Shown: one piece after another, positions 1-64,000 of the stretch
Layout: each line of letters starts with the position of its first letter
Position numbering within the stretch: the stretch's first letter is position 1
NCBI RefSeq assembly: GCF_028369105.1
Contig: NZ_JAQNDO010000001.1
Span: 9,890,501-9,954,500, forward strand
DNA from: Polyangium mundeleinium
GTDB lineage: Bacteria > Myxococcota_A > Polyangia > Polyangiales > Polyangiaceae
Length of the DNA stretch: 64,000 nucleotides
Direction: 5' to 3'
Notes under the pieces: generated by a model
Database searches by the model: none
Told to the model about the DNA's origin: nothing
The model's input: the letters and a program-made list of their open reading frames with translations, nothing else
Position numbers and translations under genes: made by a program

Positions 1-227
1 TAGTGTTCGAGGAAGAGGCGCGCGGCCTCGGGATCGGGCACGGGCGCGGGCTCCGCGTCCGCGGCGGAGGCAGGCGCGGATGCGGATGCGGATGCGGCCA
101 CGGTCGCGGAGGAGCGACCGCGGCGCGGGGGGAGCGGGTCGATGACGAGAGGCTGGGAATCGGCGCGGGAGCCGCACGCGGGGAGGAGAAGGGCGAGGCA
201 TGCGAGCGCAGGGGACGCGAAGCGCAT
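1..227 (-). CDS. Lipoprotein, N-terminal part only (cut by window edge)
   Basis: Only the first 75 or so residues are in the window, and the frame is still open at position 1. The start ATG lies at 225-227, 10 nt after the stop of the HMA-like gene, so it is probably the last visible member of the P-type ATPase operon. The protein opens with a short charged N-region, a Leu/Ala-rich core and a lipobox (LLLPAC, Cys at residue 18). A low-complexity Ala/Ser/Pro spacer follows, partly encoded by a GCATCC hexanucleotide repeat. This spacer is typical of Polyangiaceae lipoproteins. The functional domain lies outside the window, so no function can be given. Confidence 0.6.
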   Translation of the reverse strand, partial: MRFASPALACLALLLPACGSRADSQPLVIDPLPPRRGRSSATVAASASASAPASAADAEPAPVPDPEAARLFLEH

Positions 228-237
228 GCCCTAGCCG

Positions 238-810
238 CTAGTCCAGCCCTCCGTCGGCGGCCACCGCCTTCCCCTCCTGCTCCACCGCTCCGGCGTTGAA
301 CGTCATGAACGACCGGATCGACCACCAGACCAGGTTGAACCAGGCCGGCGCGGGCAGCTTCCGCGTCACGCCGATCTCGACCAGGCCGAGCGAGAAGAAC
401 AGCACCGGCATCAGCGTCCCGAGATCCGCGCGGTGATCGAGCGCGCTCCGCACGTCGCTGTTGATCTCCGCGAACGCGTGCGCCACGGCCTTCGCCACGC
501 GCGTCGGGCCCGGCAGCGCGTCGTGGCCGAGGTCGGTCAGCTTGCGGCCCTGCTCGTCGCGCTCCTCGGCCACGAGCCGCTCCAGCATCAAGCGCACCGC
601 CTCGGCGTCGAGCGTCCCGTCCTCGCGCTCCACGATCACCGAGCCCGTCCACGGCCGCACCTCCACGCGCTCGCAGCTCGGATCCATCATCGCGAGCTTC
701 TCCGCGACCCGCAGGCACGCGTCGCGCTGGCCCACGATCGCACGGGATCGCAGCCGCACGCGGCGCGGAAGGTGATGCACGAGCTCACTCCACTGCTCGC
801 TGGGTATCAC
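238..810 (-). CDS. HMA-like domain protein with C-terminal membrane segment
   Basis: 190 residues, GTG start at 808-810 preceded by a strong GGGGAGGAG ribosome site. Residues about 12-75 have the pattern of a heavy-metal-associated fold: a first strand containing RVRLRS, a helix, then VEVRPWTGSVIVER. The CXXC metal site of true HMA domains is absent. Residues about 135-165 form a hydrophobic stretch (LMPVLFFSLGLVEIG and following), suggesting membrane attachment. It lies downstream of the P-type ATPase and the small gene at 845-1147. HMA-like proteins without cysteines are often found beside such ATPases, where they may act as regulatory or docking partners. That role is inferred. Confidence 0.7.
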   Translation of the reverse strand: MIPSEQWSELVHHLPRRVRLRSRAIVGQRDACLRVAEKLAMMDPSCERVEVRPWTGSVIVEREDGTLDAEAVRLMLERLVAEERDEQGRKLTDLGHDALPGPTRVAKAVAHAFAEINSDVRSALDHRADLGTLMPVLFFSLGLVEIGVTRKLPAPAWFNLVWWSIRSFMTFNAGAVEQEGKAVAADGGLD

Positions 811-844
811 GTCTCTCCTCCCCTTCCCTCTCGCTCGATGACGC

Positions 845-1147
845 TCAGTGCGCCGCGGATCCGGCCTGCGTAGCCGCCGCGCTCGGCACGTGTTTTCCGT
901 TGCCCGTCGTCGCGCCTGCGCGACGGCGGCGCGGCACCTCGCGCAGGTGACGCGCGCGCTCCTCCACCTCGGCCCACAGATCCTCCGCGTGCTCGCGTTG
1001 CCGCTCCACGACGGCGCGGCCGAGCCGCGCGAGGTGCAGGCCGAGCGCCCCGATCTCCACGACCGCGGGCTTGAGCCGGCGCGCGGTCCCCATCACGACG
1101 ACCGCGCTGCCGAAACCGAGAATGAACGATGGCGTATGAAATTTCAT
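845..1147 (-). CDS. Small membrane-anchored helical protein in the ATPase operon
   Basis: 100 residues. The ATG overlaps the TGA of the ATPase gene as ATGA (1144-1147), so the two are probably translationally coupled. Residues 8-20 (FILGFGSAVVVMG) form a single short hydrophobic segment. Residues 30-72 look like a long charged amphipathic helix (VVERQREHAEDLWAEVEERA). The tail is basic and Ala/Thr-rich. I do not recognise a family. Its position between the ATPase and the HMA-like gene suggests an accessory subunit or scaffold for the pump, which is an inference from context only. Confidence 0.65.
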   Translation of the reverse strand: MKFHTPSFILGFGSAVVVMGTARRLKPAVVEIGALGLHLARLGRAVVERQREHAEDLWAEVEERARHLREVPRRRRAGATTGNGKHVPSAAATQAGSAAH

Positions 1148-4100
1148 CGACGAGCCTCCTCCTCGAACATCACGGGCGACGACGCCCAGTCCACCGGCGC
1201 GTGCCGATCGTCCCCTCGGATCAGGGTCGATCCCGCCGGCATGCCGCGTCGATCCACCACGATCGGAGCCTCCGGCTCGAACAGCGATTTCCCTTCCCGC
1301 GCGAGCGTCGGGAGCAGGCCGAGCAGCACCGCGATCGAGAGATCGATCGGGCCGAGCGGCGTCGTGCTGAGCACGCGGCGTAGGCCGGGCAAGCCGAGGG
1401 CCGCCGCCTGCAGGCCGAGGCTCACCACGAGCGCGCGGCGGAGCTCCGGGTTCGACTGCGCTCCGCTCGATCGACACGAGCGCGCGTGAAGGAGCTGCGC
1501 CACGACGAGCGACGCGAACGACATCGTACGCGCCCGCGGCAAGCTCGCGCCGGGCCCGAGCGCTCCGATGCCGTACGCGGCGAGCGAGATCGCCGCCATC
1601 TTCGAGGCCTCGCGCGCGAGCTTCTTTCCCCGCGCCGGCCCGAAGAGCGGCGCCTGCGGGTCCCGCGGGGGCCTGCGCATCACGTCCGCGTCCGCGGGCT
1701 CGATCGCCAGCGCGAGCGCGGGCGCGACGTCCGTCAGCATGTTGATCCAGAGGAGCTGCAGCGGCCCGAGCGGCTCGGCGCCGACGACCGAGCCGGCGAG
1801 CATGACCATCACCTCGCTCGCGTTCGTCGCGACGAGGTACTCGATCGCGCGCCGCACGTTGTCGTAGAGCCTCCGGCCCTCGCTCACCGCATCCGCGAGG
1901 CTGCCGAGCTCGTCGTGCGCGAGCACCACGTCCGCGACCGCGCGCGCGATGTCCGTCCCGCGCTCGCCCATCGCCACGCCGACGTCCGCGGCCTTGAGCG
2001 CAGGCCCGTCGTTCACGCCGTCGCCCGTCATCGCCACGATCGCGCCGCCGTCCTGCAGCTCGCGCACGACGTCGAGCTTCGCCTCGGGCGTCACCCGGCT
2101 GTAGACGTCGGCCGCGCCGATCCCGAGCTCGGCGCCGATCGCCTGCGCGGTCCGCGCTTGATCGCCCGTCAGCATCATCGTCCGCACGCCCGCGCCTGCG
2201 AGCACCGCGAGCGCCTCGCGCACCCCGCGCCGCGGCGGATCCCGCATCCCCACGAGGCCTGCGAGCACGAGCGGTGCTTCGCGTGTCCGCATCGGATCCC
2301 CGTCCTTCCGCCACGCGAGCGCAAGCACGCGCAGGCCCCGCGACGCCATCGCTTCGTTCATCGCGAGCAGGCGCGCGCGCTCGGACGGCTCCACGCTGGC
2401 GCGCTCGACCACCGGCTCCGGCGCGCCCTTCACGAGCTCGATCTGACCGAGGTCCGGATGCTCGTGCACCGTGACCATGAACGGCCGCTCCGCGCTGCGA
2501 CGCTCCTCGCGCACCCGCTTCGCCGCGCCTCTCCGCCGCCGCACCGGGTAGCCGATCGCCATCGCGAACTCGACGAGCGCCCGCTCCGTGCCGCTGCCGC
2601 TCGTGATCGCGTCGCGCTCGTCGAGCTCCACGTCCGCGTTCAGCGCCGCGATGCGCCCGATCTCCCGCAGCGACGAGACCGGCACGCGCCGGCCGTCTTC
2701 GCCGACGAGCCCGAGCGATGGAGGCGCACCGTTCTCGCTCGACGGCGCGCCGTACTCGACCCGCACGAGCCCCTCGCCCGGCAGGAACACCTCCGCCACG
2801 CGCATGCGGTTCTCGGTCAACGTCCCCGTCTTGTCCGCGCACACCACGCTCACCGCGCCGAGCGTCTCGGCCGCCGCGAGCCTGCGGATCACGATGCCCT
2901 TGCGGTTCAGCCGCTGGCTCGCGAGCGCGAGCGCCGTCGTCCCGACCGCGGGAAACCCCTCGGGGATCGCCGCCACGCCGAGCGCCACGGCCGAGCGCGC
3001 GAGCGCCGCGAGCGGCTGACCTCGCAAGAGGCCGAGCGCCGTCACCGCGATCGAACTCCCGAACGCGAGTGTCGCCACCCTGCGCCCGAGCTGATCGAGC
3101 TGCTGCTCGAGGGGAGCTGCGCGATCGGCCGTATGCGACAGCGCGCGCTGGATCGCGCCGAGCTCCGTCGCGCTGCCCGTCGCCACGACGATCGCGCGCG
3201 CGCTGCCCGTCGCCACGACCGTGCCCGCGTAGAGCATGTCGTCGCGATCCGCGACCGGCGCGTCCTCGGCCACCACGGCCGTCCCCTTCTCCGCGGGCTC
3301 GCTCTCGCCCGTCAGCGTGCTCTCGTCGACCGTCAGATCCGTGGCCTCCACGATCCGCGCGTCCGCCGCGATCGCATCCCCGGCGCGCACGCAGAGCACG
3401 TCGCCCGGGACGACCTCGCTCGCCGCGACCGTCGTCTCCACGCCGTCGCGCAGCACGCGCGCCCACTCCACGCGGAACTTGCTCCACGCGTCGAGCAGCT
3501 CCTCCGCGCGCGACTCCGTGAAATATCCGACGACCACGTTCGAGCCCACGACGAGCAGGATCGCGCCTGCTTCCAGCAGATCACCGAGCAGCACCGACAG
3601 GCCCGCGGCGCCTGCGAGCAGCGCCGTCGGCACCGTGAAGATCTGGCCCGTGAGGATCTCCAGCGGCGTGCGCGGCGCGATGCCGGCGAGCACGTTCGGT
3701 CCGACCTCGCGCAAGATCCGGTGCGCCTCGGTCGCCGTGAGGCCGCTTTGCAGATCCACCGAGAACGCCTGCGTGAGCTCGACGATCGAGCGCGCGTGCC
3801 ACGGCGTCGCCGGCGTCGTGTCGTCCTCGTCGTCGGCGCTGCCGTTCGCTCCGTACGCACGAAACACGTCACGCACCGAGGCGGCCGCGCTCTCGGCGAT
3901 CCGCGACAACGAGGGCGGCGGCGGCCCCTGCGAGTCCTCGTGTTCGGCCAGGATCGAGAGCACGTCCGCGCGTGTCGTCGGCGCGTTTGGCGCGAGCACG
4001 CAGAGCACTGTGCCCGCATGCTCGTTGGCTCGCGCTTCGCTCACGCCCGGAAGCTCGCCCAGGGCGCGCTCGATCCGCCTCGCGCGCACGGGCTCTCCGA

Positions 4101-4257
4101 AGAGCCCGGCCACCTCGACCCTGAGGCGCTGCGCGCTGTGCACCACGCGCCCGGAGGGCTTGCCAGCATGTCCCAATGGCGCGCGCCCTCGGGCGAGGGC
4201 GCGCCACTTCATGATCGCCGAACGCACTCGGGGGCGCGCACGCAAAGAGCGATCCAC
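1144..4257 (-). CDS. Cation-transporting P-type ATPase with N-terminal HMA-like domain
   Basis: 1037 residues from a GTG at 4255-4257; an ATG at 4210-4212 is an equally possible start. The first ~120 residues contain a cysteine-free HMA-like module. The core then follows the P2-type order: a cation_ATPase_N region, actuator motif TGES, transmembrane helix 4 with PEGFPA, and the phosphorylation motif DKTGTLT with the aspartate near residue 475. After these come MLTGD, the hinge TGDGVND, and transmembrane helix 6 with NMLTD. Loss of the CPC motif and presence of PEGFPA plus N/D in helix 6 place it with calcium/sodium/proton-type pumps, not with copper or zinc P1B pumps. It should use ATP to move a cation across the inner membrane. 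The ion is unknown. Confidence 0.88.
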   Translation of the reverse strand: MDRSLRARPRVRSAIMKWRALARGRAPLGHAGKPSGRVVHSAQRLRVEVAGLFGEPVRARRIERALGELPGVSEARANEHAGTVLCVLAPNAPTTRADVLSILAEHEDSQGPPPPSLSRIAESAAASVRDVFRAYGANGSADDEDDTTPATPWHARSIVELTQAFSVDLQSGLTATEAHRILREVGPNVLAGIAPRTPLEILTGQIFTVPTALLAGAAGLSVLLGDLLEAGAILLVVGSNVVVGYFTESRAEELLDAWSKFRVEWARVLRDGVETTVAASEVVPGDVLCVRAGDAIAADARIVEATDLTVDESTLTGESEPAEKGTAVVAEDAPVADRDDMLYAGTVVATGSARAIVVATGSATELGAIQRALSHTADRAAPLEQQLDQLGRRVATLAFGSSIAVTALGLLRGQPLAALARSAVALGVAAIPEGFPAVGTTALALASQRLNRKGIVIRRLAAAETLGAVSVVCADKTGTLTENRMRVAEVFLPGEGLVRVEYGAPSSENGAPPSLGLVGEDGRRVPVSSLREIGRIAALNADVELDERDAITSGSGTERALVEFAMAIGYPVRRRRGAAKRVREERRSAERPFMVTVHEHPDLGQIELVKGAPEPVVERASVEPSERARLLAMNEAMASRGLRVLALAWRKDGDPMRTREAPLVLAGLVGMRDPPRRGVREALAVLAGAGVRTMMLTGDQARTAQAIGAELGIGAADVYSRVTPEAKLDVVRELQDGGAIVAMTGDGVNDGPALKAADVGVAMGERGTDIARAVADVVLAHDELGSLADAVSEGRRLYDNVRRAIEYLVATNASEVMVMLAGSVVGAEPLGPLQLLWINMLTDVAPALALAIEPADADVMRRPPRDPQAPLFGPARGKKLAREASKMAAISLAAYGIGALGPGASLPRARTMSFASLVVAQLLHARSCRSSGAQSNPELRRALVVSLGLQAAALGLPGLRRVLSTTPLGPIDLSIAVLLGLLPTLAREGKSLFEPEAPIVVDRRGMPAGSTLIRGDDRHAPVDWASSPVMFEEEARR

Positions 4258-4314
4258 CGCGCGATCGGGCGGCCGCGACGGCGCGGCAGGCGGGCTCTTC
4301 GGATCTTTTTTCGG

Positions 4315-5629
4315 CTAGTTCGGCGTGAACGAGATCCAGGCGCCGTCGAGCCACGTGTCGTCTTGCGAGAACGCGCCGACATAGCTCGCCTTCGTGTCGA
4401 AGAAGCCGTCGCTCGGCGGCGTCGCGGCGCCCGTCGTGAGCGTCGCCTTCGGCCGGAAATCAGGCGCTTCGCGATCGTAGGGAGCGAGAAGCATGGGGTC
4501 CGTCTCGGCGTTGCCGGCGTCGAGGAACCACTTGACCTCGTCGAAGCCCATGTCGTCGTCCTTCTCGGAGCCCATGCCGTCCGGCGTCTCCACGTACGCG
4601 ATGTTTTGCGCGAGATTTCCGTGGAAGATGGACGCTTCGAGCGACACGGACGTGGGCGCGTCGCGCACATCGACGCCCGCCTCGAAGCCCGTGGCGACGA
4701 TGTTGTAGAGGTTCGCCTTCGTCGCGCGGCGCAAGAGCATCGCGTATTGCTGCTTGTCGACGTCCACGTTCTTGCCGATGAGCGTCGCGTTGTAGATCGT
4801 GGGCTCGGAGAGCGGCGCGTTCGTCGTGCCCATCGCGTCGTTGTCGCCCTCGAAGCCGTTCGTGTCGTCCACCGCGGCCGGATCCTGCTGGACCACGACG
4901 AACTGGAGTTTCCCGGTATACCCGAGATCCCAGTCGATCCCGTCGTCCTGGTTGTACGTGCAGACCAGGTGCTTCGCGTTCACCGTGCCGCCGAAGAATT
5001 CGAAGCAATCGTCGAGCGTGCGTGTAGCCGACCTGGACGTAATCGACGGTCGTCCCGCTGCCGACGCCGGCGAACGTGAGCCCGTTGATCTCGTTGTCCG
5101 TCGAAAGGAGAATTCCGCCGAACTCGATCCGCACGTATTTCAGCACGCCGCTGTTGTCGGCCGGATCGGTCCCGCCGTACTCGGTCTCCGCGGTCGCCTC
5201 GATTCCCTCGACGTTCGCTTTTCCGCCGGGCACGTTGATCGGCGCTTTTCCGAGCAGGATGACGCCGCCCCAATCGCCGGCGGCGCGGTCGCCGGGCTCG
5301 CTGCGGCTCGTGAAGACGATGGGCTCGTCCTTCGTGCCCTCGGCGTGGATACGAGCGCCCGGGTCGATGACGAGCGTGCCGAGCGTGGCCTTGTCGCCTT
5401 TGATCGTGGTGCCCGGCTCGATCGTGAGCTTCGCGCCCGCGCGCACGTGCACGATCCCTTTCAAAATCCAGTCCTGGTCGGCCGTGAGCGTCAGATCCGA
5501 CGTGATGCTCGTCGGGATCTCGTTGCTCTTCGCGGGAGGAGTCGGGGGTTGTCCGGTCTCGTCCCCGCCGCAGCCCATGAAGCTGGCCGCAAAAAGCGCG
5601 CTCGTCGCAAGCAATACCTTCGATCGCAT
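4315..5629 (-). pseudogene. Beta-helix-type lipoprotein of the TonB locus, frameshifted by a 4-bp tandem duplication
   Basis: Start ATG at 5627-5629 behind a GGAGGA ribosome site; the signal peptide ends in a lipobox (SFMGC). The first frame contains repeats of the type 'DQDWILKGIVHVRAGAKL' and 'GDWGGVILLGKAPIN', matching a family of secreted right-handed beta-helix-like proteins often encoded next to TonB-dependent receptors. The frame breaks at 5017-5024, where CGTG occurs twice in tandem. Removing one copy joins VQVGYT directly to LDDCFEFFGG and NAKHLVC and gives one intact protein of 436 residues. As read, the protein is truncated or scrambled after about 200 residues. It may be a true mutation, a slippage-prone site, or an assembly error. 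Last gene of the tonB-exbBD-receptor cluster. Confidence 0.8.
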
Positions 5630-5712
5630 GGCCTTTGATTCCTCCGCCGCGCATTCTGGTCGTGCCGCGTGACGCCATTGCAGGGCGCGCGTAACGATCT
5701 CGCGACAGCCCG

Positions 5713-8601
5713 TCAATTCTGGATGGTGGCGCTCAACGTGAAGGTCGCGCCGGGCTGATATTGCTCCACGGCGTTCGTCAGGTCGGGGACGTAGGCATTG
5801 GGGACGCTTTGCAGGTTCGGCCCCTGCGTGAACACGACGGGCGCGAGCAGGAGGTTTTCGGCCGCGAGCTTGAGGTCCACGTGTTTGCCGATCCGCTGGG
5901 CCACGGTCACGTCGAGCAGGTGGCGCGGCTGCTCGTAGACGTCCGGCAAGCCGAGCGAGCCTACCTGCGCGATGCGCCTGCCATAGACGTTGTAAAGCAC
6001 GCGCAGCCGCGTGCCGCGCTTCTCGTTCGCGTAATCGATCCCCGCGTTCACCACGTAGGGCGACTGCCCCGCGAGCGGACGGACGTTGTTCGTCTGCACG
6101 CCCGTCTGCTCGGGGTCGAGGGAGACCCGCGAATGCACGAGCGTCAGGTTCGCGAGCACCCCGAGATCGGCAATGACCGGGCTCACGAATCCGAGGTTCT
6201 TGCGCAGCTCGAGCTCGATGCCGGCGTTCTGCGCCCCTTTTGCATTCTGGTACGAGACGATGCCCCGGTTCGACGGCTTGATGATCTGCTCGATGGGCTT
6301 CGTGAAATCCTTGTAGAAGACGCTGATCGCTGCGACCTCGGCGAGCGTCGGGAAGAACTCGAAGCGCAGATCGGCGTTCACGATCGTGGTGCGGTCGAGG
6401 TCGGGGTTACCCTGGATTTCGCGGGCACCGAAGTAATCGGTGAACGAGAACGGCGCGAGCTCGCGGAGCTGCGGGCGCGCGAGTGTACGCGTCACGGAGG
6501 CGCGCAGGTTCGAGCGCTCGTTCGTCTTGAAGACGAGCCCGAGCGAGGGCAAGAGGTCCGTCGTGGAGAGCTCGACCTGCCTGGGCAAACCCGTCGACGA
6601 ATCGAACGTATCGAGCCTCTGGGACGACGCTTCGAGCCGCGCGCCGAGCACGACGCGCATCCACGGCCGGATCGAGGCGTCCGTCATGAAATACCCCGAG
6701 AACGTGCGCTGCGTGGCGTCGTACGCGTCGCTCGGCCGCGTGTATTCGTCGAGGGTGAGGACGCTCCCGATGTACTCGTTCGTGAAGAGCTGATCCGGCG
6801 GCAGCGAATACGCCGCCGCCGCCTCCGGCGTCTGCGCCGTCGGGATGTACCGCAGGCGCCGCGCGTCGAAGGCACGGTCGCGGACCTGCACGAGCCCGCC
6901 CACCTTCACGCGCACCGGCGTGTCGCCCCTCCGGATCGGCTGCGTGTAATGGAGGGCGCCGCCGATCGCCGTCTCAGCCTGATTCGCGTAGAAATGCAGG
7001 CCGGAGAGCGTCGTGCTCTGCCAGGCCTTCCGATCGGCGTCCTGCAGATACACGTTCTCGCGCGTGCCCGGCTCGTCACTCGTCGCGAGGGACGTCGTCA
7101 GGTTCCATTCCAGGGTCGCGTCATTCACATGGCGAAGCTTGTGTTCGCCCGCGAGCTGGCCGAAGGTGAGCGCTCGGCTCGCGAAGCGGAGCCGCGTATC
7201 GTAAAACGTCCGCCCCGAGCCGCCTTCCTCGTTGAGCCCGGCGATCTCGCGCGCCTCGTTCTCCGACGAGCGGCTGTGCAGGCCGAGGAGCGTGACTTTG
7301 TGATCCTTCGCGTACCTGTAGGTGAGCCCCGCGAACCCGCCCCACGACACCACGTCGACGCCGTTCTCGAAGCGATAGTTGTTCTGCACATCGAGCGCGT
7401 CCGACACGTTGGGATCGGTCTTCAGCGTCCCGAGAATCCCATCCCGCCGGATCTGGAATCGCCGCCCGTACGTCAACGCCGCCATGTATCCGAGCTCGTG
7501 ATCCGCGCCGAACCTGTGGGTATTGCCGAGCGTGAGGTTGCCGCTCATGTTCGGCAGCGCCATCGTCCGCGTCGTCGTCATCGGCTTGTTCAAGGCGCGG
7601 CCGAGCTCGTTCACCTCGCGCGTGGAGACGAGCGAGCCGTCCGGCTTCTCCGCCCCCTTGGCGGCTTTGTAGGCCGTGGGGAAACCACGCGGCAGCGCCC
7701 GCGTCCCGTCGTCGATGCCGAGAAAATCGGTCCCGCCGCCCGCGTAGGTGAGCCGCTCCCGGAACGTCGTCTCCGTGTTGACGCCGAGGTAAAACGTGCC
7801 GCTGATCGTGAACTTCTCGGGCAACTCGCGGGTCGACACGCGCACCGAGCCGCCCGTGAAATCGCCCGGCATGTCGGGCGTGAACGTCTTGATGATCGTC
7901 AGATCGCTGAGGACCGTCGTCGGGAAGAGGTCAAAGGGCACAGCCTGCCGATCCGGCTCGGTGCTCGGCAGCGGCACGCCATTCAAGAGCGCATTCGTGT
8001 ACCGGTCACCGAGGCCGCGCACGTAGACGTACCTCTGCCCGACGACCGACGCGCCGACCACGCGCCGCGCCGCATCCGCCGCATTGCGATCCGGCGTCCG
8101 CGCGATCTCCTGCGCGCTCACCGCGTCGCCCGTGTGCGCTGCGTTCTTTCGGAGGAGCGTCTGCGCTGCCGCCGAGGCCCGATCCGGGTCCGCCTCGATC
8201 TCGACGACGATCTCCTGCTTGCTCTCCTCCGTCGATAGCGCGACGTCGACCTTCTCGACCGCGCCGGCCGTCACGCGCACGTTCTGCACGCGTTGCGCCT
8301 TGTAGAGCTGATAAAACACGCGCAACTCGTAGGTGCCCGGCGCGAGCTCCAGCCGGTATCGACCGTCGAAATCCGCGATCGCCTTCTTGTTCGTCCCGAC
8401 GACCGACACCTGCGCGTCGATCACGGGCTCCTTCGTCTTCCCGTCCGTGACGACGCCCCAGATGGCGCCCTTTCCGGCGGGCGCGGGGCGGGACGGGTCC
8501 TCCTCGCCGAGGAGCGCCTCGTCCGCGCCCTCCTGGGCCAGCGCGAGCGCCGGGAGGAAAAGCGTGAGCGCCGAGGCGAGTGTCGCAATGGTTTTTCGCA
8601 T
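5713..8601 (-). CDS. TonB-dependent outer-membrane receptor with CarboxypepD-reg domain
   Basis: 962 residues. Signal peptide to about residue 22 (ALALAQ). Residues about 45-125 form a carboxypeptidase-regulatory-like beta-sandwich (GVVTDGKTKEPVIDAQVSV). A plug domain of about 140-260 follows, with YVRGLGDRYTNALLNG and TFTPDMPGDFTGGSV, then a large beta-barrel to the C-terminus. The family imports scarce ligands across the outer membrane using TonB energy. Six nucleotides separate it from exbD, and the frameshifted lipoprotein follows it, so it belongs to the same transcription unit as its own energising complex. The substrate cannot be read from the sequence. The putative PhoB-like control sites upstream of the operon suggest, by inference only, a link to phosphate limitation. 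Confidence 0.9.
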   Translation of the reverse strand: MRKTIATLASALTLFLPALALAQEGADEALLGEEDPSRPAPAGKGAIWGVVTDGKTKEPVIDAQVSVVGTNKKAIADFDGRYRLELAPGTYELRVFYQLYKAQRVQNVRVTAGAVEKVDVALSTEESKQEIVVEIEADPDRASAAAQTLLRKNAAHTGDAVSAQEIARTPDRNAADAARRVVGASVVGQRYVYVRGLGDRYTNALLNGVPLPSTEPDRQAVPFDLFPTTVLSDLTIIKTFTPDMPGDFTGGSVRVSTRELPEKFTISGTFYLGVNTETTFRERLTYAGGGTDFLGIDDGTRALPRGFPTAYKAAKGAEKPDGSLVSTREVNELGRALNKPMTTTRTMALPNMSGNLTLGNTHRFGADHELGYMAALTYGRRFQIRRDGILGTLKTDPNVSDALDVQNNYRFENGVDVVSWGGFAGLTYRYAKDHKVTLLGLHSRSSENEAREIAGLNEEGGSGRTFYDTRLRFASRALTFGQLAGEHKLRHVNDATLEWNLTTSLATSDEPGTRENVYLQDADRKAWQSTTLSGLHFYANQAETAIGGALHYTQPIRRGDTPVRVKVGGLVQVRDRAFDARRLRYIPTAQTPEAAAAYSLPPDQLFTNEYIGSVLTLDEYTRPSDAYDATQRTFSGYFMTDASIRPWMRVVLGARLEASSQRLDTFDSSTGLPRQVELSTTDLLPSLGLVFKTNERSNLRASVTRTLARPQLRELAPFSFTDYFGAREIQGNPDLDRTTIVNADLRFEFFPTLAEVAAISVFYKDFTKPIEQIIKPSNRGIVSYQNAKGAQNAGIELELRKNLGFVSPVIADLGVLANLTLVHSRVSLDPEQTGVQTNNVRPLAGQSPYVVNAGIDYANEKRGTRLRVLYNVYGRRIAQVGSLGLPDVYEQPRHLLDVTVAQRIGKHVDLKLAAENLLLAPVVFTQGPNLQSVPNAYVPDLTNAVEQYQPGATFTLSATIQN

Positions 8602-8607
8602 GGGGAA

Positions 8608-9045
8608 TCAGCCGCCGAGCTTCTCGGTCAAGATTGCAATGCCCTTGGCCCCGCCCCTCTTCGCGATATCCATCACCTCGACGGTGATCCCGTACGGCGC
8701 GTCGTCCGCCGCGTCGAAGTAGAGGAGCTTGTCGGCACGCGCCGCGAAGATCCGCGTGAGGCGATCCCGCAGCTCGGCGCGCGAGACCTCGGATTGGTTG
8801 ATGCGGATCGCGCCCTTCGCGTCCACCGTGAGCACCACGGGTTTGTCGGCGTCCGGGGGCGGCGGCTCGTTCTTCGCGTCGTCGTCCTTCTTCGGCAGGT
8901 TCAGCCATAACTGCTTGTTGAGCAGCGGCGTCACCACCATGAAGATGATGAGCAGCACGAGGACCACGTCGACGAGTGGCGTGACGTTCATCGTGGGCGC
9001 GACGGCGCCGCCCTTTTTCCCGCCCGAGGAGACGTTCATCCCCAT
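8608..9045 (-). CDS. exbD: ExbD-type biopolymer transport protein (second copy)
   Basis: 145 residues. The ATG at 9043-9045 lies 2 nt after the preceding exbD stop and has a GGAGGAG ribosome site. A single N-terminal transmembrane helix follows the ExbD signature (MNVTPLVDVVLVLLIIFMVV), with the conserved membrane aspartate in PLVDV. The rest is the periplasmic domain (residues about 45-145). With ExbB it forms the proton-driven motor that energises TonB. Two consecutive, non-identical exbD genes are common in Myxococcota and Gram-negatives with specialised TonB systems. Confidence 0.9.
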   Translation of the reverse strand: MGMNVSSGGKKGGAVAPTMNVTPLVDVVLVLLIIFMVVTPLLNKQLWLNLPKKDDDAKNEPPPPDADKPVVLTVDAKGAIRINQSEVSRAELRDRLTRIFAARADKLLYFDAADDAPYGITVEVMDIAKRGGAKGIAILTEKLGG

Positions 9046-9047
9046 GG

Positions 9048-9494
9048 CTAGCTCTCCTCCCCCGCGCCGCCCTTGCCTTTTTGGCTCACGCTGAGCGCGA
9101 CGCCCGTGTATCCGGCGCGCTGGCACGCGGCGAACGCGTCACGCATCTTCGCGTATTGCACCGTCGCGTCTCCCTTGAGGACGACGCGTCGATCCGGCTC
9201 GCTCCCGTGCATCGCCTTCAATCGCGCTTCGAGCGCCGGCACGTCCGCGAGGACCTCCTTTTCGAGGAAGAGATTGCCCCGCGCGGTGAGCGTCACGGTG
9301 ATCGGATCGAGCTTCGATTTGTTCTCGTCCGGCTGAATCACGGTCGGCAGTTCCACGCGCTCGCCGTGCTCGAGCTCGGGCGCGATGACCATGAAGATGA
9401 TGAGCAGCACGAGGACCACGTCGACGAGCGGCGTGATGTTGATGTCCGGCTCAGGCAGCTTCTTCGAGGATCCGCTCTTCACTGGCGCGCCCAT
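9048..9494 (-). CDS. exbD: ExbD-type biopolymer transport protein (first copy)
   Basis: 148 residues. The chosen ATG (9492-9494) has GGAGAACC just upstream and makes the gene overlap the 3' end of exbB by 44 nt, a sign of translational coupling. Residues 17-38 (INITPLVDVVLVLLIIFMVI) are the ExbD transmembrane helix with the essential aspartate. The periplasmic part ends in a short basic tail. It differs in the periplasmic domain from the second copy, so the pair could form a hetero-oligomeric stalk within one ExbB pentamer. That last point is inference. Confidence 0.9.
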   Translation of the reverse strand: MGAPVKSGSSKKLPEPDINITPLVDVVLVLLIIFMVIAPELEHGERVELPTVIQPDENKSKLDPITVTLTARGNLFLEKEVLADVPALEARLKAMHGSEPDRRVVLKGDATVQYAKMRDAFAACQRAGYTGVALSVSQKGKGGAGEES

Positions 9495-10152
9495 GCTGGT
9501 TCTCCATGTCGTCGAGCAATTCGCCTGCGCTTCGCTCAAGCGCCGTCTCGACCGCCGTGATCTTGCCCGTGAGGTAATTGAAGAAGAGCACCGACGGAAT
9601 GGCCACCGAGAGGCCGAGCGCCGTCTCGATGAGCGCCTCCGAAATACCCGCGCTCACCGCGCCGAGGCCGCCCGAGCCCGTCGTCGCAATGCTCTGGAAC
9701 GCCGTGATGATACCGACGACCGTGCCGAGCAGCCCGACGAACGGCGCGACCGATCCAACCGAAGCGAGCACCGAGAGCCCGCGCCGCAAATCCGCCGAGA
9801 GCGCCTCGCGCCTGCGCTCGACCTCACGCCGCGCGAGCTCGACCGGCGTCAGGTTCCCCGCCCCCTCGCTCTCCGCGCGGAGGAATCGACGCATCGCCGA
9901 GGAGACGAGGCGCGCGAGCGCCGAGAGGCGATATCGATCCGAGACGCGGAGGAGCTCCTCCGTGTCCCAGGCGTCGAGCAGCGGCTGCGCTTCCTTCACG
10001 AAAGCCCGGGTCTCGGCGTTCATGCGCGCGAGCGCAATCACCCGCTCGACCACGACCGCGATGGTCGCGATGGACATGAGCACGAGCACGAAGGCGATGA
10101 GCTTCGAGACGAGGCCCATGCTCGCCCAGATGTGCGCGAGATCGAATTGCAT
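9451..10152 (-). CDS. exbB: ExbB / MotA-TolQ-ExbB proton channel
   Basis: 233 residues, ATG at 10150-10152 with GGAGCC ribosome site. There are three membrane helices: residues about 15-38 (LIAFVLVLMSIATIAVVV), about 120-145 (APFVGLLGTVVGIITAF, the MotA/ExbB signature GLLGTVxGI) and about 165-190 (ALIETALGLSVAIPSVLF). The C-terminus is a cytoplasmic helix. It forms the proton-conducting pentamer of the ExbB-ExbD-TonB complex in the inner membrane. It lies 41 nt downstream of tonB and is followed by both exbD genes. Confidence 0.92.
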   Translation of the reverse strand: MQFDLAHIWASMGLVSKLIAFVLVLMSIATIAVVVERVIALARMNAETRAFVKEAQPLLDAWDTEELLRVSDRYRLSALARLVSSAMRRFLRAESEGAGNLTPVELARREVERRREALSADLRRGLSVLASVGSVAPFVGLLGTVVGIITAFQSIATTGSGGLGAVSAGISEALIETALGLSVAIPSVLFFNYLTGKITAVETALERSAGELLDDMENQHGRASEERILEEAA

Positions 10153-10193
10153 GGTTTGGCTCCTTGGTCGAACGGGATTGCCCGACGACCAAA

Positions 10194-10955
10194 CTACGTT
10201 TTGATCTTGAAATTGAACCTTGCGTTCTGGTACGTGGCCACGGGGCGGCCTTCGACCATGGCTGGCTTGAATCGCCACGTCTTCACGGTCGCGACCACGT
10301 GCGCCGCGAGCCGCGCATCCCCTCGCACGACGGTCACGTTCGCGACGTCGCCCGATTCGGTCACGACAAACCGTACGATGATCGTGCCCTCGATCCCCTG
10401 GCTCTTCAGGTCCTCGGGATAAGGAGGCTGCGGCTTCGATATCGGCGAGGGCGGCGTGCCATCCTCGCCGAGGACGACGGGCCCCGCCGCTTTGGGCGGA
10501 GGAGGAGGCGGCGGCGGGGGCGGCGGCGGAGGCGGCGGCGCGGCAGCCGGCGCGGTCCCCGTTCCTCCGGGCGTCCCGCCCGAGCCCTCGCCCGAGCCCT
10601 CCCCATACTCATCGTCGCTCGCCTTTGCCTTGCTCGGATCCGCCTCCTTGGGCATTTCCGTCGGCACTTCCACGGGCACGGCGATCGGCTTGTGCTTCGG
10701 TCCGGGCGGCTCCGGCGCTTTGGGCGCCGCGTCCACGGGCGGCGGCGGAGGCGGCGGTTTTGGCGGCTCCACCGTGGGCGTGAGCTCGACGGCGACGACC
10801 TCCTCCTCTTCTTCCACGGCGGGCGCGCTCGATTTCATCGTCGCCCCGACGACGCCGACCGCCGTGCAAATGGCAATCGCCGTCGCGTATCCGATCAGAA
10901 GCCTCTTGCCGCGCCCGGGATCGCTCTCCCCGACGCTCCACGCCTCGAAGCCCAT
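10194..10955 (-). CDS. tonB: TonB energy-transducing protein
   Basis: 253 residues. One N-terminal transmembrane helix (residues about 18-38, RLLIGYATAIAICTAVGVVG) is followed by an acidic run and a long Pro-rich periplasmic spacer with two uninterrupted proline tracts. The C-terminal TonB domain (about 170-253) contains the conserved PxYP region and SGDVANVTVV, ending in FKPAMVEGRP. It carries ExbB/ExbD proton-motive energy to the receptor encoded four genes downstream. A direct repeat of 7-4-7 form lies 36 nt upstream of its start. The first gene of the uptake operon. Confidence 0.92.
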   Translation of the reverse strand: MGFEAWSVGESDPGRGKRLLIGYATAIAICTAVGVVGATMKSSAPAVEEEEEVVAVELTPTVEPPKPPPPPPPVDAAPKAPEPPGPKHKPIAVPVEVPTEMPKEADPSKAKASDDEYGEGSGEGSGGTPGGTGTAPAAAPPPPPPPPPPPPPPPKAAGPVVLGEDGTPPSPISKPQPPYPEDLKSQGIEGTIIVRFVVTESGDVANVTVVRGDARLAAHVVATVKTWRFKPAMVEGRPVATYQNARFNFKIKT

Positions 10956-10990
10956 TGCCGTCTTTCCTCGGCCCCCACCTTGACGATCGT

Positions 10991-11008
10991 TCGTGACAAC
11001 CTCGTGAA
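10991..11008 (-). promoter_or_regulatory. Pho-box-like direct repeat before tonB
   Basis: On the minus strand the two 7-mers are TTCACGA and GTCACGA, 6 of 7 identical and separated by 4 nt. The 7-4-7 (11-nt period) layout is that of OmpR/PhoB-family operators. The same motif occurs twice upstream of the adjacent response-regulator gene in the same orientation. The site is 36 nt from the tonB start, where an activator would replace a -35 element. Binding by the regulator is inferred. Confidence 0.5.
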
Positions 11009-11048
11009 CGTCGCGAAACGATCACGTGCGCGCCGCATGACGCAATTT

Positions 11049-11756
11049 TCAATCGGGATGCGAGTCGGGCAGATCGGGCGATCCACCGAATCGATACCCG
11101 ATCCCCCGCACCGTCTGCACATAGTCGCCCGCGGGCCCCAGCTTGTCGCGGAGCCGCTTCACGTGCGTATCGACCGTGCGGGTCGTGATGTCGACGTCCA
11201 TACCCCACACCCCTTCGAGCAGCGCGCCGCGCGTCTGGACACGCTCGCGATTCTCGTACAGGGCGAGCAGGAGCTTGAATTCGAGCAAGGTGAGCTCGAT
11301 CTCGGCGCCGTCGACCCATACCCGGTGCGCCTCGTCGTCGATGCGCAGCCGGCCGAACTGGAGGACACGGCGCTCGGTCGTCCGCGCCTTCACCCGCCGC
11401 AGAATCGCCTGCACCCGCAGCATGAGCTCGCGGACGCTGAAGGGCTTCACCACGTAATCGACGGCGCCGAGCTCGAAGCCGACGACACGGTCGACCTCGT
11501 CCCCGCGCGCCGACACGATGACGACCGGGGTCTCGCGGGTCTCCTCGCTCTGCTGCAGGCTCCGGCAGACCTCGGTGCCCATGAGGTCCGGGAGCATCAT
11601 ATCGAGCAGGATGACGTCCGGCCGACGCTCGCGCGCGAGCCGGATCCCCTCCTCGCCGCGCGCCGCGAGCAGGACCTCGTGCCCCGCCTGCCGGAAATTG
11701 TAATCGAGCACCTTGAGGATCGCGGGCTCGTCCTCGACGACCAGGATGCGTGCCAT
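11049..11756 (-). CDS. OmpR/PhoB-family response regulator
   Basis: 235 residues. The N-terminal receiver domain (1-120) has acidic residues VVEDE, the phospho-acceptor aspartate in VILLDMMLP, and the switch lysine in VVKPFS. The C-terminal winged-helix DNA-binding domain (about 135-225) contains LLEFKLLLAL and VDTHVKRLRDKLG with GIGYRF. This is the PhoB/OmpR architecture. No histidine kinase is adjacent, so the partner is elsewhere. It sits 93 nt upstream of tonB in the same direction. Two copies of the operator-like repeat in its own promoter suggest autoregulation. PhoB identity is likely but not proven. Confidence 0.88.
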   Translation of the reverse strand: MARILVVEDEPAILKVLDYNFRQAGHEVLLAARGEEGIRLARERRPDVILLDMMLPDLMGTEVCRSLQQSEETRETPVVIVSARGDEVDRVVGFELGAVDYVVKPFSVRELMLRVQAILRRVKARTTERRVLQFGRLRIDDEAHRVWVDGAEIELTLLEFKLLLALYENRERVQTRGALLEGVWGMDVDITTRTVDTHVKRLRDKLGPAGDYVQTVRGIGYRFGGSPDLPDSHPD

Positions 11757-11830
11757 CGCACCCGGGTGTATCCTGTTCCTGTTACGGCCCGATGAAGCCC
11801 GTGTTGCAGGTTGGCGGGGAAATGCGGCGT

Positions 11831-11848
11831 GCGTGACGGATTCGTGAA
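11831..11848 (-). promoter_or_regulatory. Pho-box-like repeat, proximal copy, upstream of response regulator
   Basis: Minus-strand reading gives TTCACGA, 4 nt, GTCACGC. It lies 75-92 nt before the regulator start. It is part of a 31-bp unit (11831-11861) that is repeated 50 bp further upstream with two mismatches. Confidence 0.5.
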
Positions 11849-11880
11849 TTCGACGTGTCGAAACGGCGAGGATGCGCCTC

Positions 11881-11898
11881 GCGTGACGAATTCGTGAA
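11881..11898 (-). promoter_or_regulatory. Pho-box-like repeat, distal copy, upstream of response regulator
   Basis: Minus-strand reading gives TTCACGA, 4 nt, GTCACGC, identical to the proximal copy in both 7-mers. It sits 50 bp further upstream (close to five helical turns) and inside the second 31-bp unit (11881-11911). Located between the end of the PrsW gene and the regulator. Confidence 0.5.
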
Positions 11899-11918
11899 TT
11901 CGAGGTGTCGAGAGCTTT

Positions 11919-13163
11919 TCAGCGAGGAGCTTTGGCGCGCAGGGCGGCGCGCAACGTGGCGAGCTCGCGGCGGAGCGGGGCGATGAAATCGGCGCTGATC
12001 GTGCGCTTCTGCCCCTTCATCGCGCGCGCGGTGTGCCACTTGCTGAGCGCGAGCCGCGACGCGGCGCGGATGAACGCGCGCCCCTCAGCGCCGCGCCACG
12101 AGAACGTGCACTGGATGCGGCCGACCGGCGAGCACACGAGCTCGAGCTCCTCGTTCGTCAGGTTGCCGATGAGCACCTCGTCGCGGAGGAAATTGCGGAT
12201 CGTGCGGCCCTTGCGGATGACGAGCGCGATGATGATGCAGAAAAACATCGCCACGAAGAGCAGCCAGAAGAGCAGCATGATGACGAACGCGTCGGGGATG
12301 ACCGTGGGCACGAAGTTCCAGAGCGCGTGCAGGAAGACGCCCACGAAAAACCCGCCGATCGGCGCGAGCCAGCGGACCCACGTCTTGCTCGACTCGCGCG
12401 CGATGCCGAACCCGATGCCGGTCATCGACGTGTAGAGCGGGTGCCCCCACGGCGCGAGGACGCCGCGCAGGAAGAAGGTCGTGCCGAGCTGATCGGCCAT
12501 GTCCGCGCGGGCGTAATAACTGACGTTCTCGACCGCGGCGAACCCGAGCGCGCAGAACGTCGCGTAGATGATGCCGTCGACGACGCCGTCGAACTCGCGC
12601 CGGAGGAAGTAAAAAAAGCCCAGGATGGCGAGCCCTTTGAAGAACTCTTCCGAGAGCGGCGCGCTCACCACGGTCGTCACGAAATTGCCGACCTTGGGCC
12701 CAAAGAGGCCGTCGAACACGATGTGCACGCCCGTGTTGATCATGCCGGCGAAGCCCGTCGCGACGACCGCGCCCCACAGGAACGCCATCGCGAGGCACCA
12801 CCACGGCTCGGGATCGTACCGATCGAGCACCATGGGCACGAAGAGGTAGAAGCCGAGCGGCAAGAACGCGAAGAGCGAGCCCGTCAGGACGGCCGAGAGC
12901 ATGCGCCCCGGCGCCTTCGACAGGAAAATCTCCGCCATCGTGAAGAGGATGTTCAGCACGACGCCGGCGAGCATGCCGACGATCCAGAGCGCGAGCCCCA
13001 CCCCGCGGCGGCGCTTGTCCGGATCGAGCTCCGTGGGCGCGCGCGGCGGGGGCGCGCCGTGGCCCGGTGGTGTGTACGGCGCCTGGCCGGGATAACGTGG
13101 TTGCTGCGGGGCGTAGGGAGCGTGGCCGTAGGGCCCGGGCGGCGATCCGTAGGGGTTGTTCAT
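11919..13163 (-). CDS. PrsW-family intramembrane metalloprotease
   Basis: 414 residues from the ATG at 13161-13163. The N-terminal ~60 residues are Pro/Tyr/Gly-rich and cytoplasmic. They are followed by about eight hydrophobic segments. The family motifs are present: SEEFFKG (EExxK) in one helix, FAAVENVSYY in the next, then GHPLYTSMTG and HALWN, which supply the zinc-binding and catalytic residues in PrsW relatives. PrsW in Bacillus cleaves an anti-sigma factor, and relatives in other phyla act on unknown membrane substrates. The C-terminal ~90 residues are soluble and basic. Its substrate here is not evident. Confidence 0.85.
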   Translation of the reverse strand: MNNPYGSPPGPYGHAPYAPQQPRYPGQAPYTPPGHGAPPPRAPTELDPDKRRRGVGLALWIVGMLAGVVLNILFTMAEIFLSKAPGRMLSAVLTGSLFAFLPLGFYLFVPMVLDRYDPEPWWCLAMAFLWGAVVATGFAGMINTGVHIVFDGLFGPKVGNFVTTVVSAPLSEEFFKGLAILGFFYFLRREFDGVVDGIIYATFCALGFAAVENVSYYARADMADQLGTTFFLRGVLAPWGHPLYTSMTGIGFGIARESSKTWVRWLAPIGGFFVGVFLHALWNFVPTVIPDAFVIMLLFWLLFVAMFFCIIIALVIRKGRTIRNFLRDEVLIGNLTNEELELVCSPVGRIQCTFSWRGAEGRAFIRAASRLALSKWHTARAMKGQKRTISADFIAPLRRELATLRAALRAKAPR

Positions 13164-13232
13164 GGCAGAACGCCCGACGCAAGGCGCCGGGCGTTCGATC
13201 ATCCTACCGTCTGTGCCGCTGCGCGCGCGAGG

Positions 13233-13664
13233 TCAGTCGGCGACCTTCTGCTGAATGACCACGTGCGGCGAGGGCGAGGTCGGCGCGTTTTGTTGCTCGG
13301 CGCTCACGATGAGTTCGAAGCTCGTGAGCGGCACCGTCGCCGTGGGCAGCGAGCCCGTCCGCTTGTCAGCGTTGTACGCGAGCGACCCGATGCGCTGCCA
13401 CTGGCTGCTCGAGTCCTTGCGGGCCCACACGACATACGCCGTGGCGCCCGGCATGAGCCGATCCGGGGGAGCGAGGTGCTCCGCCTCGATGCTCACGGTG
13501 GTCAGAACCGTGCTGCTGTTGACCTCGGCCACGATCTTCGCGTCGGCGTCGGGCGCGCGCGGCGTGCCCTTGGCCATGTACTCGAGCGGGCCGCCACACG
13601 CCGCGACAAGCAGCGCAAAGGCGACCGAAAGCATCCCGCGACCCATCCAGCTATGCGCGTTCAT
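13233..13664 (-). CDS. Hypothetical lipoprotein
   Basis: 143 residues, ATG at 13662-13664 with a near-perfect ribosome site (GGAGGTGCG). Signal peptide with lipobox LLVAAC (Cys about 20). The mature part reads like a single beta-sandwich: it has alternating hydrophobic strands (VSIEAEHL, AYVVWARKDSS, QRIGSLAYN, SFELIVSAEQ). No family is recognised. It lies between lolA and the PrsW gene in a same-strand cluster, all with an envelope theme. Confidence 0.75.
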   Translation of the reverse strand: MNAHSWMGRGMLSVAFALLVAACGGPLEYMAKGTPRAPDADAKIVAEVNSSTVLTTVSIEAEHLAPPDRLMPGATAYVVWARKDSSSQWQRIGSLAYNADKRTGSLPTATVPLTSFELIVSAEQQNAPTSPSPHVVIQQKVAD

Positions 13665-13732
13665 CGCACCTCCAAGCAACATTCGATCTACCAGACTTTC
13701 CGTCCGGTTGCATCGTTTCCGTCGATTCTCAC

Positions 13733-14458
13733 TCAAGGCTTGACGACGCGCGTGCCGGGCGGCGGCGTGAAGTCGAACTCGCCCTTGGCGACGGGCTGGT
13801 TGACGACAGGGGCGCTGAAGTCGAAGCGGTTCTTGTTGCCCTGCGCGTCGAGGATGAGCACGCGGCGCACCTGGTTCGTCTGCGCGTCGACGTAAAGGAG
13901 GACCTTCTGGTAGGCGGGCGTCGCGTCTTTCGGCGTGCCTTCGAGCACGTATCCGCCCTCGAACTTCATCTGCGCGGCGTCGAGCAGCTTGAGGTTGAAA
14001 TCCTTCACGAGCTGGCCGGTGCCCATGAGGAACGCGAGCGCCGCCGGGTATTGCGAGTTTTTGACCGGCGTCTCGAACATCTGCTCGTTTTCTTTCTCGT
14101 AGACGCGGATCACCTTGCCGTCGGACACGACGCGGTTGCCGTTCGGCGCGTCGTACGACCAGCTCATCTTGCCGGGCTTCTCGAAGGTGACCGTGCCCTT
14201 CGACTCCTTCTTCACGTTCTGGACCTTGATCGTATAGGTCTGCGCGAACGTGGCCTTGAAGGTCTTCGTGGAGTCGTAGAACGCCTGAACGCGGCGGCCG
14301 ATCTCCTCGGCCGTGGGGCCCTTCGCAGGCGCCGCAGCAGGCGCGGCAGGCGCGGCGGCCTGGGTGTGGCCATCGGTCGAGCAGAGCAGGAGAGCAGGGA
14401 CCACGGCGCATGCCGCGAGGAGGGAGGGGATCGAGAGGAACCTTACCTTACGCATCAT
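13733..14458 (-). CDS. lolA: LolA-type outer-membrane lipoprotein carrier
   Basis: 241 residues; two adjacent ATGs at the start (14453-14458), ribosome site AGGAAG. Signal peptide about 1-33, then an Ala/Pro linker. From about residue 50 the LolA fold is clear: FKATFAQTYTIKVQNVKKES, then KGTVTFEKPGKMSWSYD, GNRVVSDGKVIRVYEKE and a C-terminal FDFTPPPGTRVV. LolA shuttles lipoproteins from the LolCDE complex to the outer membrane. This fits a region unusually rich in lipoprotein genes. Downstream of ruvC in the same direction. Confidence 0.88.
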   Translation of the reverse strand: MMRKVRFLSIPSLLAACAVVPALLLCSTDGHTQAAAPAAPAAAPAKGPTAEEIGRRVQAFYDSTKTFKATFAQTYTIKVQNVKKESKGTVTFEKPGKMSWSYDAPNGNRVVSDGKVIRVYEKENEQMFETPVKNSQYPAALAFLMGTGQLVKDFNLKLLDAAQMKFEGGYVLEGTPKDATPAYQKVLLYVDAQTNQVRRVLILDAQGNKNRFDFSAPVVNQPVAKGEFDFTPPPGTRVVKP

Positions 14459-14536
14459 TTTCTTCCTGTTCCGCGTAGTTGGCCGGACCGTGGGTGCCGC
14501 GGGGTTGGACGCAGGGCGCCCGCAGGCGATGCAAGA

Positions 14537-15067
14537 TCACGGGACGTTCGCACGCCGCCGAGCCGGGCGAGCGGGCGCAGAGGCGGCAAGCGCCGTCTGG
14601 AAACCAACGACGTTGCAGTGCGTGAGCGCGATGGCGAGGGCATCGGCGGCGTCCGACCGAGGCGGCGTGCCGAGCCGGAGGATGGCTGTGACGACCATGG
14701 CCACCTGGCGCTTGTCCGCCGCGCCCTTGCCCGCGACGGTGCGCTTGACGAGCGCAGGCGGGTACTCGGACGTCTGGAGCGAAGCGCGGGCGAGCCGGAG
14801 CAGGACGACGCCGCGCGCATGGCCGAGCTTGGCCGCGCTCTGCGCGTCCTTGGAGAAGAAGATGCTCTCGACCGCGGCGTGCGAGGGCGCGTACTGCGTG
14901 ATGACCTCGCCGAGGCGGTCGTCGATGTCGACGAGGCGGTCGGCGAAGGTTCCGTCGAGGTCGACGTCGATGACGCCGTGGGCGACATGCTCGACCCGCG
15001 TGCCGACGCGCTCGAGCACACCCCACCCGAGGTGGCGGCTGCCAGGATCGATGCCGAGGACACGCAC
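14537..15067 (-). CDS. ruvC: Holliday junction resolvase RuvC
   Basis: 176 residues, GTG start at 15065-15067. The four catalytic acids are all present: D7 in GIDPGS, E67 in VESIFF, and D139 and D142 in the DAADALAIALTH region. The nuclease cuts four-way junctions made by RuvAB branch migration during recombinational repair. The C-terminal ~20 residues are an Ala/Arg-rich extension. It starts 10 nt after the GlcD-type gene, so the two are probably co-transcribed. ruvA and ruvB are not in the window. Confidence 0.95.
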   Translation of the reverse strand: MRVLGIDPGSRHLGWGVLERVGTRVEHVAHGVIDVDLDGTFADRLVDIDDRLGEVITQYAPSHAAVESIFFSKDAQSAAKLGHARGVVLLRLARASLQTSEYPPALVKRTVAGKGAADKRQVAMVVTAILRLGTPPRSDAADALAIALTHCNVVGFQTALAASAPARPARRRANVP

Positions 15068-15077
15068 GCGGGGCGTT

Positions 15078-16505
<1,428 letters not shown>

Positions 16506-16583
16506 GAACGATTTCTAGTACGGATCGCGCGGAGCGGCGACGGTCCCCTTTGCGCGTCCTCTGCGGCCTGGTATCGAGGGGCC

Positions 16584-17270
16584 GTGCACCGCGTCATGGT
16601 TGTCTTCCTGGGCGCGCTGGGCCTCGCCGGCGTGGGGTGTGGGGACGAAGGGCCTGCGAGCTCGACGGGCACCCCGAACGAGCCGCACGCCTGCTCCGCG
16701 GACGCCGCGCCGACACGAACGGCATCGTGCGTGGTCGCGTTCGAGCCCGGCGACGACGCGGGGTTCGGGGCGGATCGGTTCCCCGAGGTCATCTACGGCG
16801 AGCCGCTCGGAAACGGCACGACGTCGGGCGGGCTCGACGTGCTCTCGCTCGGACGAGGCGGCTCGATCGTGCTCGGCTTCGGCGGCAACGCGATCATCGA
16901 CGGAGAAGGCCCGGATTTCGTGGTGTTCGAGAATCCGTTTCTCGTGTCGGACGATCCGAACAACGTCTACGCAGAGCTCGCCGAGGTCTCCGTCAGCGCC
17001 GACGGCGAGACCTGGCACGTGTTCCCTTGCGCCGAGGACACGAAGCCGCCCGCAGGATGCGCCGGGTACGCTCCGGTCTTCGCGAACGGCGATCTCGGCG
17101 TCTCCTCCATCGATCCCAGCGTATCCGGCGGCGACACGTTCGATCTTGCGGAGCTCGGCATCGAGGAGGCTCGATTCGTCCGCGTCCGGGATCTCCAGGG
17201 CATCGGCGCGGCGCCGAGTGCGGGCTTTGATCTCGACGCGATCGCCATCGTGCACCCCAAGGTGCCTTGA
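16584..17270 (+). CDS. Secreted cell-surface lipoprotein
   Basis: 228 residues from the GTG at 16584, chosen because GAGGGG lies 4 nt upstream; an ATG at 16596 is the alternative. The signal peptide ends in lipobox LAGVGC. The mature protein resembles a family annotated only as 'cell surface protein'. It has FEPGDDAGFGADRFPEVIYG near the start, then GPDFVVFENPF and VSVSADGETWHVFPC, and ends in FDLDAIAIVHP. The pattern suggests a jelly-roll or discoidin-like surface domain with acidic calcium-type loops. Function unknown. It is divergent from the GlcD-type gene, with a 78-nt shared promoter space. Confidence 0.75.
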   Translation: MHRVMVVFLGALGLAGVGCGDEGPASSTGTPNEPHACSADAAPTRTASCVVAFEPGDDAGFGADRFPEVIYGEPLGNGTTSGGLDVLSLGRGGSIVLGFGGNAIIDGEGPDFVVFENPFLVSDDPNNVYAELAEVSVSADGETWHVFPCAEDTKPPAGCAGYAPVFANGDLGVSSIDPSVSGGDTFDLAELGIEEARFVRVRDLQGIGAAPSAGFDLDAIAIVHPKVP

Positions 17271-17452
17271 CGACGAGCGACCGGGCGGCGCTCGCGGTTG
17301 GACATCAAAGCATCCCGGCTCGCCTGCGTTCCGCCCGCGGGTGAAACGGCTTGCGACGCGGAGAGGGCAAGCTTAGGAAGAGGCTCCGGTCGCCGAGGGG
17401 CGCCGCGTCTTCGCAAGGCTCGCTGCTTCGTCGGTGCCTTCCCTCCCTCTGC

Positions 17453-19297
17453 ATGCTGACTGCCGACGTCGAGCCACGCGAGCTGCCGATCGCGGACGAG
17501 TCTCTCGGACTCTTGCTCGACGCGGGACAAGCGCTCGGGAACGTGACCGACCTCGGGCCGCGGCTCGCCGCGGTGGCCTCTCGCGTGGCCCAGTGGATCC
17601 GAGGGTTTTGCCTCGTTCACTTGCTCGAAGGGGGCGGCGCGCGGCTCGCCGCGGTGGATCACGAGGACCCCGTGAAAGCCGAGCTCCTCCGGCAGCCGTG
17701 CATGCAAAGGAGCCCGGCGCTCGACTCGACGAAGAGCCCGCTCGCGCACGTCATGCGCAGCGGCGTGGCGCAGGTCCTGCCCGAGACCTCGGACGCGATG
17801 CTCGCCGCGACGATGAGCGACGACGAGGCCCTCGCGGTCCTGCGCGCGGTCACGATCACCGCGGGGATGCTCGTGCCGATCGTCTGGCAAGGACGCGCGC
17901 TCGGGGCGATCACGCTGGCGGTGAGCTGCAAGGAGCGGCGGATCGTAGGCACCGATCTGAAGGTGGCCGAGGAGCTCGCGCGGAGGATCGCGCTCGCGGT
18001 CGTCGAAGATCGAGCGACGCGGGACGAGCACGAGGCAGCCCGCGTCGCGCGCGCGGCGATGGACCGCACGAAGCGGCTGCATTCGATCACGCGGCGGCTC
18101 TCGTTCGCGCTCACCGCCGCGCAAGTGGCCGAGGTGGTCGTGGAGCATGCGCGGAGCGAGATGGGCGCGCATGCCGGGTCGATGTGCCTGCTCGATGAAG
18201 AGCGCGGGGCGCTCGTGATCGAGCGGGCCTCGGGCTACGCGAGCAGCATCGTCGAGCCGTTCAAGGTGATCCCGCTCAACACCCGCCTGCCGCTCACGGA
18301 TGCGGTGCGCTCCCGCCAGCCGATCTTCCTCGCGACGGTCGAGGAGTACCTCACGCGCTACCCGCACCTCGACCGCGTCCAGCGTGATCAGAAGAGCCTC
18401 GCGTTCGCGGCGCTCCCGCTCCTCGCGCAGGGTCGGGTCCTCGGGGCGCTGGGCCTCTCGCTCGCGGGGACGCGGCGGCTCGACGAGGCGGAGCAGCACT
18501 TCCTGGAGTCGGTCGCGGAGCACTGCGCGCAGGCCCTCGAACGCGCGCGTCTCTACGACCTCGAACGCCGCGCGCGAGAGGAAAACGACAGGCTCTACCG
18601 CGCGTCGCAGGCGGCCGTGCGGGCGCGCGAGGACCTCCTCGCGATCGTGTCGCACGATCTCCGAAATCCGCTCGTCGCCATCAAGCTGGCCGCCACGCAG
18701 ATCGGGCGGGAGGCGGGTGAGGACGCGCGGACCAAGAACAAGACCGCGCTCATCCTGCGCTCGGCGGACCGCATGGATCGCATGATCCGCGACCTGCTCG
18801 ACGCCTCGCGGATCGAGACGGGCGGGCTCGCGCTCTCGGTCGGGCGCGAGGACGTGCGCGCGGTCGTGCGCGAAGCGATCGATCACTTCAAGCCGCTCGC
18901 GGCGCCGAAGGGCATCCAGATCGACGAGGAGCTGCCCGACGAGGCACTCTTCGCGCGGATCGATCGCGAGCGCGTGCTCCAGGTGCTCTGGAACCTCGTG
19001 GGGAACGCCATCAAGTTCACGCCCGAGGGAGGCGTGGTGACCCTGCGCCTCACGTGCGAGGGCTCGTTCGCGCGCATCGACGTCGCCGACAGCGGCCCCG
19101 GGATCCGGAGCGAGCACCTGCCGCACGTCTTCGATCGGTACTTCCACGCCGAGACGAGCAAGACCTCCGGCACCGGGCTCGGCCTCTTCATCGCCGACGG
19201 CCTCGTCCGCGCGCATGGCGGCACGATCCACGTCGAGAGCGAGCCCGGCGTGGGCGCGCGCTTCTGGTTCACGTTGCCGCTCGGAGACGCGGCTTAG
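17453..19297 (+). CDS. Soluble histidine kinase with two GAF domains
   Basis: 614 residues, ATG at 17453. No membrane helix. The first GAF-like domain lies at about 20-170 and the second at about 205-355, each with a GALGLSLAG or GAITLAVS-type strand. The dimerisation domain carries SHDLRN with the phospho-accepting histidine near residue 400. The ATPase domain has NLVGNAIKFTP, DSGPGIR and GTGLGLFIADGL. It should phosphorylate an unlinked response regulator in response to a cytoplasmic signal sensed by GAF. No response regulator is adjacent. Its stop overlaps that of the opposing cytochrome gene. Confidence 0.85.
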   Translation: MLTADVEPRELPIADESLGLLLDAGQALGNVTDLGPRLAAVASRVAQWIRGFCLVHLLEGGGARLAAVDHEDPVKAELLRQPCMQRSPALDSTKSPLAHVMRSGVAQVLPETSDAMLAATMSDDEALAVLRAVTITAGMLVPIVWQGRALGAITLAVSCKERRIVGTDLKVAEELARRIALAVVEDRATRDEHEAARVARAAMDRTKRLHSITRRLSFALTAAQVAEVVVEHARSEMGAHAGSMCLLDEERGALVIERASGYASSIVEPFKVIPLNTRLPLTDAVRSRQPIFLATVEEYLTRYPHLDRVQRDQKSLAFAALPLLAQGRVLGALGLSLAGTRRLDEAEQHFLESVAEHCAQALERARLYDLERRAREENDRLYRASQAAVRAREDLLAIVSHDLRNPLVAIKLAATQIGREAGEDARTKNKTALILRSADRMDRMIRDLLDASRIETGGLALSVGREDVRAVVREAIDHFKPLAAPKGIQIDEELPDEALFARIDRERVLQVLWNLVGNAIKFTPEGGVVTLRLTCEGSFARIDVADSGPGIRSEHLPHVFDRYFHAETSKTSGTGLGLFIADGLVRAHGGTIHVESEPGVGARFWFTLPLGDAA

Positions 19298-21396
19298 AGC
19301 AGATCCAAGAACGCCCGCAGCGCCTCGCGCTCGCGCGCTTCGAGCCCCGCCGCGCCCTCGGGCGCGCCGTCGTGGAAGAACACGCCTTCCGCCGACCAAC
19401 GCGCCCGCGCCAGGAGATCCGCGAGGTCCTTCGCCGCACCGCTCGTCAGGTACGGGCGCTTCTTGGCGAGCCTGCGCAAGGAAGGCACGCGCGCGCCGCG
19501 CTCGTGCACGTAAGGGACGACGCCCGTCTTCTGGTATTCGTTCGAGGCCCAAACGATCGGCCCCGCGGGCGCGAAAATCAGGCTCTCCCAGCGCTCGAAG
19601 GGCAGCCGGCTGCCCTTCTCGTCGGCCGAGAGCCGCGCCTCGTGGCACCCCTCGCAGCGCGCCTCGAAGAGCTTCGCGCCCTCGCGTTCGAGCGCTGAAA
19701 ACGCGCTTCGTCCCGCGGTGCTCGGGTTCTGCCGGTGCGAGAAGCCCATGAGGAAGGTCATGAGCGCGCGGCGAAGCGCGAGCGGGTGGGCCGGCTCTGC
19801 CTCCGATCGGCCGAGCGCGGCGAGCACCGGGTGGGTTCGGGCGTCGAGCGAAAACCAGGGTGAATGTCCGCTCCCCGCGCCTGCCACGCGGAACTCGGCG
19901 TGCGCGACCGAGGACAGGTCGGGATCGAGCGCGCGCGAGAAGTGCGGCCGGTTGTTGAAGAGGCCGACGAGCGGCTTCGTCACGACACGCACCTCACCGC
20001 GACCCGTGTGGTGCACGCGCCCGTCGACGTACCCCTCGAAGTGGCACGTCTCGCAGGTGAAGCGGCTGTGCGCGTCCTCCGTGCCGTTCTCCGGGGCCAT
20101 CAGGTTCGTGAAGAAGAGCGCCTCGCCGAGCCGCGCCTCCACGCTCGGCGGCGCAGGCCCGTCCCGATCGTCGACGGGCACGATCCGCTCGCGTGGCTCG
20201 TCCGGACGCACGATCACGAACGCGTCGAGCAGGGGGTTCGCTCCAACGAACCCGCCGCCGGGCAGCCTCACGAGGTCGCGCAGGCCCGGCACCGTGGGGC
20301 TCGTCTTCGGCGGGCTCGCGAGCGCTGTTCCGCTCGCCTCGAACACGAGCCGCGCCGACGCCTCGCCGCCGTACCCCGTGACGAGCGCCGCGAGCGTGCC
20401 GTCCTTCTCCTTCGCGAGGTGCAGCGCCTTTGGCGTCACCACGCCGAGCTCGCCCACGTTCACCGCGGAGAGCAGGCGCGCCGCGCCGCGCTCCACGCGG
20501 TACAGGAAGACAAACGAGTCGACGTAGCCGAAGAACCCGCCGCGCCGATCGAGCGGCCGATCCTCGACGCCCCCCGCGAGCACGAGAAGCCCCGCGCCGT
20601 CGGGCACCGCCGAAAAACTCCAGATCGGCCCGTCGTGGACGATCCGCGCTTCGCCTGCGGAAAGCGCGCGCCCCACCTCGTCCACCGGCCTCACCACGAG
20701 CGCATGCGCGTGGAGCGCATCGACCACGACGAACGAGCCCACGCGCTCCACGTGGATCGGCCCGCCTCCGACGACCACGTCTTCCCGGCGCGCAGCGATC
20801 TCCCCGTCCGACCCTTCTTCATCCTCGGGCCAGAGCGTCACGAGGCGCCCCTCGTGCTCCTCGACCGCGTACACCACCCCCTCGGGCCCGACGGCGACGT
20901 CACGCAGCGCTCGCATCCCGCCGAGCCCAAAACGACCGCTCGGTGCGAGGTACGGCGCGGCTTCCTGGATTCGAAACCGCGTGATGCCGTCGCCGCGCTC
21001 GCCCACGACGAGCACGGCGCGGCCCTCCGACGTCACGGCGAGCCCGCTCGGCGATCCGGGCGCGGGCAGACGCGCGAGCTCGCGCATCGACGCGTCGAGC
21101 ACCACGATCACGTCCCGCCCGCGGAGGAGGGCGACGAAACGCTCGCCCCCGGGGAGCGCGGCGATCGTGTACGGATCGGCGCCGAACGCGGCGTCGCTCG
21201 GCGGCAGGGCCGCGAAATCGGTCGCGGCCCTGCGCTCCGCCTCGAACGCACGCAGCTCTGGCAACGGGTCTGGTTCGGCGGCGCTCGTGGCCTCTGCGGG
21301 CGGCTCTTCCCGCTTGCACCCCGCGCCGAGCGCGAGGCCGAGAAGCAAGAACCCGAGATGCGCGACGCGGCGAGATCCGCCTCCCTCGCGATTCAT
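19294..21396 (-). CDS. Beta-propeller / di-haem MauG-type cytochrome lipoprotein
   Basis: 700 residues, ATG at 21394-21396. The signal peptide is followed by lipobox LGAGC. Residues about 50-420 have repeated 'VVLDASMRELARLPAPG'-like blades, consistent with a YncE/NHL beta-propeller. From about 440 the sequence becomes a MauG/cytochrome c peroxidase-like domain with two haem sites, CETCH and CEGCH. It is probably periplasmic and outer-membrane-anchored, with a redox or oxidative-modification role. It sits in an operon with a 58-residue lipoprotein 14 nt upstream and, before that, an outer-membrane-protein gene. No substrate is indicated. Confidence 0.82.
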   Translation of the reverse strand: MNREGGGSRRVAHLGFLLLGLALGAGCKREEPPAEATSAAEPDPLPELRAFEAERRAATDFAALPPSDAAFGADPYTIAALPGGERFVALLRGRDVIVVLDASMRELARLPAPGSPSGLAVTSEGRAVLVVGERGDGITRFRIQEAAPYLAPSGRFGLGGMRALRDVAVGPEGVVYAVEEHEGRLVTLWPEDEEGSDGEIAARREDVVVGGGPIHVERVGSFVVVDALHAHALVVRPVDEVGRALSAGEARIVHDGPIWSFSAVPDGAGLLVLAGGVEDRPLDRRGGFFGYVDSFVFLYRVERGAARLLSAVNVGELGVVTPKALHLAKEKDGTLAALVTGYGGEASARLVFEASGTALASPPKTSPTVPGLRDLVRLPGGGFVGANPLLDAFVIVRPDEPRERIVPVDDRDGPAPPSVEARLGEALFFTNLMAPENGTEDAHSRFTCETCHFEGYVDGRVHHTGRGEVRVVTKPLVGLFNNRPHFSRALDPDLSSVAHAEFRVAGAGSGHSPWFSLDARTHPVLAALGRSEAEPAHPLALRRALMTFLMGFSHRQNPSTAGRSAFSALEREGAKLFEARCEGCHEARLSADEKGSRLPFERWESLIFAPAGPIVWASNEYQKTGVVPYVHERGARVPSLRRLAKKRPYLTSGAAKDLADLLARARWSAEGVFFHDGAPEGAAGLEAREREALRAFLDLL

Positions 21397-21409
21397 CGCC
21401 GCGCTTCGA

Positions 21410-21586
21410 TTACCAGCCGCCGCTCTCTCCCGTGGAGGCGGGCTTCGCCGCGGGCGCGGCGCTCGCGGCGGGCGCGGCGCTCGCAGCGGACTTCGCGGAA
21501 GGGTCCGCCGAGGGTTTTGCGTTGTCCTCGCAACCGGCGAGGGCAAGCGCTGCAAAGGCGACGAGCACGAGCGACATGGCTTTCAT
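21410..21586 (-). CDS. Small Ala/Pro/Ser-rich lipoprotein
   Basis: 58 residues, ATG at 21584-21586 with ribosome site GGAAG. Signal peptide and lipobox LALAGC (Cys 19) are clear. The mature part is only 39 residues of Ala/Ser/Pro repeats ending in GESGGW. It is too short for a domain and is probably a spacer-like or structural lipoprotein. It lies directly upstream of the cytochrome gene in the same direction, with 13 nt between them. Confidence 0.65.
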   Translation of the reverse strand: MKAMSLVLVAFAALALAGCEDNAKPSADPSAKSAASAAPAASAAPAAKPASTGESGGW

Positions 21587-21696
21587 GGTCTTCCGGCCTC
21601 CTCGGACCGGAGCGAAGCACGGCGAGCGCGCGGCGCGAAGGGCGAAAACGCCGGGCGGGGCGAGGCCCCCCGTCGAGCCCGGCCGCTGTCGCATCG

Positions 21697-22761
21697 TCAG
21701 TGACCGTGCCCGTCCTCGCCCGCGTGCCCGTGCTCGTCCTCGTCCTCGACACCGAGATCCCAGGCGCGTGCGATCGAAATCTGCGCCATTCCCGGATAAT
21801 TGAACGCAGCGGCGTCCGTCAGCCGCAAGACCCGCGCCCGCACGCTGCCTTCGAGCTTCCACGCAGGCGTGATCGCCCACGTGGCCCCCAGGCCCACGAG
21901 CAGATCCGTGCGCGCATTGAATCCTTCGAGCGCATACGCGCCATTCCAGATCTCCGCGCTCTCGTGGGCGAGATCCACCGTCGCATACGGCGTGACTTTC
22001 CCTTCGAGCAGCGGAACGCCGACGCGCGCGCCACCAAAAATGCGGGTCGGCGCGCGGAAGCCCTGGTCATTCTCGTACACGCTGAAGAGCCCCAACGCCG
22101 ACGCCGATATCTCCACGGAATCCAGCGCATACGTGAGCCCGACGCCCACGATCGGCACGAACGTCCCCGTCCCGAGCTGGGTATGCTCGTGCCATTTCCC
22201 CGCCGCGCCAAGCTGGTACGGATCCGGCTCCGTTCGCCCCAAGGGAAACGACAGGCCGAGCCGCGCCGCCGACGAGAGCTTGCCGAGGCTGCCTGAAAAC
22301 CGCGCAAGGAGCCACGGATCCCCGGGCCCCACGATCGTCCGATCGTGATGATGGATGTCGTCGGGGACGAGCTTCGGCGTGCCGTCGATCTCCGAATACG
22401 TGGGCGTCGTGTCCACGACGCGCAGCAGCAAACGAGTCTCGGCCGCGAGCCACGGCGTGATCTGGTACGACACGTCCGCCGTCACGTCCGTCATCCACAA
22501 CGCCACGTGGTGGTGGTACGGCACGGGCGGCGGCGTCTCGGCGCACGCGGGCCCGAGATCGGGACACTCCGCGAGGTGCCCCGCCGAACCGGCGAGCCCG
22601 GACGCACCCAGACGCACTTCGAGCCGCCCGGGCTCGAACGCGCGCACTTCGGACCCGCCGACCGGCAGGTTCGGGTTGCTTCAGGCGCCTCAGGCTTCGG
22701 CGTAGCTCACGACGGGCCACGCCACGGCGAGCGTGACCACGGCGAGCGCAAGAAACCTCAT
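21697..22761 (-). pseudogene. Outer-membrane beta-barrel protein with two in-frame TGA codons after the signal peptide
   Basis: The ATG at 22759-22761 follows a textbook ribosome site (GGAGGT, 7 nt). It encodes a 23-residue signal peptide ending in SYAEA. Two TGA codons, at 22690-22692 and 22681-22683, then interrupt the same frame. After them the frame continues without a break for about 330 residues: strands such as TADVSYQITPWLAAETRLLL, AARLGLSFPLG and VGVGLTYALDSVEISAS, ending in a His/Glu/Asp-rich tail. The mature part looks like a small-molecule or metal-related outer-membrane barrel. A compensating pair of 1-nt indels between the stops would give a clean Pro/Glu linker instead. Either the gene is broken, or it is recoded, or it contains a sequencing error. 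Confidence 0.7.
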
Positions 22762-23028
22762 CGACGGACCTCCACGGACGGCCCGCACCCTACCCGAGCC
22801 CCTCCGTTCAGGGAAGCGCCGCGTAAAAGGTGTTGCGTGCGTCATGGCTGCAGGGCCGCCGGACGGGGATCGGGTGCTGCGGAGCACGCGGATTGGGGAC
22901 CCTCCCGACAAGGAAAACGGACGCGGCAATGGTACGACGGTAGGGGCCATGTCGGCCCCAACGTTTCGGATCGTTCTTTTCGTGAACATCTCCTTTCCGC
23001 ACCCCCACCGAGGCGGCGAGGCGAGCCC

Positions 23029-23721
23029 TCACGCGCCGCTCGGCCGGCGCGCCATGCCGCGCGTCGACGTCCGCCTCTCCGTCGAGGGCTTCTTGCCGTG
23101 GCTCTCGAGCAGGCTCATGACCTCGTCGTCCTCGATGGCGCGGAAATCTTCGTAATACTGGCCCACCGCATAAAGGTTCGGATCCTCGATCAGGCAAACC
23201 ACGAGATCCGCCTCGCCGCGCAGCATGTCGGCCCGCTCCGGCGAGGCCACCGGCGCCGCCAGCACGACCGTCGTCGCCCCCGCGGCCCGCGCCGCCCGGA
23301 GCGCCGCCATCGCCGTCGCGCCCGTCGCGATGCCGTCGTCCACCACGACGACCGGCCGCCCGGCGAGCGCGGGCCGGTGCACGCCGAAGAGCGCCTCCCG
23401 CCGCCGCGCCTCTTCCGATTGATACATTCGCTCGGCTTCGAGGTACTCCGGGTCCACGCCGAGCACCCGGAGCGCGCGCGGCTCCACCCAGACCGAACCG
23501 TCGGAGGCGACCGCGCCAATCGCGAGCTCGGGCTGGTGCGGCGCGCGGAGCTTGCGCGCCACGATCACGCCGAGCTCGCCCCCGAGCGCCTCGGCCACGG
23601 GCGCCGCGACGACCACGCCGCCGCGCGGAATGCCGAGCACCACCGCGCCTTCGAGCCCGCCGATGCCCCGGATGTGCTGCCCGAGCAGCTCGCCCGCCTC
23701 TTCCCGGTCCTTCCACATCAT
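23029..23721 (-). CDS. Phosphoribosyltransferase (PRTase type I)
   Basis: 230 residues; ATG-ATG start at 23716-23721 after GGGAGGGG. The family motif is present: [20 protein letters not shown], the PRPP-binding loop with two acidic residues. An N-terminal hood has [23 protein letters not shown]. This group is common beside erythromycin-esterase-like or dienelactone hydrolase genes, and its reaction is not defined. None of those partners is adjacent. The last 15 residues are basic and poorly structured. Divergent from pdxH with a 109-nt gap. Confidence 0.85.
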
Positions 23722-23830
23722 GACGCCCCTCCCCGCCTCCGAACACATCGTCCCCGGGAGCCCCCCTGTCAGTGGGCTGGATACGTTTCGCCCTTTTCCA
23801 ACAGTCGCCTGGCCCCTATGCTGCGCCGCG

Positions 23831-24418
23831 ATGAGCCATCCCGCATCGGACCCCATTGCCGCGTTCCGCGAGGCGTTCGCCCGCGCGGAGGAACACGAGG
23901 ACCACGACCCCACGGCCATGACCCTCGCCACCATCGACGAGAACGGCCGTCCCTCGGCGCGCATGGTGCTCCTCAAGGGCGTGGACGAGCGCGGCTTTTC
24001 TTTTTATACGAACCTGGAGAGCCGCAAAGGTCGAGCGCTCGCGAAAAACCCTTACGCCGCGCTCTGCATTCACTGGCCCAAGGCCGCCGAGCAGATCCGC
24101 GTCGAGGGCCGCGTCGAGCTCGTCTCGACCGAGGAAGCGGACGCCTACTTCGCCTCGCGCGTACGCGGCAGCCAGATCGGCGCCTGGGCCTCGGATCAGA
24201 GCCGCCCGCTCCCCTCCCGCGAGGAGCTCGAAACGCGCGTCGCCGAGCTAAGCACGCGCTTCGAGGGCGGCCCCGTCCCGCGGCCACCGCACTGGAGCGG
24301 GTATCGCGTGGTCCCCGACCGGATCGAATTCTGGTTTGGCAAGGACAGCCGCCTGCACGACCGCTTCGCCTACGTCCGCGAAGGCGAGGGGTGGCGCTGC
24401 GAGCGCCTCCAACCCTGA
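23831..24418 (+). CDS. pdxH: Pyridoxamine 5'-phosphate oxidase
   Basis: 195 residues, ATG at 23831. Motifs of PdxH are intact: FMN-binding [64 protein letters not shown] and the C-terminal [16 protein letters not shown] with RLHDRFAY. It oxidises pyridoxamine or pyridoxine 5'-phosphate to pyridoxal 5'-phosphate with FMN and oxygen. It is usually a single-copy housekeeping gene. It converges with the S41-type gene, leaving only 4 nt between them. Confidence 0.96.
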
Positions 24419-24422
24419 AGCC

Positions 24423-26321
24423 TCATTTCACCTTCCCGGTCACGACCCCGATTCCCACCTCAAGCACCTCGTCGCGCCCCTCGCGCACGCCCTTCACCGT
24501 CCTCGTCGCAAGAACCGCGGGCCGCACGCCCACGCCGTGGAAACGCGAGCCGTCGTAACGCTCGACTCGCATCCCGGTCCAGGTGATCACGAGCCCGCCG
24601 GGCACGGCGAATGTGTTGATGTCGCCCTTCGTGCCCGCCGTCGACGACCCGACGATCTTGCCGAGCTTGTCACGCTCGACCATGCTGAGCCACGTCTCGG
24701 CCTGGCCCACGGCGCGCTCGTCCGTCAAGAAGACGATCCGACCGCCGAACCGCGGCGCCTCCGGCTCGACGTACCACCGCGTCTCCTCGAACATGAGCCC
24801 TTCGCGGTTTGGCTGGACGACCCGCGGGATCTTCCAGAGCGGGCTCGCGATCGGCTTCGACGCGAGGTGACCGAGCGTCTTTGGATCGAGCCTGGGATCC
24901 CCGCGCAGATCGAAGATCACGCCCTTCGCCTTTGCCAGCGTGGGCAGGGCCGCGTCGAATTGCGTCGGCGTCGCCCGTTCGAGATCCACGTACGAGACCC
25001 CCGGCGCGACCTCGGCGACAGGCTCCGGCCTCGTCTCCTCGGGCAATCGTTCCTCCGCGCCGAGCGAGCGCACGAGACGCACGGTCACGGGCTCACCGGT
25101 CTCGTGCTTCAGCCGCACCGTGGCGGCCTCGTCCTTCTTCCCCGCGCGCAGCGACGCCGTCGCGACGCGCCTCCTCCACCCCGGCGTCGCGGCCGACGTC
25201 CGCGGCTCGAACACCGCCATCCATGCGTCGACCGGCTTGTTGTCGATCGCGAGCACGATATCCCCCGGACGAACCTCGGCGCCCGCGCTCGGGTGCACGT
25301 GCGTCACGACGAGCTGACCTTCGACCCAGGTGAAATGCAGCGGCAAAAACCCCCGCGTCGACGCTTCGGGAATCGGCGGCCCCGCGGGCTGCTTCAGCAT
25401 CCGCGTCACGCTTCCCTGCCCGTCGTGGAGCTGCGCGATCATGCGCTCCATCACCGCCACCATGGCCTGCTCGTCGAGGGCCGTGGCTGCTTCGGACAAA
25501 CTCCTCCGCAGGAGGGCGGACCCGTTCGTCTCCACGACGTCGAAGTAGGGATGAAAATGGTACAGGACGCCCCACGCCATGACGACGTCGGCGAGGCGTG
25601 TTTCCCGCTCCATCAGCGAATACACGAGCGTCGGGGGAATGCCGCCCGGCAGCGGCTCGGCCGGGGCGGCGCTTCCATGTGGCAACGTCCCGCGCTCGTC
25701 GGCATAAAGCGTGCGCGGCATCTTGCACGAGACCCCCCCACCAAGCTCGGCCTCGTAGACATCACGCGGGAGCGCGAGCCTCGGGAAAGGCGAATCCGCG
25801 TCGCTCATGCGAAAGCTTTTGTAGACCGGCGTTCCCATCCGCAGATCGACCCCGGCGTGCCGCCACTCGACGATCTTCAGCTTCGCGCCGTCCTTCGGGG
25901 GCAAGATCGCCTCGGGCAGGTCTTGCCGAAGGCCGGTCGGGAACACGCGGAGCGTCGGCGCCGCGGGGGCGAAGATGTCCCCGAGGATCTGCGCGAGCTC
26001 CTCGGCGGACGTGGCCCCTTCGACGCGCTTCGCGCCGTCCACGGCGATCGCGTTCCAATCGGCCCGAACGACCTCGTCGCTCGGGTGGAAGAAACGCACG
26101 GCCTTGTAGAGCTGCGCGAATGCGACGACGTTCTCGAGCGCGCGGCCTTCGAGCGCACGGGAAGGATCGACCCGCGGCGCCGCCCCGGGCAGAGGGATCG
26201 GGGAGAAAGGCAGCGGCGCGGGCATGGGCTCCGGCGGCGGGACGTTGCCACAGGCGAGGAGCACCCAAGGGAGCATGAGGCGGGCAGCAACGGACGCGCG
26301 CAAAAAAGCCCTCCGGGCCAC
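24423..26321 (-). CDS. S41-peptidase-like lipoprotein lacking the catalytic serine
   Basis: 632 residues from the GTG at 26319-26321, chosen because it gives a compact signal with RRAFLR (Tat-like) and lipobox WVLLAC. A TTG at 26364-26366 is possible. Residues about 270-330 contain an S41 N-terminal fold and about 330-410 a PDZ domain (VHPSAGAEVRPGDIVLAIDNKP). The C-terminal S41 domain has VIFDLRGDPR, IVFLTDERAV and GSSTAGTKG. Where active family members have Ser-Gln-Ala-Glu, this protein has Gly-Gln-Ala-Glu (Gly codon at 24705-24707). It may bind substrate without cutting it. Periplasmic or outer-membrane location is inferred from the lipobox. Confidence 0.8.
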   Translation of the reverse strand: MARRAFLRASVAARLMLPWVLLACGNVPPPEPMPAPLPFSPIPLPGAAPRVDPSRALEGRALENVVAFAQLYKAVRFFHPSDEVVRADWNAIAVDGAKRVEGATSAEELAQILGDIFAPAAPTLRVFPTGLRQDLPEAILPPKDGAKLKIVEWRHAGVDLRMGTPVYKSFRMSDADSPFPRLALPRDVYEAELGGGVSCKMPRTLYADERGTLPHGSAAPAEPLPGGIPPTLVYSLMERETRLADVVMAWGVLYHFHPYFDVVETNGSALLRRSLSEAATALDEQAMVAVMERMIAQLHDGQGSVTRMLKQPAGPPIPEASTRGFLPLHFTWVEGQLVVTHVHPSAGAEVRPGDIVLAIDNKPVDAWMAVFEPRTSAATPGWRRRVATASLRAGKKDEAATVRLKHETGEPVTVRLVRSLGAEERLPEETRPEPVAEVAPGVSYVDLERATPTQFDAALPTLAKAKGVIFDLRGDPRLDPKTLGHLASKPIASPLWKIPRVVQPNREGLMFEETRWYVEPEAPRFGGRIVFLTDERAVGQAETWLSMVERDKLGKIVGSSTAGTKGDINTFAVPGGLVITWTGMRVERYDGSRFHGVGVRPAVLATRTVKGVREGRDEVLEVGIGVVTGKVK

Positions 26322-26423
26322 GAGATCGAGCGTCCGGATCTTGCCCAAGCGCGCCTCGTTCGCCAAGAAGAAGTGTCAGAAACCAGGGGCAGCCGCCGTT
26401 GTCCGGAAAGGCAGGAGCCCACC

Positions 26424-27779
26424 ATGAAGATCGAGCGGATCGAGCTCTACTACGTCAAGATCCCGCTCTCCGGCGACCGGCCGGGGTTCTTCGACGATCG
26501 GGTCGTCTTCGAGCCGAACTGGATCCCCGGCTACCACCAGATCGACCTGCGCTTGTACCTCCTGCGCCTCGTGACCGACGCGGGAATCGACGGCGTCGCG
26601 GCGATCCCCGCGATGGGCCGCGAGCGCGAGTCGCTCGGCGCCTTGCTCGGCGCCTACCTGCTCGGATTGAACCCGCTCGACATGCGGCTCGTGAACCAGC
26701 GCATCGAGGAGTTCTCGATCCTCGGCATGCGCAATGGATGGATCGACGCGGCGTTCTGGGATCTCGTCGGCAAGGTTCGTCGTGAACCGTTATGGAAGGT
26801 CCTCGGCGGCGAGGGCGGCTTCGCCGTCCCGTATGCCTCGCTCGGATCGAACCACGACCACGACCCGCGCGTCGTGGCCGATCTCGTCACGGAGCGCCGC
26901 AACGAGGGGTTTGCCGGCGTCAAGATCCGCGTAAAGAGCGACGAGCTCGCGCGGATGGTCGACGTCGTCGCGGCCGCGCGGGAGGCGGCGGGGGATTCGA
27001 TGGAGCTCATGGTCGACGCCAATCTCGGCTGGCCCACGGAGCTCCTCGAAAAAAGCCCGCGCTGGGACGAGGATTTCGCAGCGCGCTTCGCCGAGGCGAT
27101 CACGCCGTATCGGCCGTCGTGGCTCGAAGAGCCGCTCCACCGGGCCGATCACGAGGGGCTCGCGCGGCTCCGCAAGCGCTCGACGATCCCGATCGCGGGC
27201 GGCGAGATCACGCCCTCGTGGCGCGAATTCCGGTCGATGCTCGACGCGGGGAGCCTCGACATCTACCAGCCCGACGCGGTGCTCGCGGGCGGCACGTATG
27301 CGGGCGGCGTGAGCGTCGTCCGCTGGCTCGTGCGCGAGATCCGGCGGCGCAACGCCGCGCGCGGCCCGGAGACCCGGCCGCTCCGATACTCGCCGCATAC
27401 GTGGACGAACGGCCTCGGCTTCGCGGTGAACCTCCACCTCTTCGGCCTGCTCCCGCAGGAGGAGCGAGGCCTCCTCGAGCTGCCTCACGACCTCCACTGG
27501 CAGATGCCGCAATGGGCAAGGTTCCTCCGCAATGGCTTTTCGCGGGACGCCGAGGGCCGCATCCGGATCCCGGACGAGCCGGGGCTCGGCGTGGAGATCG
27601 ACTGGGATGTGATCGCGCGCTTCGGCAAGCGGATCGACGTGGTCACGAAAGCGAGCCTCGCGGCCTGGACCGTGCTTGATCACGGCTGGCGCGAGGCGGT
27701 GTATCTGCGCAACAAGAAACGCGAGGTCGAGGACCGCAGCGCGCTCGCCGAGTTCGAGCTTCCCGAGCCGCCCTTCTGA
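26424..27779 (+). CDS. Enolase-superfamily enzyme, mandelate racemase / muconate-cycloisomerase type
   Basis: 451 residues, ATG at 26424 with AGGAG upstream. The N-terminal capping domain (about 1-130) is followed by a modified TIM barrel. The metal ligands are visible as MVDANLGW (Asp), SWLEEPL (Glu) and IAGGEIT (Glu). KIRVK supplies the lysine base and SPHTW a histidine on the other face, so the protein belongs to the mandelate racemase-type subgroup that abstracts an alpha-proton of a carboxylate. Likely substrates are sugar acids or hydroxy acids. It is upstream of the GH9 gene with a 25-nt gap, which may link it to polysaccharide breakdown. Confidence 0.85.
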   Translation: MKIERIELYYVKIPLSGDRPGFFDDRVVFEPNWIPGYHQIDLRLYLLRLVTDAGIDGVAAIPAMGRERESLGALLGAYLLGLNPLDMRLVNQRIEEFSILGMRNGWIDAAFWDLVGKVRREPLWKVLGGEGGFAVPYASLGSNHDHDPRVVADLVTERRNEGFAGVKIRVKSDELARMVDVVAAAREAAGDSMELMVDANLGWPTELLEKSPRWDEDFAARFAEAITPYRPSWLEEPLHRADHEGLARLRKRSTIPIAGGEITPSWREFRSMLDAGSLDIYQPDAVLAGGTYAGGVSVVRWLVREIRRRNAARGPETRPLRYSPHTWTNGLGFAVNLHLFGLLPQEERGLLELPHDLHWQMPQWARFLRNGFSRDAEGRIRIPDEPGLGVEIDWDVIARFGKRIDVVTKASLAAWTVLDHGWREAVYLRNKKREVEDRSALAEFELPEPPF

Positions 27780-27804
27780 GGTAGCATCGCGCGCGGAGGT
27801 CTTC

Positions 27805-30030
27805 ATGAGACGTTTGCTCTTGGCTTCGATTCCCGCGCTTTCCCTCACCGTGCTCGCTGCCTGCGACAGCGGCGAGACCTCGAATACGTCGGCAAACACG
27901 GGCGGCGGAGGCGCGGGCGCCACCGGCGGCATGGGCGGCACGGGCGCCACCGGCGGCATGGGCAGCACCGGCGGGCCCGGGGGCACGGGCGGTATCGGTG
28001 GGTCGGGCGGCGACGGTGGAATGGTTGGCTCTGGCGGTTCCGGCGGCATCGGTGGGTCCGGCGGCTCCGGTGGAATCGGCGGTTCCGGCGGCGCCGGCGG
28101 CGCCGGGGGAATCGGCGGTTCCGGCGGGATGGGCGGCTCCGGTGGCTCCGGCGGCGACGGCGGCAGTGGTGGCGGAATGCCCCCGGTCAAGCCGCCCGTG
28201 AGCCCCTACATCGTCGTCGATCAATTCGGATACTTGCCGGCTGGGCAGAAAGTTGCGGTCATCCGGGATCCTCAGAATGGATTCGACGCCGCGGAGTCGT
28301 TCTCTCCTGGGGGCACGTACGCGCTCGTGAACGCGCAGACGGGCGCGCAGGTCCTCACGGGCGCCCCGGCGGCGTGGAAGAATGGAATGGTCGACGCCTC
28401 CTCGGGCGATCGGGCCTGGCATTTCGATTTCTCGTCCGTGCAGACCACGGGCACCTATTACGTGCACGACACGGGCAACGACCGGCGCTCCCACGAGTTC
28501 CGGATCGCGACGAACGTCTACCGGGACGTGCTGAAGGCCGCGGTGCGCACGTTCTTCTACCAGCGCGCGGGGGTCGCGAAGTCGGCAGCGCACGCGGGCG
28601 CGGGCTGGGCCGACGGCGCGAGCCACGTGGGCCCGGGGCAAGACAAGAACGCCCGGCGTTACAATGCGCCGAACGACGCGTCGACGGAGCGGGATCTCTC
28701 CGGCGGCTGGTACGACGCGGGCGATTACAACAAGTACACGAACTGGCACGCGCGGTACGTGACGAGCCTGCTCATGGCCTACGACGAGTCGAAGGCCGCG
28801 TTCACCGACGATTACGGCATCCCCGAGTCGGGCAACGGCGTCCCCGACGTCGTGGACGAGGCGAAGTTCGGCATGGACTGGCTCATCAAGATGCAAAACG
28901 CGAACGGCTCCGTGCTGAGCATCGTGGGCCTCGCGCACGCGAGCCCGCCCTCCGCGGCGACGGGCCCGAGCCGGTATGGCACGGCGAGCACCTCGGCCAC
29001 GCTGAGCGCTGCCGCGGCCTTCGCGTATGGCTCGATCGTCTTCCGCTCGCTCGGCGGCGCATTCACGGCGTACGCCGACGACCTCGTCGCGCGGGCCGAG
29101 AATGCTTGGACCTGGGCGAACGCGAACCCGAACGTCACCTTCAACAACAACGACAGCGCGAACGGCTCGCAGGGCCTCGGCGCGGGCCAGCAGGAGACGG
29201 ACGATTACGGCCGGCTCTCCCGGAAGGTCGAAGCCGCCGCGTATCTCTTCCACGCGACGAACAAGGCGACCTACCGCCAGTTCTTCGATTCGAACTACGC
29301 GCAGATCCACCTGCTCCAGTGGAACTTCGCCTACCCGTTCGAGGCCGAGCAGCAGGACGCGCTGCTGTATTACACGAAGGTGCAGGGCGCCACGCAGTCC
29401 GTCGTGACGGCCATCCGGAACGCCTACAACGGCGCGATGAACGGGAACGAAAACTTCGGGGCGATCAACGGCGAGTCCGATCCGTACCGCGCGTACCTGA
29501 AGGATTACGTGTGGGGGAGCAACGGGACGAAGTCGCACCAGGGCAACATGTACCAGGACATCATCGTCTACGGGCTCGACCCGGCGAAAAACACGGCCGC
29601 GGAGCGGGCCGCGGCGCGCTACATCCATTACATCCACGGAACGAACCCGCTCGGGCTCGTGTACCTCTCGAACATGGCCGCCGTCGGCGCGGAGAACAGC
29701 GCGAACGAGTTCTACCACGCGTGGTTCGAGAATGGGAACGCGCAATGGGATCGCGTGGGCATGTCGACGTACGGGCCGGCCCCGGGCTTTTTGACGGGCG
29801 GCCCGAACCCGAGCTACGACTGGGATGGGTGCTGCCCGAACAACTGCGGCAGCGCGCAGAACAACGCCGTCTGCACCTCGGAGACGGTCACGCCGCCGAA
29901 GGGACAACCGGCGCAGAAGTCGTACAAGGACTTCAACACGAGCTGGCCGCTGAACTCGTGGTCCGTCACCGAGAACTCGAACGGCTACCAGGTGGCGTAC
30001 ATCCGGCTGCTCTCGAAGTTCGTGAAGTAA
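27805..30030 (+). CDS. Glycoside hydrolase family 9 endoglucanase-like lipoprotein
   Basis: 741 residues, ATG at 27805 after GGAGGT. Lipobox LAAC is followed by a ~95-residue Gly-rich spacer made of Gly-Gly-Ser/Thr repeats, which displays the enzyme away from the membrane. The Ig-like CelD_N domain spans about 132-230 and the (alpha/alpha)6 barrel runs from there to the end. The catalytic base pair is present in WYDAGDYNKY (Asp 304 and Asp 307). The proton donor is probably Glu 723 in SVTENSNGYQ. It should cleave beta-1,4-glucans such as cellulose or mixed-linkage glucan at the cell surface. A surface-bound cellulase suits a soil polymer degrader. Confidence 0.92.
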   Translation: MRRLLLASIPALSLTVLAACDSGETSNTSANTGGGGAGATGGMGGTGATGGMGSTGGPGGTGGIGGSGGDGGMVGSGGSGGIGGSGGSGGIGGSGGAGGAGGIGGSGGMGGSGGSGGDGGSGGGMPPVKPPVSPYIVVDQFGYLPAGQKVAVIRDPQNGFDAAESFSPGGTYALVNAQTGAQVLTGAPAAWKNGMVDASSGDRAWHFDFSSVQTTGTYYVHDTGNDRRSHEFRIATNVYRDVLKAAVRTFFYQRAGVAKSAAHAGAGWADGASHVGPGQDKNARRYNAPNDASTERDLSGGWYDAGDYNKYTNWHARYVTSLLMAYDESKAAFTDDYGIPESGNGVPDVVDEAKFGMDWLIKMQNANGSVLSIVGLAHASPPSAATGPSRYGTASTSATLSAAAAFAYGSIVFRSLGGAFTAYADDLVARAENAWTWANANPNVTFNNNDSANGSQGLGAGQQETDDYGRLSRKVEAAAYLFHATNKATYRQFFDSNYAQIHLLQWNFAYPFEAEQQDALLYYTKVQGATQSVVTAIRNAYNGAMNGNENFGAINGESDPYRAYLKDYVWGSNGTKSHQGNMYQDIIVYGLDPAKNTAAERAAARYIHYIHGTNPLGLVYLSNMAAVGAENSANEFYHAWFENGNAQWDRVGMSTYGPAPGFLTGGPNPSYDWDGCCPNNCGSAQNNAVCTSETVTPPKGQPAQKSYKDFNTSWPLNSWSVTENSNGYQVAYIRLLSKFVK

Positions 30031-30086
30031 TCCGCAGAAACACCTCTTGACGTTTCCCGCCCCCCGCGCGACGACGATCGCCGCAC

Positions 30087-30500
30087 ATGCGATCCGTCAC
30101 CGAATACCTCTGGTTCGAGACCAAGCAAAGGCGCGAGCTCGTCAACATCACCGATCGCGTCGAGACGATCGTCTCCGGCAGCGGCATCGCCGAGGGCATG
30201 GTCCTCGTCAGCGCGATGCACATCACGGCAGGCGTCTTCGTGAACGACCACGAGCCCGGGCTCTGGGAGGACATCTGGTCGTGGCTGCAAACGCTCGCCC
30301 CGGCCGGCCCCGATTACAAGCACCACCGGACCGGCGAGGACAACGGCGACGCGCACCTCAAGTCGATCCTCGTCCACCACCAGGTGATCGTCCCCATCAC
30401 GAAAGGCAAACTCGACCTCGGCCCCTGGCAGCAAATCTTTTACGCCGAGTTCGACGGCCAGCGGCGCAAGCGCCTGGTGGTCAAGGCCATGGGGGAATGA
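30087..30500 (+). CDS. YjbQ-family protein (thiamine-phosphate synthase-like, UPF0047)
   Basis: 137 residues, ATG at 30087. The whole length matches the UPF0047/YjbQ fold: [54 protein letters not shown], then [23 protein letters not shown]. Conserved histidines are those proposed to bind a metal. Family members can complement thiamine phosphate synthase mutants weakly, but the native role is uncertain. The next gene (thpR) begins 2 nt after its stop, so the two are one transcription unit. Confidence 0.9.
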
Positions 30501-30501
30501 C

Positions 30502-31101
30502 GTGACTGACGTGACCCAGGGGACGAGGCGCCTCTTCATCGCCGTCGACCCCGGCGAGGCCTGCCACGCGCGCATCGCCACAGCCGTGGACCGGGCGCGC
30601 ACGCACGCCCCGCGGGCGCGCTGGGTGCGGACCGAGGGCATCCACGTGACGCTCGTCTTCCTCGGCGCGGTGGCCGAAGCGCTCGTCCCCGCGGTCGTGG
30701 CGACGATGGAAGACGTCGCGGTCCGGCACGCGCCGTTCACGCTGCGATTCGAGGGCGCCGGGTGTTTCGGCGGGCGAAAGCCGCGGGTTTTGTGGATCCC
30801 CGTCGCGGGGGACGTGCCGGCGCTCGGGCTCGTGCAAAAGGAGCTCTCGGAGGGGCTCACGGAGGTCGGGTACGTGCCCGAGGAACGGCTCTTTTCGCCG
30901 CACCTCACCCTGGCCCGCGCCGGCTTCGGCGGCACGGACGCGGGGCTCTGGGCAGCGGCGCGCTCGCTCGCGGCCGAATCCTTCGGCGAGGTGGAGGTGC
31001 GGGAGATCGTGCTTTACGAGAGCGTGCTTTCGGCGGCCGGCGCGCATTACAAGGCCGTCGCGCGATTGCTCCTCGGCGGGGTGCCTGCGCCGCTCCATTG
31101 A
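30502..31101 (+). CDS. thpR: RNA 2',3'-cyclic phosphodiesterase
   Basis: 199 residues, GTG start at 30502, with the preceding gene's end (GGGGGAATGA) serving as ribosome site. Both H-x-T motifs of the 2H phosphoesterase fold are present: HVTLVFLG and HLTLARAG. The enzyme opens 2',3'-cyclic phosphates on RNA ends (formerly called 2'-5' RNA ligase). Length fits the family. Coupled to the YjbQ gene upstream. Confidence 0.93.
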   Translation: MTDVTQGTRRLFIAVDPGEACHARIATAVDRARTHAPRARWVRTEGIHVTLVFLGAVAEALVPAVVATMEDVAVRHAPFTLRFEGAGCFGGRKPRVLWIPVAGDVPALGLVQKELSEGLTEVGYVPEERLFSPHLTLARAGFGGTDAGLWAAARSLAAESFGEVEVREIVLYESVLSAAGAHYKAVARLLLGGVPAPLH

Positions 31102-31167
31102 CCTCGTCCGCCACGAGGACAGGTTGCAGGGAGAGAGGGCCAGCGCTGCTGCTGGTGGCACGCCACC

Positions 31168-34100
31168 ATGACGGATCGGAAAAACGACCCGCCGTCGTTG
31201 AAATCGGAAAAATCCCCTTGGGACATTCTGTACCGTTACGGCGTCGCCATCGCCGTGACCGCGGGAACCGTGGCGCTCTGCATGAGCTTGCAGGCCGTCA
31301 TCGACACGCCTGCGCTCCTGCTCCTGCTCATCCTCGCGGTGACCGCCGCCGCGCACGGCGGCTTTGGCCCCGGGCTCGTCGCGACGGGGATGGCAGCCCT
31401 CGCCGGCATGGTTCTCCTCAGGCCGCTCGAAGGCCTCGCCGTCGCTTTGTTCGTCGCGGTCGGCCTCGTGCTTTGCACCCTCGGTGAATGCATCCACCGT
31501 TCCTTCGCGGCGAGCCGCCGCGGGAACGCCGTCCTCGAGCGTCGGATCCTCGAACGCACGGCCGAGCTCGAATCCCTGTTCTTGCACGCGCCGGTGGGCT
31601 TCGCCTTTTTTGATCGGGAGGGTCGGTTTCTCCGCGTCAACGAGTGGCTCGCCGCGATCAATGGCCTGCCCGTCGAGGCCCACCTCGGCCGCCCCCCGCA
31701 CGAGGTCCTGCCCCACATCACCGTCACCACGGCGCTGCACGATGTCTTTCGGACGGGCGAGCCGATCGCGCACCTGGAAATCAGCGGCGAGACCCCGGCC
31801 CGGCCTGGCGAAACCAGGCATTGGCTGGACGCGATTTTCCCGGTGCATGGGCCCGAGGGGACGGTCGCCTCGGTCGGCGCCGTCATCCTGGAGGTCACCG
31901 AAATGAAGCGGGCCACCGAGCAGGCGCGGGCGCGGGCGCGCCAGCAGGCGGCCGTGGCCGCGCTCGGGCACATGGCGCTCGTGGAGAGGGACGTCCAGCG
32001 CGTCATGAATCGCGCCGCCGAGCTCGTCGCCGAGACGCTCGAAATCGACCTGTGTGAGGTCCTGGAATTGTTGCCCGGGGGAAAACGCCTCCTGCTCCGC
32101 GCCGGCGTCGGGTGGGCGACGGGCCTCGTCGGGCACGCCACGGTGGGGACCGACGATCGCTCCCAGGCAGGCTATACGCTGCGATCAAACGGGCCCGTGG
32201 TCGTGGAGGACCTCCGGACCGAGCCGCGCTTCCACGGGCCTCCGCTCTTGCACGATCACGGCGTCCTCAGCGGGATGAGCGTGACGATCGCCGGCGAGCC
32301 AGATCGACCTTATGGCGTGCTCGGCGCGTTCACGCGGCGAAAGCGGATCTTCACCCGCGACGACATCACCTTCCTCGAATCCATCGCGATCCTCCTGGCG
32401 GCCTCGCTGCGGCAGGGGCAGGTCGAGCGGGCGCTGCGCGAGGGCGAGGAGCGGTATCGCCTGCTCGTCGAGGGCGTGCGTGATTACGCGATTTACATGC
32501 TCGACCCCGAAGGTCGCGTGGAGAGCTGGAATGCCGGTGCGGAGCGGCTCAAGGGATACACGGCCGAGGAGGTCATCGGCCAGCATTTCTCCCAGTTCTA
32601 CCCCGCCGAGGACGTCGCCCAGGGCAAACCGGAGCGTTCGCTCATCCTGGCGGCGAGGCACGGGCGTTTCGAGGAGGAGGGATTTCACGTTCGCAAGGAC
32701 GGCACGCGTTTCTGGGCGAACGTCGTGCTGACGGCCCTGCGGGACGAGACCGGCGCCCTCCGCGGATTCTCCAACATGACGCGCGACGTGACCGAACGAA
32801 AGCAGGCCGTCGAGGCGGCGCGGAACGCCGCGGCGCGCCTCCGGGCCATCGTGGAGACCGCCGTCGACGGGATCATCACCATCGACGACCGCGGCACGAT
32901 CGAGTCCACGAATCCCGCATCCGAACGAATGCTCGGTTATGGCGCGGACGAGCTCGTCGGCCGGAACATCAAGACGATCATGCCCGAGCCGTACCGGAGC
33001 GGGCACGACACCTACCTTGCGAATTACCTGCGCACGGGCGTACGAAAGGTCATCGGCATCGGGCGCAAGGTGCGCGGGCGGCGCAAGGACGGCTCGGAGT
33101 TCCCCCTGGAGCTGGCCGTCAGCGAGTTTTTCGTGGGCGAGCGGAGGCTCTTCGCGGGCGTCATCCGCGACATCACCGAGCGGGAGGCGGCGGAGGCGGA
33201 GCACGAATGGCTGCTCGGCAGCGAGCGGGCTGCGCGAAGCGAGGCCGAGCGGGCCAACCGGATGAAGGACGAGTTTTTGGCCACGATGTCGCACGAGCTC
33301 CGGACGCCGCTGACCCCCATCCTCGGCTGGATCGAGCTCCTCCGCACCTCGCAGCAGGCGCCGCAGAACCTGGAAAAGGGTTTGTCGGTCATCGAGCGCA
33401 ACGCACGCCTGCAATTGCAGCTCATCTCGGACCTGCTCGACGTGAGCCGGATCGTCTCCGGAAAACTTCGCCTCAACGTGCAGCGCGTCGATCTGCCGAA
33501 GGTGATCGACTCGGCCATCGAGTCCGTTCGTCACGCCGCCGAGGTGAAGGGCATCGCGATTCAAGCCACGTACGAGCCGATGGACACGACCGTAATGGGC
33601 GACCCGGATCGCCTGCAGCAGATCGTGTGGAACCTCGTCGCGAACGCGATCAAATTCACGCCCAAGAAGGGCCGCGTGGAGATCCGACTTTCCCGGACGA
33701 ACGCCTATTTCCGGCTCGCGGTCACGGATACGGGACAGGGGATCGCGCTGGAGTTTCTCCCGCTCCTCTTCGATCGTTTCCGCCAGGCCGATTCGTCCAC
33801 GTCACGCCGCCATGGCGGGCTCGGCCTCGGGCTTTCCATCGTCAAGCATCTGGTCGAGCTTCACGGCGGGTGCGTGCACGCGGAGAGCGCGGGGCTCGGA
33901 AAAGGCGCGACGTTCGTGGTCGACCTCCCGACGATGCCCGCGATCGCCCACGGTCCCGAGAACGACACGCTCCCGCTGCTCTGGCCGAACCTCTCTCGCG
34001 CGCCCGTCGCCGACACGACGAGCCTCGAAGGCATTCGTGTCCTCGTCGTGGACGACGAGCCGGACGCGCGGGAGCTCGTCGAGCGATTGCTGGAGGATCG

Positions 34101-34422
34101 CCGGGCGAAGGTCATCACGGCGGCCTCGGCATTCGAGGCCCTCGATCTGCTGAACAACCCGGAGAACGAGCCGGACGTCATGGTGAGCGATCTCGGGATG
34201 CCCGGAATGGACGGATTCGCCCTCATTCGCGAGGTGCGCGCGCGCGGCACCACGGGGCTCGGCGACCTGCCCGCCGTGGCGGTGACGGCCTTCGCGCGCC
34301 CCGAGGACAAGGCCCGATCCCTCGAAGCCGGCTACGACGCGCACGTGACGAAGCCGATCGATCCGCTCGGGTTCGTCGCGACCGTGGCGCAATTGACGAG
34401 GCGCAAACGGGCGGTGTCGTAA
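31168..34422 (+). CDS. Membrane hybrid histidine kinase with PAS/GAF sensors and receiver
   Basis: 1084 residues, ATG at 31168. Order: three or four membrane helices at about 25-110 (DUF4118-like, KdpD-type cap), then PAS (about 125-245), GAF (about 265-400), PAS (about 415-545) and PAS (about 550-670). The kinase core has SHELRTPLTP with the histidine near 710, NLVANAIKFTP, DTGQGI and GGLGLGLSI. The C-terminal receiver domain (from about 957) has VVDDEPDARE, a phospho-acceptor aspartate in VMVSDLGMPG and a lysine in VTKPID. It probably passes phosphate to an unlinked partner. No ribosome site is obvious, and no output gene is nearby. Confidence 0.9.
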   Translation: MTDRKNDPPSLKSEKSPWDILYRYGVAIAVTAGTVALCMSLQAVIDTPALLLLLILAVTAAAHGGFGPGLVATGMAALAGMVLLRPLEGLAVALFVAVGLVLCTLGECIHRSFAASRRGNAVLERRILERTAELESLFLHAPVGFAFFDREGRFLRVNEWLAAINGLPVEAHLGRPPHEVLPHITVTTALHDVFRTGEPIAHLEISGETPARPGETRHWLDAIFPVHGPEGTVASVGAVILEVTEMKRATEQARARARQQAAVAALGHMALVERDVQRVMNRAAELVAETLEIDLCEVLELLPGGKRLLLRAGVGWATGLVGHATVGTDDRSQAGYTLRSNGPVVVEDLRTEPRFHGPPLLHDHGVLSGMSVTIAGEPDRPYGVLGAFTRRKRIFTRDDITFLESIAILLAASLRQGQVERALREGEERYRLLVEGVRDYAIYMLDPEGRVESWNAGAERLKGYTAEEVIGQHFSQFYPAEDVAQGKPERSLILAARHGRFEEEGFHVRKDGTRFWANVVLTALRDETGALRGFSNMTRDVTERKQAVEAARNAAARLRAIVETAVDGIITIDDRGTIESTNPASERMLGYGADELVGRNIKTIMPEPYRSGHDTYLANYLRTGVRKVIGIGRKVRGRRKDGSEFPLELAVSEFFVGERRLFAGVIRDITEREAAEAEHEWLLGSERAARSEAERANRMKDEFLATMSHELRTPLTPILGWIELLRTSQQAPQNLEKGLSVIERNARLQLQLISDLLDVSRIVSGKLRLNVQRVDLPKVIDSAIESVRHAAEVKGIAIQATYEPMDTTVMGDPDRLQQIVWNLVANAIKFTPKKGRVEIRLSRTNAYFRLAVTDTGQGIALEFLPLLFDRFRQADSSTSRRHGGLGLGLSIVKHLVELHGGCVHAESAGLGKGATFVVDLPTMPAIAHGPENDTLPLLWPNLSRAPVADTTSLEGIRVLVVDDEPDARELVERLLEDRRAKVITAASAFEALDLLNNPENEPDVMVSDLGMPGMDGFALIREVRARGTTGLGDLPAVAVTAFARPEDKARSLEAGYDAHVTKPIDPLGFVATVAQLTRRKRAVS

Positions 34423-34451
34423 CGCCGAGCGCCGTCGCTACGGCGCGGGTC

Positions 34452-35390
34452 TCATTGCGCCTTTCTCCGCCATGCATCGAGCGTGCGTATCCCGTCTCCC
34501 GTCCACCCTTCGATGAGGTCTGCCCATGCGTTGGCGGCATGCGGGCCGAGCTTTGCTTCGTATCGGTTGCCCGCTTCTCCTGCTGGGTAGGCCCATGCTT
34601 GGACGGCCTCCATCAACCCCACGACGACGAGATTCCGCGCTTCCCCGTCCCCGTGGACGAGCACGTGCTCCATCGCGTCGAACACGTCTTGCACCCATGG
34701 CGCTTTGCAACCGCTCGTGAATGCGTGCACGTGTGCTCGTCCCATGTCGGCGATGCCTGTGTAATCGAGCCAGGATTCGTGCTTGCGCTCCGATTCGAGC
34801 CTCTGGCGAAAGCGTGGCCATACGGCCGCAAAACAGGCGATCGCGCCTCGGGCGCCCTGGGGATGGGGATCGAGCGTGGGCCTTTTCGACCCGCGCGGCA
34901 GCTCCATCTCCACACGCTCTGCGAGAGGAGCCGACAGGAGCGAGCGGTCGAGATGCTCATGCTTGGCTGCCCAGCGGAAGATGGCGAAGCTCTTGCGCCG
35001 CGAACGCCATCCTCGCTCGGGGGCCTCGGCTCCTATCGTCGCTTCCACGAGCGCCGCGCGCACGGTCGGGCCCAAGCCGGGATGGACGAGCGCGCAAGCA
35101 AATGCGTCATGCGCGTCATACACGCGTTTCGCTCGTGCGGCCCGAGGCGTATCCGTCGGATATGCGTTCTGCGCGGCGGCGAGCACCGAGGCCGCCGGAA
35201 AGTACCCGCGAGAGGACAACAAGAGCCGAGCGAGCTTCGCGGGAGGTCGTGGGAAAAGCCCGGGCCAGACAGGCTCACCAGGCGCCCCCTGGGCCCTACG
35301 CACGAGAAAGGACACGTCCGCGTCGTCGTGCGGCGGAAGAGGCCCTGATGGAGGAAATGTCGTCGTCGCCAAGAAGGACGAGAGATCCAT
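34452..35390 (-). CDS. Uncharacterised protein
   Basis: 312 residues from the ATG at 35388-35390; a TTG lies one codon upstream. There is no signal peptide or membrane helix. The N-terminal half is Ala/Leu-rich and helical (LAAAQNAYPTDTPRAARAKR). The C-terminal ~90 residues (AFTSGCKAPWVQDVFDAME through VVVGLMEAVQAWAYP) resemble small uncharacterised domains seen in several bacterial immunity-like proteins. I cannot name a family with certainty. It converges with the hybrid kinase gene, 29 nt apart, and starts the accessory-looking stretch of the window. Confidence 0.6.
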   Translation of the reverse strand: MDLSSFLATTTFPPSGPLPPHDDADVSFLVRRAQGAPGEPVWPGLFPRPPAKLARLLLSSRGYFPAASVLAAAQNAYPTDTPRAARAKRVYDAHDAFACALVHPGLGPTVRAALVEATIGAEAPERGWRSRRKSFAIFRWAAKHEHLDRSLLSAPLAERVEMELPRGSKRPTLDPHPQGARGAIACFAAVWPRFRQRLESERKHESWLDYTGIADMGRAHVHAFTSGCKAPWVQDVFDAMEHVLVHGDGEARNLVVVGLMEAVQAWAYPAGEAGNRYEAKLGPHAANAWADLIEGWTGDGIRTLDAWRRKAQ

Positions 35391-35707
35391 CAAGGATACC
35401 GATGCCCCGCCGGCAATGCCTCCTCCACGAATGCATGCCCCTTCAAGAGCGCGGGGTCCCCGAGGCGAAGAGCGCGGAATTGGCTTCCCATGCGGGAAGG
35501 AGTCTCGTCCGGTCGCGTATTCGTGTCAACGCGTTCGTTGCATGCGGCAGCGCCTCGCCGGAACGCGGGCGCGTGAGCGGCGGCGGCAACGAGGTCGTCG
35601 GCGGCTCGGCCGTCGCGTCTCGGGCGCATCGCTCATGCCTGCCATTTGTTGACGTCCCTACGACGATCGGGCACGCTGGCGTTTCGACGCAAAGGACAAG
35701 GAAAGCC
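35391..35707. other. 317-nt non-coding stretch
   Basis: This lies between the uncharacterised gene and the lipoprotein at 35708, and both genes point outward. No convincing coding frame, hairpin or repeat was seen. The 60 nt before 35708 should contain the lipoprotein promoter, but no clear -35/-10 pair could be fixed. Confidence 0.4.
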
Positions 35708-36424
35708 ATGGATCAGATCATTCGCAGGGGATGGGGTCGTGCGACGCTCGTCGCCGTCGCGCTCACGATGTTCGGGTGCGCCGCCAGCGGTACCGGAGGC
35801 TCGGGTGGGGAGGGTGGAGAGGGCGGGGAGGACGATGGTTGGGGGAATGGCGGCGGCGGCGCGGGCGGCGGCGGCGCGGGCGGCAGCGGCGGCGCGGGCG
35901 GCGGCGGCCCGATGACCGGACCCAAGCGCATTTTCATCACCAAGACAACCTACAACGGAAACCTCGCCAAAGCGGGCAATGCTGCGACCGGAATCGCAGG
36001 CGGAGACAACCTCTGCAAGCTCGCCGCAGACGCGGCGAACCTCGGGGGCACGTGGAAGGCGTGGCTGTCGGACGCGAATACCAATGCGATCGATCGACTC
36101 ACCGAAGTAGGCCCGTGGCACACCATCGACCTGTCGAAGGTCATCTTCAACAACAAGTCCAACATCATCACGGGGCCCCTCACGTCGATCGGGTACGACG
36201 AGAACGGGGACACGTTGGGAGGCGAGTACGGCGCCTGGACAGGGACGATGAACGACGGCAAAAAGGACCCCGAGTACGTGACCGATTGTGTCAACTGGAC
36301 GAACGGCACCAATACAGGGGAAGGTTGGACCGGCCTCGGCTCGAGCGACAACGCAAACCATTGGACGGAGTATTATCTCAAGCCGTGCCAATCCTTGTAC
36401 CATCTCTATTGCTTCGAGCAGTGA
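35708..36424 (+). CDS. DUF1554-like surface lipoprotein with Gly-rich spacer
   Basis: 238 residues, ATG at 35708. Lipobox MFGC (Cys about 22) is followed by a ~45-residue Gly/Glu/Asp and Gly-Gly-Ala spacer. The mature domain (about 75-238) has KRIFITKTTYNGNLAKAG, NLCKLAADAANLGGTWKAWLSD, and a Cys-containing C-terminus (DCVNWTNGTNTGEGWTGLGS). This is the pattern of the DUF1554 fold known from Leptospira surface adhesins (LenA/Lfh-type) and from many myxobacterial lipoproteins. It may bind host or environmental polymers, but that is unproven. The gene is isolated, with repeats downstream. Confidence 0.75.
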   Translation: MDQIIRRGWGRATLVAVALTMFGCAASGTGGSGGEGGEGGEDDGWGNGGGGAGGGGAGGSGGAGGGGPMTGPKRIFITKTTYNGNLAKAGNAATGIAGGDNLCKLAADAANLGGTWKAWLSDANTNAIDRLTEVGPWHTIDLSKVIFNNKSNIITGPLTSIGYDENGDTLGGEYGAWTGTMNDGKKDPEYVTDCVNWTNGTNTGEGWTGLGSSDNANHWTEYYLKPCQSLYHLYCFEQ

Positions 36425-36746
36425 GCGTGACGGGCTGCGCCTTGCTCTTGGCGTTCGCCACGGCGAGGTCCAGCGAGTCTTGCATTCGTCGTCGCTGCCA
36501 GGGCAATCCGAGGTCGTGATTCACCCGGGCGCAGTTGCCGAAAGCGTCACACGGGCGGCACGCACAGGACGAGGAGCTGCACGAGGAGGAAAAGCGGTCC
36601 ACGGCGGCGCATGCAATCGAGGACACCGAAGGCATGGGGCCGGGGGCAAGTTTCTACCGACCCACCTCACGACCCGCCGCGGGCAGCGCCCGCTGCCGCT
36701 CGCCGCGTCCGCATTCGCGTCCGCCACCGCATCCACCGTTGCCCTC

Positions 36747-37045
36747 GCGTCTCCAAACGTCCCGACACCCGCGCGTCACCGTGACTCGCCCCTGTTCGAG
36801 TCTTCGAACACCCGCGCGTCACGCTCTCCTCCGGCTCTCCGAAGCTTCGAACACCCTCGCGTCACGTTTCCCAGCGCCCGTTGGAACGACCGATCCCCCG
36901 CGCGTCACCGTCTCCACCGGCTCTCCAAACGTTCGATCACCGACGCGTCATCGTGACGCGAGGGTGTTCGAACGTTCGAACACCCTCGCGTCACCGTCTC
37001 CCGCGACCCCTCGAACGCCCCAACACCCTCGCGCGCCCGAAACCT
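36747..37045. repeat. Degenerate tandem repeat, ~43-bp period, about seven copies
   Basis: The hexamer GCGTCA recurs at 36773, 36816, 36859, 36901, 36944 and 36987, that is every 42-43 bp. It sits each time inside a longer imperfect unit related to TTCGAACACCCTCGCGTCA followed by CCGTCTCC. A decayed seventh unit begins near 37030. The intervals are themselves similar, so this is a tandem repeat rather than a CRISPR array. It occupies the gap between two lipoprotein genes, where no gene was found. A role (protein-binding array, structural element, recombination hot spot) is unknown. Confidence 0.75.
36952..36993. repeat. Perfect 42-bp palindrome within the tandem repeat
   Basis: The two 21-nt arms are exact reverse complements with no spacer; the centre reads GAACGTTC. 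It arises where one repeat unit is inverted next to the following one, so the array switches orientation here. It could form a cruciform or act as a dimer-binding site. Confidence 0.85.
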
Positions 37046-37077
37046 GCGGGTCCTCCATGGACTTTTCCGTCGGGCGT

Positions 37078-37152
37078 TCAGCGGAAGCGGAAGCGGAAGC
37101 GGGGGCGGGGGCGGGGCAGCAGACGAAATCGGGTTGTGTACCGTTGTTGAGG
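37078..37152 (-). repeat. Dispersed intergenic element, copy 1 (core plus G-rich hexamer array)
   Basis: On the minus strand the core begins CCTCAACAACGGTACACAAC and runs directly into an array of CCGCCCC/CCGCTTCC-type hexamers (37078-37117). The core is shared with copies at 50259-50293 and 51735-51768, each also followed by the same type of array. It lies in a gene-free gap. Confidence 0.65.
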
Positions 37153-37258
37153 AGCCTTGTGGGCCTTGCCGGGTGTGGCGGCCGCCATGGCGGAGGGGAT
37201 GCGGGCGCGAGCGGGGCGGGTTATTTACGCTGAGCGCCCGCGGAAGGCGCGAGCCAGC

Positions 37259-38272
37259 TCATTCGCTCCAGTACGTCTCCGTCAGCACGCTGAAGCCGGA
37301 GACGGTATCGACGAAGAACGCGACGTTGTGCCCGCTCCAGGGATCATCCGCGTAGCTGAGATAGCAGCCCTTGAAGGAGCGCCCTGTGATCCGCGCGTCG
37401 AGGTTCGCGAGCCCTTGCTCGACGACGCTCGAAGGAATCTGATTCGATCGATTCGCATAATCGACCGTGCTCTCGACCTCCGCGCGCACCTCTGCCGCGT
37501 CGGCAAGGTTGGATCGGACGCTCGTGCCATAGGGGATGGAGCCGGGATCGATCCCGAAGCACTCCAACCCAGAATGATAGTAATGTGACTCCGACGTGAT
37601 CTCGTACCTGTCGAAGTGGCGGGCCATGGTCGCGCCGAAATCAGGCTGCGGCAGCGCGTTCACCGCCGCGATCAGGTCCTCGAGGGGATCACTCAACGTT
37701 GCGGCGTTCCGGATGTTCCGCAGGCTCACCGAGCTGATCCCCGACGTGGCGGCGATGCTCTCGACCGTGGTGAAGGGCCGCAGGTTGAGGAGGTTGGTCG
37801 CGCCATTCCACGCGTACGGGAGGATGTCGTGCAGCTCCGTGGAGCTGACGCTATTCACCAGCGAGACCATCCTGGCCGCGTCGTCGGCGGAGACAGCCAG
37901 CTCGTCGAGGATGCCGACGCAGCTCGAGCCGATATACCCCTCGGTCCGCGCCCCGCCTTCAATCTGCTCGAGGCGAGCAGGCCCGACGAGCGGAACGGAG
38001 GAGACGTCCGCGAGCGTCGCGAAGGGCGAAACCGCGCGATACCCCACGAGGTTCGATGCAACGTCGCTCGGCAGATAAGCGTCCAGCGTCTGGAACGATG
38101 CCGCGTTGACGAAGTCAATGATCCCCTGGCATTCCGGCGCCACATCGACGTCGGTCTCGGTGAGCGGCGCTTGCTGTGTCCCGAGCAGCTCCGAAGGCTC
38201 CTGGGGACCGACACCACCACAACCAACAATGACCAAGCTCATGGCAAGAAAGGGCAGAGCGAGACAGCGCAT
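37259..38272 (-). CDS. Lipoprotein with helix-hairpin-helix-like repeats
   Basis: 337 residues, ATG at 38270-38272 with GAGGTG upstream. Signal peptide with lipobox LVIVGC. The mature part contains three similar helical segments: IIDFVNAASFQTLDAYLPSD, MVSLVNSVSSTELHDILPY and a stretch with VESIAATSGISSVSLRNI. Each segment resembles the helix-hairpin-helix pattern seen in ComEA-like proteins (VSSVPLVGPARLEQI). This could mean DNA binding at the cell surface, or only a helical repeat. Low certainty on function. Confidence 0.7.
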   Translation of the reverse strand: MRCLALPFLAMSLVIVGCGGVGPQEPSELLGTQQAPLTETDVDVAPECQGIIDFVNAASFQTLDAYLPSDVASNLVGYRAVSPFATLADVSSVPLVGPARLEQIEGGARTEGYIGSSCVGILDELAVSADDAARMVSLVNSVSSTELHDILPYAWNGATNLLNLRPFTTVESIAATSGISSVSLRNIRNAATLSDPLEDLIAAVNALPQPDFGATMARHFDRYEITSESHYYHSGLECFGIDPGSIPYGTSVRSNLADAAEVRAEVESTVDYANRSNQIPSSVVEQGLANLDARITGRSFKGCYLSYADDPWSGHNVAFFVDTVSGFSVLTETYWSE

Positions 38273-38469
38273 TGAGACACCTCGTGGCAAGCAGGTTGAG
38301 GCGCCGAAGATAGCAGCGAATGCTCTGTCGGCAAATCGATATAATTTTCTTCGCATACGTTCAGGTAGCCGAGCGCGCAGCGCTGGGCGGGCGTGAGGAC
38401 GATATCGCGATGACCTCGAAGTGAGGGGCGGGCGGGACCGGCGCGCGCAGCGAAAGCGACGAGCCTGCC

Positions 38470-38638
38470 AGCGGGAGCGGGAGCGGGGGTGGGAGCGGGG
38501 GCGGGGGCGGGAGCGGGAGCGGGAGCGCAAACGCAAGCGCAAGCGCAAGCGCAAGCGCAAACGCAAACGCAAGCGCGAACGCGAACGCGAGCGTCACGCG
38601 AGCGTCACGCGAACGTCACGCAAGCGTCTTCAGTTGCT
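38470..38638. repeat. Hexanucleotide array (GGAGCG, then GCAAGC, then GCGAAC units)
   Basis: About 28 imperfect hexamers change in sequence along the array: GGGAGC-type, then GCAAGC/GCAAAC, then GCGAAC/GCGAGC joined to GTCACGC. Positions 38530-38564 are exactly the reverse complement of 42139-42173, in a similar array on the other side of the intron island. The rest of the gap (38273-38883) shows no gene. A hairpin with CCGGCCGGTG and CACCGGCTGG arms lies near 38680, and a second GC-rich inverted repeat lies just beyond the end of the four-helix gene. Confidence 0.8.
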
Positions 38639-38883
38639 TCCGGGCAAGGTGCAGGCGGCTGTGGGTCAGACGCCGGCCGGTGTAGCACCGGCTGGCGTCG
38701 CTTGTTTGTCCCACGAACCGGGGAAAACTCAACATTAGACGCGTGGATTGGTTCATCGCCGGAGAATCCACGATCCACCGGGAATGGCGCGAGGGCCGTT
38801 GGAATGGGGGGCCTTGATGCAACGCTGAGATTCCCTCCCCCGCCCCTCTCCCATCCCGGGAAAGGGGCGAGGGAGGCTTGTTC

Positions 38884-39213
38884 TTACGAAGCGCGGCGGT
38901 AGACGAGGCGGGCCAGGGTGGCGATGACGTGGTTCATGCGGTCCAGCACGCCGGGAGGAGGGGGCTCGATGTAGCGCATGGCCTGGGCGACCTGGACGCA
39001 GGCGAGCACCTCTCGCGCCGATCCGAGGGCTGTGGAGTAGCGCTGCCGTTTGTGCCCGGAGAGGCTGCCCATGCCTTCTGCCACATTGAGCGCCACGCTC
39101 TGCACGGCCCGCCGCAACTGACGAGCCAGGTCTCTATCCTTCCGGTCAATTCGATCCGCGATCCCTGCCGCATCCCCTGCCATCATCAAAACGACATCAT
39201 AGATCTCGAGCAT
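38884..39213 (-). CDS. Four-helix-bundle protein (23S rRNA intervening-sequence-protein type)
   Basis: 109 residues, ATG at 39211-39213 with GGAGGG upstream. It has the all-helical pattern of the S23/IVP family: LEIYDVVLMMAGDAAGIADR, DRDLARQLRRAVQSVALN and AEGMGSLSGHKRQRYSTALG, then a final helix of regular spacing. The family was first seen in the intervening sequences of Leptospira 23S rRNA but is mostly found as single genes near mobile DNA. It forms homopentamers, and its biological role is not established. Here the neighbour is a group II intron, ending about 90 nt upstream of the start. Confidence 0.85.
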   Translation of the reverse strand: MLEIYDVVLMMAGDAAGIADRIDRKDRDLARQLRRAVQSVALNVAEGMGSLSGHKRQRYSTALGSAREVLACVQVAQAMRYIEPPPPGVLDRMNHVIATLARLVYRRAS

Positions 39214-39302
39214 AACGAACCCTCCGCCCGACGACCCAATCGCCGGGACCCGTGTCCCGGATCGTCGCGCGGAGGCCTTTTCAAGGCTGCGCAGCACCGC
39301 GC

Positions 39303-39337
39303 GGGGAGCCCCGGGAGGTTTCCCTCCCGGGGCTCCC
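39303..39337 (-). ncRNA. Group II intron A domain VI hairpin (no bulged A)
   Basis: A 15-bp perfect stem with a GAAA loop, located three nucleotides after domain V. Domain VI normally carries a bulged adenosine that acts as the branch point, and none is visible here. This suggests hydrolytic splicing, a defect, or loss of the real 3' end. Confidence 0.55.
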
Positions 39338-39340
39338 ACA

Positions 39341-39373
39341 GATCCGGACGTGCGGCGCTACCGCATCCGGCTC
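39341..39373 (-). ncRNA. Group II intron A domain V
   Basis: The minus strand reads GAGCCGGATGCGG, loop, CCGCACGTCCGGATC, the conserved catalytic hairpin of bacterial group II introns (GAGCCG at the start, GTCCGG opposite). It lies 17 nt after the reverse-transcriptase reading frame, the expected distance. Confidence 0.82.
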
Positions 39374-39390
39374 TTCGTGATACGGATTTG

Positions 39391-40477
39391 CTATGCGAAG
39401 CGGGAGTTCACCATGATACGAGGCCGCGGGAGCGGATAGCGCTCCAGCAGCTTCTCCATGCGCTCCCAGGTCATGTGCGCCCGGTTCGAGCGGCGGGTGA
39501 GCCACTTGCGCCAGACGCGCCGGACCTCTTGCATGAAGCGATCGATGGCCCTGAAGTTTCCGGTGATCCCGTAATACCCGTAATGACCACGAATCTTCTG
39601 CGTGAGGATCCGCCACTGCCAGCGGACTGACTGGTGCAGGTTTTCCCGGCACCATTGGGCGACTCTTGCGAGCGCCCGCGTGAAGCCGTTGCTGGCCGTT
39701 TTCTGCCCCACCACCCAGTTTCCCCACCGCGACTTCACCCAGTCATGGGTGAAGCCCAGCAGGTCAAATGTGCCAGGTCGCATGACCTTGCTCCCTCCTT
39801 CCCGTATGTGTCTCCGAAGGCATTCGTGTATTCGGTCCAGAAACTTGCGACAGCTCTTCGTGCTAGGAATACGCACGACGGCGGCCTTGCCATTGCGGTC
39901 GACGCCGCATACGTGCTTGAAGCCGAGGAACTCGAAGGTCTCCGGCTTCTTGCCGTATTCGGCCATCTGTCCGCGTGCAAACCGCCCAAAGAGCAGCATC
40001 CGGGTCTTCTCACGGGCCAGCTCCAGCCCGAATTTCCCCATCCTCTTCGTCAGGATGCGGTCGAGGCGTTCGGCGTCTCGCTTGTATTGGAAGCATACGA
40101 CGAAATCGTCGGCGAACCTCGTCAGGTACGCCTCCGCTGAGGATCCGCGCCACGGCGCGCTGAACGAGGCGGTCTTCAACCGTCGGGATCCCGAGCGGTC
40201 GCGTCTTGCCGTCGCCCTTGGGGATCTCCACCCGTCGCACGGGAGGCGGCCGATATTGGCCCGCCCGTAGCCGCGCGTGGAGCCCATCGATCCTCGCTTC
40301 CAGATCGCGTTCAAACTCCTGCATCGTCTCGCCATCCACCCCGCCCGCGCCACGTCGATTCATTTGCTTCCACGTCTCGAGCAGAAACTCGGGCGTGAGC
40401 AGATGCGCCAGTGACGTGAAGCGGACCTTCCGATCGGCCTTTGCCTTCTCCGCGATGCGCGACAGTCCTGTTGTCAT
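39391..40477 (-). pseudogene. Group II intron reverse transcriptase/maturase A, internal deletion and frameshift
   Basis: The first frame (from ATG at 40475-40477) gives the RT start FTSLAHLLTPEFL through PPPVRRVEIPKGDGKTRPLG to AVARILS. At about 40135 the sequence jumps to a second frame that continues AYLTRFADDFVVCF and on to the maturase domain (GHYGYYGITGN). The ~110-120 residues normally lying between these points, with the first catalytic aspartate region, are missing. The FADD catalytic pair remains. No HNH endonuclease domain is seen. Confidence 0.85.
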
Positions 40478-40879
40478 CCGATTCCTGCCTCTGCGTGCAG
40501 CGGATGTCTCCCCGCCGTGCGTGTTGCTCTGCGGCGCGCCTTCCCCCTGTACGCGGCTTTCCCGCGCTCCGAGTACTACGCACGCCTCCGACTCCTGCGC
40601 GAGCGTCCGTCTTCGTCAGGTATACGCCGTTCCTCCGACGTACTCCGTGGATTGGCACGTCCACGAAGACTCACGCAGGCCTCCCAGGTTCCTTGGCGCC
40701 TCCTTTTCGACGCGTGCCGTGCTCTCAGACCCCGCCGGGGTCTCCGGTCGCCCTCGCCTTGTCGGTCGACCTACCATGGCCTTCCAGGTTTTCGACCCTG
40801 TCGGCCCCCGGACCATTGTCACGAGGCTCAATCGCTTCACTTACGTTACGGCCCGCGTCTCGCTCTGCCTACGCTTCGC

Positions 40880-41518
40880 TCATGTCGTCACCTCCACGAG
40901 CGCAAGGCTCGATTCCCGGTGGGGCGGCTCTTCCCCTTGCCGGAGCGGGAGTTTCACCCGCTGGAAGCGCCAGGCTTGGCCTGGCGCACCGAAGAACTTC
41001 TCGATGTCGGCTTCCAACACCCATCCCACCTTCATCGTTATCGCTGCGTTCTGCAATGCATCGAGCGCTTGATGCGCCGAGCGCCTGGGCCGGAAGCCGT
41101 AGGAGCAGTCATAGAAGTCCTGCTCGTAGACGGCCTCCAGGATCATCGCTACGGCGCGTTGCAGGACCTTGTCCTCGAAGGTTGGGATACCGATGGGGCG
41201 TGTTTCCCCTTCGGTACCCTTCGGGATGTGTACCCGCCGCACCGGTGGTGCCCGGTAGGCGCCGGACTTCGCGCGTTCGAGGAGCGTTCGGAGGTTCTCC
41301 TCCAGATTGACCGCATATTCGTCCGCGGTTTGCCCGTCGATTCCCGTCGCCCCATCTTTGCGCGTGCGCCTGTATGCCTCGCGAAGCCAGTCAATATCGA
41401 TGTAGTGAGCGAGCGACGTAAACGATATCTTTGGAGATCGCTTCGCCAGCATTGCTATCCGTTCGAGTTTCGTTGAGATGGTGCTGGAGCCCTGTGTCTC
41501 CGTCATCGTTCCCTCCAA
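40880..41518 (-). pseudogene. Group II intron reverse transcriptase B, cut by intron A
   Basis: The ATG begins at 41516-41518. The N-terminal RT region is well conserved: [55 protein letters not shown] and [16 protein letters not shown] to ADIEKFF. The reading frame then runs into intron A sequence and ends after about 45 unrelated residues (to 40880). The YADD domain and maturase part are absent. The rest of this gene is not found after intron A, so more than a simple insertion has happened. Confidence 0.85.
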
Positions 41519-42038
41519 CGGTTCCGTATCCCGGCACCTCCTTTCCTCCGCAGGGTCCCTTGGGCCGGTTCCCCCGCTTCGCAGGTACTATGAGGTGCTC
41601 GGACTCCTCGTCGTTCGTCCTGCCGCACTTCGTTTTCCTTCGTTTGGCAGTACCGCTTCGCAGCGGAAACGACGAGATCTCCCAGGTTCCCGGGGGACCC
41701 TCGCGCACGTGCCCCGCTCTACGACCCCGGCAGGACCGCAGCGTCAGACCCTTCGGGCAGGCCCTACTCCTGTACGCCACAGTGTTGCTTTCCGCTTTTC
41801 CGCGACAGCGTCAGCTCCTGCAAACCGGTGCTTTCGAGGCTCAATCACGCGGCCCGCGCGCTCGCTGTCTACGCTTCGCAGCCAGGGTCACCCCTGGACC
41901 ACGCAAGACTTGCTTCCGGCTGGTGGGTCAGCCTTGGCCGGTCGGGATTCGAACCCGCTGGGTCCCTTCGTGAGGTTTCCGCTTTGTATCATTGAGACTT
42001 ACATCGCTTCCTCCTCACCCAGGCTTCGCCTGGCGCAC
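40990..42038 (-). mobile_element. Group II intron B, 5' half only
   Basis: The intron starts GTGCGCCAGGCGAAGCCTGG at 42038 (minus strand), close to intron A's 5' sequence. Both then carry related domain I elements (a run like GAAGCGTAG and GTTTGC/GAGCCTCG). About 520 nt of domains I-III precede the start of reverse transcriptase B. The 3' half, including domain V, is absent on the far side of intron A. The T-arm-like motif at 41940-41958 is part of the domain I RNA, not a tRNA. Confidence 0.75.
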
Positions 42039-42136
42039 CGCGGAGCCGCCCGGAGCGCGAAGCGCGAAGCGCGAAGACGGCGAGCACGGCTTGGCCTTGA
42101 AGAGGCCGAGCACGACGGTACGATCACCGTTCCCCC

Positions 42137-42319
42137 TCGCGTTTGCGCTTGCGCTTGCGCTTGCGCTTGCGTTCGCGTTCCGTTCCCGTTACCCGTTCCC
42201 GCCACCGCTACCGCTTCCGCTACCGCTTCCGCCTCCGCTCCCGCTCCCGCCTCCGCTACCGCTCCCGCCTCCGCTTCCGCTCCCGTTTCCGTTTCCGAAC
42301 CCGCTCCCGCTTCCGCGGA
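42137..42319. repeat. Hexanucleotide array (GCGCTT, then CCGCTCCCG-type units) after the PEGA gene
   Basis: Units of GCGCTT (four in a row), GCGTTC and CCGCTTCCG/CCGCTCCCG continue up to the stop of the PEGA-protein gene at 42320. The 35 bp at 42139-42173 are the exact reverse complement of 38530-38564. Together the two arrays enclose the four-helix gene and both introns. The rest of this non-coding stretch (42039-42136) shows short GCGAA repeats only. Confidence 0.75.
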
Positions 42320-43366
42320 TCAGAATGCTCCTCGCACGCGCAAGCCGGCTGGGAGAAGCTCCACGGTCGTGAAAGCCCCGACGAACGCCCCCCTCGGCGC
42401 CTTCCCTTTCGGCGAAGGCGCCGGCGCCGTCGCGAAGAGCACCACCCCGCCGAGCAGCACGACGCCTCCGATGGCGAGCGCCGCGGTCGAGCCATTGCCG
42501 AGCCCCACCGCCTCGCTCCGCAGCACGAGCCCCGCGCGCTTGCAATAATCGTCCGCGTCGCAGAGGCCCCCCGCATTGCTCTCGTCGTTCTTCTGGATCG
42601 CGAGCCCGCCCAGCACCGCGCCCACGACGAGGCCCGCGGCCCCTGCGCCCATCGCCGCGATGCCGAGGGGACGTTGCCACGGCCTCGCAGCCGTGAAGTT
42701 CTGGATGACCACCGTCGACGCTGCGCGCCTCCGCTCCTCGGCGGCGCGCGCGGTCGGCGCGATGGGGGGCGCCTCGACGCGCACCACGACGGTATCCCCG
42801 TCCTTCGCCAGCTCGACCGTCCGCGTCCACGCCTGGTACCCGGGCGCCGTGACCACGATTTCGTGGTTCCCGACGTCCACGGGCAGCGCCATTCCCCATT
42901 GCCCTTCCCCCACGACCACGCCGCCACGCGTGACGGAGAGCTGCGGAATCGCGCCGACCTCCTTCGGCACCTCGATCGTCAGCCTCGCGAGCCGCCCCTT
43001 CAGCGCTTCCGCCTTCGCCGCCGCGCGCGTGGCGCGGTCCTTTTGCCCCGCGCGCTCCGCGAGGGATTTCGCCACCGCATATTGGGACCACGCGCTCGCC
43101 AGCTTGCCGGTCTTCTCGTAACACTCGGCCAGCGTGAGCTTGGCGCCGATCCCTTCAGGCACGAGCCTCACGGCCTCCGCGAGTTTCGGGCATGCCGTCG
43201 CGTGATCGCCGGCGTCCATCGCGACGACCGCCTCGTCGTAGAGCGCCTGCGCAGCGGTGATTTTCTCCGCGTCGCTCGATTGGGCGTACGCGGGCGGCGC
43301 GACGAGGAGCGCCCCACAGAGGACCGCGAGGACACATGCGTCGAGGGAGCGGTTCGTCCGGTGCAT
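42320..43366 (-). CDS. TPR/PEGA-domain envelope protein
   Basis: 348 residues, start at 43364-43366. Signal peptide to about 28 (APPAYAQ). Residues about 35-120 look like one or two TPR-type helix pairs (ALYDEAVVAMDAGDHATACP, AECYEKTGKLASAWSQYAVA). About 130-215 has a PEGA-like beta-domain (VPVDVGNHEIVVTAPGYQAW). Two membrane helices (about 235-260 and 300-322) follow, joined by a short Cys-containing loop. Proteins with this plan are numerous in Polyangiaceae, often near kinases; function unknown. It shares its strand with the DUF4215/RCC1 gene upstream. Confidence 0.75.
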   Translation of the reverse strand: MHRTNRSLDACVLAVLCGALLVAPPAYAQSSDAEKITAAQALYDEAVVAMDAGDHATACPKLAEAVRLVPEGIGAKLTLAECYEKTGKLASAWSQYAVAKSLAERAGQKDRATRAAAKAEALKGRLARLTIEVPKEVGAIPQLSVTRGGVVVGEGQWGMALPVDVGNHEIVVTAPGYQAWTRTVELAKDGDTVVVRVEAPPIAPTARAAEERRRAASTVVIQNFTAARPWQRPLGIAAMGAGAAGLVVGAVLGGLAIQKNDESNAGGLCDADDYCKRAGLVLRSEAVGLGNGSTAALAIGGVVLLGGVVLFATAPAPSPKGKAPRGAFVGAFTTVELLPAGLRVRGAF

Positions 43367-43381
43367 CCTTCGTCCCCTCGA

Positions 43382-45754
43382 TTACCGGAGCTTCACGGCC
43401 AGGAGGTTGTCGCCCATTTCGTTCGGCTCGTCCCCGCGATCCAGGATATCCCCGAGGCCGAGCTGGCCGCGGTTGTTCTGCCCCCAGCATTTGACGCTCG
43501 CGTCGTCGAGGAGCACGCAGGCGAACCGGCCGCCCATCGCGATCTTCCTCGCCTTCCTGCCGGTGCCGAGATCCACCGTGGGGAGCGCGTCTCCCATCTG
43601 TCCCGGCCCGTTTCCGCGGTCTACCTTGTCGCCGAGGCCGAGCTGTCCGCGGGCGTTCTCCCCCCAGCATTTGACCGTGCCGTCGTTCAGGATCGCGCAC
43701 GAGCTCGCGGCGCCCGTCACGATGTGCGTGGCCGTCTTGCCAGTGCCCAGATCGACGAACGGCAGGTTGTCCCCCAGCTCCCCCGGGCCGTCGCCCCGGG
43801 ACGCGCCGTCGCCGAGCCCGAGCTGGCCCACGTCGCCGAGCCCCCAGCATTTCACCTTTCCGCCGGAGAGGAGCGCGCAGGAATGGCCAAACGTCGTCGC
43901 GAGCGAGAGGACCTGGCCCACGTTGCCGAGGGCCGCCACGGGCAACGCGTCCCCCATTTCACCCATCCCGTCTCCCCGCTCCGTCGTATCCCCCTGGCCG
44001 AGCTGTCCCCAGTCGTTGTAGCCCCAGCATTTCACGGTGTCGTCGTCCAGGACCGCACATTGAAAGCTGTGTCCACTCGCGGGCTGTCTGGCCGACCTGC
44101 CCGTCCCGAGCGAGATCGGGGGGAGGTCGTCGCCCATCTGACCGGGCATGTTGCCCCGGTCCATCGTATCCCCCTGGCCGAGCTGGCCGTTCGCGTTGTA
44201 TCCCCAGCATTTGAGGGAATCGTCGTCGAGGATCGCGCAGGAATGGGCGTAACCGCAGCTGATGGCCTTCGCCGTCCGGCCCGCGCCGAGGTCGAGGATC
44301 GGCAATGCGTCCCCCATCTCGCCCGGCCCGTCGCCTCGGATCCCCGCGTCGCCGAGGCCCACCTGTCCGACCGTGGCCCCCCCCCAGCATTTGACGGTTT
44401 CATCGTCGAGCAGCCCGCACGTGTGCGCCGTGCCGAGGGCCATCGAGGTGAGGCGGCGGCCCTGGCCGACCGTGAGGAACGGGAGAGCGTCTCCCATCTC
44501 GTTCGGCGCGTCGCCCCGACTCAGGGTGTTCCCCAGGCCGAGCTGACCCACGTCGTTCGCGCCCCAGCATTTCGCACGTCCATCCGCGAAGAGCACGCAC
44601 ATGGTGACGCCGCCCGCGAAGAGCTCCACCGGCGCCACGAGGCAATCGGGCAGGCAGGTCTCCGTCGCGGTGGGGCTGCCGTCGTCGCACTCCTCGACGC
44701 CCTTCCGGACGAACCCATCCCCGCAAATGGCATTCTTGCACGCCGACGTGCACGTATCCGTGTCGATCGTGTTTCCGTCGTCGCACTCCTCGACGCCGAC
44801 CCGGAGCAGCCCGTCGCCGCAGGTGGCCTGCACGCATGCGGCGGTGCAAGCATCACTGTCGAGCCCATTGCCGTCGTCGCAAGCCTCCCCGGGCTGCACG
44901 ACGCCGTCCCCGCAGCTCGGCACCTTGCACATCGTCGTGCATTCGTCGGTGTCGTCCGTGTTTCCGTCGTCGCAGACCTCCGCATTCGACAGGACGCCGT
45001 CCCCGCAGACGCATCCGGGACCCTCCTCGTCGACCCAGCCGTCGCAATCGTCGTCCACGCTGCTCGAGCTGCAGGTCTCGGGCGAAGGCAAGGTTTGCCC
45101 CACGCACTCTCCGTACGCCGTCCCGTCGGGGTTGCAGATCTGCTTTCCGCTCTGGCAGGGCGTGTTCCCCAGCGCCGCCTCCGGTCCGCCGAAGCAATCG
45201 CCGATCGCGCCGGGGACACACACGCACCCGACCCCCGATTCGTTCACGAGCCCGTCACAATCCTCGTCGAAGATCGACAGACACGTCTCCTCCCGGGGCA
45301 AGACCTCGCCGAGGCAAGGCCCGGTCGGCACCGCGTCCTCGTTACACGCCTGCTTGCCCTCGACGCAGATCCCGATACCACGCGCCCCGGCGGGCCCGCC
45401 ATAACAAGGCGCGAACGAGAGCCGCTCGTGCGTGGGCGTGCTCCCCACGCAATGATCGAACGTGCAGGGATTGCCGTCGTCCGCGAAGTCCGCCTCCACC
45501 GGCAGGAGCCGGATCCGGCCCCCGCCGTCGCATTGCGCCTCCAGGCAATCGCCCACGGTCTGCGTCGCCAGCGGGGTGCCCGCGGGCTCGTCGTCGTAGA
45601 CGCAGCGCTCGTCGATGCACGCCGCGGCCCGGCATTCGGGCGCCGGCACCACGCAATCGGCCACGGTGACGCATGCATCCGGGTACGGTTTTCCCTCCCG
45701 GATTCCAGCGACCTGATTGCAGGCGGCCCACGCGCCGAGGAGCCACGAAAACAT
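43382..45754 (-). CDS. Lipoprotein with DUF4215 repeats and seven RCC1-like repeats
   Basis: 790 residues from the ATG at 45752-45754, chosen for its lipobox (LLGAWAAC); another start upstream is possible. The first ~250 residues are Cys-rich with MopE-like motifs (DEDCDGLVNE, DDDCDGWVDEEGPGC). Next come four DUF4215 repeats (CDDGNTDDTDECTTMC and relatives), Cys/Asp-rich modules that probably bind calcium. The C-terminal ~390 residues are seven near-identical RCC1-like blades ending in VKCWGxNxxGQLGLGD, likely a seven-bladed propeller. It is probably a large surface-exposed adhesin or binding protein. The neighbour on the other strand is a Ser/Thr kinase. Confidence 0.85.
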   Translation of the reverse strand: MFSWLLGAWAACNQVAGIREGKPYPDACVTVADCVVPAPECRAAACIDERCVYDDEPAGTPLATQTVGDCLEAQCDGGGRIRLLPVEADFADDGNPCTFDHCVGSTPTHERLSFAPCYGGPAGARGIGICVEGKQACNEDAVPTGPCLGEVLPREETCLSIFDEDCDGLVNESGVGCVCVPGAIGDCFGGPEAALGNTPCQSGKQICNPDGTAYGECVGQTLPSPETCSSSSVDDDCDGWVDEEGPGCVCGDGVLSNAEVCDDGNTDDTDECTTMCKVPSCGDGVVQPGEACDDGNGLDSDACTAACVQATCGDGLLRVGVEECDDGNTIDTDTCTSACKNAICGDGFVRKGVEECDDGSPTATETCLPDCLVAPVELFAGGVTMCVLFADGRAKCWGANDVGQLGLGNTLSRGDAPNEMGDALPFLTVGQGRRLTSMALGTAHTCGLLDDETVKCWGGATVGQVGLGDAGIRGDGPGEMGDALPILDLGAGRTAKAISCGYAHSCAILDDDSLKCWGYNANGQLGQGDTMDRGNMPGQMGDDLPPISLGTGRSARQPASGHSFQCAVLDDDTVKCWGYNDWGQLGQGDTTERGDGMGEMGDALPVAALGNVGQVLSLATTFGHSCALLSGGKVKCWGLGDVGQLGLGDGASRGDGPGELGDNLPFVDLGTGKTATHIVTGAASSCAILNDGTVKCWGENARGQLGLGDKVDRGNGPGQMGDALPTVDLGTGRKARKIAMGGRFACVLLDDASVKCWGQNNRGQLGLGDILDRGDEPNEMGDNLLAVKLR

Positions 45755-45870
45755 GACGGCGCGGAAGCCCCACCGGCGCCTGCGAGTCTCGGAGCGACCT
45801 ATCTCCACCCGGCGGAGTGACACACGAGAACACACTTCCTGTCAAGGGTTCGCCCGGTTATGGTGGGCCC

Positions 45871-47436
45871 ATGGCGGCCGTCGTCACGCCAGGCGAAACG
45901 TTGCTGGGCAAGTACCGCGTCGAGCGTGTCCTCGGCCAGGGAGGCATGGGCATCGTCGTGGCGGCGCGGCACGAGGGCCTCGGCGAGCTCTTCGCCATCA
46001 AGCTGATGCTCGCGCCCAACGGCGCGAGCCGAGGGCCGGCCGTCGAGCGATTCCTGCGCGAGGCGCGGAATGCGGCGCGCCTGAAAAGCGAGCACGTCGC
46101 GAAGGTCCACGACGTCGGCCGGCTCGACGACGGCCGGCCGTACATGGTCATGGAGTACCTCGAAGGCCGCGACCTCGCCGACGTCATCGAGCGGCGCGGC
46201 CCGCTGCCCGTCACGGAGGCGGCCGGGCTCGTGCTCCAGGCCTGCGACGCCCTCGTGGAGGCGCACGCGCTCGGCATCGTGCACCGGGACCTCAAACCCT
46301 CGAACATGTTCCTGATCCGCAGGCCGAACGGAAAACCCTGCCTCAAGCTCCTCGATTTCGGGATTGCGAAGCGCGTGGACGCGGAGTCGAAGGCGCTCAC
46401 CGCGACCGGCGCGCTGCTCGGCTCGCCGCTCTACATGTCCCCGGAGCAGCTCGAGAACGCGAGCACTGTTGGACCTCGAAGCGATGTATGGGCGATGGGG
46501 GTCGTCTTCTACCAGCTCACGACCGGGCGTGTCCCGTTCGAGGGCGAGTGGATCGGGCAGGTCGTCCACGCGATCATGGCGATCGAGCCCAAGCTGCCGA
46601 GCAAGATCCGGCCGGAGCTGCCCGTCGAGGTCGACGCGATCGTCGATCAGTGCCTGCGCAAGAACCCGGAAGAGCGTTATGCAACCATGGGGGAGTTCGC
46701 CTCGGCCGTGCGCGAGCTGCTCCGCGTGAACAGCATGCTCTCGCCGCTCTCGAACCTGCTCGGCGAGGAAGCCTATCGCGCCCTCTCGGCGGAGCTCGCC
46801 TCGGCGCCCACGGCCCCGGCGTTCGAGCAAGGGCCCACGCAGGACGGGCCACGAGAGGCGCCCCCGAGGGCCCAGGCCGTGACGCTCTCCGAGCCGCCCG
46901 AGAAGCTCGCGGAGCCGCGGTCGACGAACGAGACGTCGAGCACCCCGGCGCCCTCCGGGCCGAGCCCCGCGCCCATGGAGGCCGCGCCCGCGCGCGTGCC
47001 CGAGGGCGCCGCGTCCACGCAGTCGCCCGTGAGCCGGACGATGTCGGAGGCCACGCCTCCGCCCGAGCGGCGCGCGTCTCCCCCGTGGATCGCCATTGCC
47101 GTGGGGTGCTCACTGCTCCTCGGCGTCTGCATCTTCGTCTTTCGCGAAAAACCGGCCCCCACGGCCCCGAGCGTTCCCGGCTCCGAGCCCGAGGTCGCCA
47201 CGACCGTCGCGACGCCTCCTGCATCGAGCCCGCCCGCGCCGCCGCCCGAGCCCTCACCGGCGCCGCCCGTCTCGGCGGCCCCCTCGGCCGTCTCCGCGCA
47301 GCCCTCCGCGACGGCGACCGCACCCCGGGCGACAGCGATGACGTCCGCGAAGACCCCGCCAGCCAAGGCAGCGCCGTCGGCCCCCGCCGCGTCCACCACG
47401 AAATCGACCGCCCCGCCGCGCGATGGCCTTTTCTGA
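45871..47436 (+). CDS. Eukaryotic-like Ser/Thr protein kinase with one membrane helix
   Basis: 521 residues, ATG at 45871. The kinase domain (about 14-280) has the glycine loop GQGGMGIV, catalytic lysine in FAIKLML, HRDLKPSN and DFGIAK, so it should be active. Residues about 300-405 are a Pro/Ala/Ser-rich linker. A membrane helix (WIAIAVGCSLLLGVCIFVF) lies near 410-428, and a second Pro/Ala-rich part to the end is outside the cell. This is the PknB-like layout, although no PASTA or other named sensor domain was seen. Divergent from the DUF4215/RCC1 gene. Confidence 0.9.
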   Translation: MAAVVTPGETLLGKYRVERVLGQGGMGIVVAARHEGLGELFAIKLMLAPNGASRGPAVERFLREARNAARLKSEHVAKVHDVGRLDDGRPYMVMEYLEGRDLADVIERRGPLPVTEAAGLVLQACDALVEAHALGIVHRDLKPSNMFLIRRPNGKPCLKLLDFGIAKRVDAESKALTATGALLGSPLYMSPEQLENASTVGPRSDVWAMGVVFYQLTTGRVPFEGEWIGQVVHAIMAIEPKLPSKIRPELPVEVDAIVDQCLRKNPEERYATMGEFASAVRELLRVNSMLSPLSNLLGEEAYRALSAELASAPTAPAFEQGPTQDGPREAPPRAQAVTLSEPPEKLAEPRSTNETSSTPAPSGPSPAPMEAAPARVPEGAASTQSPVSRTMSEATPPPERRASPPWIAIAVGCSLLLGVCIFVFREKPAPTAPSVPGSEPEVATTVATPPASSPPAPPPEPSPAPPVSAAPSAVSAQPSATATAPRATAMTSAKTPPAKAAPSAPAASTTKSTAPPRDGLF

Positions 47437-47451
47437 GGCGCGCGCCTCCCT

Positions 47452-48882
47452 TCACGTCTCGGAGGCGCTCTTCTTTCCGCGCGGGATCCCGTAGGCATCC
47501 ATCCACCGCGCTAGCTGTCGCTCGTGGACCCCGAGCAGGCGCGCCGCCTCGCCCTGCACGCGCTTCGCCTGGACCAGCGCCGCCTCGATGGCCTCCCGCG
47601 GCGGGCGTGTCGACCGCTCCCGCGGCAGCTCGGCGGACGGCGAAGGCTCCGAGGGCGACGCGTCGGCAGCCGATCCCTCGGCCCGCGCCCCGACCTTGCC
47701 CGCCGCGCGTGCGGCCACCACGCTCAGGTGTGGAAGGTCGATGGGCCCGTCGCCCTTGAGCACGGCCGCGCTGGAGAGGGAGCGCTCGAGCTCGCGGATG
47801 TTGCCCGGCAGATCCCCGAAAAAAAGCGCGCGCGCGGCCCGCTTCGTGATCGCGACGCTCGGCAGGCCCGTCTTGCCGAGGATGTCCGCGCAGAGGACCC
47901 CGAGGTCCTCGCGCCTCTTTCGCAGCGGCGGCAAGAGAGCGACGTACCCCGCCAGCCGCGCCCGCAGATCGGCGCGGAAGCGGCTGTCCTCGGCGAAGAG
48001 CGACTCGTTTGTCGCGGCAATCCAGCGCACGTCCACCTTCTGCGGGCGCTCTCCGCCCACTGGCGTCACCTCGCGCTCCTGGATCACGCGGAGCAGGCTG
48101 GCCTGCGCGCTCTCCAGGAGATTGCCTATCTCGTCCAGAAAAACCGTGCCCCCCTCCGCGCTGCGGATGCGCCCTTTCCGCTCCTCGACCGCGCCGCTGA
48201 ACGCCCCGCGCCGGTGGCCGAAGAGCTCTCCCTCGACGAGGTGGTCCGGGATCGCGCCGCAGTCGACCGCCACGAAGGGCCCGGCGCGGCCGCTCTTTTC
48301 GTGCACGAACCGCGCGGCGATCTCCTTGCCCGCGCCCGTCTCCGCCAGCAAGAGCACGGGCTGATCGGTGCGCGCGATGCGCTCGAGGTCGGTCGAGATG
48401 CCCGCGAGCTCGGGGCACAACGTGCGCGTCGGGCCATGCGACAGGCCCTTGCGGAGCGAGGCCATCCGGCCGGCCATGCGGGGCTCGACGAGGCGATACA
48501 CGAAGAGCGAGTGGCCGATTTCCAGGAGGTCGCCGTCGACGAGCACGCGCGGCCCCTCGATACGTTTGCCGTTCACGAACGTCCCGAGCTTGCTGCCGAG
48601 GTCCTCGATCACGTCGGCGCCGCGGCGGCGCACGAGGCGCGCGTGGGTGCGCGACACGAAAGGATCGGGCAGGAGCAGGGTGGACCCCTCGAGCGCCACG
48701 GGCCCCACCTCCGGGGCGCGCCCCACCTCGTAGGTCGTGCCCTCGCGGGTGATCGGGGGCAAGATCATCGAATCGTCCGCGGGGAGATCGTCGTAACGCA
48801 GGACGTAGACGAGCATGCCCACGGTCTTCTGCTGAACCGAATGCTCCTGTTCCGTCTGGGTGGTGAGCAGAGGTCGTGCCAT
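47452..48882 (-). CDS. FHA-domain sigma-54-dependent transcriptional activator
   Basis: 476 residues, ATG at 48880-48882. An FHA domain (about 40-125) has GRAPEVG, SRTHARL and DLGSKLGTFVNG, and binds phosphothreonine, so a kinase such as the one at 45871 may control it. The AAA+ domain (about 150-370) has the Walker A AETGAGKE, Walker B GGTVFLDEIG and an L1 loop GAFSGA (GAFTGA in most activators). The C-terminal Fis-type helix-turn-helix has LLGVHERQLARWM. Together with sigma-54 it should switch on a promoter with upstream sites, most likely that of the SGNH gene. Confidence 0.9.
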   Translation of the reverse strand: MARPLLTTQTEQEHSVQQKTVGMLVYVLRYDDLPADDSMILPPITREGTTYEVGRAPEVGPVALEGSTLLLPDPFVSRTHARLVRRRGADVIEDLGSKLGTFVNGKRIEGPRVLVDGDLLEIGHSLFVYRLVEPRMAGRMASLRKGLSHGPTRTLCPELAGISTDLERIARTDQPVLLLAETGAGKEIAARFVHEKSGRAGPFVAVDCGAIPDHLVEGELFGHRRGAFSGAVEERKGRIRSAEGGTVFLDEIGNLLESAQASLLRVIQEREVTPVGGERPQKVDVRWIAATNESLFAEDSRFRADLRARLAGYVALLPPLRKRREDLGVLCADILGKTGLPSVAITKRAARALFFGDLPGNIRELERSLSSAAVLKGDGPIDLPHLSVVAARAAGKVGARAEGSAADASPSEPSPSAELPRERSTRPPREAIEAALVQAKRVQGEAARLLGVHERQLARWMDAYGIPRGKKSASET

Positions 48883-48940
48883 GCGCGGACCGGATCCTAG
48901 GCGACGCGCCCGTCGCGTCGCAAGCGCGGCCTCGCCCCAC

Positions 48941-48989
48941 GTCCGGACACCCGCGGCGATGTCCGGACCTCCCGCCCCGATGTCCGGAC
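48941..48989. promoter_or_regulatory. Three GTCCGGAC palindromes: likely activator binding sites (UAS)
   Basis: The 8-bp palindrome GTCCGGAC occurs at 48941-48948, 48961-48968 and 48982-48989, spaced 20 and 21 bp, about two helical turns. They lie 59-107 nt upstream of the activator start and 63-125 nt before the sigma-54 -12/-24 element on the other side. This is the normal distance for enhancer-binding proteins. The Fis-type DNA-binding domain of the adjacent activator is the obvious reader (inferred). Confidence 0.65.
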
Positions 48990-49051
48990 GCGCGGAGCCT
49001 CAGCGCTCGCGGGCGTCGCCGATTTCCTCGTGAAATCGAGGGATCCGGTGG

Positions 49052-49066
49052 TGGCACGAGCGTTGC
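49052..49066 (+). promoter_or_regulatory. Sigma-54 (RpoN) promoter for the SGNH-hydrolase gene
   Basis: TGGCACG-N4-TTGC, with GG at -24 and GC at -12, matches the RpoN consensus with correct spacing. Transcription should start near 49077, giving a leader of about 66 nt before the ATG at 49144. Confidence 0.8.
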
Positions 49067-49143
49067 GATAGCGTCCTCCCGAAGCGCGCGACGGAAAGTC
49101 CGGCGCGCCGAACCCTGAACTTCACACGCCAATGGAGGCTCCC

Positions 49144-49947
49144 ATGACGCTCTCGAATTCCCTCTTCGCCCTGACCCTCGCGTTCCTCTCCTGTGCCTCG
49201 ATGGGCTGCACGGTCGATTCGATGGACGCTGCAATGGCCGATGACGCCGCATTCGCTGAGGGCGAGGACGCCGCCGAGGCGGACGGCGAGGACGAGGAGG
49301 TCGCCGAGGCCGAATCCGAGCTCGGCGTGGAGTGCAAGATCCAGCCCTTCGGCGACTCGCTCACCGCGGGCATCGGCGGGCTCGACGGCTATCGCGGCCA
49401 CCTGCTCGTCACGCCGCCGGCCGTGGGCGCGCCAATCCGAATGTCGGGCCTCTCGGGCGATTGGTCGTCACCGAACCTCTGGGCCGCCGGCCAGCACCTG
49501 CACTCGGGGTATCCCGGGTTCCGGATCGACCAGCTCACGCCCTGGATCCAGACGAATTACGTCGGCGCGAACGTCCTGCTCGTGCACGCCGGGACGAACG
49601 ACATCCTCCAGGGGCAAGGCCACCTGAATGCGGCGTACGATCTCGACATCATGGTCCGCTGGCTCATCGCCTTCAACCCGACGGCGCGGATCCTCGTCGC
49701 GAAGATCATCCCGCTCATGGGGGCGTACGCCGTCCTCAATGGCGAGGTGACCGCGTACAACGCCTACGTCGACGGGATCGTGGCCACGCTGAAGGCGCAA
49801 GGGTACGGGAAGGTGGACGTGGTCGACATGAACACGGGCTTCCCGACGTGGACGCTCGCCGCGGATGGCATCCACCCGGACGCCACCGGTTATGCCTGGA
49901 TGGCCAGCAGGTGGCGCAACAAGCTCAATGCGCTCGGGTGCTTCTGA
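49144..49947 (+). CDS. SGNH/GDSL-family hydrolase lipoprotein
   Basis: 267 residues, ATG at 49144; an in-frame ATG at 49132 exists, but GGAGG lies just before 49144. Lipobox (SMGC, Cys 22) is followed by an acidic spacer (Asp/Glu/Ala). The SGNH fold has FGDSLTAG (block I nucleophile Ser), HAGTNDI with the block III Asn, and AADGIHPDATGYAWMA holding the catalytic Asp and His. It should cut ester bonds, perhaps acetyl groups on polysaccharides. It is driven by the adjacent sigma-54 promoter and therefore tied to the FHA activator. Confidence 0.88.
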   Translation: MTLSNSLFALTLAFLSCASMGCTVDSMDAAMADDAAFAEGEDAAEADGEDEEVAEAESELGVECKIQPFGDSLTAGIGGLDGYRGHLLVTPPAVGAPIRMSGLSGDWSSPNLWAAGQHLHSGYPGFRIDQLTPWIQTNYVGANVLLVHAGTNDILQGQGHLNAAYDLDIMVRWLIAFNPTARILVAKIIPLMGAYAVLNGEVTAYNAYVDGIVATLKAQGYGKVDVVDMNTGFPTWTLAADGIHPDATGYAWMASRWRNKLNALGCF

Positions 49948-50064
49948 CCTTTCGGGGGCCGCCTCGGGGTCGTCCGGATGCCGCTTGGCACGTAGGGCAG
50001 CCTCGATGCTCGACGCCGGCCACGACCGACCTACCTCGACCGCCTACAAGCTGATGGGGTGCCG

Positions 50065-50199
50065 CTACGGGTCGTGGTTCGTCCACCAGAGCGATTGATG
50101 TTCGCCCTCGGGGTTGGGCTCTCGACGAGGCACGTCATCGGTGTGCCGGAGCCCCACGTAGACGACGAGCGCGCCCACGACAGGGAGCAGCCAGTTCAT
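50065..50199 (-). CDS. Possible small single-helix membrane protein
   Basis: 44 residues from ATG 50197-50199 to stop 50065-50067. It begins MNWLLPVVGALVVYVGL, a good transmembrane helix, then a hydrophilic tail ending in WWTNHDP. There is no good ribosome site, and no family is known to me. It is the only coding signal in the gap 49948-50398. The rest of that gap holds the dispersed element copy 2 and nothing else recognised. Could be chance. Confidence 0.35.
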   Translation of the reverse strand: MNWLLPVVGALVVYVGLRHTDDVPRREPNPEGEHQSLWWTNHDP

Positions 50200-50258
50200 C
50201 GCGTGCGTCAGAGGTAGCACCCGCCTCGACACCGGGCCCGTCCAACCGCGCGCGCCCT

Positions 50259-50345
50259 TCCTCGACAGCGGTCTACAAACAGATCCTGCTTGCCGCCTCC
50301 GCCTCCGCCTCCGCTCCCGCTCCCGCCTCCGCTCCCGCTTCCGAT
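50259..50345 (+). repeat. Dispersed intergenic element, copy 2 (core plus C-rich hexamer array)
   Basis: The core 50259-50293 begins CCTCGACAGCGGTCTACAAA and continues AGATCCTGCTTGCC. It is closely related to copy 3 (51735) and copy 1 (minus strand, 37123-37152). The array 50293-50345 is made of CCGCCT/CCGCTCCCG units. Confidence 0.65.
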
Positions 50346-50398
50346 GCCGTTCCCGGAGCCTGTTCGGAGCGTACTCGGTAATATCGACTGCGCCCGAT

Positions 50399-51667
50399 TC
50401 ACGGACCGGGGCGTGGAGCCGAAGATCGCGATTTCGGCACGAATCGGAAGTGCACGAGCGGCGGCCTGCCGTCGTCGATCTCCGGCCGTTCGATTTCCAC
50501 GTGGAGGGCCTCTGGCGATACCCGGTGCCGGACCAGCCATCGTTTCACCTGCTGTGCGCGCTCCTGCGCGAACTGCTCCGCATTTCGCCCTTCATTTGCT
50601 TTGACGCGCGCAATGATTCTGATCGAGCCGGGCAATTCCCTGAGGGCCTGGGGCAGCGGTTCCAGCTTGGCAATTTCCTTCGGATCGAGCGCAGTACTTC
50701 GGAGCGCAAAGCCGACCCAGAGAAGCATCGGGAGGCTGCAATCCCCCGGGGAACGCGCCCAGTTGCCGCTTTTGCACTGCAAGACCTCGCATGACCGTCG
50801 CAGTAGAATAGAGCTTTTATCCGGAAGCCATTCTCCAGCATAGAAGCACGACGACGAATCGTTCGGCTGGCAGTAGGCGCGTCCGCGATGACAGCCGCAC
50901 ATTTGCTCGCCGATGGTGACGTGCTCCTCGGGCGCATACTGCCTGCCCTGAAGCTTGCACCCTGTCTCGTCCACCCCGAGCTCGGCAGGCGGTGGGTATG
51001 GACGGAGCGCGCAGAGACGCACGTCGGTAAGCGAATAAGACACACGATCTGTAAAACGTTCCGTGGGAATGGGCTCGATTCGGCCGTACACGAGCACCTC
51101 CACGTTCGGCGGGAAGGTGCAGCAGAGCCAGGAATCATCACCCCCGCAGAGAAACGCATGCGAGTTTGCTTCGTCTGCAAGCAGCAGGCTCGGAGCTATC
51201 TCCCGCTCGGAGCTTTCGAGAGGCGAAAGGACGATGGGGCCGCCCACCGAATTGCAGCACTGAAAGTTGCAGTCCATCAGGGTCATGCGCGTTCTGGCGT
51301 GCAGCAGCCCACGCACGAGCACGGACTGGCCGGAAAGCTCGGGCGCGCGCGCGAGCACTCCGGTGACATCGAGAGGATCGAGCCCCAAAGGGCACGGCGG
51401 CAGCACAGCCGGCTCAAATGGACAACCGTGGTCGATGAGGCACTCAGGCCGAAGCTTCTGGAAAGGCTTGTAGGGTGAATCTGCGGCGCTTGCCCATCCG
51501 CGGGTGTCGACGACCCGAGCGGCATCCGGCACGTCTGATCCGGCATCTGTGGGAACCACGGACGGGGTCGAAGGCGTGAGATAATCCGGTGCTCGCGGTG
51601 TGCCGCACGCGATGGAATACGCGATGAGAACCACCGCGGGCCATCGGAAAAGCGTCCGTGCAAGCAC
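50399..51667 (-). CDS. Lipoprotein with cysteine-rich middle and OmpA-like C-terminal end
   Basis: 422 residues, GTG at 51665-51667. Signal peptide and lipobox AYSIAC. The middle (about 95-310) has at least ten cysteines, with CNFQCCNSVGG and CGGDDSWLCC and a CGCHRGRAYC stretch. This suggests disulfide-rich modules. The last ~90 residues (LPGSIRIIARVKANEGRNAE then AQQVKRWLVRHRVSPE) resemble an OmpA-family peptidoglycan-binding domain without the classical Asp and Arg pair. The combination is unusual. It may link the outer membrane to the wall. Not in an obvious operon. Confidence 0.7.
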   Translation of the reverse strand: MLARTLFRWPAVVLIAYSIACGTPRAPDYLTPSTPSVVPTDAGSDVPDAARVVDTRGWASAADSPYKPFQKLRPECLIDHGCPFEPAVLPPCPLGLDPLDVTGVLARAPELSGQSVLVRGLLHARTRMTLMDCNFQCCNSVGGPIVLSPLESSEREIAPSLLLADEANSHAFLCGGDDSWLCCTFPPNVEVLVYGRIEPIPTERFTDRVSYSLTDVRLCALRPYPPPAELGVDETGCKLQGRQYAPEEHVTIGEQMCGCHRGRAYCQPNDSSSCFYAGEWLPDKSSILLRRSCEVLQCKSGNWARSPGDCSLPMLLWVGFALRSTALDPKEIAKLEPLPQALRELPGSIRIIARVKANEGRNAEQFAQERAQQVKRWLVRHRVSPEALHVEIERPEIDDGRPPLVHFRFVPKSRSSAPRPGP

Positions 51668-51734
51668 GGCCTCAGTCTACACTCATCCGTCGGCGCATGG
51701 CAGTCCCTGCGTGATCCGGGGATCCACCCCCCCT

Positions 51735-51793
51735 TCCTCAACAGCGGTACACAACCAGATCCCTCTTGCCGCCCCCGCTCCCGCCCCCGCCTC
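51735..51793 (+). repeat. Dispersed intergenic element, copy 3
   Basis: The core 51735-51768 reads CCTCAACAGCGGTACACAAC then AGATCCCTCTTGCC. It is followed by a short CCGCTCCCGCC-type array that touches the stop codon of the gene at 51792. Shares most positions with copies 1 and 2. Confidence 0.65.
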
Positions 51794-52490
51794 AATACAT
51801 CGCCGGCACCTGCGGCAGCTGACTGAGCCGCGACGGACTCTCATCCGCGAGGTCATCAAATACCTCCCGGATCAGCGGCACCTTGTCCACCCCTGCCAGC
51901 ACCCCCAGCACCACGTGTTTCGCTGAAGCATACGCCCGTTGCCACGCGTTCCACGCGGCGGCGACATCCGCCGTCATCGATCGCCGCTCCGACCGGCCTG
52001 CGTGCACCTCGTCGTCGAACACCGAAAGCGCGGCTCGCGCCTGCTCCGCGCGGTCCGACCAGGACGCGTGCTCGGGCAGCATCTCCTTCATCTTCTCGAT
52101 CGCCTCGCGCGCGTGCTCGAGCCGCGCGATGAGCTTCGCCGGTGTCCGGCGCACCGCCGTGCTGAGCGATTCTCCCTGCAGGAGACGCGACGTGATCATG
52201 AAGCCGTCGCGACAAGCCTCGGCATCGTGAACCAGGCTCCGCAGCGTCTCGCGCGCGGCCAGAACCGCGTCCGGCGCACCTTCGGGCGCGCGGTGCAGGA
52301 AAAGCTCGGGGACACCCGCGCGGAGCAGGGCCGCTTCGAGCGACTCGCTGGCCGTGGCCACGCGACTGGCCATGAGCCGGAGGGTCCCGTCGAGCTCGAG
52401 ATCGAGCCCGAGCAGGAGCGTGTTGATCTGCGCCGCGGTGAAGCGGCCATAGGCGATGGCCTCGTACGGATCCATGCAGGAGTCGGTCAT
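51792..52490 (-). CDS. Uncharacterised helical protein
   Basis: 232 residues, ATG at 52488-52490, with GAGGTCG upstream. No signal peptide or membrane helix. It is almost all helical with heptad-like spacing: AAQINTLLLGLDLELDGTL, AREAIEKMKEMLPEHASW and DDEVHAGRSERRSMTADVA. It has no family I recognise. Divergent from the membrane protein gene at 52634, with a 143-nt shared control region. The stop codon adjoins dispersed element copy 3. Confidence 0.65.
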   Translation of the reverse strand: MTDSCMDPYEAIAYGRFTAAQINTLLLGLDLELDGTLRLMASRVATASESLEAALLRAGVPELFLHRAPEGAPDAVLAARETLRSLVHDAEACRDGFMITSRLLQGESLSTAVRRTPAKLIARLEHAREAIEKMKEMLPEHASWSDRAEQARAALSVFDDEVHAGRSERRSMTADVAAAWNAWQRAYASAKHVVLGVLAGVDKVPLIREVFDDLADESPSRLSQLPQVPAMY

Positions 52491-52633
52491 GATCGACCTC
52501 TCGGTGCGGAATTTTGGGGAACGAACCTTCCCTCCCATTACCGCCAAAAAAGGGCGGGCGTCAATCGGCGCGACGATGTGCGCACCTCGTACCCCAGGAG
52601 ATCGTATATCGTCTCGCAGATGAGCGATTGGCC

Positions 52634-54421
52634 GTGAGCGAAGACAAACCCGAGGGCGAAGCCACCCAAGCCCAAGCCGAAGCAAAAACCGAGGGCGGGA
52701 CGAACCGGCGGCGGACGTTCGTGATCGCCGCGCTCGGCGCGCTCGGGCTCGCTCTCGCTGCGGCTGGCGTCTGGTTCGGGCTGCCGCGCGTCAAGGCGTC
52801 GCGGGATGCGAAACGCTCGGGTGCGGCGCTCTTCCGTTGCCTCTTCGGCGAGCCGCCCACCGCGGGCGAGACGCCGGACGAGCGGCTGCGGAGGATCCTG
52901 CTCACGGCCGTCTCGCTGCCCGATCCGGAGCGCCTCTCCACGACAGGCCCGGGATGGCCCGGTCGATGCGCCGCGCATGCCGAGGCGCTCGCGGACGCCG
53001 AGCGGCGCAGGGGTCGTGCGGCCTTCGCGCCGCCGCCCGATCTCGCAGCCCGCGTGATCGAAAAGGCGCGGGACATGTATACCCGCTCGGATCTCCCGCT
53101 CCCGTCGCTCTGGAGCATGGCCGATCCGGACGGCGGACCGAAAGAGGTGCCGCTGCCGCCCGCGCCCGCGTCGCCGGCCGACCTCGACGCGCCGAACCTC
53201 GCCGAGCGGATCGGGTTCGGCGATCACTCCGCGGACGTCGTTCCGGGACGAACCTTGCGGCTCGTCTTCCGCGGCGATCGGGGCGGTCCGCCGACGACGT
53301 GCTCGTTCCCCGCGGGCCTCGACGCCGCGTCGTGTGTGCCCCTCGCGCCGCGCGCTCGCCTGCCGCGGCCGCACCTCTGGCCCGCGGCCGACGACGAGGG
53401 GCCCGCGCTGGTCGCCGATCGGAGCTCGGCGCGATCGACGTTTTACCGGGCGGACACGGGGCAGGCGTTTGGCGAGCCGTACCACGTGGTCGGCGGGTTC
53501 TCGACGGCGAAGGAGGTCGTGGGGGTCGTCGAGATGGAGCTCGGCAAGCGGGGCGAGGAGTTCGCGCTCTGGCTCGATCGGAACGAGGGCACGCGGCGGC
53601 TCGATCGCGTGCGGATCGAGCCGCCGCCGCGGGTGCGTTTCTCCAGCGTGTTCGTCCTCGGCGACGCGCTCGCGTGGATCGAGCCGCGCGCGGGCAAACC
53701 GCACCTCCTCTTGCGGAGGCTCGGCGCCGTCAAAGGTCCGACAGGTCCTATCGAGGACGCCGGCGCGCTCCCGCACGACGCCGTGCACCTCGCCGCGTGC
53801 CGCGCGCCGAAGAGCCTCGTGATCCTCGCGCGGGACGGCGGATCGGTGTGGATGACGCGAAGGGAGGAGCGCGGCGGCTCTCCGCTCGTGCGCGCCGACG
53901 AGCTGCCGCGGCCTGCGGGCGCCGTCGTGGTCTCCGAGATCGTCACGTGCGACGACGACGCGGCGCAGGCGACGCTCGTGCTCCGCCGCGGCGACGGGGC
54001 CTCCGCGATCCACGAGGTGCGGCGCACGTGGTGCAAGAAGGACACGTGCAAGCCGATCGTCCTCGCGCTTGACGAACTCTTCCGGGGTCGCGATCCGATG
54101 TCGCGCCCGGCGCCGCCGTCGAACGGCGAGAGCCCCGTGCTCGCGGCGTCGTTCGGCGACCGGCTGCTCGTCGTCTGGCGAACGCCGGACGCTGGCGTGC
54201 GCGCGCGGATCGCGACGCCCACGACGATCACGACCGCGCCCGACGTCGTGGTCTACGACGAGGCGAGCCAGGACGTGAACGGCGCGGGGCGGCTGCACGC
54301 GATGCGGCTCTTTCCGCGTGGAGACGCGGCCATCTTGCTCCTCCACGCGGTGAGCGGCATCAAGGCGATCCGCATCGGCGCGGACGGGACCGTCCGGCCG
54401 ATCCAGGGCGCCCCCGGCTGA
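52634..54421 (+). CDS. Membrane-anchored uncharacterised protein with a large extracytoplasmic domain
   Basis: 595 residues from the GTG at 52634; a TTG two codons earlier is possible. After ~25 charged residues comes one membrane helix (FVIAALGALGLALAAAGVWF). The rest is periplasmic, with repeated strand patterns (VVGVVEMELGKRGEEFALWL, LLLRRLGAVKGP, VVVSEIVTCDDDA) that look like a WD/propeller-type fold. Several Cys residues are spaced singly. It converges with the lipoprotein gene at 54428. The function is unknown. Confidence 0.7.
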   Translation: MSEDKPEGEATQAQAEAKTEGGTNRRRTFVIAALGALGLALAAAGVWFGLPRVKASRDAKRSGAALFRCLFGEPPTAGETPDERLRRILLTAVSLPDPERLSTTGPGWPGRCAAHAEALADAERRRGRAAFAPPPDLAARVIEKARDMYTRSDLPLPSLWSMADPDGGPKEVPLPPAPASPADLDAPNLAERIGFGDHSADVVPGRTLRLVFRGDRGGPPTTCSFPAGLDAASCVPLAPRARLPRPHLWPAADDEGPALVADRSSARSTFYRADTGQAFGEPYHVVGGFSTAKEVVGVVEMELGKRGEEFALWLDRNEGTRRLDRVRIEPPPRVRFSSVFVLGDALAWIEPRAGKPHLLLRRLGAVKGPTGPIEDAGALPHDAVHLAACRAPKSLVILARDGGSVWMTRREERGGSPLVRADELPRPAGAVVVSEIVTCDDDAAQATLVLRRGDGASAIHEVRRTWCKKDTCKPIVLALDELFRGRDPMSRPAPPSNGESPVLAASFGDRLLVVWRTPDAGVRARIATPTTITTAPDVVVYDEASQDVNGAGRLHAMRLFPRGDAAILLLHAVSGIKAIRIGADGTVRPIQGAPG

Positions 54422-54427
54422 GCGCGA

Positions 54428-55156
54428 TCAAGGCAGGCGCGTCACCGCCTTGGCGAGCAGCTTTTCGAGCCCCGCGTGATCACACACCGGGCCGACCGTC
54501 GTGTCGCCGAGCGTGATCTTCGGGTTGAAGACCTGGACGTCGAAGCGGCCCTTCACGACCTCGACGTTGAAGATCGGGTGCCCGCCCGCGCCCTTCTTCA
54601 CGTAACGGCGCGCGACGTCGCCGAGGCCTGAAATCGCCTCGATCCCGCTCACCTCGCCCTCGATGTCCTTGAAGCGGTCCTTGGCCTCGGCGTCGCTCGC
54701 CTGGCGCACGACGAGAAGGCTCAACGTGCCCGCATCCTTGCTGTTCCAACGACGGCTGCAGGTGCGCTCGGCGCCGATGTCCTCGGTCGGCTGCTTCGCG
54801 TCGGCCTCGACCTCGACGCCGCACGCAGCCTTGATCTCCTCGGGCGTGAGGACGATGTCGCAGTCGAGCGGCGGATCGGGCGGCAAGGCCGGGGGCTCGA
54901 CGGCCGCGGACGCGGAGGCGCTCGGCTCGGACGCGGGCGCGGCGCTCGCGCGAGGCGTGGGAGCGGGTGTGGGCTTCGGGGCCGGCGTGGCCTTGGGGCT
55001 CGCCGAGGCCACGGACGTGGGGACGGGCTTTTCGTTCGCGGGGACCTGGGATGCACGGCCCTCCGGCGTGGGCGACGGCTCGTCGCGGCAGCCGGCGGCG
55101 AGGACGAACAGCGCGAGAAGGGCACCTTGGCCCGCACGAGAGATCAGTGACGGCAT
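54428..55156 (-). CDS. Lipoprotein with Pro/Ala spacer
   Basis: 242 residues, ATG at 55154-55156. Lipobox VLAAGC is followed by about 70 residues of Pro/Ala/Ser/Thr (KATPAPKPTPAPTPRA). The folded part (about 105-242) has CDIVLTPEEIKAACGVEVEA, CSRRWNSKDAGTLSLLVVRQ and VEVVKGRFDVQVFN. It resembles a small domain common in myxobacterial lipoproteins (DUF3558-like in shape) and has four cysteines. The gene is divergent from the Ser/Thr kinase at 55222, 65 nt apart. The two may be co-regulated. Confidence 0.7.
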   Translation of the reverse strand: MPSLISRAGQGALLALFVLAAGCRDEPSPTPEGRASQVPANEKPVPTSVASASPKATPAPKPTPAPTPRASAAPASEPSASASAAVEPPALPPDPPLDCDIVLTPEEIKAACGVEVEADAKQPTEDIGAERTCSRRWNSKDAGTLSLLVVRQASDAEAKDRFKDIEGEVSGIEAISGLGDVARRYVKKGAGGHPIFNVEVVKGRFDVQVFNPKITLGDTTVGPVCDHAGLEKLLAKAVTRLP

Positions 55157-55221
55157 GGGCGCGCACTCTAGAACGATTCTTCCCGGAGGACGTCGCCGCG
55201 GTGGTACGATGCCATCCACGC

Positions 55222-56703
55222 ATGAAGGCCGGTGACCTGGTCGGCGGCAAGTACCGCCTCGCTCGTAGGCTCGGCCAGGGCGCGATGGGCGTCGTCTGGG
55301 AGGCCGTGCACGAGATGACCTCCCGCCGCGTCGCGGTGAAGCTCATCGTGAACGCGACGGACAACCTCCGGCGCCGCCTCCTGCGCGAGGCCCGCGCGGC
55401 CGGGCAGATCGCGCACCGGAACGTGGTCGAGGTCTACGACGTCGGCGAGACCGCGGACGAAGATCCCTTCCTCGTCATGCAGCTCCTCTCGGGCGATACG
55501 CTCTATGGCTGCGTGAAACGCGACGGCCGCATGGACGTCGCGCGCGCCTTGCCCATCGCGCGGGACGTCGGCCGCGCGCTCACCGCCGCCCACGCGCAGG
55601 GGATCATCCATCGGGATCTCAAGCCCGCGAACGTCTTTCTGCACCACGAGGCGGGCGCCCCGGACGAGCTCGTGAAGGTGCTCGATTTCGGCCTCTGCAA
55701 GCCGATGGGCGCCGAGGAGATGCTCACCGTGCCCGGGGGCCTGCTCGGGTCGCCCGCGTACATGAGCCCCGAACAGATCGCCGGCGCGCCCGATCTCGAT
55801 CCGCGCACGGACATCTGGTCGTACGGCGTGCTCATGTTCGAGCTCTTCGCGGGCCAGCGGCCGTTCGCGGGCCGCGGCCCGGATCTGATCCACGCGGTCC
55901 TCACGGCCCCGATCCCGCGGCTCCGTGAGCTCGTGCCCAGCATCGATCTGGCGATCGACGAGATCGTCGCCGGGTGCATCGTGCGCGACAAACGGGCGCG
56001 TATCGGGTCGGCGGCGGAGATCGTCGCGCGGCTCGAACCGCTCGTCGAGAAAATGCGGAGCAGCGGCGCGCAGGCGTCCTCGGACGACGGCGACGAAGGC
56101 GCGCTCGCGGTCACGATGGTGTATCGGCCGGGGGTGACCGGGCCGCCCTCGACGTCGTCGCCTCCGGCGAGCCACAAGGTGGCGAAGACGATCCCGCTCG
56201 CGGCGTTCACGGGAAACCCGATGCCGGGCGCGCCGCCTCCCATGAAGGAGACGGCAGGGCCGCCGCCCTCGTATCCGCAGGGCGTACCGCCTTCGCAGCC
56301 CGAGCCGCCGAAGAGCGCCCCGCGGAGCGCCATGCCGAGCGGCTGGCCCGGCGGACCGCCGGTGGGAGCGCCGCCACAAGCCGCGCCGCTCGGCATGCCG
56401 AACCTGCAAGGGACGATGCCGCTCCAGGGTTTGCCCGAGGCGCAAAGGGCGGCGTGGGGCGCGCCGCATCCGCAGGCGCCGCCGCAGCCGAACTGGCAGG
56501 CGATGACCGGTCAGAATCAGGCCGCCGTGCCCTATACGCCCGCGCAACCGGCGGCGCCCGAACGACGCTGGATCGGCTTCGTGATCCTCGCGGTCGGCGT
56601 CCTCGCGCTCGTGGGCGTGCTGGCGGGCATCGGTTTGTTCGCGCGGCGCTCGCCTGCGCCGCCCGCGCCCTCGGCGCCCTCGGCCGCACCGGCATCCCGC
56701 TGA
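55222..56703 (+). CDS. Eukaryotic-like Ser/Thr protein kinase with C-terminal membrane helix
   Basis: 493 residues, ATG at 55222. The kinase domain (about 11-275) has GQGAMGVVW, VAVKLIV, HRDLKPAN and DFGLCK, then SPAYMSPEQ, so all catalytic parts are present. About 300-450 is a Pro/Gly/Ala-rich linker with repeated PP and GPP. A membrane helix (WIGFVILAVGVLALVGVLAG) lies close to the C-terminus (about 450-475), and only ~15 residues are outside. It differs in linker sequence from the kinase at 45871. Targets are unknown. Followed by the transporter operon. Confidence 0.9.
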   Translation: MKAGDLVGGKYRLARRLGQGAMGVVWEAVHEMTSRRVAVKLIVNATDNLRRRLLREARAAGQIAHRNVVEVYDVGETADEDPFLVMQLLSGDTLYGCVKRDGRMDVARALPIARDVGRALTAAHAQGIIHRDLKPANVFLHHEAGAPDELVKVLDFGLCKPMGAEEMLTVPGGLLGSPAYMSPEQIAGAPDLDPRTDIWSYGVLMFELFAGQRPFAGRGPDLIHAVLTAPIPRLRELVPSIDLAIDEIVAGCIVRDKRARIGSAAEIVARLEPLVEKMRSSGAQASSDDGDEGALAVTMVYRPGVTGPPSTSSPPASHKVAKTIPLAAFTGNPMPGAPPPMKETAGPPPSYPQGVPPSQPEPPKSAPRSAMPSGWPGGPPVGAPPQAAPLGMPNLQGTMPLQGLPEAQRAAWGAPHPQAPPQPNWQAMTGQNQAAVPYTPAQPAAPERRWIGFVILAVGVLALVGVLAGIGLFARRSPAPPAPSAPSAAPASR

Positions 56704-56855
56704 CACTTGCATTGCGATAGCGGCGCGATAACACCGCATTGCATCAACCGCGCGACGCGCCTTCGATGGGCACGTCCTGGGCGTCTGCGCGCTTGACATC
56801 CCCCTTTGGCTTCGGTTTGCTCCGCGACCGTCCCGAAGCCAGGAATCCCCTCTGC

Positions 56856-59756
56856 ATGCAAGCTTTCGCACAACTCCTCGTTCGTCGAACGACGGCGTGG
56901 GCCATCGTCCTCGTGGTCCTCTTGCTCTCGCTCGCGAGCTTGTTTTTTGCGTCTCGGGTCGATCGCGACGACGACGTGCTTTCGTTCCTGCCGCGGGAAA
57001 ACCCGGAGGTGGGCGTCTTCTACGACGTGAGCAAGCGATTCGGCAGTCTCGACATCGCGCTCGTCGGAATCAGCACGGACGACGCGCTCTCTCCCGAATT
57101 CCTGACGCGCTTGCGGGACCTGACGAAACGTCTGAACGAGACGGACGGCGTCGGCTACGCGATGACGCTGACGAACATGGACGATTTCGTGGCCGATCCG
57201 CAGAAGGGCGGCATCACGAACGATTACCTCGTCGGCAAGATCCCCGAGACGCCCGAGGAGCGGGCGGCGCTGCGCGAGAAGGTGCTTTCGCTGGATCACG
57301 TGGTCGGAAACCTGATCTCGGCGGACGGAAAGGCCGCGCTCCTCTATTGCTTCGCCGGCCACGGGGCGGATCAGAAGGTGCTCGCGCAAAAGGTCCGCGC
57401 GGCAGTGGAAGAGGCATTTCCGCGCGAGGCGAAGTTCTGGGGCGGCGCGCCGTTCATATCGACGTACATCTACGGCGTCACGCAGGACGACATGCGGCGG
57501 CTCGCGCCCTGGGCGGTGCTCGTCATCGTGCTCATCACGGTGATCTCGTTCCGCGACGTCATCGGGGCCGGGCTCGCGCTGCTCTCGACGGCGCTCGGCA
57601 TCGTGATGTCGCTCGGGCTCATGGGCGCGCTCGGCGTCCCGGTCGACGTCATCCTCGGCTCGCTCCCCGTCATTCTGTTCGCCCTGGGCAGCGCTTATGC
57701 CGTCCACATCCTGAGCCACTATTATACCGTCGCGCACGAGCACGACCGCGAGACGGCCCTCGTGCGGACGATCTGCGAGATGGGCCCGCCCGTCCTCGCG
57801 AGCGGCCTCATGACCGTGGCCGGCCTCCTGTCGTTCCTGCTGATGGATATCGCGCCGCTCCGGACCTTCGGCGTGTTCGCGGCCGTCGGGATCCTCATCA
57901 CGCTCGCGCTTTCGCTCACGTTCGTGCCGGCGGTGGCCTACCTCGTGAAGCTCAAAGGAAGGCCGGCCGCGAAGGGCGGCGTGGCCCGGCTGCACGAGTG
58001 GCTCTGCACGCTGCCGCAGCGGCGGCGTGTCCTCGTCGGCGGGGCCCTCGGCGCGCTCGCGCTCGGGAGCGCGCTCTTCGTCGGGAAGATCGAGAGTCGC
58101 ATGGATAACGCGGCATTTTTCTCGAAAAATAGCCCGCCCGATCAGGCCGAGACCTTCCTGCGCGACGGCTTCGGCGGCTCGCTCTTCGTGCAGATCCAGG
58201 TCGAGGGCGACATGACCGATCCGGTCGTCCTCCGCGAGATCCAGGCCCTCGCCGACCGCCTCGTGGTCCTTCCGCACGTGAACTCGGTGAACCACGTGGG
58301 CGCGGTGGTCGCGCAGATCAACGAGGCGATGGAAGGTGACCGGCGCATCCCGGACACCACGGCCAAGGTGAAGCTGCTCTACGGCTTCCTCGAAGGCAAA
58401 AAGGCGGTCACGCAGCTCGTCACGGACGACCGGAAAAAGGCGCTCCTGCAGGTCAAGCTCGACACGAGCGTCGCGTCCGAGACCGAGCCGGTCCTCGAAA
58501 AGATTCGAGAGGTCGCGGGCACGGCCATCACGACGACGTACACGGTGGCCGAGGCGAAGGGGGCCCGGAAGGACGAGGTCGCGGCACGCGTGCGCTCCCT
58601 CGCCGCGGCCCGCATGCGCGCGGTCGGGAAGGCCTTCGGCACCCCCATGCCCGAGCAGGCGGACCTCGAGGCTCGCCTCGCGGTGCCGGCGAAGGCGGAC
58701 GCGTCGGAGGCCACGCGCGCCGCGCTCACGCGGTTCCTCGGCTCGGAGGAGTGCAGCGTGGAGCTCGAAGGGGCCGAGACGATCGACAAGGTGGCGCGCG
58801 CGCTCACGGCGCTCGGATCGCGGCCCGACGAGGCGAAGCTCGCGGAGACGATCGCGGTTGCCCTCGACAAACCCGTGGGGGACACGCTCGTCACGGATCT
58901 CGCGGACACGGTCGATCGTCCGCTGGAGGAGATCTGGCGGCGGAGCGAGGCGATGGCGCGGGCGAAGCAGCTCGCCCTCGACGCGAAGATCGCGGCGCCG
59001 GCGGGGTTGAAGGGAGACCGGTTTTACGCGGCGATCGCGGCTGCGTGGATGGATCTCGACGTGCCGGCCCTCGCGCTCCCGCCGGTGGCGGGGACCGAGC
59101 CCTCCGCATCGGGCGAGCAAAAGCTCGCGGTCGCGGTGACGGGCCTGCCCGTGATGCACGCAGGCCTGTCGCGGAGCGTCGCGTCAAACCATTGGAAGAG
59201 CCTGTTCTTCGCGCTCGGTTTCGTGCTGCTGCTGATGGTCGGGTTGTTCCGGTCGTTCTGGAGCGGCCTCCTCGGCGTGCTTCCCATCATGCTGACGATG
59301 GCGGTCGTTTATGGCGGGATGGGGCTGCTCGGCGTGCCCCTCGACATCGGGACGTCGATGCTTCCGAGCTTGATCATCGGGGCGGGCGTGGACTATGCGG
59401 TACACCTGATGGTCGCCTGGAACGCCCCGGAGAAGTCCCCGCTCGCGGAGGCGGCCACGACGGCCGCGCGGCGGGCCGGGCCGGCGATCTGGATGAGCGC
59501 GTGGATGGTGGCGGCCGGCTTTTTCGTGCTCACGCTCGGCGAGGCGCGGCCGCTGAAGAACGTCGGGGGGCTAACGGCGGCGGCCATGGTGGCGGCCGCC
59601 CTGGCCACGATGCTGGTGATCCCGCTCTTCGCCCGCAAAACGCGCTACTACGGCGACGGGACTAGAATACCGAGCGCCGCACCTGCGTCCGATGCGTCGG
59701 ACGCCGTTCTCGACACGAGCACGAGCCCTTCCCTGAACGAACGAGGTTCGAGATGA
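56856..59756 (+). CDS. RND/MMPL-family transporter
   Basis: 966 residues, ATG at 56856 with AGGAA upstream. It follows the twofold RND plan: helix 1 (about 10-32), a periplasmic domain, and helices 2-6 (about 210-360, with RDVIGAGLALLSTALGIVMS and SAYAVHILSHYYT). A second periplasmic domain follows, then helices 8-12 from about 790 (LFFALGFVLLLMVGLF, GAGVDYAVHLMVAW). This is the MMPL/HpnN-like subgroup that moves lipids or hydrophobic molecules toward the outer membrane using proton flow. It is the first of three envelope genes. The next gene's start overlaps its stop (ATGA). Confidence 0.88.
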   Translation: MQAFAQLLVRRTTAWAIVLVVLLLSLASLFFASRVDRDDDVLSFLPRENPEVGVFYDVSKRFGSLDIALVGISTDDALSPEFLTRLRDLTKRLNETDGVGYAMTLTNMDDFVADPQKGGITNDYLVGKIPETPEERAALREKVLSLDHVVGNLISADGKAALLYCFAGHGADQKVLAQKVRAAVEEAFPREAKFWGGAPFISTYIYGVTQDDMRRLAPWAVLVIVLITVISFRDVIGAGLALLSTALGIVMSLGLMGALGVPVDVILGSLPVILFALGSAYAVHILSHYYTVAHEHDRETALVRTICEMGPPVLASGLMTVAGLLSFLLMDIAPLRTFGVFAAVGILITLALSLTFVPAVAYLVKLKGRPAAKGGVARLHEWLCTLPQRRRVLVGGALGALALGSALFVGKIESRMDNAAFFSKNSPPDQAETFLRDGFGGSLFVQIQVEGDMTDPVVLREIQALADRLVVLPHVNSVNHVGAVVAQINEAMEGDRRIPDTTAKVKLLYGFLEGKKAVTQLVTDDRKKALLQVKLDTSVASETEPVLEKIREVAGTAITTTYTVAEAKGARKDEVAARVRSLAAARMRAVGKAFGTPMPEQADLEARLAVPAKADASEATRAALTRFLGSEECSVELEGAETIDKVARALTALGSRPDEAKLAETIAVALDKPVGDTLVTDLADTVDRPLEEIWRRSEAMARAKQLALDAKIAAPAGLKGDRFYAAIAAAWMDLDVPALALPPVAGTEPSASGEQKLAVAVTGLPVMHAGLSRSVASNHWKSLFFALGFVLLLMVGLFRSFWSGLLGVLPIMLTMAVVYGGMGLLGVPLDIGTSMLPSLIIGAGVDYAVHLMVAWNAPEKSPLAEAATTAARRAGPAIWMSAWMVAAGFFVLTLGEARPLKNVGGLTAAAMVAAALATMLVIPLFARKTRYYGDGTRIPSAAPASDASDAVLDTSTSPSLNERGSR

Positions 59757-60508
59757 GTACAGCTTTCCGTGGTTGGCTTTCCGCCTCTGCTCCCCTCCTC
59801 GCGGCCCTGCTCTGGGCCGGGCATGCGGGCGCCGACGCCCCGGGCGACAAGGCCCTCAAGGCGATGGAAGAGGCGATGAACCGCGCGAAGACCCAGTACT
59901 ACGAGTACGAGGTCGTCAACAAAGAGCCCGGCAAAGACGAGAAGAAGATGGGGCTCAAGGTCTACATCAAGGGCGAGAAGCGTCTGACCGAGTTCACCGC
60001 GCCCGCCGACATGAAGGGGACCAAGGTCCTCATCCTCTCGCCCACGCAGATGTACGTGTATCTCCCGGCGTTCGGGAAGATCCGGCGGATCGCCAGCCAC
60101 GTGACCGATCAAGGCTTCATGGGGCTCGCCTTCAGCCAGGACGACCTCGCGACGCAGGCGTACGCGGCCTTCTACGACGCGCAGCTCGCCGCAGACGCGG
60201 GCGCGGAGCAGACGCTCGTGGCGACGGCGAAGGCGGGTCAGACGGTCCCCAACGGCAAGATCGAGTTCAAGATCGTGAAGGACAAGAACCTGCCGTCGGA
60301 GATCAAGTACTTCAACACGGCCGGCAAGCACGTGAAGACCGAGACGCGCACGACCTACGACTGCCAGGGTAATATCTGCAGCCCGCAGGAGCTCAAGATG
60401 GTCGACCACACGAAGGGCGGCCACTGGACGAAGATGGTCCGCAAGGCGTGGAAGGTGAACGAGGAGATGAGCGACGACCTCTTCTCGAAGCGCAGCCTCG
60501 AAAAGTAG
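59753..60508 (+). CDS. Outer-membrane lipoprotein-sorting (LolA-like) protein
   Basis: 251 residues; the ATG at 59753 overlaps the transporter's TGA. Signal peptide to about 28 (AGHAGADA). The mature part is of the LolA/LolB-like type: YYEYEVVNKEPGKDEKKMGL, KVYIKGEKRLTEFTAPADM, KVLILSPTQMYVYLPAFGKI and SHVTDQGFMGLAFSQDD. It is distinct from the lolA at 13733. Next to RND transporters and DUF1302 proteins such carriers are thought to pass a hydrophobic cargo through the periplasm. That role is inferred from the neighbours. Confidence 0.88.
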   Translation: MSTAFRGWLSASAPLLAALLWAGHAGADAPGDKALKAMEEAMNRAKTQYYEYEVVNKEPGKDEKKMGLKVYIKGEKRLTEFTAPADMKGTKVLILSPTQMYVYLPAFGKIRRIASHVTDQGFMGLAFSQDDLATQAYAAFYDAQLAADAGAEQTLVATAKAGQTVPNGKIEFKIVKDKNLPSEIKYFNTAGKHVKTETRTTYDCQGNICSPQELKMVDHTKGGHWTKMVRKAWKVNEEMSDDLFSKRSLEK

Positions 60509-60540
60509 ATTTCGCCCCGCCCGAGATAGAGTAGATACGC

Positions 60541-60584
60541 GCGCCGCCCCTCCCGCTCGACGGGACGGGCGGCGCGACGTTTTT
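60541..60584 (+). terminator. Rho-independent terminator between the LolA-like and DUF1302 genes
   Basis: A 15-bp stem with one mismatch (GCGCCGCCC arm and its complement), five-base loop CTCGA, then a run of five T at 60580-60584. It is 32 nt after the LolA-like stop and 24 nt before the DUF1302 start. It should lower or stop transcription into the last gene. Confidence 0.8.
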
Positions 60585-60607
60585 CAGGACCCGAGGTCAA
60601 ACCAAGC

Positions 60608-62368
60608 ATGTACCGCCACGTTCGTCGGGGCAGCGCGACCGTCTGCGCCCTCGCCCTCCTGCTCGGCGCGGCTCCGAGCGCCCACGCCGACGATGAGCTC
60701 GAGCTCGACTGGAGCGGCCGCATCCAGAGCGATCTGCGCTTCCGCATGCAGCCCGTGGGCGTGGGCGAATGGTATTCGCGGCAGGAGCTGCCGGCGGGCG
60801 TCGAGCGCAACTGGAATACGCTCGGCCTGAAGCTCGAAGCGAATTACGGACGGTTCCACGGCGTCGCGGCGGTCGATTTCGTGTGGAGCGGGTATCCCGA
60901 GCGAATGACGGCCATCGGCGACCTCTCGCGGGTCGAGAAGGCCGAGCCGTACCGCCTCGAAGCGCGCTCGATCTACATGGAGGCCGAGGGCATCTTCGTG
61001 AAGGGGCTCGATCTGCGCATCGGGCAGCAGGTCGTCAACTGGGGCGTCGGGGATCAGTTCAACCCGACGAACAATTTGAACCCCGACGATCTGCGGGATC
61101 CGCTGCTCTTCGGCCGGCAGGTCGCCAATTTCATGGTGAAGGCCGATTACTGGATCAACGAGGACTGGTCGATCTCCGGCGTGCTCGTGCCGCTCTTCAA
61201 GCCCGCGATGCTGCCGCTCTCGGGCTCGCTCGCGGTGGCGCAGCTCGACCGATTGCCGTTCGTCTCGGATTCGCTGCGGCAGCGCGTGGTCGCCGAGCAG
61301 GCCGCGGCACAGACGCTCTTCGGTCATCCGACGATCATCGGCAACGTGACGCCCGTGTTGCCCGAGCCGACGTTCGACAACATGCAGGTCGCCTACCGGA
61401 TCGCGGGCACGATCAAGGAGCACGACATCGCGCTCTCGTATTACAACGGCCGCACGGATTTCCCGCAGCCACGGAGCAACCACACACGCCAGGCGCTCGG
61501 TCGGCGCTGCAACCCGAGCGATACGAACGATTGCGTCGAAGGGCTCCTGCTCACGGACGTGACGCTCGAGTATCCGAGGATGCACGTCTACGGGCTGAAC
61601 GTGACGGGCGAGGTGAACCCGTTTTCGTGGATCTCGGAGGAGATCAACGGGCTCGGGTATCGCTTCGAAGGCGCGCTCGTGGTGCCGCAGAGCCAGTCGA
61701 TCCGGCTGACGAACGACGCACTCGCGCTGGGAATCCCGCAGGCCGCCGGCGAATACGATTACGACGGTGACGGGCGGCCCGGCGGGCCCGGTGGGCGGGA
61801 GCCGCTCGTGGTGAACAATACGCCGTTCTTGAAATGGGTGCTCGGCCTCGATTACACGTTCGGCGAGCACGTGTACGTGAACGCGATGTGGGTGCACGGG
61901 CTCGTGGACGAGTACGGCGCGGGCGACTGGATCAAGGAAGGGTATACGGTCCGGCAGAGCGGCGTGATCGAGGGGTCGAACGTGCTCGCGTGTGCGCTCT
62001 CGAAGAACGGCCAGACGTGCTCGCGGGAGATCCTGCGGCCGCGGCTCGGCGATTACGTGGTGCTCGGCGCCGATTTCAAGTTCGCGAACCAGGCGGGCAT
62101 GTTCCGGCTGTTCACGATCCTCGACGCGACGCCGCTCGTGGAGGACACGTGGGACGACGAGCAAGGGAAACGCGTGCAGAGGAAGATCTCGCCGCTCAGC
62201 GCCGAAGGGTTCTCGATGGTGATCTTCCCGGAGCTCGATTACAACTTCGGCAATGGGCTGGAGCTCGCGGCCGGGGCCCTGCTCCAGCTCGGCAAGCCCT
62301 ACACGAAGTTCGGCTCCCCGGAGACGGGCGGGTCGACCGTGTTCACCCGCGCGAAATATAGCTTCTAG
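60608..62368 (+). CDS. DUF1302-family outer-membrane protein
   Basis: 586 residues, ATG at 60608. Signal peptide to about 27 (APSAHADDE). Typical DUF1302 features follow: LELDWSGRIQSDLRFRM, RIGQQVVNWGVGDQFNPTNN (the WG/NP motif) and LRDPLLFGRQVANF, then many beta-strands up to the C-terminal VFTRAKYSF with terminal Phe. That ending is the usual barrel-assembly signal. It is likely the outer-membrane exit or receiver of the RND plus LolA-like set, acting on a lipid or similar cargo. It comes after a terminator hairpin, so it may be expressed less than, or apart from, the other two genes. Confidence 0.9.
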   Translation: MYRHVRRGSATVCALALLLGAAPSAHADDELELDWSGRIQSDLRFRMQPVGVGEWYSRQELPAGVERNWNTLGLKLEANYGRFHGVAAVDFVWSGYPERMTAIGDLSRVEKAEPYRLEARSIYMEAEGIFVKGLDLRIGQQVVNWGVGDQFNPTNNLNPDDLRDPLLFGRQVANFMVKADYWINEDWSISGVLVPLFKPAMLPLSGSLAVAQLDRLPFVSDSLRQRVVAEQAAAQTLFGHPTIIGNVTPVLPEPTFDNMQVAYRIAGTIKEHDIALSYYNGRTDFPQPRSNHTRQALGRRCNPSDTNDCVEGLLLTDVTLEYPRMHVYGLNVTGEVNPFSWISEEINGLGYRFEGALVVPQSQSIRLTNDALALGIPQAAGEYDYDGDGRPGGPGGREPLVVNNTPFLKWVLGLDYTFGEHVYVNAMWVHGLVDEYGAGDWIKEGYTVRQSGVIEGSNVLACALSKNGQTCSREILRPRLGDYVVLGADFKFANQAGMFRLFTILDATPLVEDTWDDEQGKRVQRKISPLSAEGFSMVIFPELDYNFGNGLELAAGALLQLGKPYTKFGSPETGGSTVFTRAKYSF

Positions 62369-62408
62369 GTTATTGCTTCCCGACTTTCCGCCGCGGTAAG
62401 TGTCGGCC

Positions 62409-64000
62409 ATGCTGCGGCTTCGGGCCTTCTTCGTGCTCGCGGCGCTCGCCGGTTGTGGCGAGCCCGGTGGGCGCGCCTCGCCCCTCACGGCAGCCCGCGG
62501 GCTCGCCGCGACGGCGCTGCCCGTGGCCTCGGCCGCGGCGTTCGTCCCGACGAACGATCCGCCTCCGGTGATCGATTCGTGTGCGGACACGCCCGCGTTC
62601 GCGATCTTCGTCTCGCCGCGCAAGCCGCGCCCCGGGCAGCCGCTGCGGATCCTCGCGGTCGCCGACGAAGCAAGCGCGGGGGCGCTCGTCGTCCAGGACG
62701 GGAACGGAAAAACGGTGGTTCGCGCAGACGAACGGCGCGGCGCAGGGCCGTACTTCTGGAACACGACCGTGCCCGCGCCCGAGGCGGGGACGCTGCGCGT
62801 GGTGCTCGCCGAGGCGCAGACGGCGCGCGCGTGCAAGGACGTGACGATCGACGACGCGGAGGAGCCGCCCCGGGCCGCGCGCGGGATGTGGCCAGTCTCC
62901 GGAGCATGGGGGAAGGCGACGGAGAACCTGTACGCGGCGTGGATCGAGGCGCTCTTCGAAGCGCCGCTCGGCGAGCCGCTCACGTTCCCGGCGTTGCACG
63001 AGGCGATCCGTGATCCGAAGCGGAATTTGCTGCACGACCACCTCGGCCGCGGCGAGGACGATGCAGGGCCCGATGCGCCGGTGATCGATCCGGACTGCGC
63101 GGATCTGCCGTACGCGCTCCGGGCTTATTTTGCGTTCAAAATGGAGCTCCCGTTCGCGTACTCGTCTTGCACGCGCGGCGGCGGCGGGCGCGCGCCGTTC
63201 TGCAAGCGGCCGCGGACGAGCCTCGAATGGCCGCAGCACGTGCGCACGGATCCGATGGCAGGCTTCGCGGAGTTCGTGCGCACGACGCTGGCGGACACGG
63301 TGCACTCGGGGACGGGTCGGACCGCAGGCGACGACGACGAGACCGATTTTTATCCGGTCCGTCTCGACGAACGATCGCTTCGGCCGGGGACGATCTACGC
63401 GGATCCGTACGGGCACGTGCTCGTCGTGGTGAAACGTGTGCCGCAGACGAACGAGCGGGCGGGGATGCTGCTCGCGGTGGACGGGCAGCCGGATGGAACG
63501 GTGGCGCGGCGGCGGTACTGGCGCGGGAACTTTCTCTTCGCGCTCGATCCTTCGCTCGGCGGCCCAGGCTTCAAGCGGTTCCGGCCGCTCGTGGTGGAGC
63601 GCGGGGTGCTGCGCGTGCTGTCGAACCAGGAGATCGCCGCGCACCCGGAGCACGGCGATCACGCGATGGAGCAGTACGAGCACGGCGTGGAGGGGTTTTA
63701 CGATCGGGTCGACGACGTGCTCTCGCCGCAACCGCTCGATCCGACACGCGCGCTGATCGAGACGATCGACGCGCTGGAAGAGCAGGTGAAGGGGCGCGTC
63801 GTGTCCGTGGAGAACGGGCGAAAATACCGGCAAGGCGGCGGCAAATCGGTGGAGATGCCCGACGAGGCGAGCATCTTCCAGACGGTGGGGCCGTGGGAGG
63901 ATTTCTCCACGCCGTCGAGGGATCTGCGGTTGCTCGTGGCGATCGACGTGGCCCGCGCGCTGCCGGCGCGCGTCGAGCGGAGGCCGGAGCGATACGCGAT
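62409..64000 (+). CDS. Lipoprotein, 3' end cut by window edge
   Basis: At least 530 residues from the ATG at 62409, frame open to the window end. Signal peptide with lipobox LAALAGC. There is a beta-sandwich-like region at about 60-145 (FAIFVSPRKPRPGQPLRILA, FWNTTVPAPEAGTLRVVLAE), then a longer domain with YGHVLVVVKRV, CTRGGGGRAP and RRRYWRGNFLF. The pattern of the second domain (Cys, His and Tyr-Gly-His-Val) could be a papain-like or NlpC-like fold, but I cannot confirm it. It lies 40 nt after the DUF1302 gene. Its link to that operon is uncertain. Confidence 0.7.
   Translation, partial: MLRLRAFFVLAALAGCGEPGGRASPLTAARGLAATALPVASAAAFVPTNDPPPVIDSCADTPAFAIFVSPRKPRPGQPLRILAVADEASAGALVVQDGNGKTVVRADERRGAGPYFWNTTVPAPEAGTLRVVLAEAQTARACKDVTIDDAEEPPRAARGMWPVSGAWGKATENLYAAWIEALFEAPLGEPLTFPALHEAIRDPKRNLLHDHLGRGEDDAGPDAPVIDPDCADLPYALRAYFAFKMELPFAYSSCTRGGGGRAPFCKRPRTSLEWPQHVRTDPMAGFAEFVRTTLADTVHSGTGRTAGDDDETDFYPVRLDERSLRPGTIYADPYGHVLVVVKRVPQTNERAGMLLAVDGQPDGTVARRRYWRGNFLFALDPSLGGPGFKRFRPLVVERGVLRVLSNQEIAAHPEHGDHAMEQYEHGVEGFYDRVDDVLSPQPLDPTRALIETIDALEEQVKGRVVSVENGRKYRQGGGKSVEMPDEASIFQTVGPWEDFSTPSRDLRLLVAIDVARALPARVERRPERYA

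Follow-up and report, generated by a model that had tools for sequence, protein, structure and literature searches.

The 64-kb stretch of Polyangium DNA analysed here, hereafter the window, belongs to a genome of 13.25 Mb and carries, between 47452 and 49947, a minus-strand activator gene and a plus-strand SGNH gene that diverge from each other, with short palindromes and a -24/-12 box between them. The activator gene (47452-48882, minus strand) encodes a 476-aa FHA-domain sigma-54 activator (bEBP) with an FHA domain, an AAA+ domain carrying a GAFSGA loop and a Fis-type HTH, while the SGNH/GDSL hydrolase gene (49144-49947, plus strand) encodes a 267-aa protein that is predicted to be exported. 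Convergent with the activator, and not in an operon with it, lies a Hanks-type Ser/Thr kinase gene (45871-47436, plus strand; Pfam Pkinase 1.6e-47), whose product has its kinase domain followed by a hydrophobic segment; beyond it come a divergent gene for an RCC1-repeat protein (43382-45835, minus strand; Pfam RCC1 repeats) and one for a TPR/PEGA-like protein (42320-43366, minus strand; weak TPR and PEGA matches). The locus was compared across six Polyangium genomes, the window's own (G000) included and P. fumosum designated G001.

Domain searches assigned the activator an FHA match (Pfam, 2.9e-15), a Sigma54_activat match (PF00158, 7e-51) over residues 161-311, and an HTH_8 match (E 2.9e-4) whose 20.9 bits fall just below the curated Pfam cut-off of 22; its recognition helix reads VHERQLARWMDAYG. 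The P-loop, AETGAGKE in the alignment of both the window activator and its paralog, departs from the usual bEBP form GESGTGKE. The FHA domain contains VGRA, SRTH and VNG, and since the G-R, SxxH and NG residues of a canonical phosphothreonine reader are thus kept, the activator may read phosphothreonine. The AAA+ loop is GAFSGA in 11 of the 12 activator-family loci and GAFTGA in the remaining one (L017), and GAFSGA is listed in PMC4641369 among the loop variants expected to be compatible with activation. In the window's genome a single protein matched the sigma-54 DNA-binding family, whereas at least 87 matched this activator when 150 of 196 candidates were scored; in an order-wide search the activator was matched in 10 of 144 genomes at E <= 1e-100, and the loci of the four among these 10 that lie outside the genus held no exact GTCCGGAC, the palindrome described below.

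The hydrolase gene does follow the promoter, as the first-pass annotation had it, but its start is likelier the ATG at 49144 than 49132, for a GGAGG ribosome-binding sequence lies at 49134-49138 on the plus strand, where GGAGGCTCCCATG is kept in all five genomes with the locus. Two GDSL matches were returned (Lipase_GDSL_2 in Pfam, 3.9e-15), and S72, N152, D241 and H244, which we assign to the SGNH catalytic blocks, are invariant in 20 aligned sequences. By sequence and by fold alike, the nearest solved structures are the family-3 carbohydrate esterases 5b5s, 5b5l and 2vpt, at 22-28% identity; the structural model has a pLDDT of 78.6, with TM scores of 0.73-0.78 on the top three fold targets. 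The domain thus folds most like family-3 carbohydrate esterases, a similarity of fold from which carbohydrate deacetylation would be predicted, and the Polyangium protein differs from these best matches in having an acidic linker, and possibly a lipid anchor, ahead of the domain. The protein had been called a lipoprotein: a lipobox-like ASMGC, in which the Cys is residue 22 (codon 49207-49209), speaks for this, yet no Lys or Arg precedes the Cys in any of the five orthologs, and lipid anchoring is plausible but weak, whereas the protein is probably exported and, if so, may reside at the cell surface. Outside the genus, 16 places with SGNH homologs were listed, 15 of them with loci, and none of these 15, read with flanks of up to 1.5 kb, had a GAFTGA-like or ELFGH activator motif; hence this control of an SGNH gene seems to be a feature of Polyangium.

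Between the two genes, the three GTCCGGAC sites that had been reported 20-21 bp apart were confirmed at 48941-48948, 48961-48968 and 48982-48989 (palindromes 1 to 3, without strand; spaced by 20 bp, then 21 bp), and so was the perfect TGGCACG-N4-TTGC promoter, TGGCACGAGCGTTGC, at 49052-49066 on the plus strand. Ten bases separate its GG (-24, 49053-49054) from its GC (-12, 49065-49066), and transcription from it is expected to start near 49077. Throughout the window GTCCGGAC occurs four times, three of them at this locus, and the box TGGCAYN6TGC twice, both at this locus. By comparison, 60 windows simulated with a Markov-1 model, which preserves dinucleotide composition, had a mean of 3.0 GTCCGGAC copies, with no GTCCGGAC pair 8-40 bases apart and no exact TGGCACG-N4-TTGC box on either strand. 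GTCCGGAC is also the sole palindromic 8-mer in the window with three non-overlapping copies in 60 bp; when every palindromic 8-mer was counted, the simulations produced five such triples in total, so it is rare, yet possible, for one palindrome or another to form a triple. Over the whole genome, exact GTCCGGAC pairs with 6-36 bases between them were found in only two other regions, with periods of 42 and 43 bp, and the reversed-pattern control gave none; at zero mismatches, pairs at 20-21 bp are unique to the SGNH locus. Looser patterns stayed near background, with 141 matches versus 112 in the control when up to three mismatches were allowed at 21 bp, and three versus two for one GTCCGGAC placed 42-72 bp before a loose box. 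On the other side of the palindromes, TTGCGA-N18-TAGGAT (48894-48923, minus strand) was picked out by eye on the alignment and is tentatively assigned to the activator gene as a sigma-70-like promoter; its TAGGAT and TTGC are invariant in the five genomes with the locus. A second promoter candidate, TGGCACGACCTCTGC at 48867-48881 on the minus strand, matches 10 of 11 consensus positions and overlaps the activator start codon; it is probably a chance match, because it fades to TGGCTCGGCC(C/T)CTGC in the relatives and coincides with the MARPL codons.

In five of the six genomes the activator and the SGNH gene occur together with the convergent kinase, the box and a pair of palindromes spaced by 21 bp. 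The same four relatives carry both the activator ortholog (86-87%) and the SGNH ortholog (84-87%), and P. fumosum has neither: its best activator match is the paralog, at 65%, and no SGNH match was found. In each of the four relatives, the two palindromes stand 62-63 bases before the box and correspond to palindromes 1 and 3, which are thus kept in all five genomes; the triple of the first-pass annotation holds for the window's genome, but in the alignment palindrome 2 lies in a 20-bp segment that this genome alone possesses. GG-N10-GC of the box is kept in 5/5, with TGGCAC in two genomes and TGGCAT in three. All 16 columns of the shared palindromes are invariant, versus 180 of 240 gap-free intergenic columns (P = 0.008), and for palindromes plus box 30 of 31 columns are invariant (P = 0.0009). 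With 75% of the gap-free intergenic columns invariant across the five genomes, these are close relatives, and conservation of the palindromes is on its own modest evidence.

The neighbourhood is conserved as well. The kinase is the convergent neighbour of the activator in all five genomes with the locus (65-75% identity over 392-497 residues in the four relatives), and the RCC1 and TPR genes beyond it are likewise kept in 5/5; in the window's genome these two genes (42320-45835) stand in swapped order relative to the four relatives (L105-L108). Against a link between this kinase and the activator, kinases of the type are numerous: P. fumosum has at least 31 kinases of this type at E <= 1e-60, and its best kinase-domain match reaches 56%, both among 150 of 353 candidates scored. 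Of the tie to Ser/Thr kinase signalling that had been proposed, the adjacency of kinase and activator stands, and signalling from the kinase to the FHA domain is what we infer from the conserved neighbourhood.

A paralogous activator, 65-68% identical to the window activator, is present in all six genomes, with the near-identical recognition helix VH[ED]RQL[AT]RWMDA[YL]G in five and VTDRQLARWMDAFG in the sixth. A regular expression recovered a helix in only 3 of 28 other activators taken as controls, so any specificity of this helix relative to them is tentative. At each of the six paralog loci, an element located about 300-360 bp past the activator stop codon is followed by the box TGGCATTCC.C.TGC and then by an uncharacterised gene, t2, whose protein has no NCBIfam or Pfam match. 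The element contains GTCCGGAC in five genomes and the one-base variant GTCTGGAC in L014; in five genomes it is built of a single palindrome and, after it, GGAC half-sites at intervals of 10-11 bp, while in L015 it has two palindromes 21 bp apart, which is the format of the window. When all six genomes were searched for GTCCGGACAANTYCGGACA, the half-site array, with at most one mismatch, 26 matches turned up, distributed over 17 distinct places; the reversed control had none. A TGGCAYN6TGC box lies within 450 bp at 16 of these 17 places, versus 55 of 5000 random control positions (control sequence of 145,120 bp with three such boxes, two of them at the SGNH locus). Four of the 17 places are the paralog loci from which the pattern came, and the box is found at 12 of the other 13. 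Of the genes behind those 12 boxes, one is an additional t2 copy in P. fumosum and 11 belong to t3, a 165-aa family; the array-box pairs fall into few gene families and should not be counted as 16 independent events. The main t3 locus has its box, aligned in all six genomes and conserved in each, about 320 bp from the array; the t3 protein is predicted to be all-helical (pTM 0.49), and the t2 and t3 families have no detectable relation (hhalign probability 0.5%).

The recurrence of these arrays before sigma-54 boxes makes it very probable that the GTCCGGAC sites are the enhancer of the activators. It also leaves the claim that the SGNH esterase is the sole target unsupported, because in the window's genome two further sigma-54 promoters have this element ahead of them; the esterase would rather be one of at least three target classes of a small GTCCGGAC regulon. 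A genus-wide search for a loose box preceded, at 42-72 bp, by one GTCCGGAC had seemed to point to a single target: it gave 10 forward and 12 reverse matches (3 and 5 in the control), of which the SGNH locus recurred in its five genomes, a likely coding match was common to G000, G001 and G005, and the rest were single-genome; the array scan, which found the same core at other sigma-54 promoters, led us to drop this idea.

Several further places bear related sequences. In the window's genome, a GTCCGGAC half-site array (L176/L190, G000:C1:8076030) follows an OmpA-like gene with neither a sigma-54 box nor a t3 gene in reach, and is the one exception among the 17 places; its target may have been lost, because L178 of G003, by eye the same place, has both. 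In G003 only, a single GTCCGGAC stands about 50 bp before the box TTGGCACGTCGCGTGCA, reading into a lipoprotein-like gene (L079, G003:C95:300806). L017 (G005:C34) encodes a third activator with 56% identity and the recognition helix VHERQLARWMDVLG; directly past its stop codon come about ten copies of TGGACGTCGAC with an 11-bp period (by eye) and then a small Cys-rich lipoprotein-like gene, and no clear sigma-54 box was seen by eye. One intergenic region of L036 (about 1640-1980) holds a long array of the 21-bp unit cgtctccaagtctcgtgcgcg, again by eye.

These comparisons bear on what the palindromes are for. Were they of chance or repeat-derived origin, leaving the promoter as the sole functional part, the extra copy in the window's genome, which resembles a 20-bp segment inserted or duplicated recently, would be readily accounted for, and single copies are indeed common, since one GTCCGGAC is present at five of 28 control activator loci, which add up to 114 kb and include some mutual orthologs. 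None of these 28 has two, though, and the uniqueness of the 20-21 bp pairs in the genome, their retention in the relatives and their recurrence at sigma-54 promoters make such an origin scarcely credible. The sites could also serve chiefly for autoregulation, as an operator at the leftward promoter of the activator, SGNH being driven by sigma-54 via another activator; the distance of 17 bases from palindrome 1 to the conserved TTGC-N18-TAGGAT reading into the activator (by eye) would suit this role. It is nevertheless a very unlikely one, given that the element of the paralog lies downstream of its activator gene, between gene and sigma-54 promoter, and that in the window's genome the t3 array precedes a sigma-54 box, and the surrounding 20 kb that were read contain no related activator. 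Somewhat less improbable, but still unlikely, is that SGNH is driven by the paralogous activator, or by both activators, so that the neighbouring one would not be a dedicated regulator. The near-identical recognition helices and the common element would permit this; the window activator and SGNH, however, co-occur in five genomes, and P. fumosum keeps the paralog while lacking both.

We consider it highly probable that the SGNH locus is an enhancer-dependent sigma-54 switch, composed of the FHA activator, the palindromes, the box and the SGNH gene and embedded in a GTCCGGAC regulon. The enhancer-dependent circuit in the order given by the first-pass annotation is supported by the activator domains, the one sigma-54 gene, the conservation and the recurrence of the element at other promoters. 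In this switch, activator dimers would bind the GTCCGGAC palindromes set two helical turns apart and assemble an AAA+ ring, which would remodel the sigma-54 polymerase waiting at 49052-49066, whereupon the gene for the exported carbohydrate-esterase-3-like SGNH protein would be transcribed. The input would probably be phosphothreonine signalling read by the FHA domain, because this domain keeps the canonical residues and a Hanks kinase is its conserved convergent neighbour. The paralogous FHA activator and the other sigma-54 promoters would use the same operator code, with cross-talk likely. A broader reading, to which we give somewhat less than even weight, is that duplicated FHA activators share one code by which kinase signals jointly control a surface carbohydrate esterase together with two protein families of unknown function, the two activators cross-talking; just as tentatively, that code may take the form of GTCCGGAC palindromes at a spacing of two helical turns or of CCGGACAAWT units spaced by one turn.

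In 2005 Jelsbak, Givskov and Kaiser reportedly described enhancer-binding proteins with FHA domains from Myxococcus xanthus, and the Polyangium protein likewise joins an FHA domain to a sigma-54 activator in a myxobacterium; the Polyangium case differs in that operator, promoter and neighbouring target are readable and the target is carbohydrate-esterase-like. LipR of P. alcaligenes is said to be an NtrC-family lipase regulator. In Pseudomonas (PMC12134079), an NtrC-family activator and sigma-54 drive secreted ester hydrolases (lipases), which is likewise a sigma-54 activator at an upstream site with an exported ester hydrolase as target; the Pseudomonas systems have response-regulator input and a lipase, whereas Polyangium has an FHA domain with a Ser/Thr kinase and a family-3 carbohydrate-esterase-like SGNH protein. 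The first-pass annotation knew of no described case with a surface esterase as sole target; sigma-54 control of secreted ester hydrolases has precedents, even though the FHA/carbohydrate-esterase-like combination differs from them. An exported SGNH target also fits the view, presented in PMC3162934, that sigma-54 controls the bacterial exterior. The literature searched (mostly open papers) contained, among the matches listed, no description of the GTCCGGAC operator or of the SGNH locus.

FHA activators in myxobacteria and sigma-54 control of exported ester hydrolases are already known, and what deserves pursuit is the operator code that two FHA activators have in common. To our knowledge, operators of this activator class are seldom readable from sequence alone, and at the SGNH locus the code is unusually readable. 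With an operator, a promoter and several targets legible here, the route from kinase to FHA domain to sigma-54 becomes testable, and target genes without known function are named.
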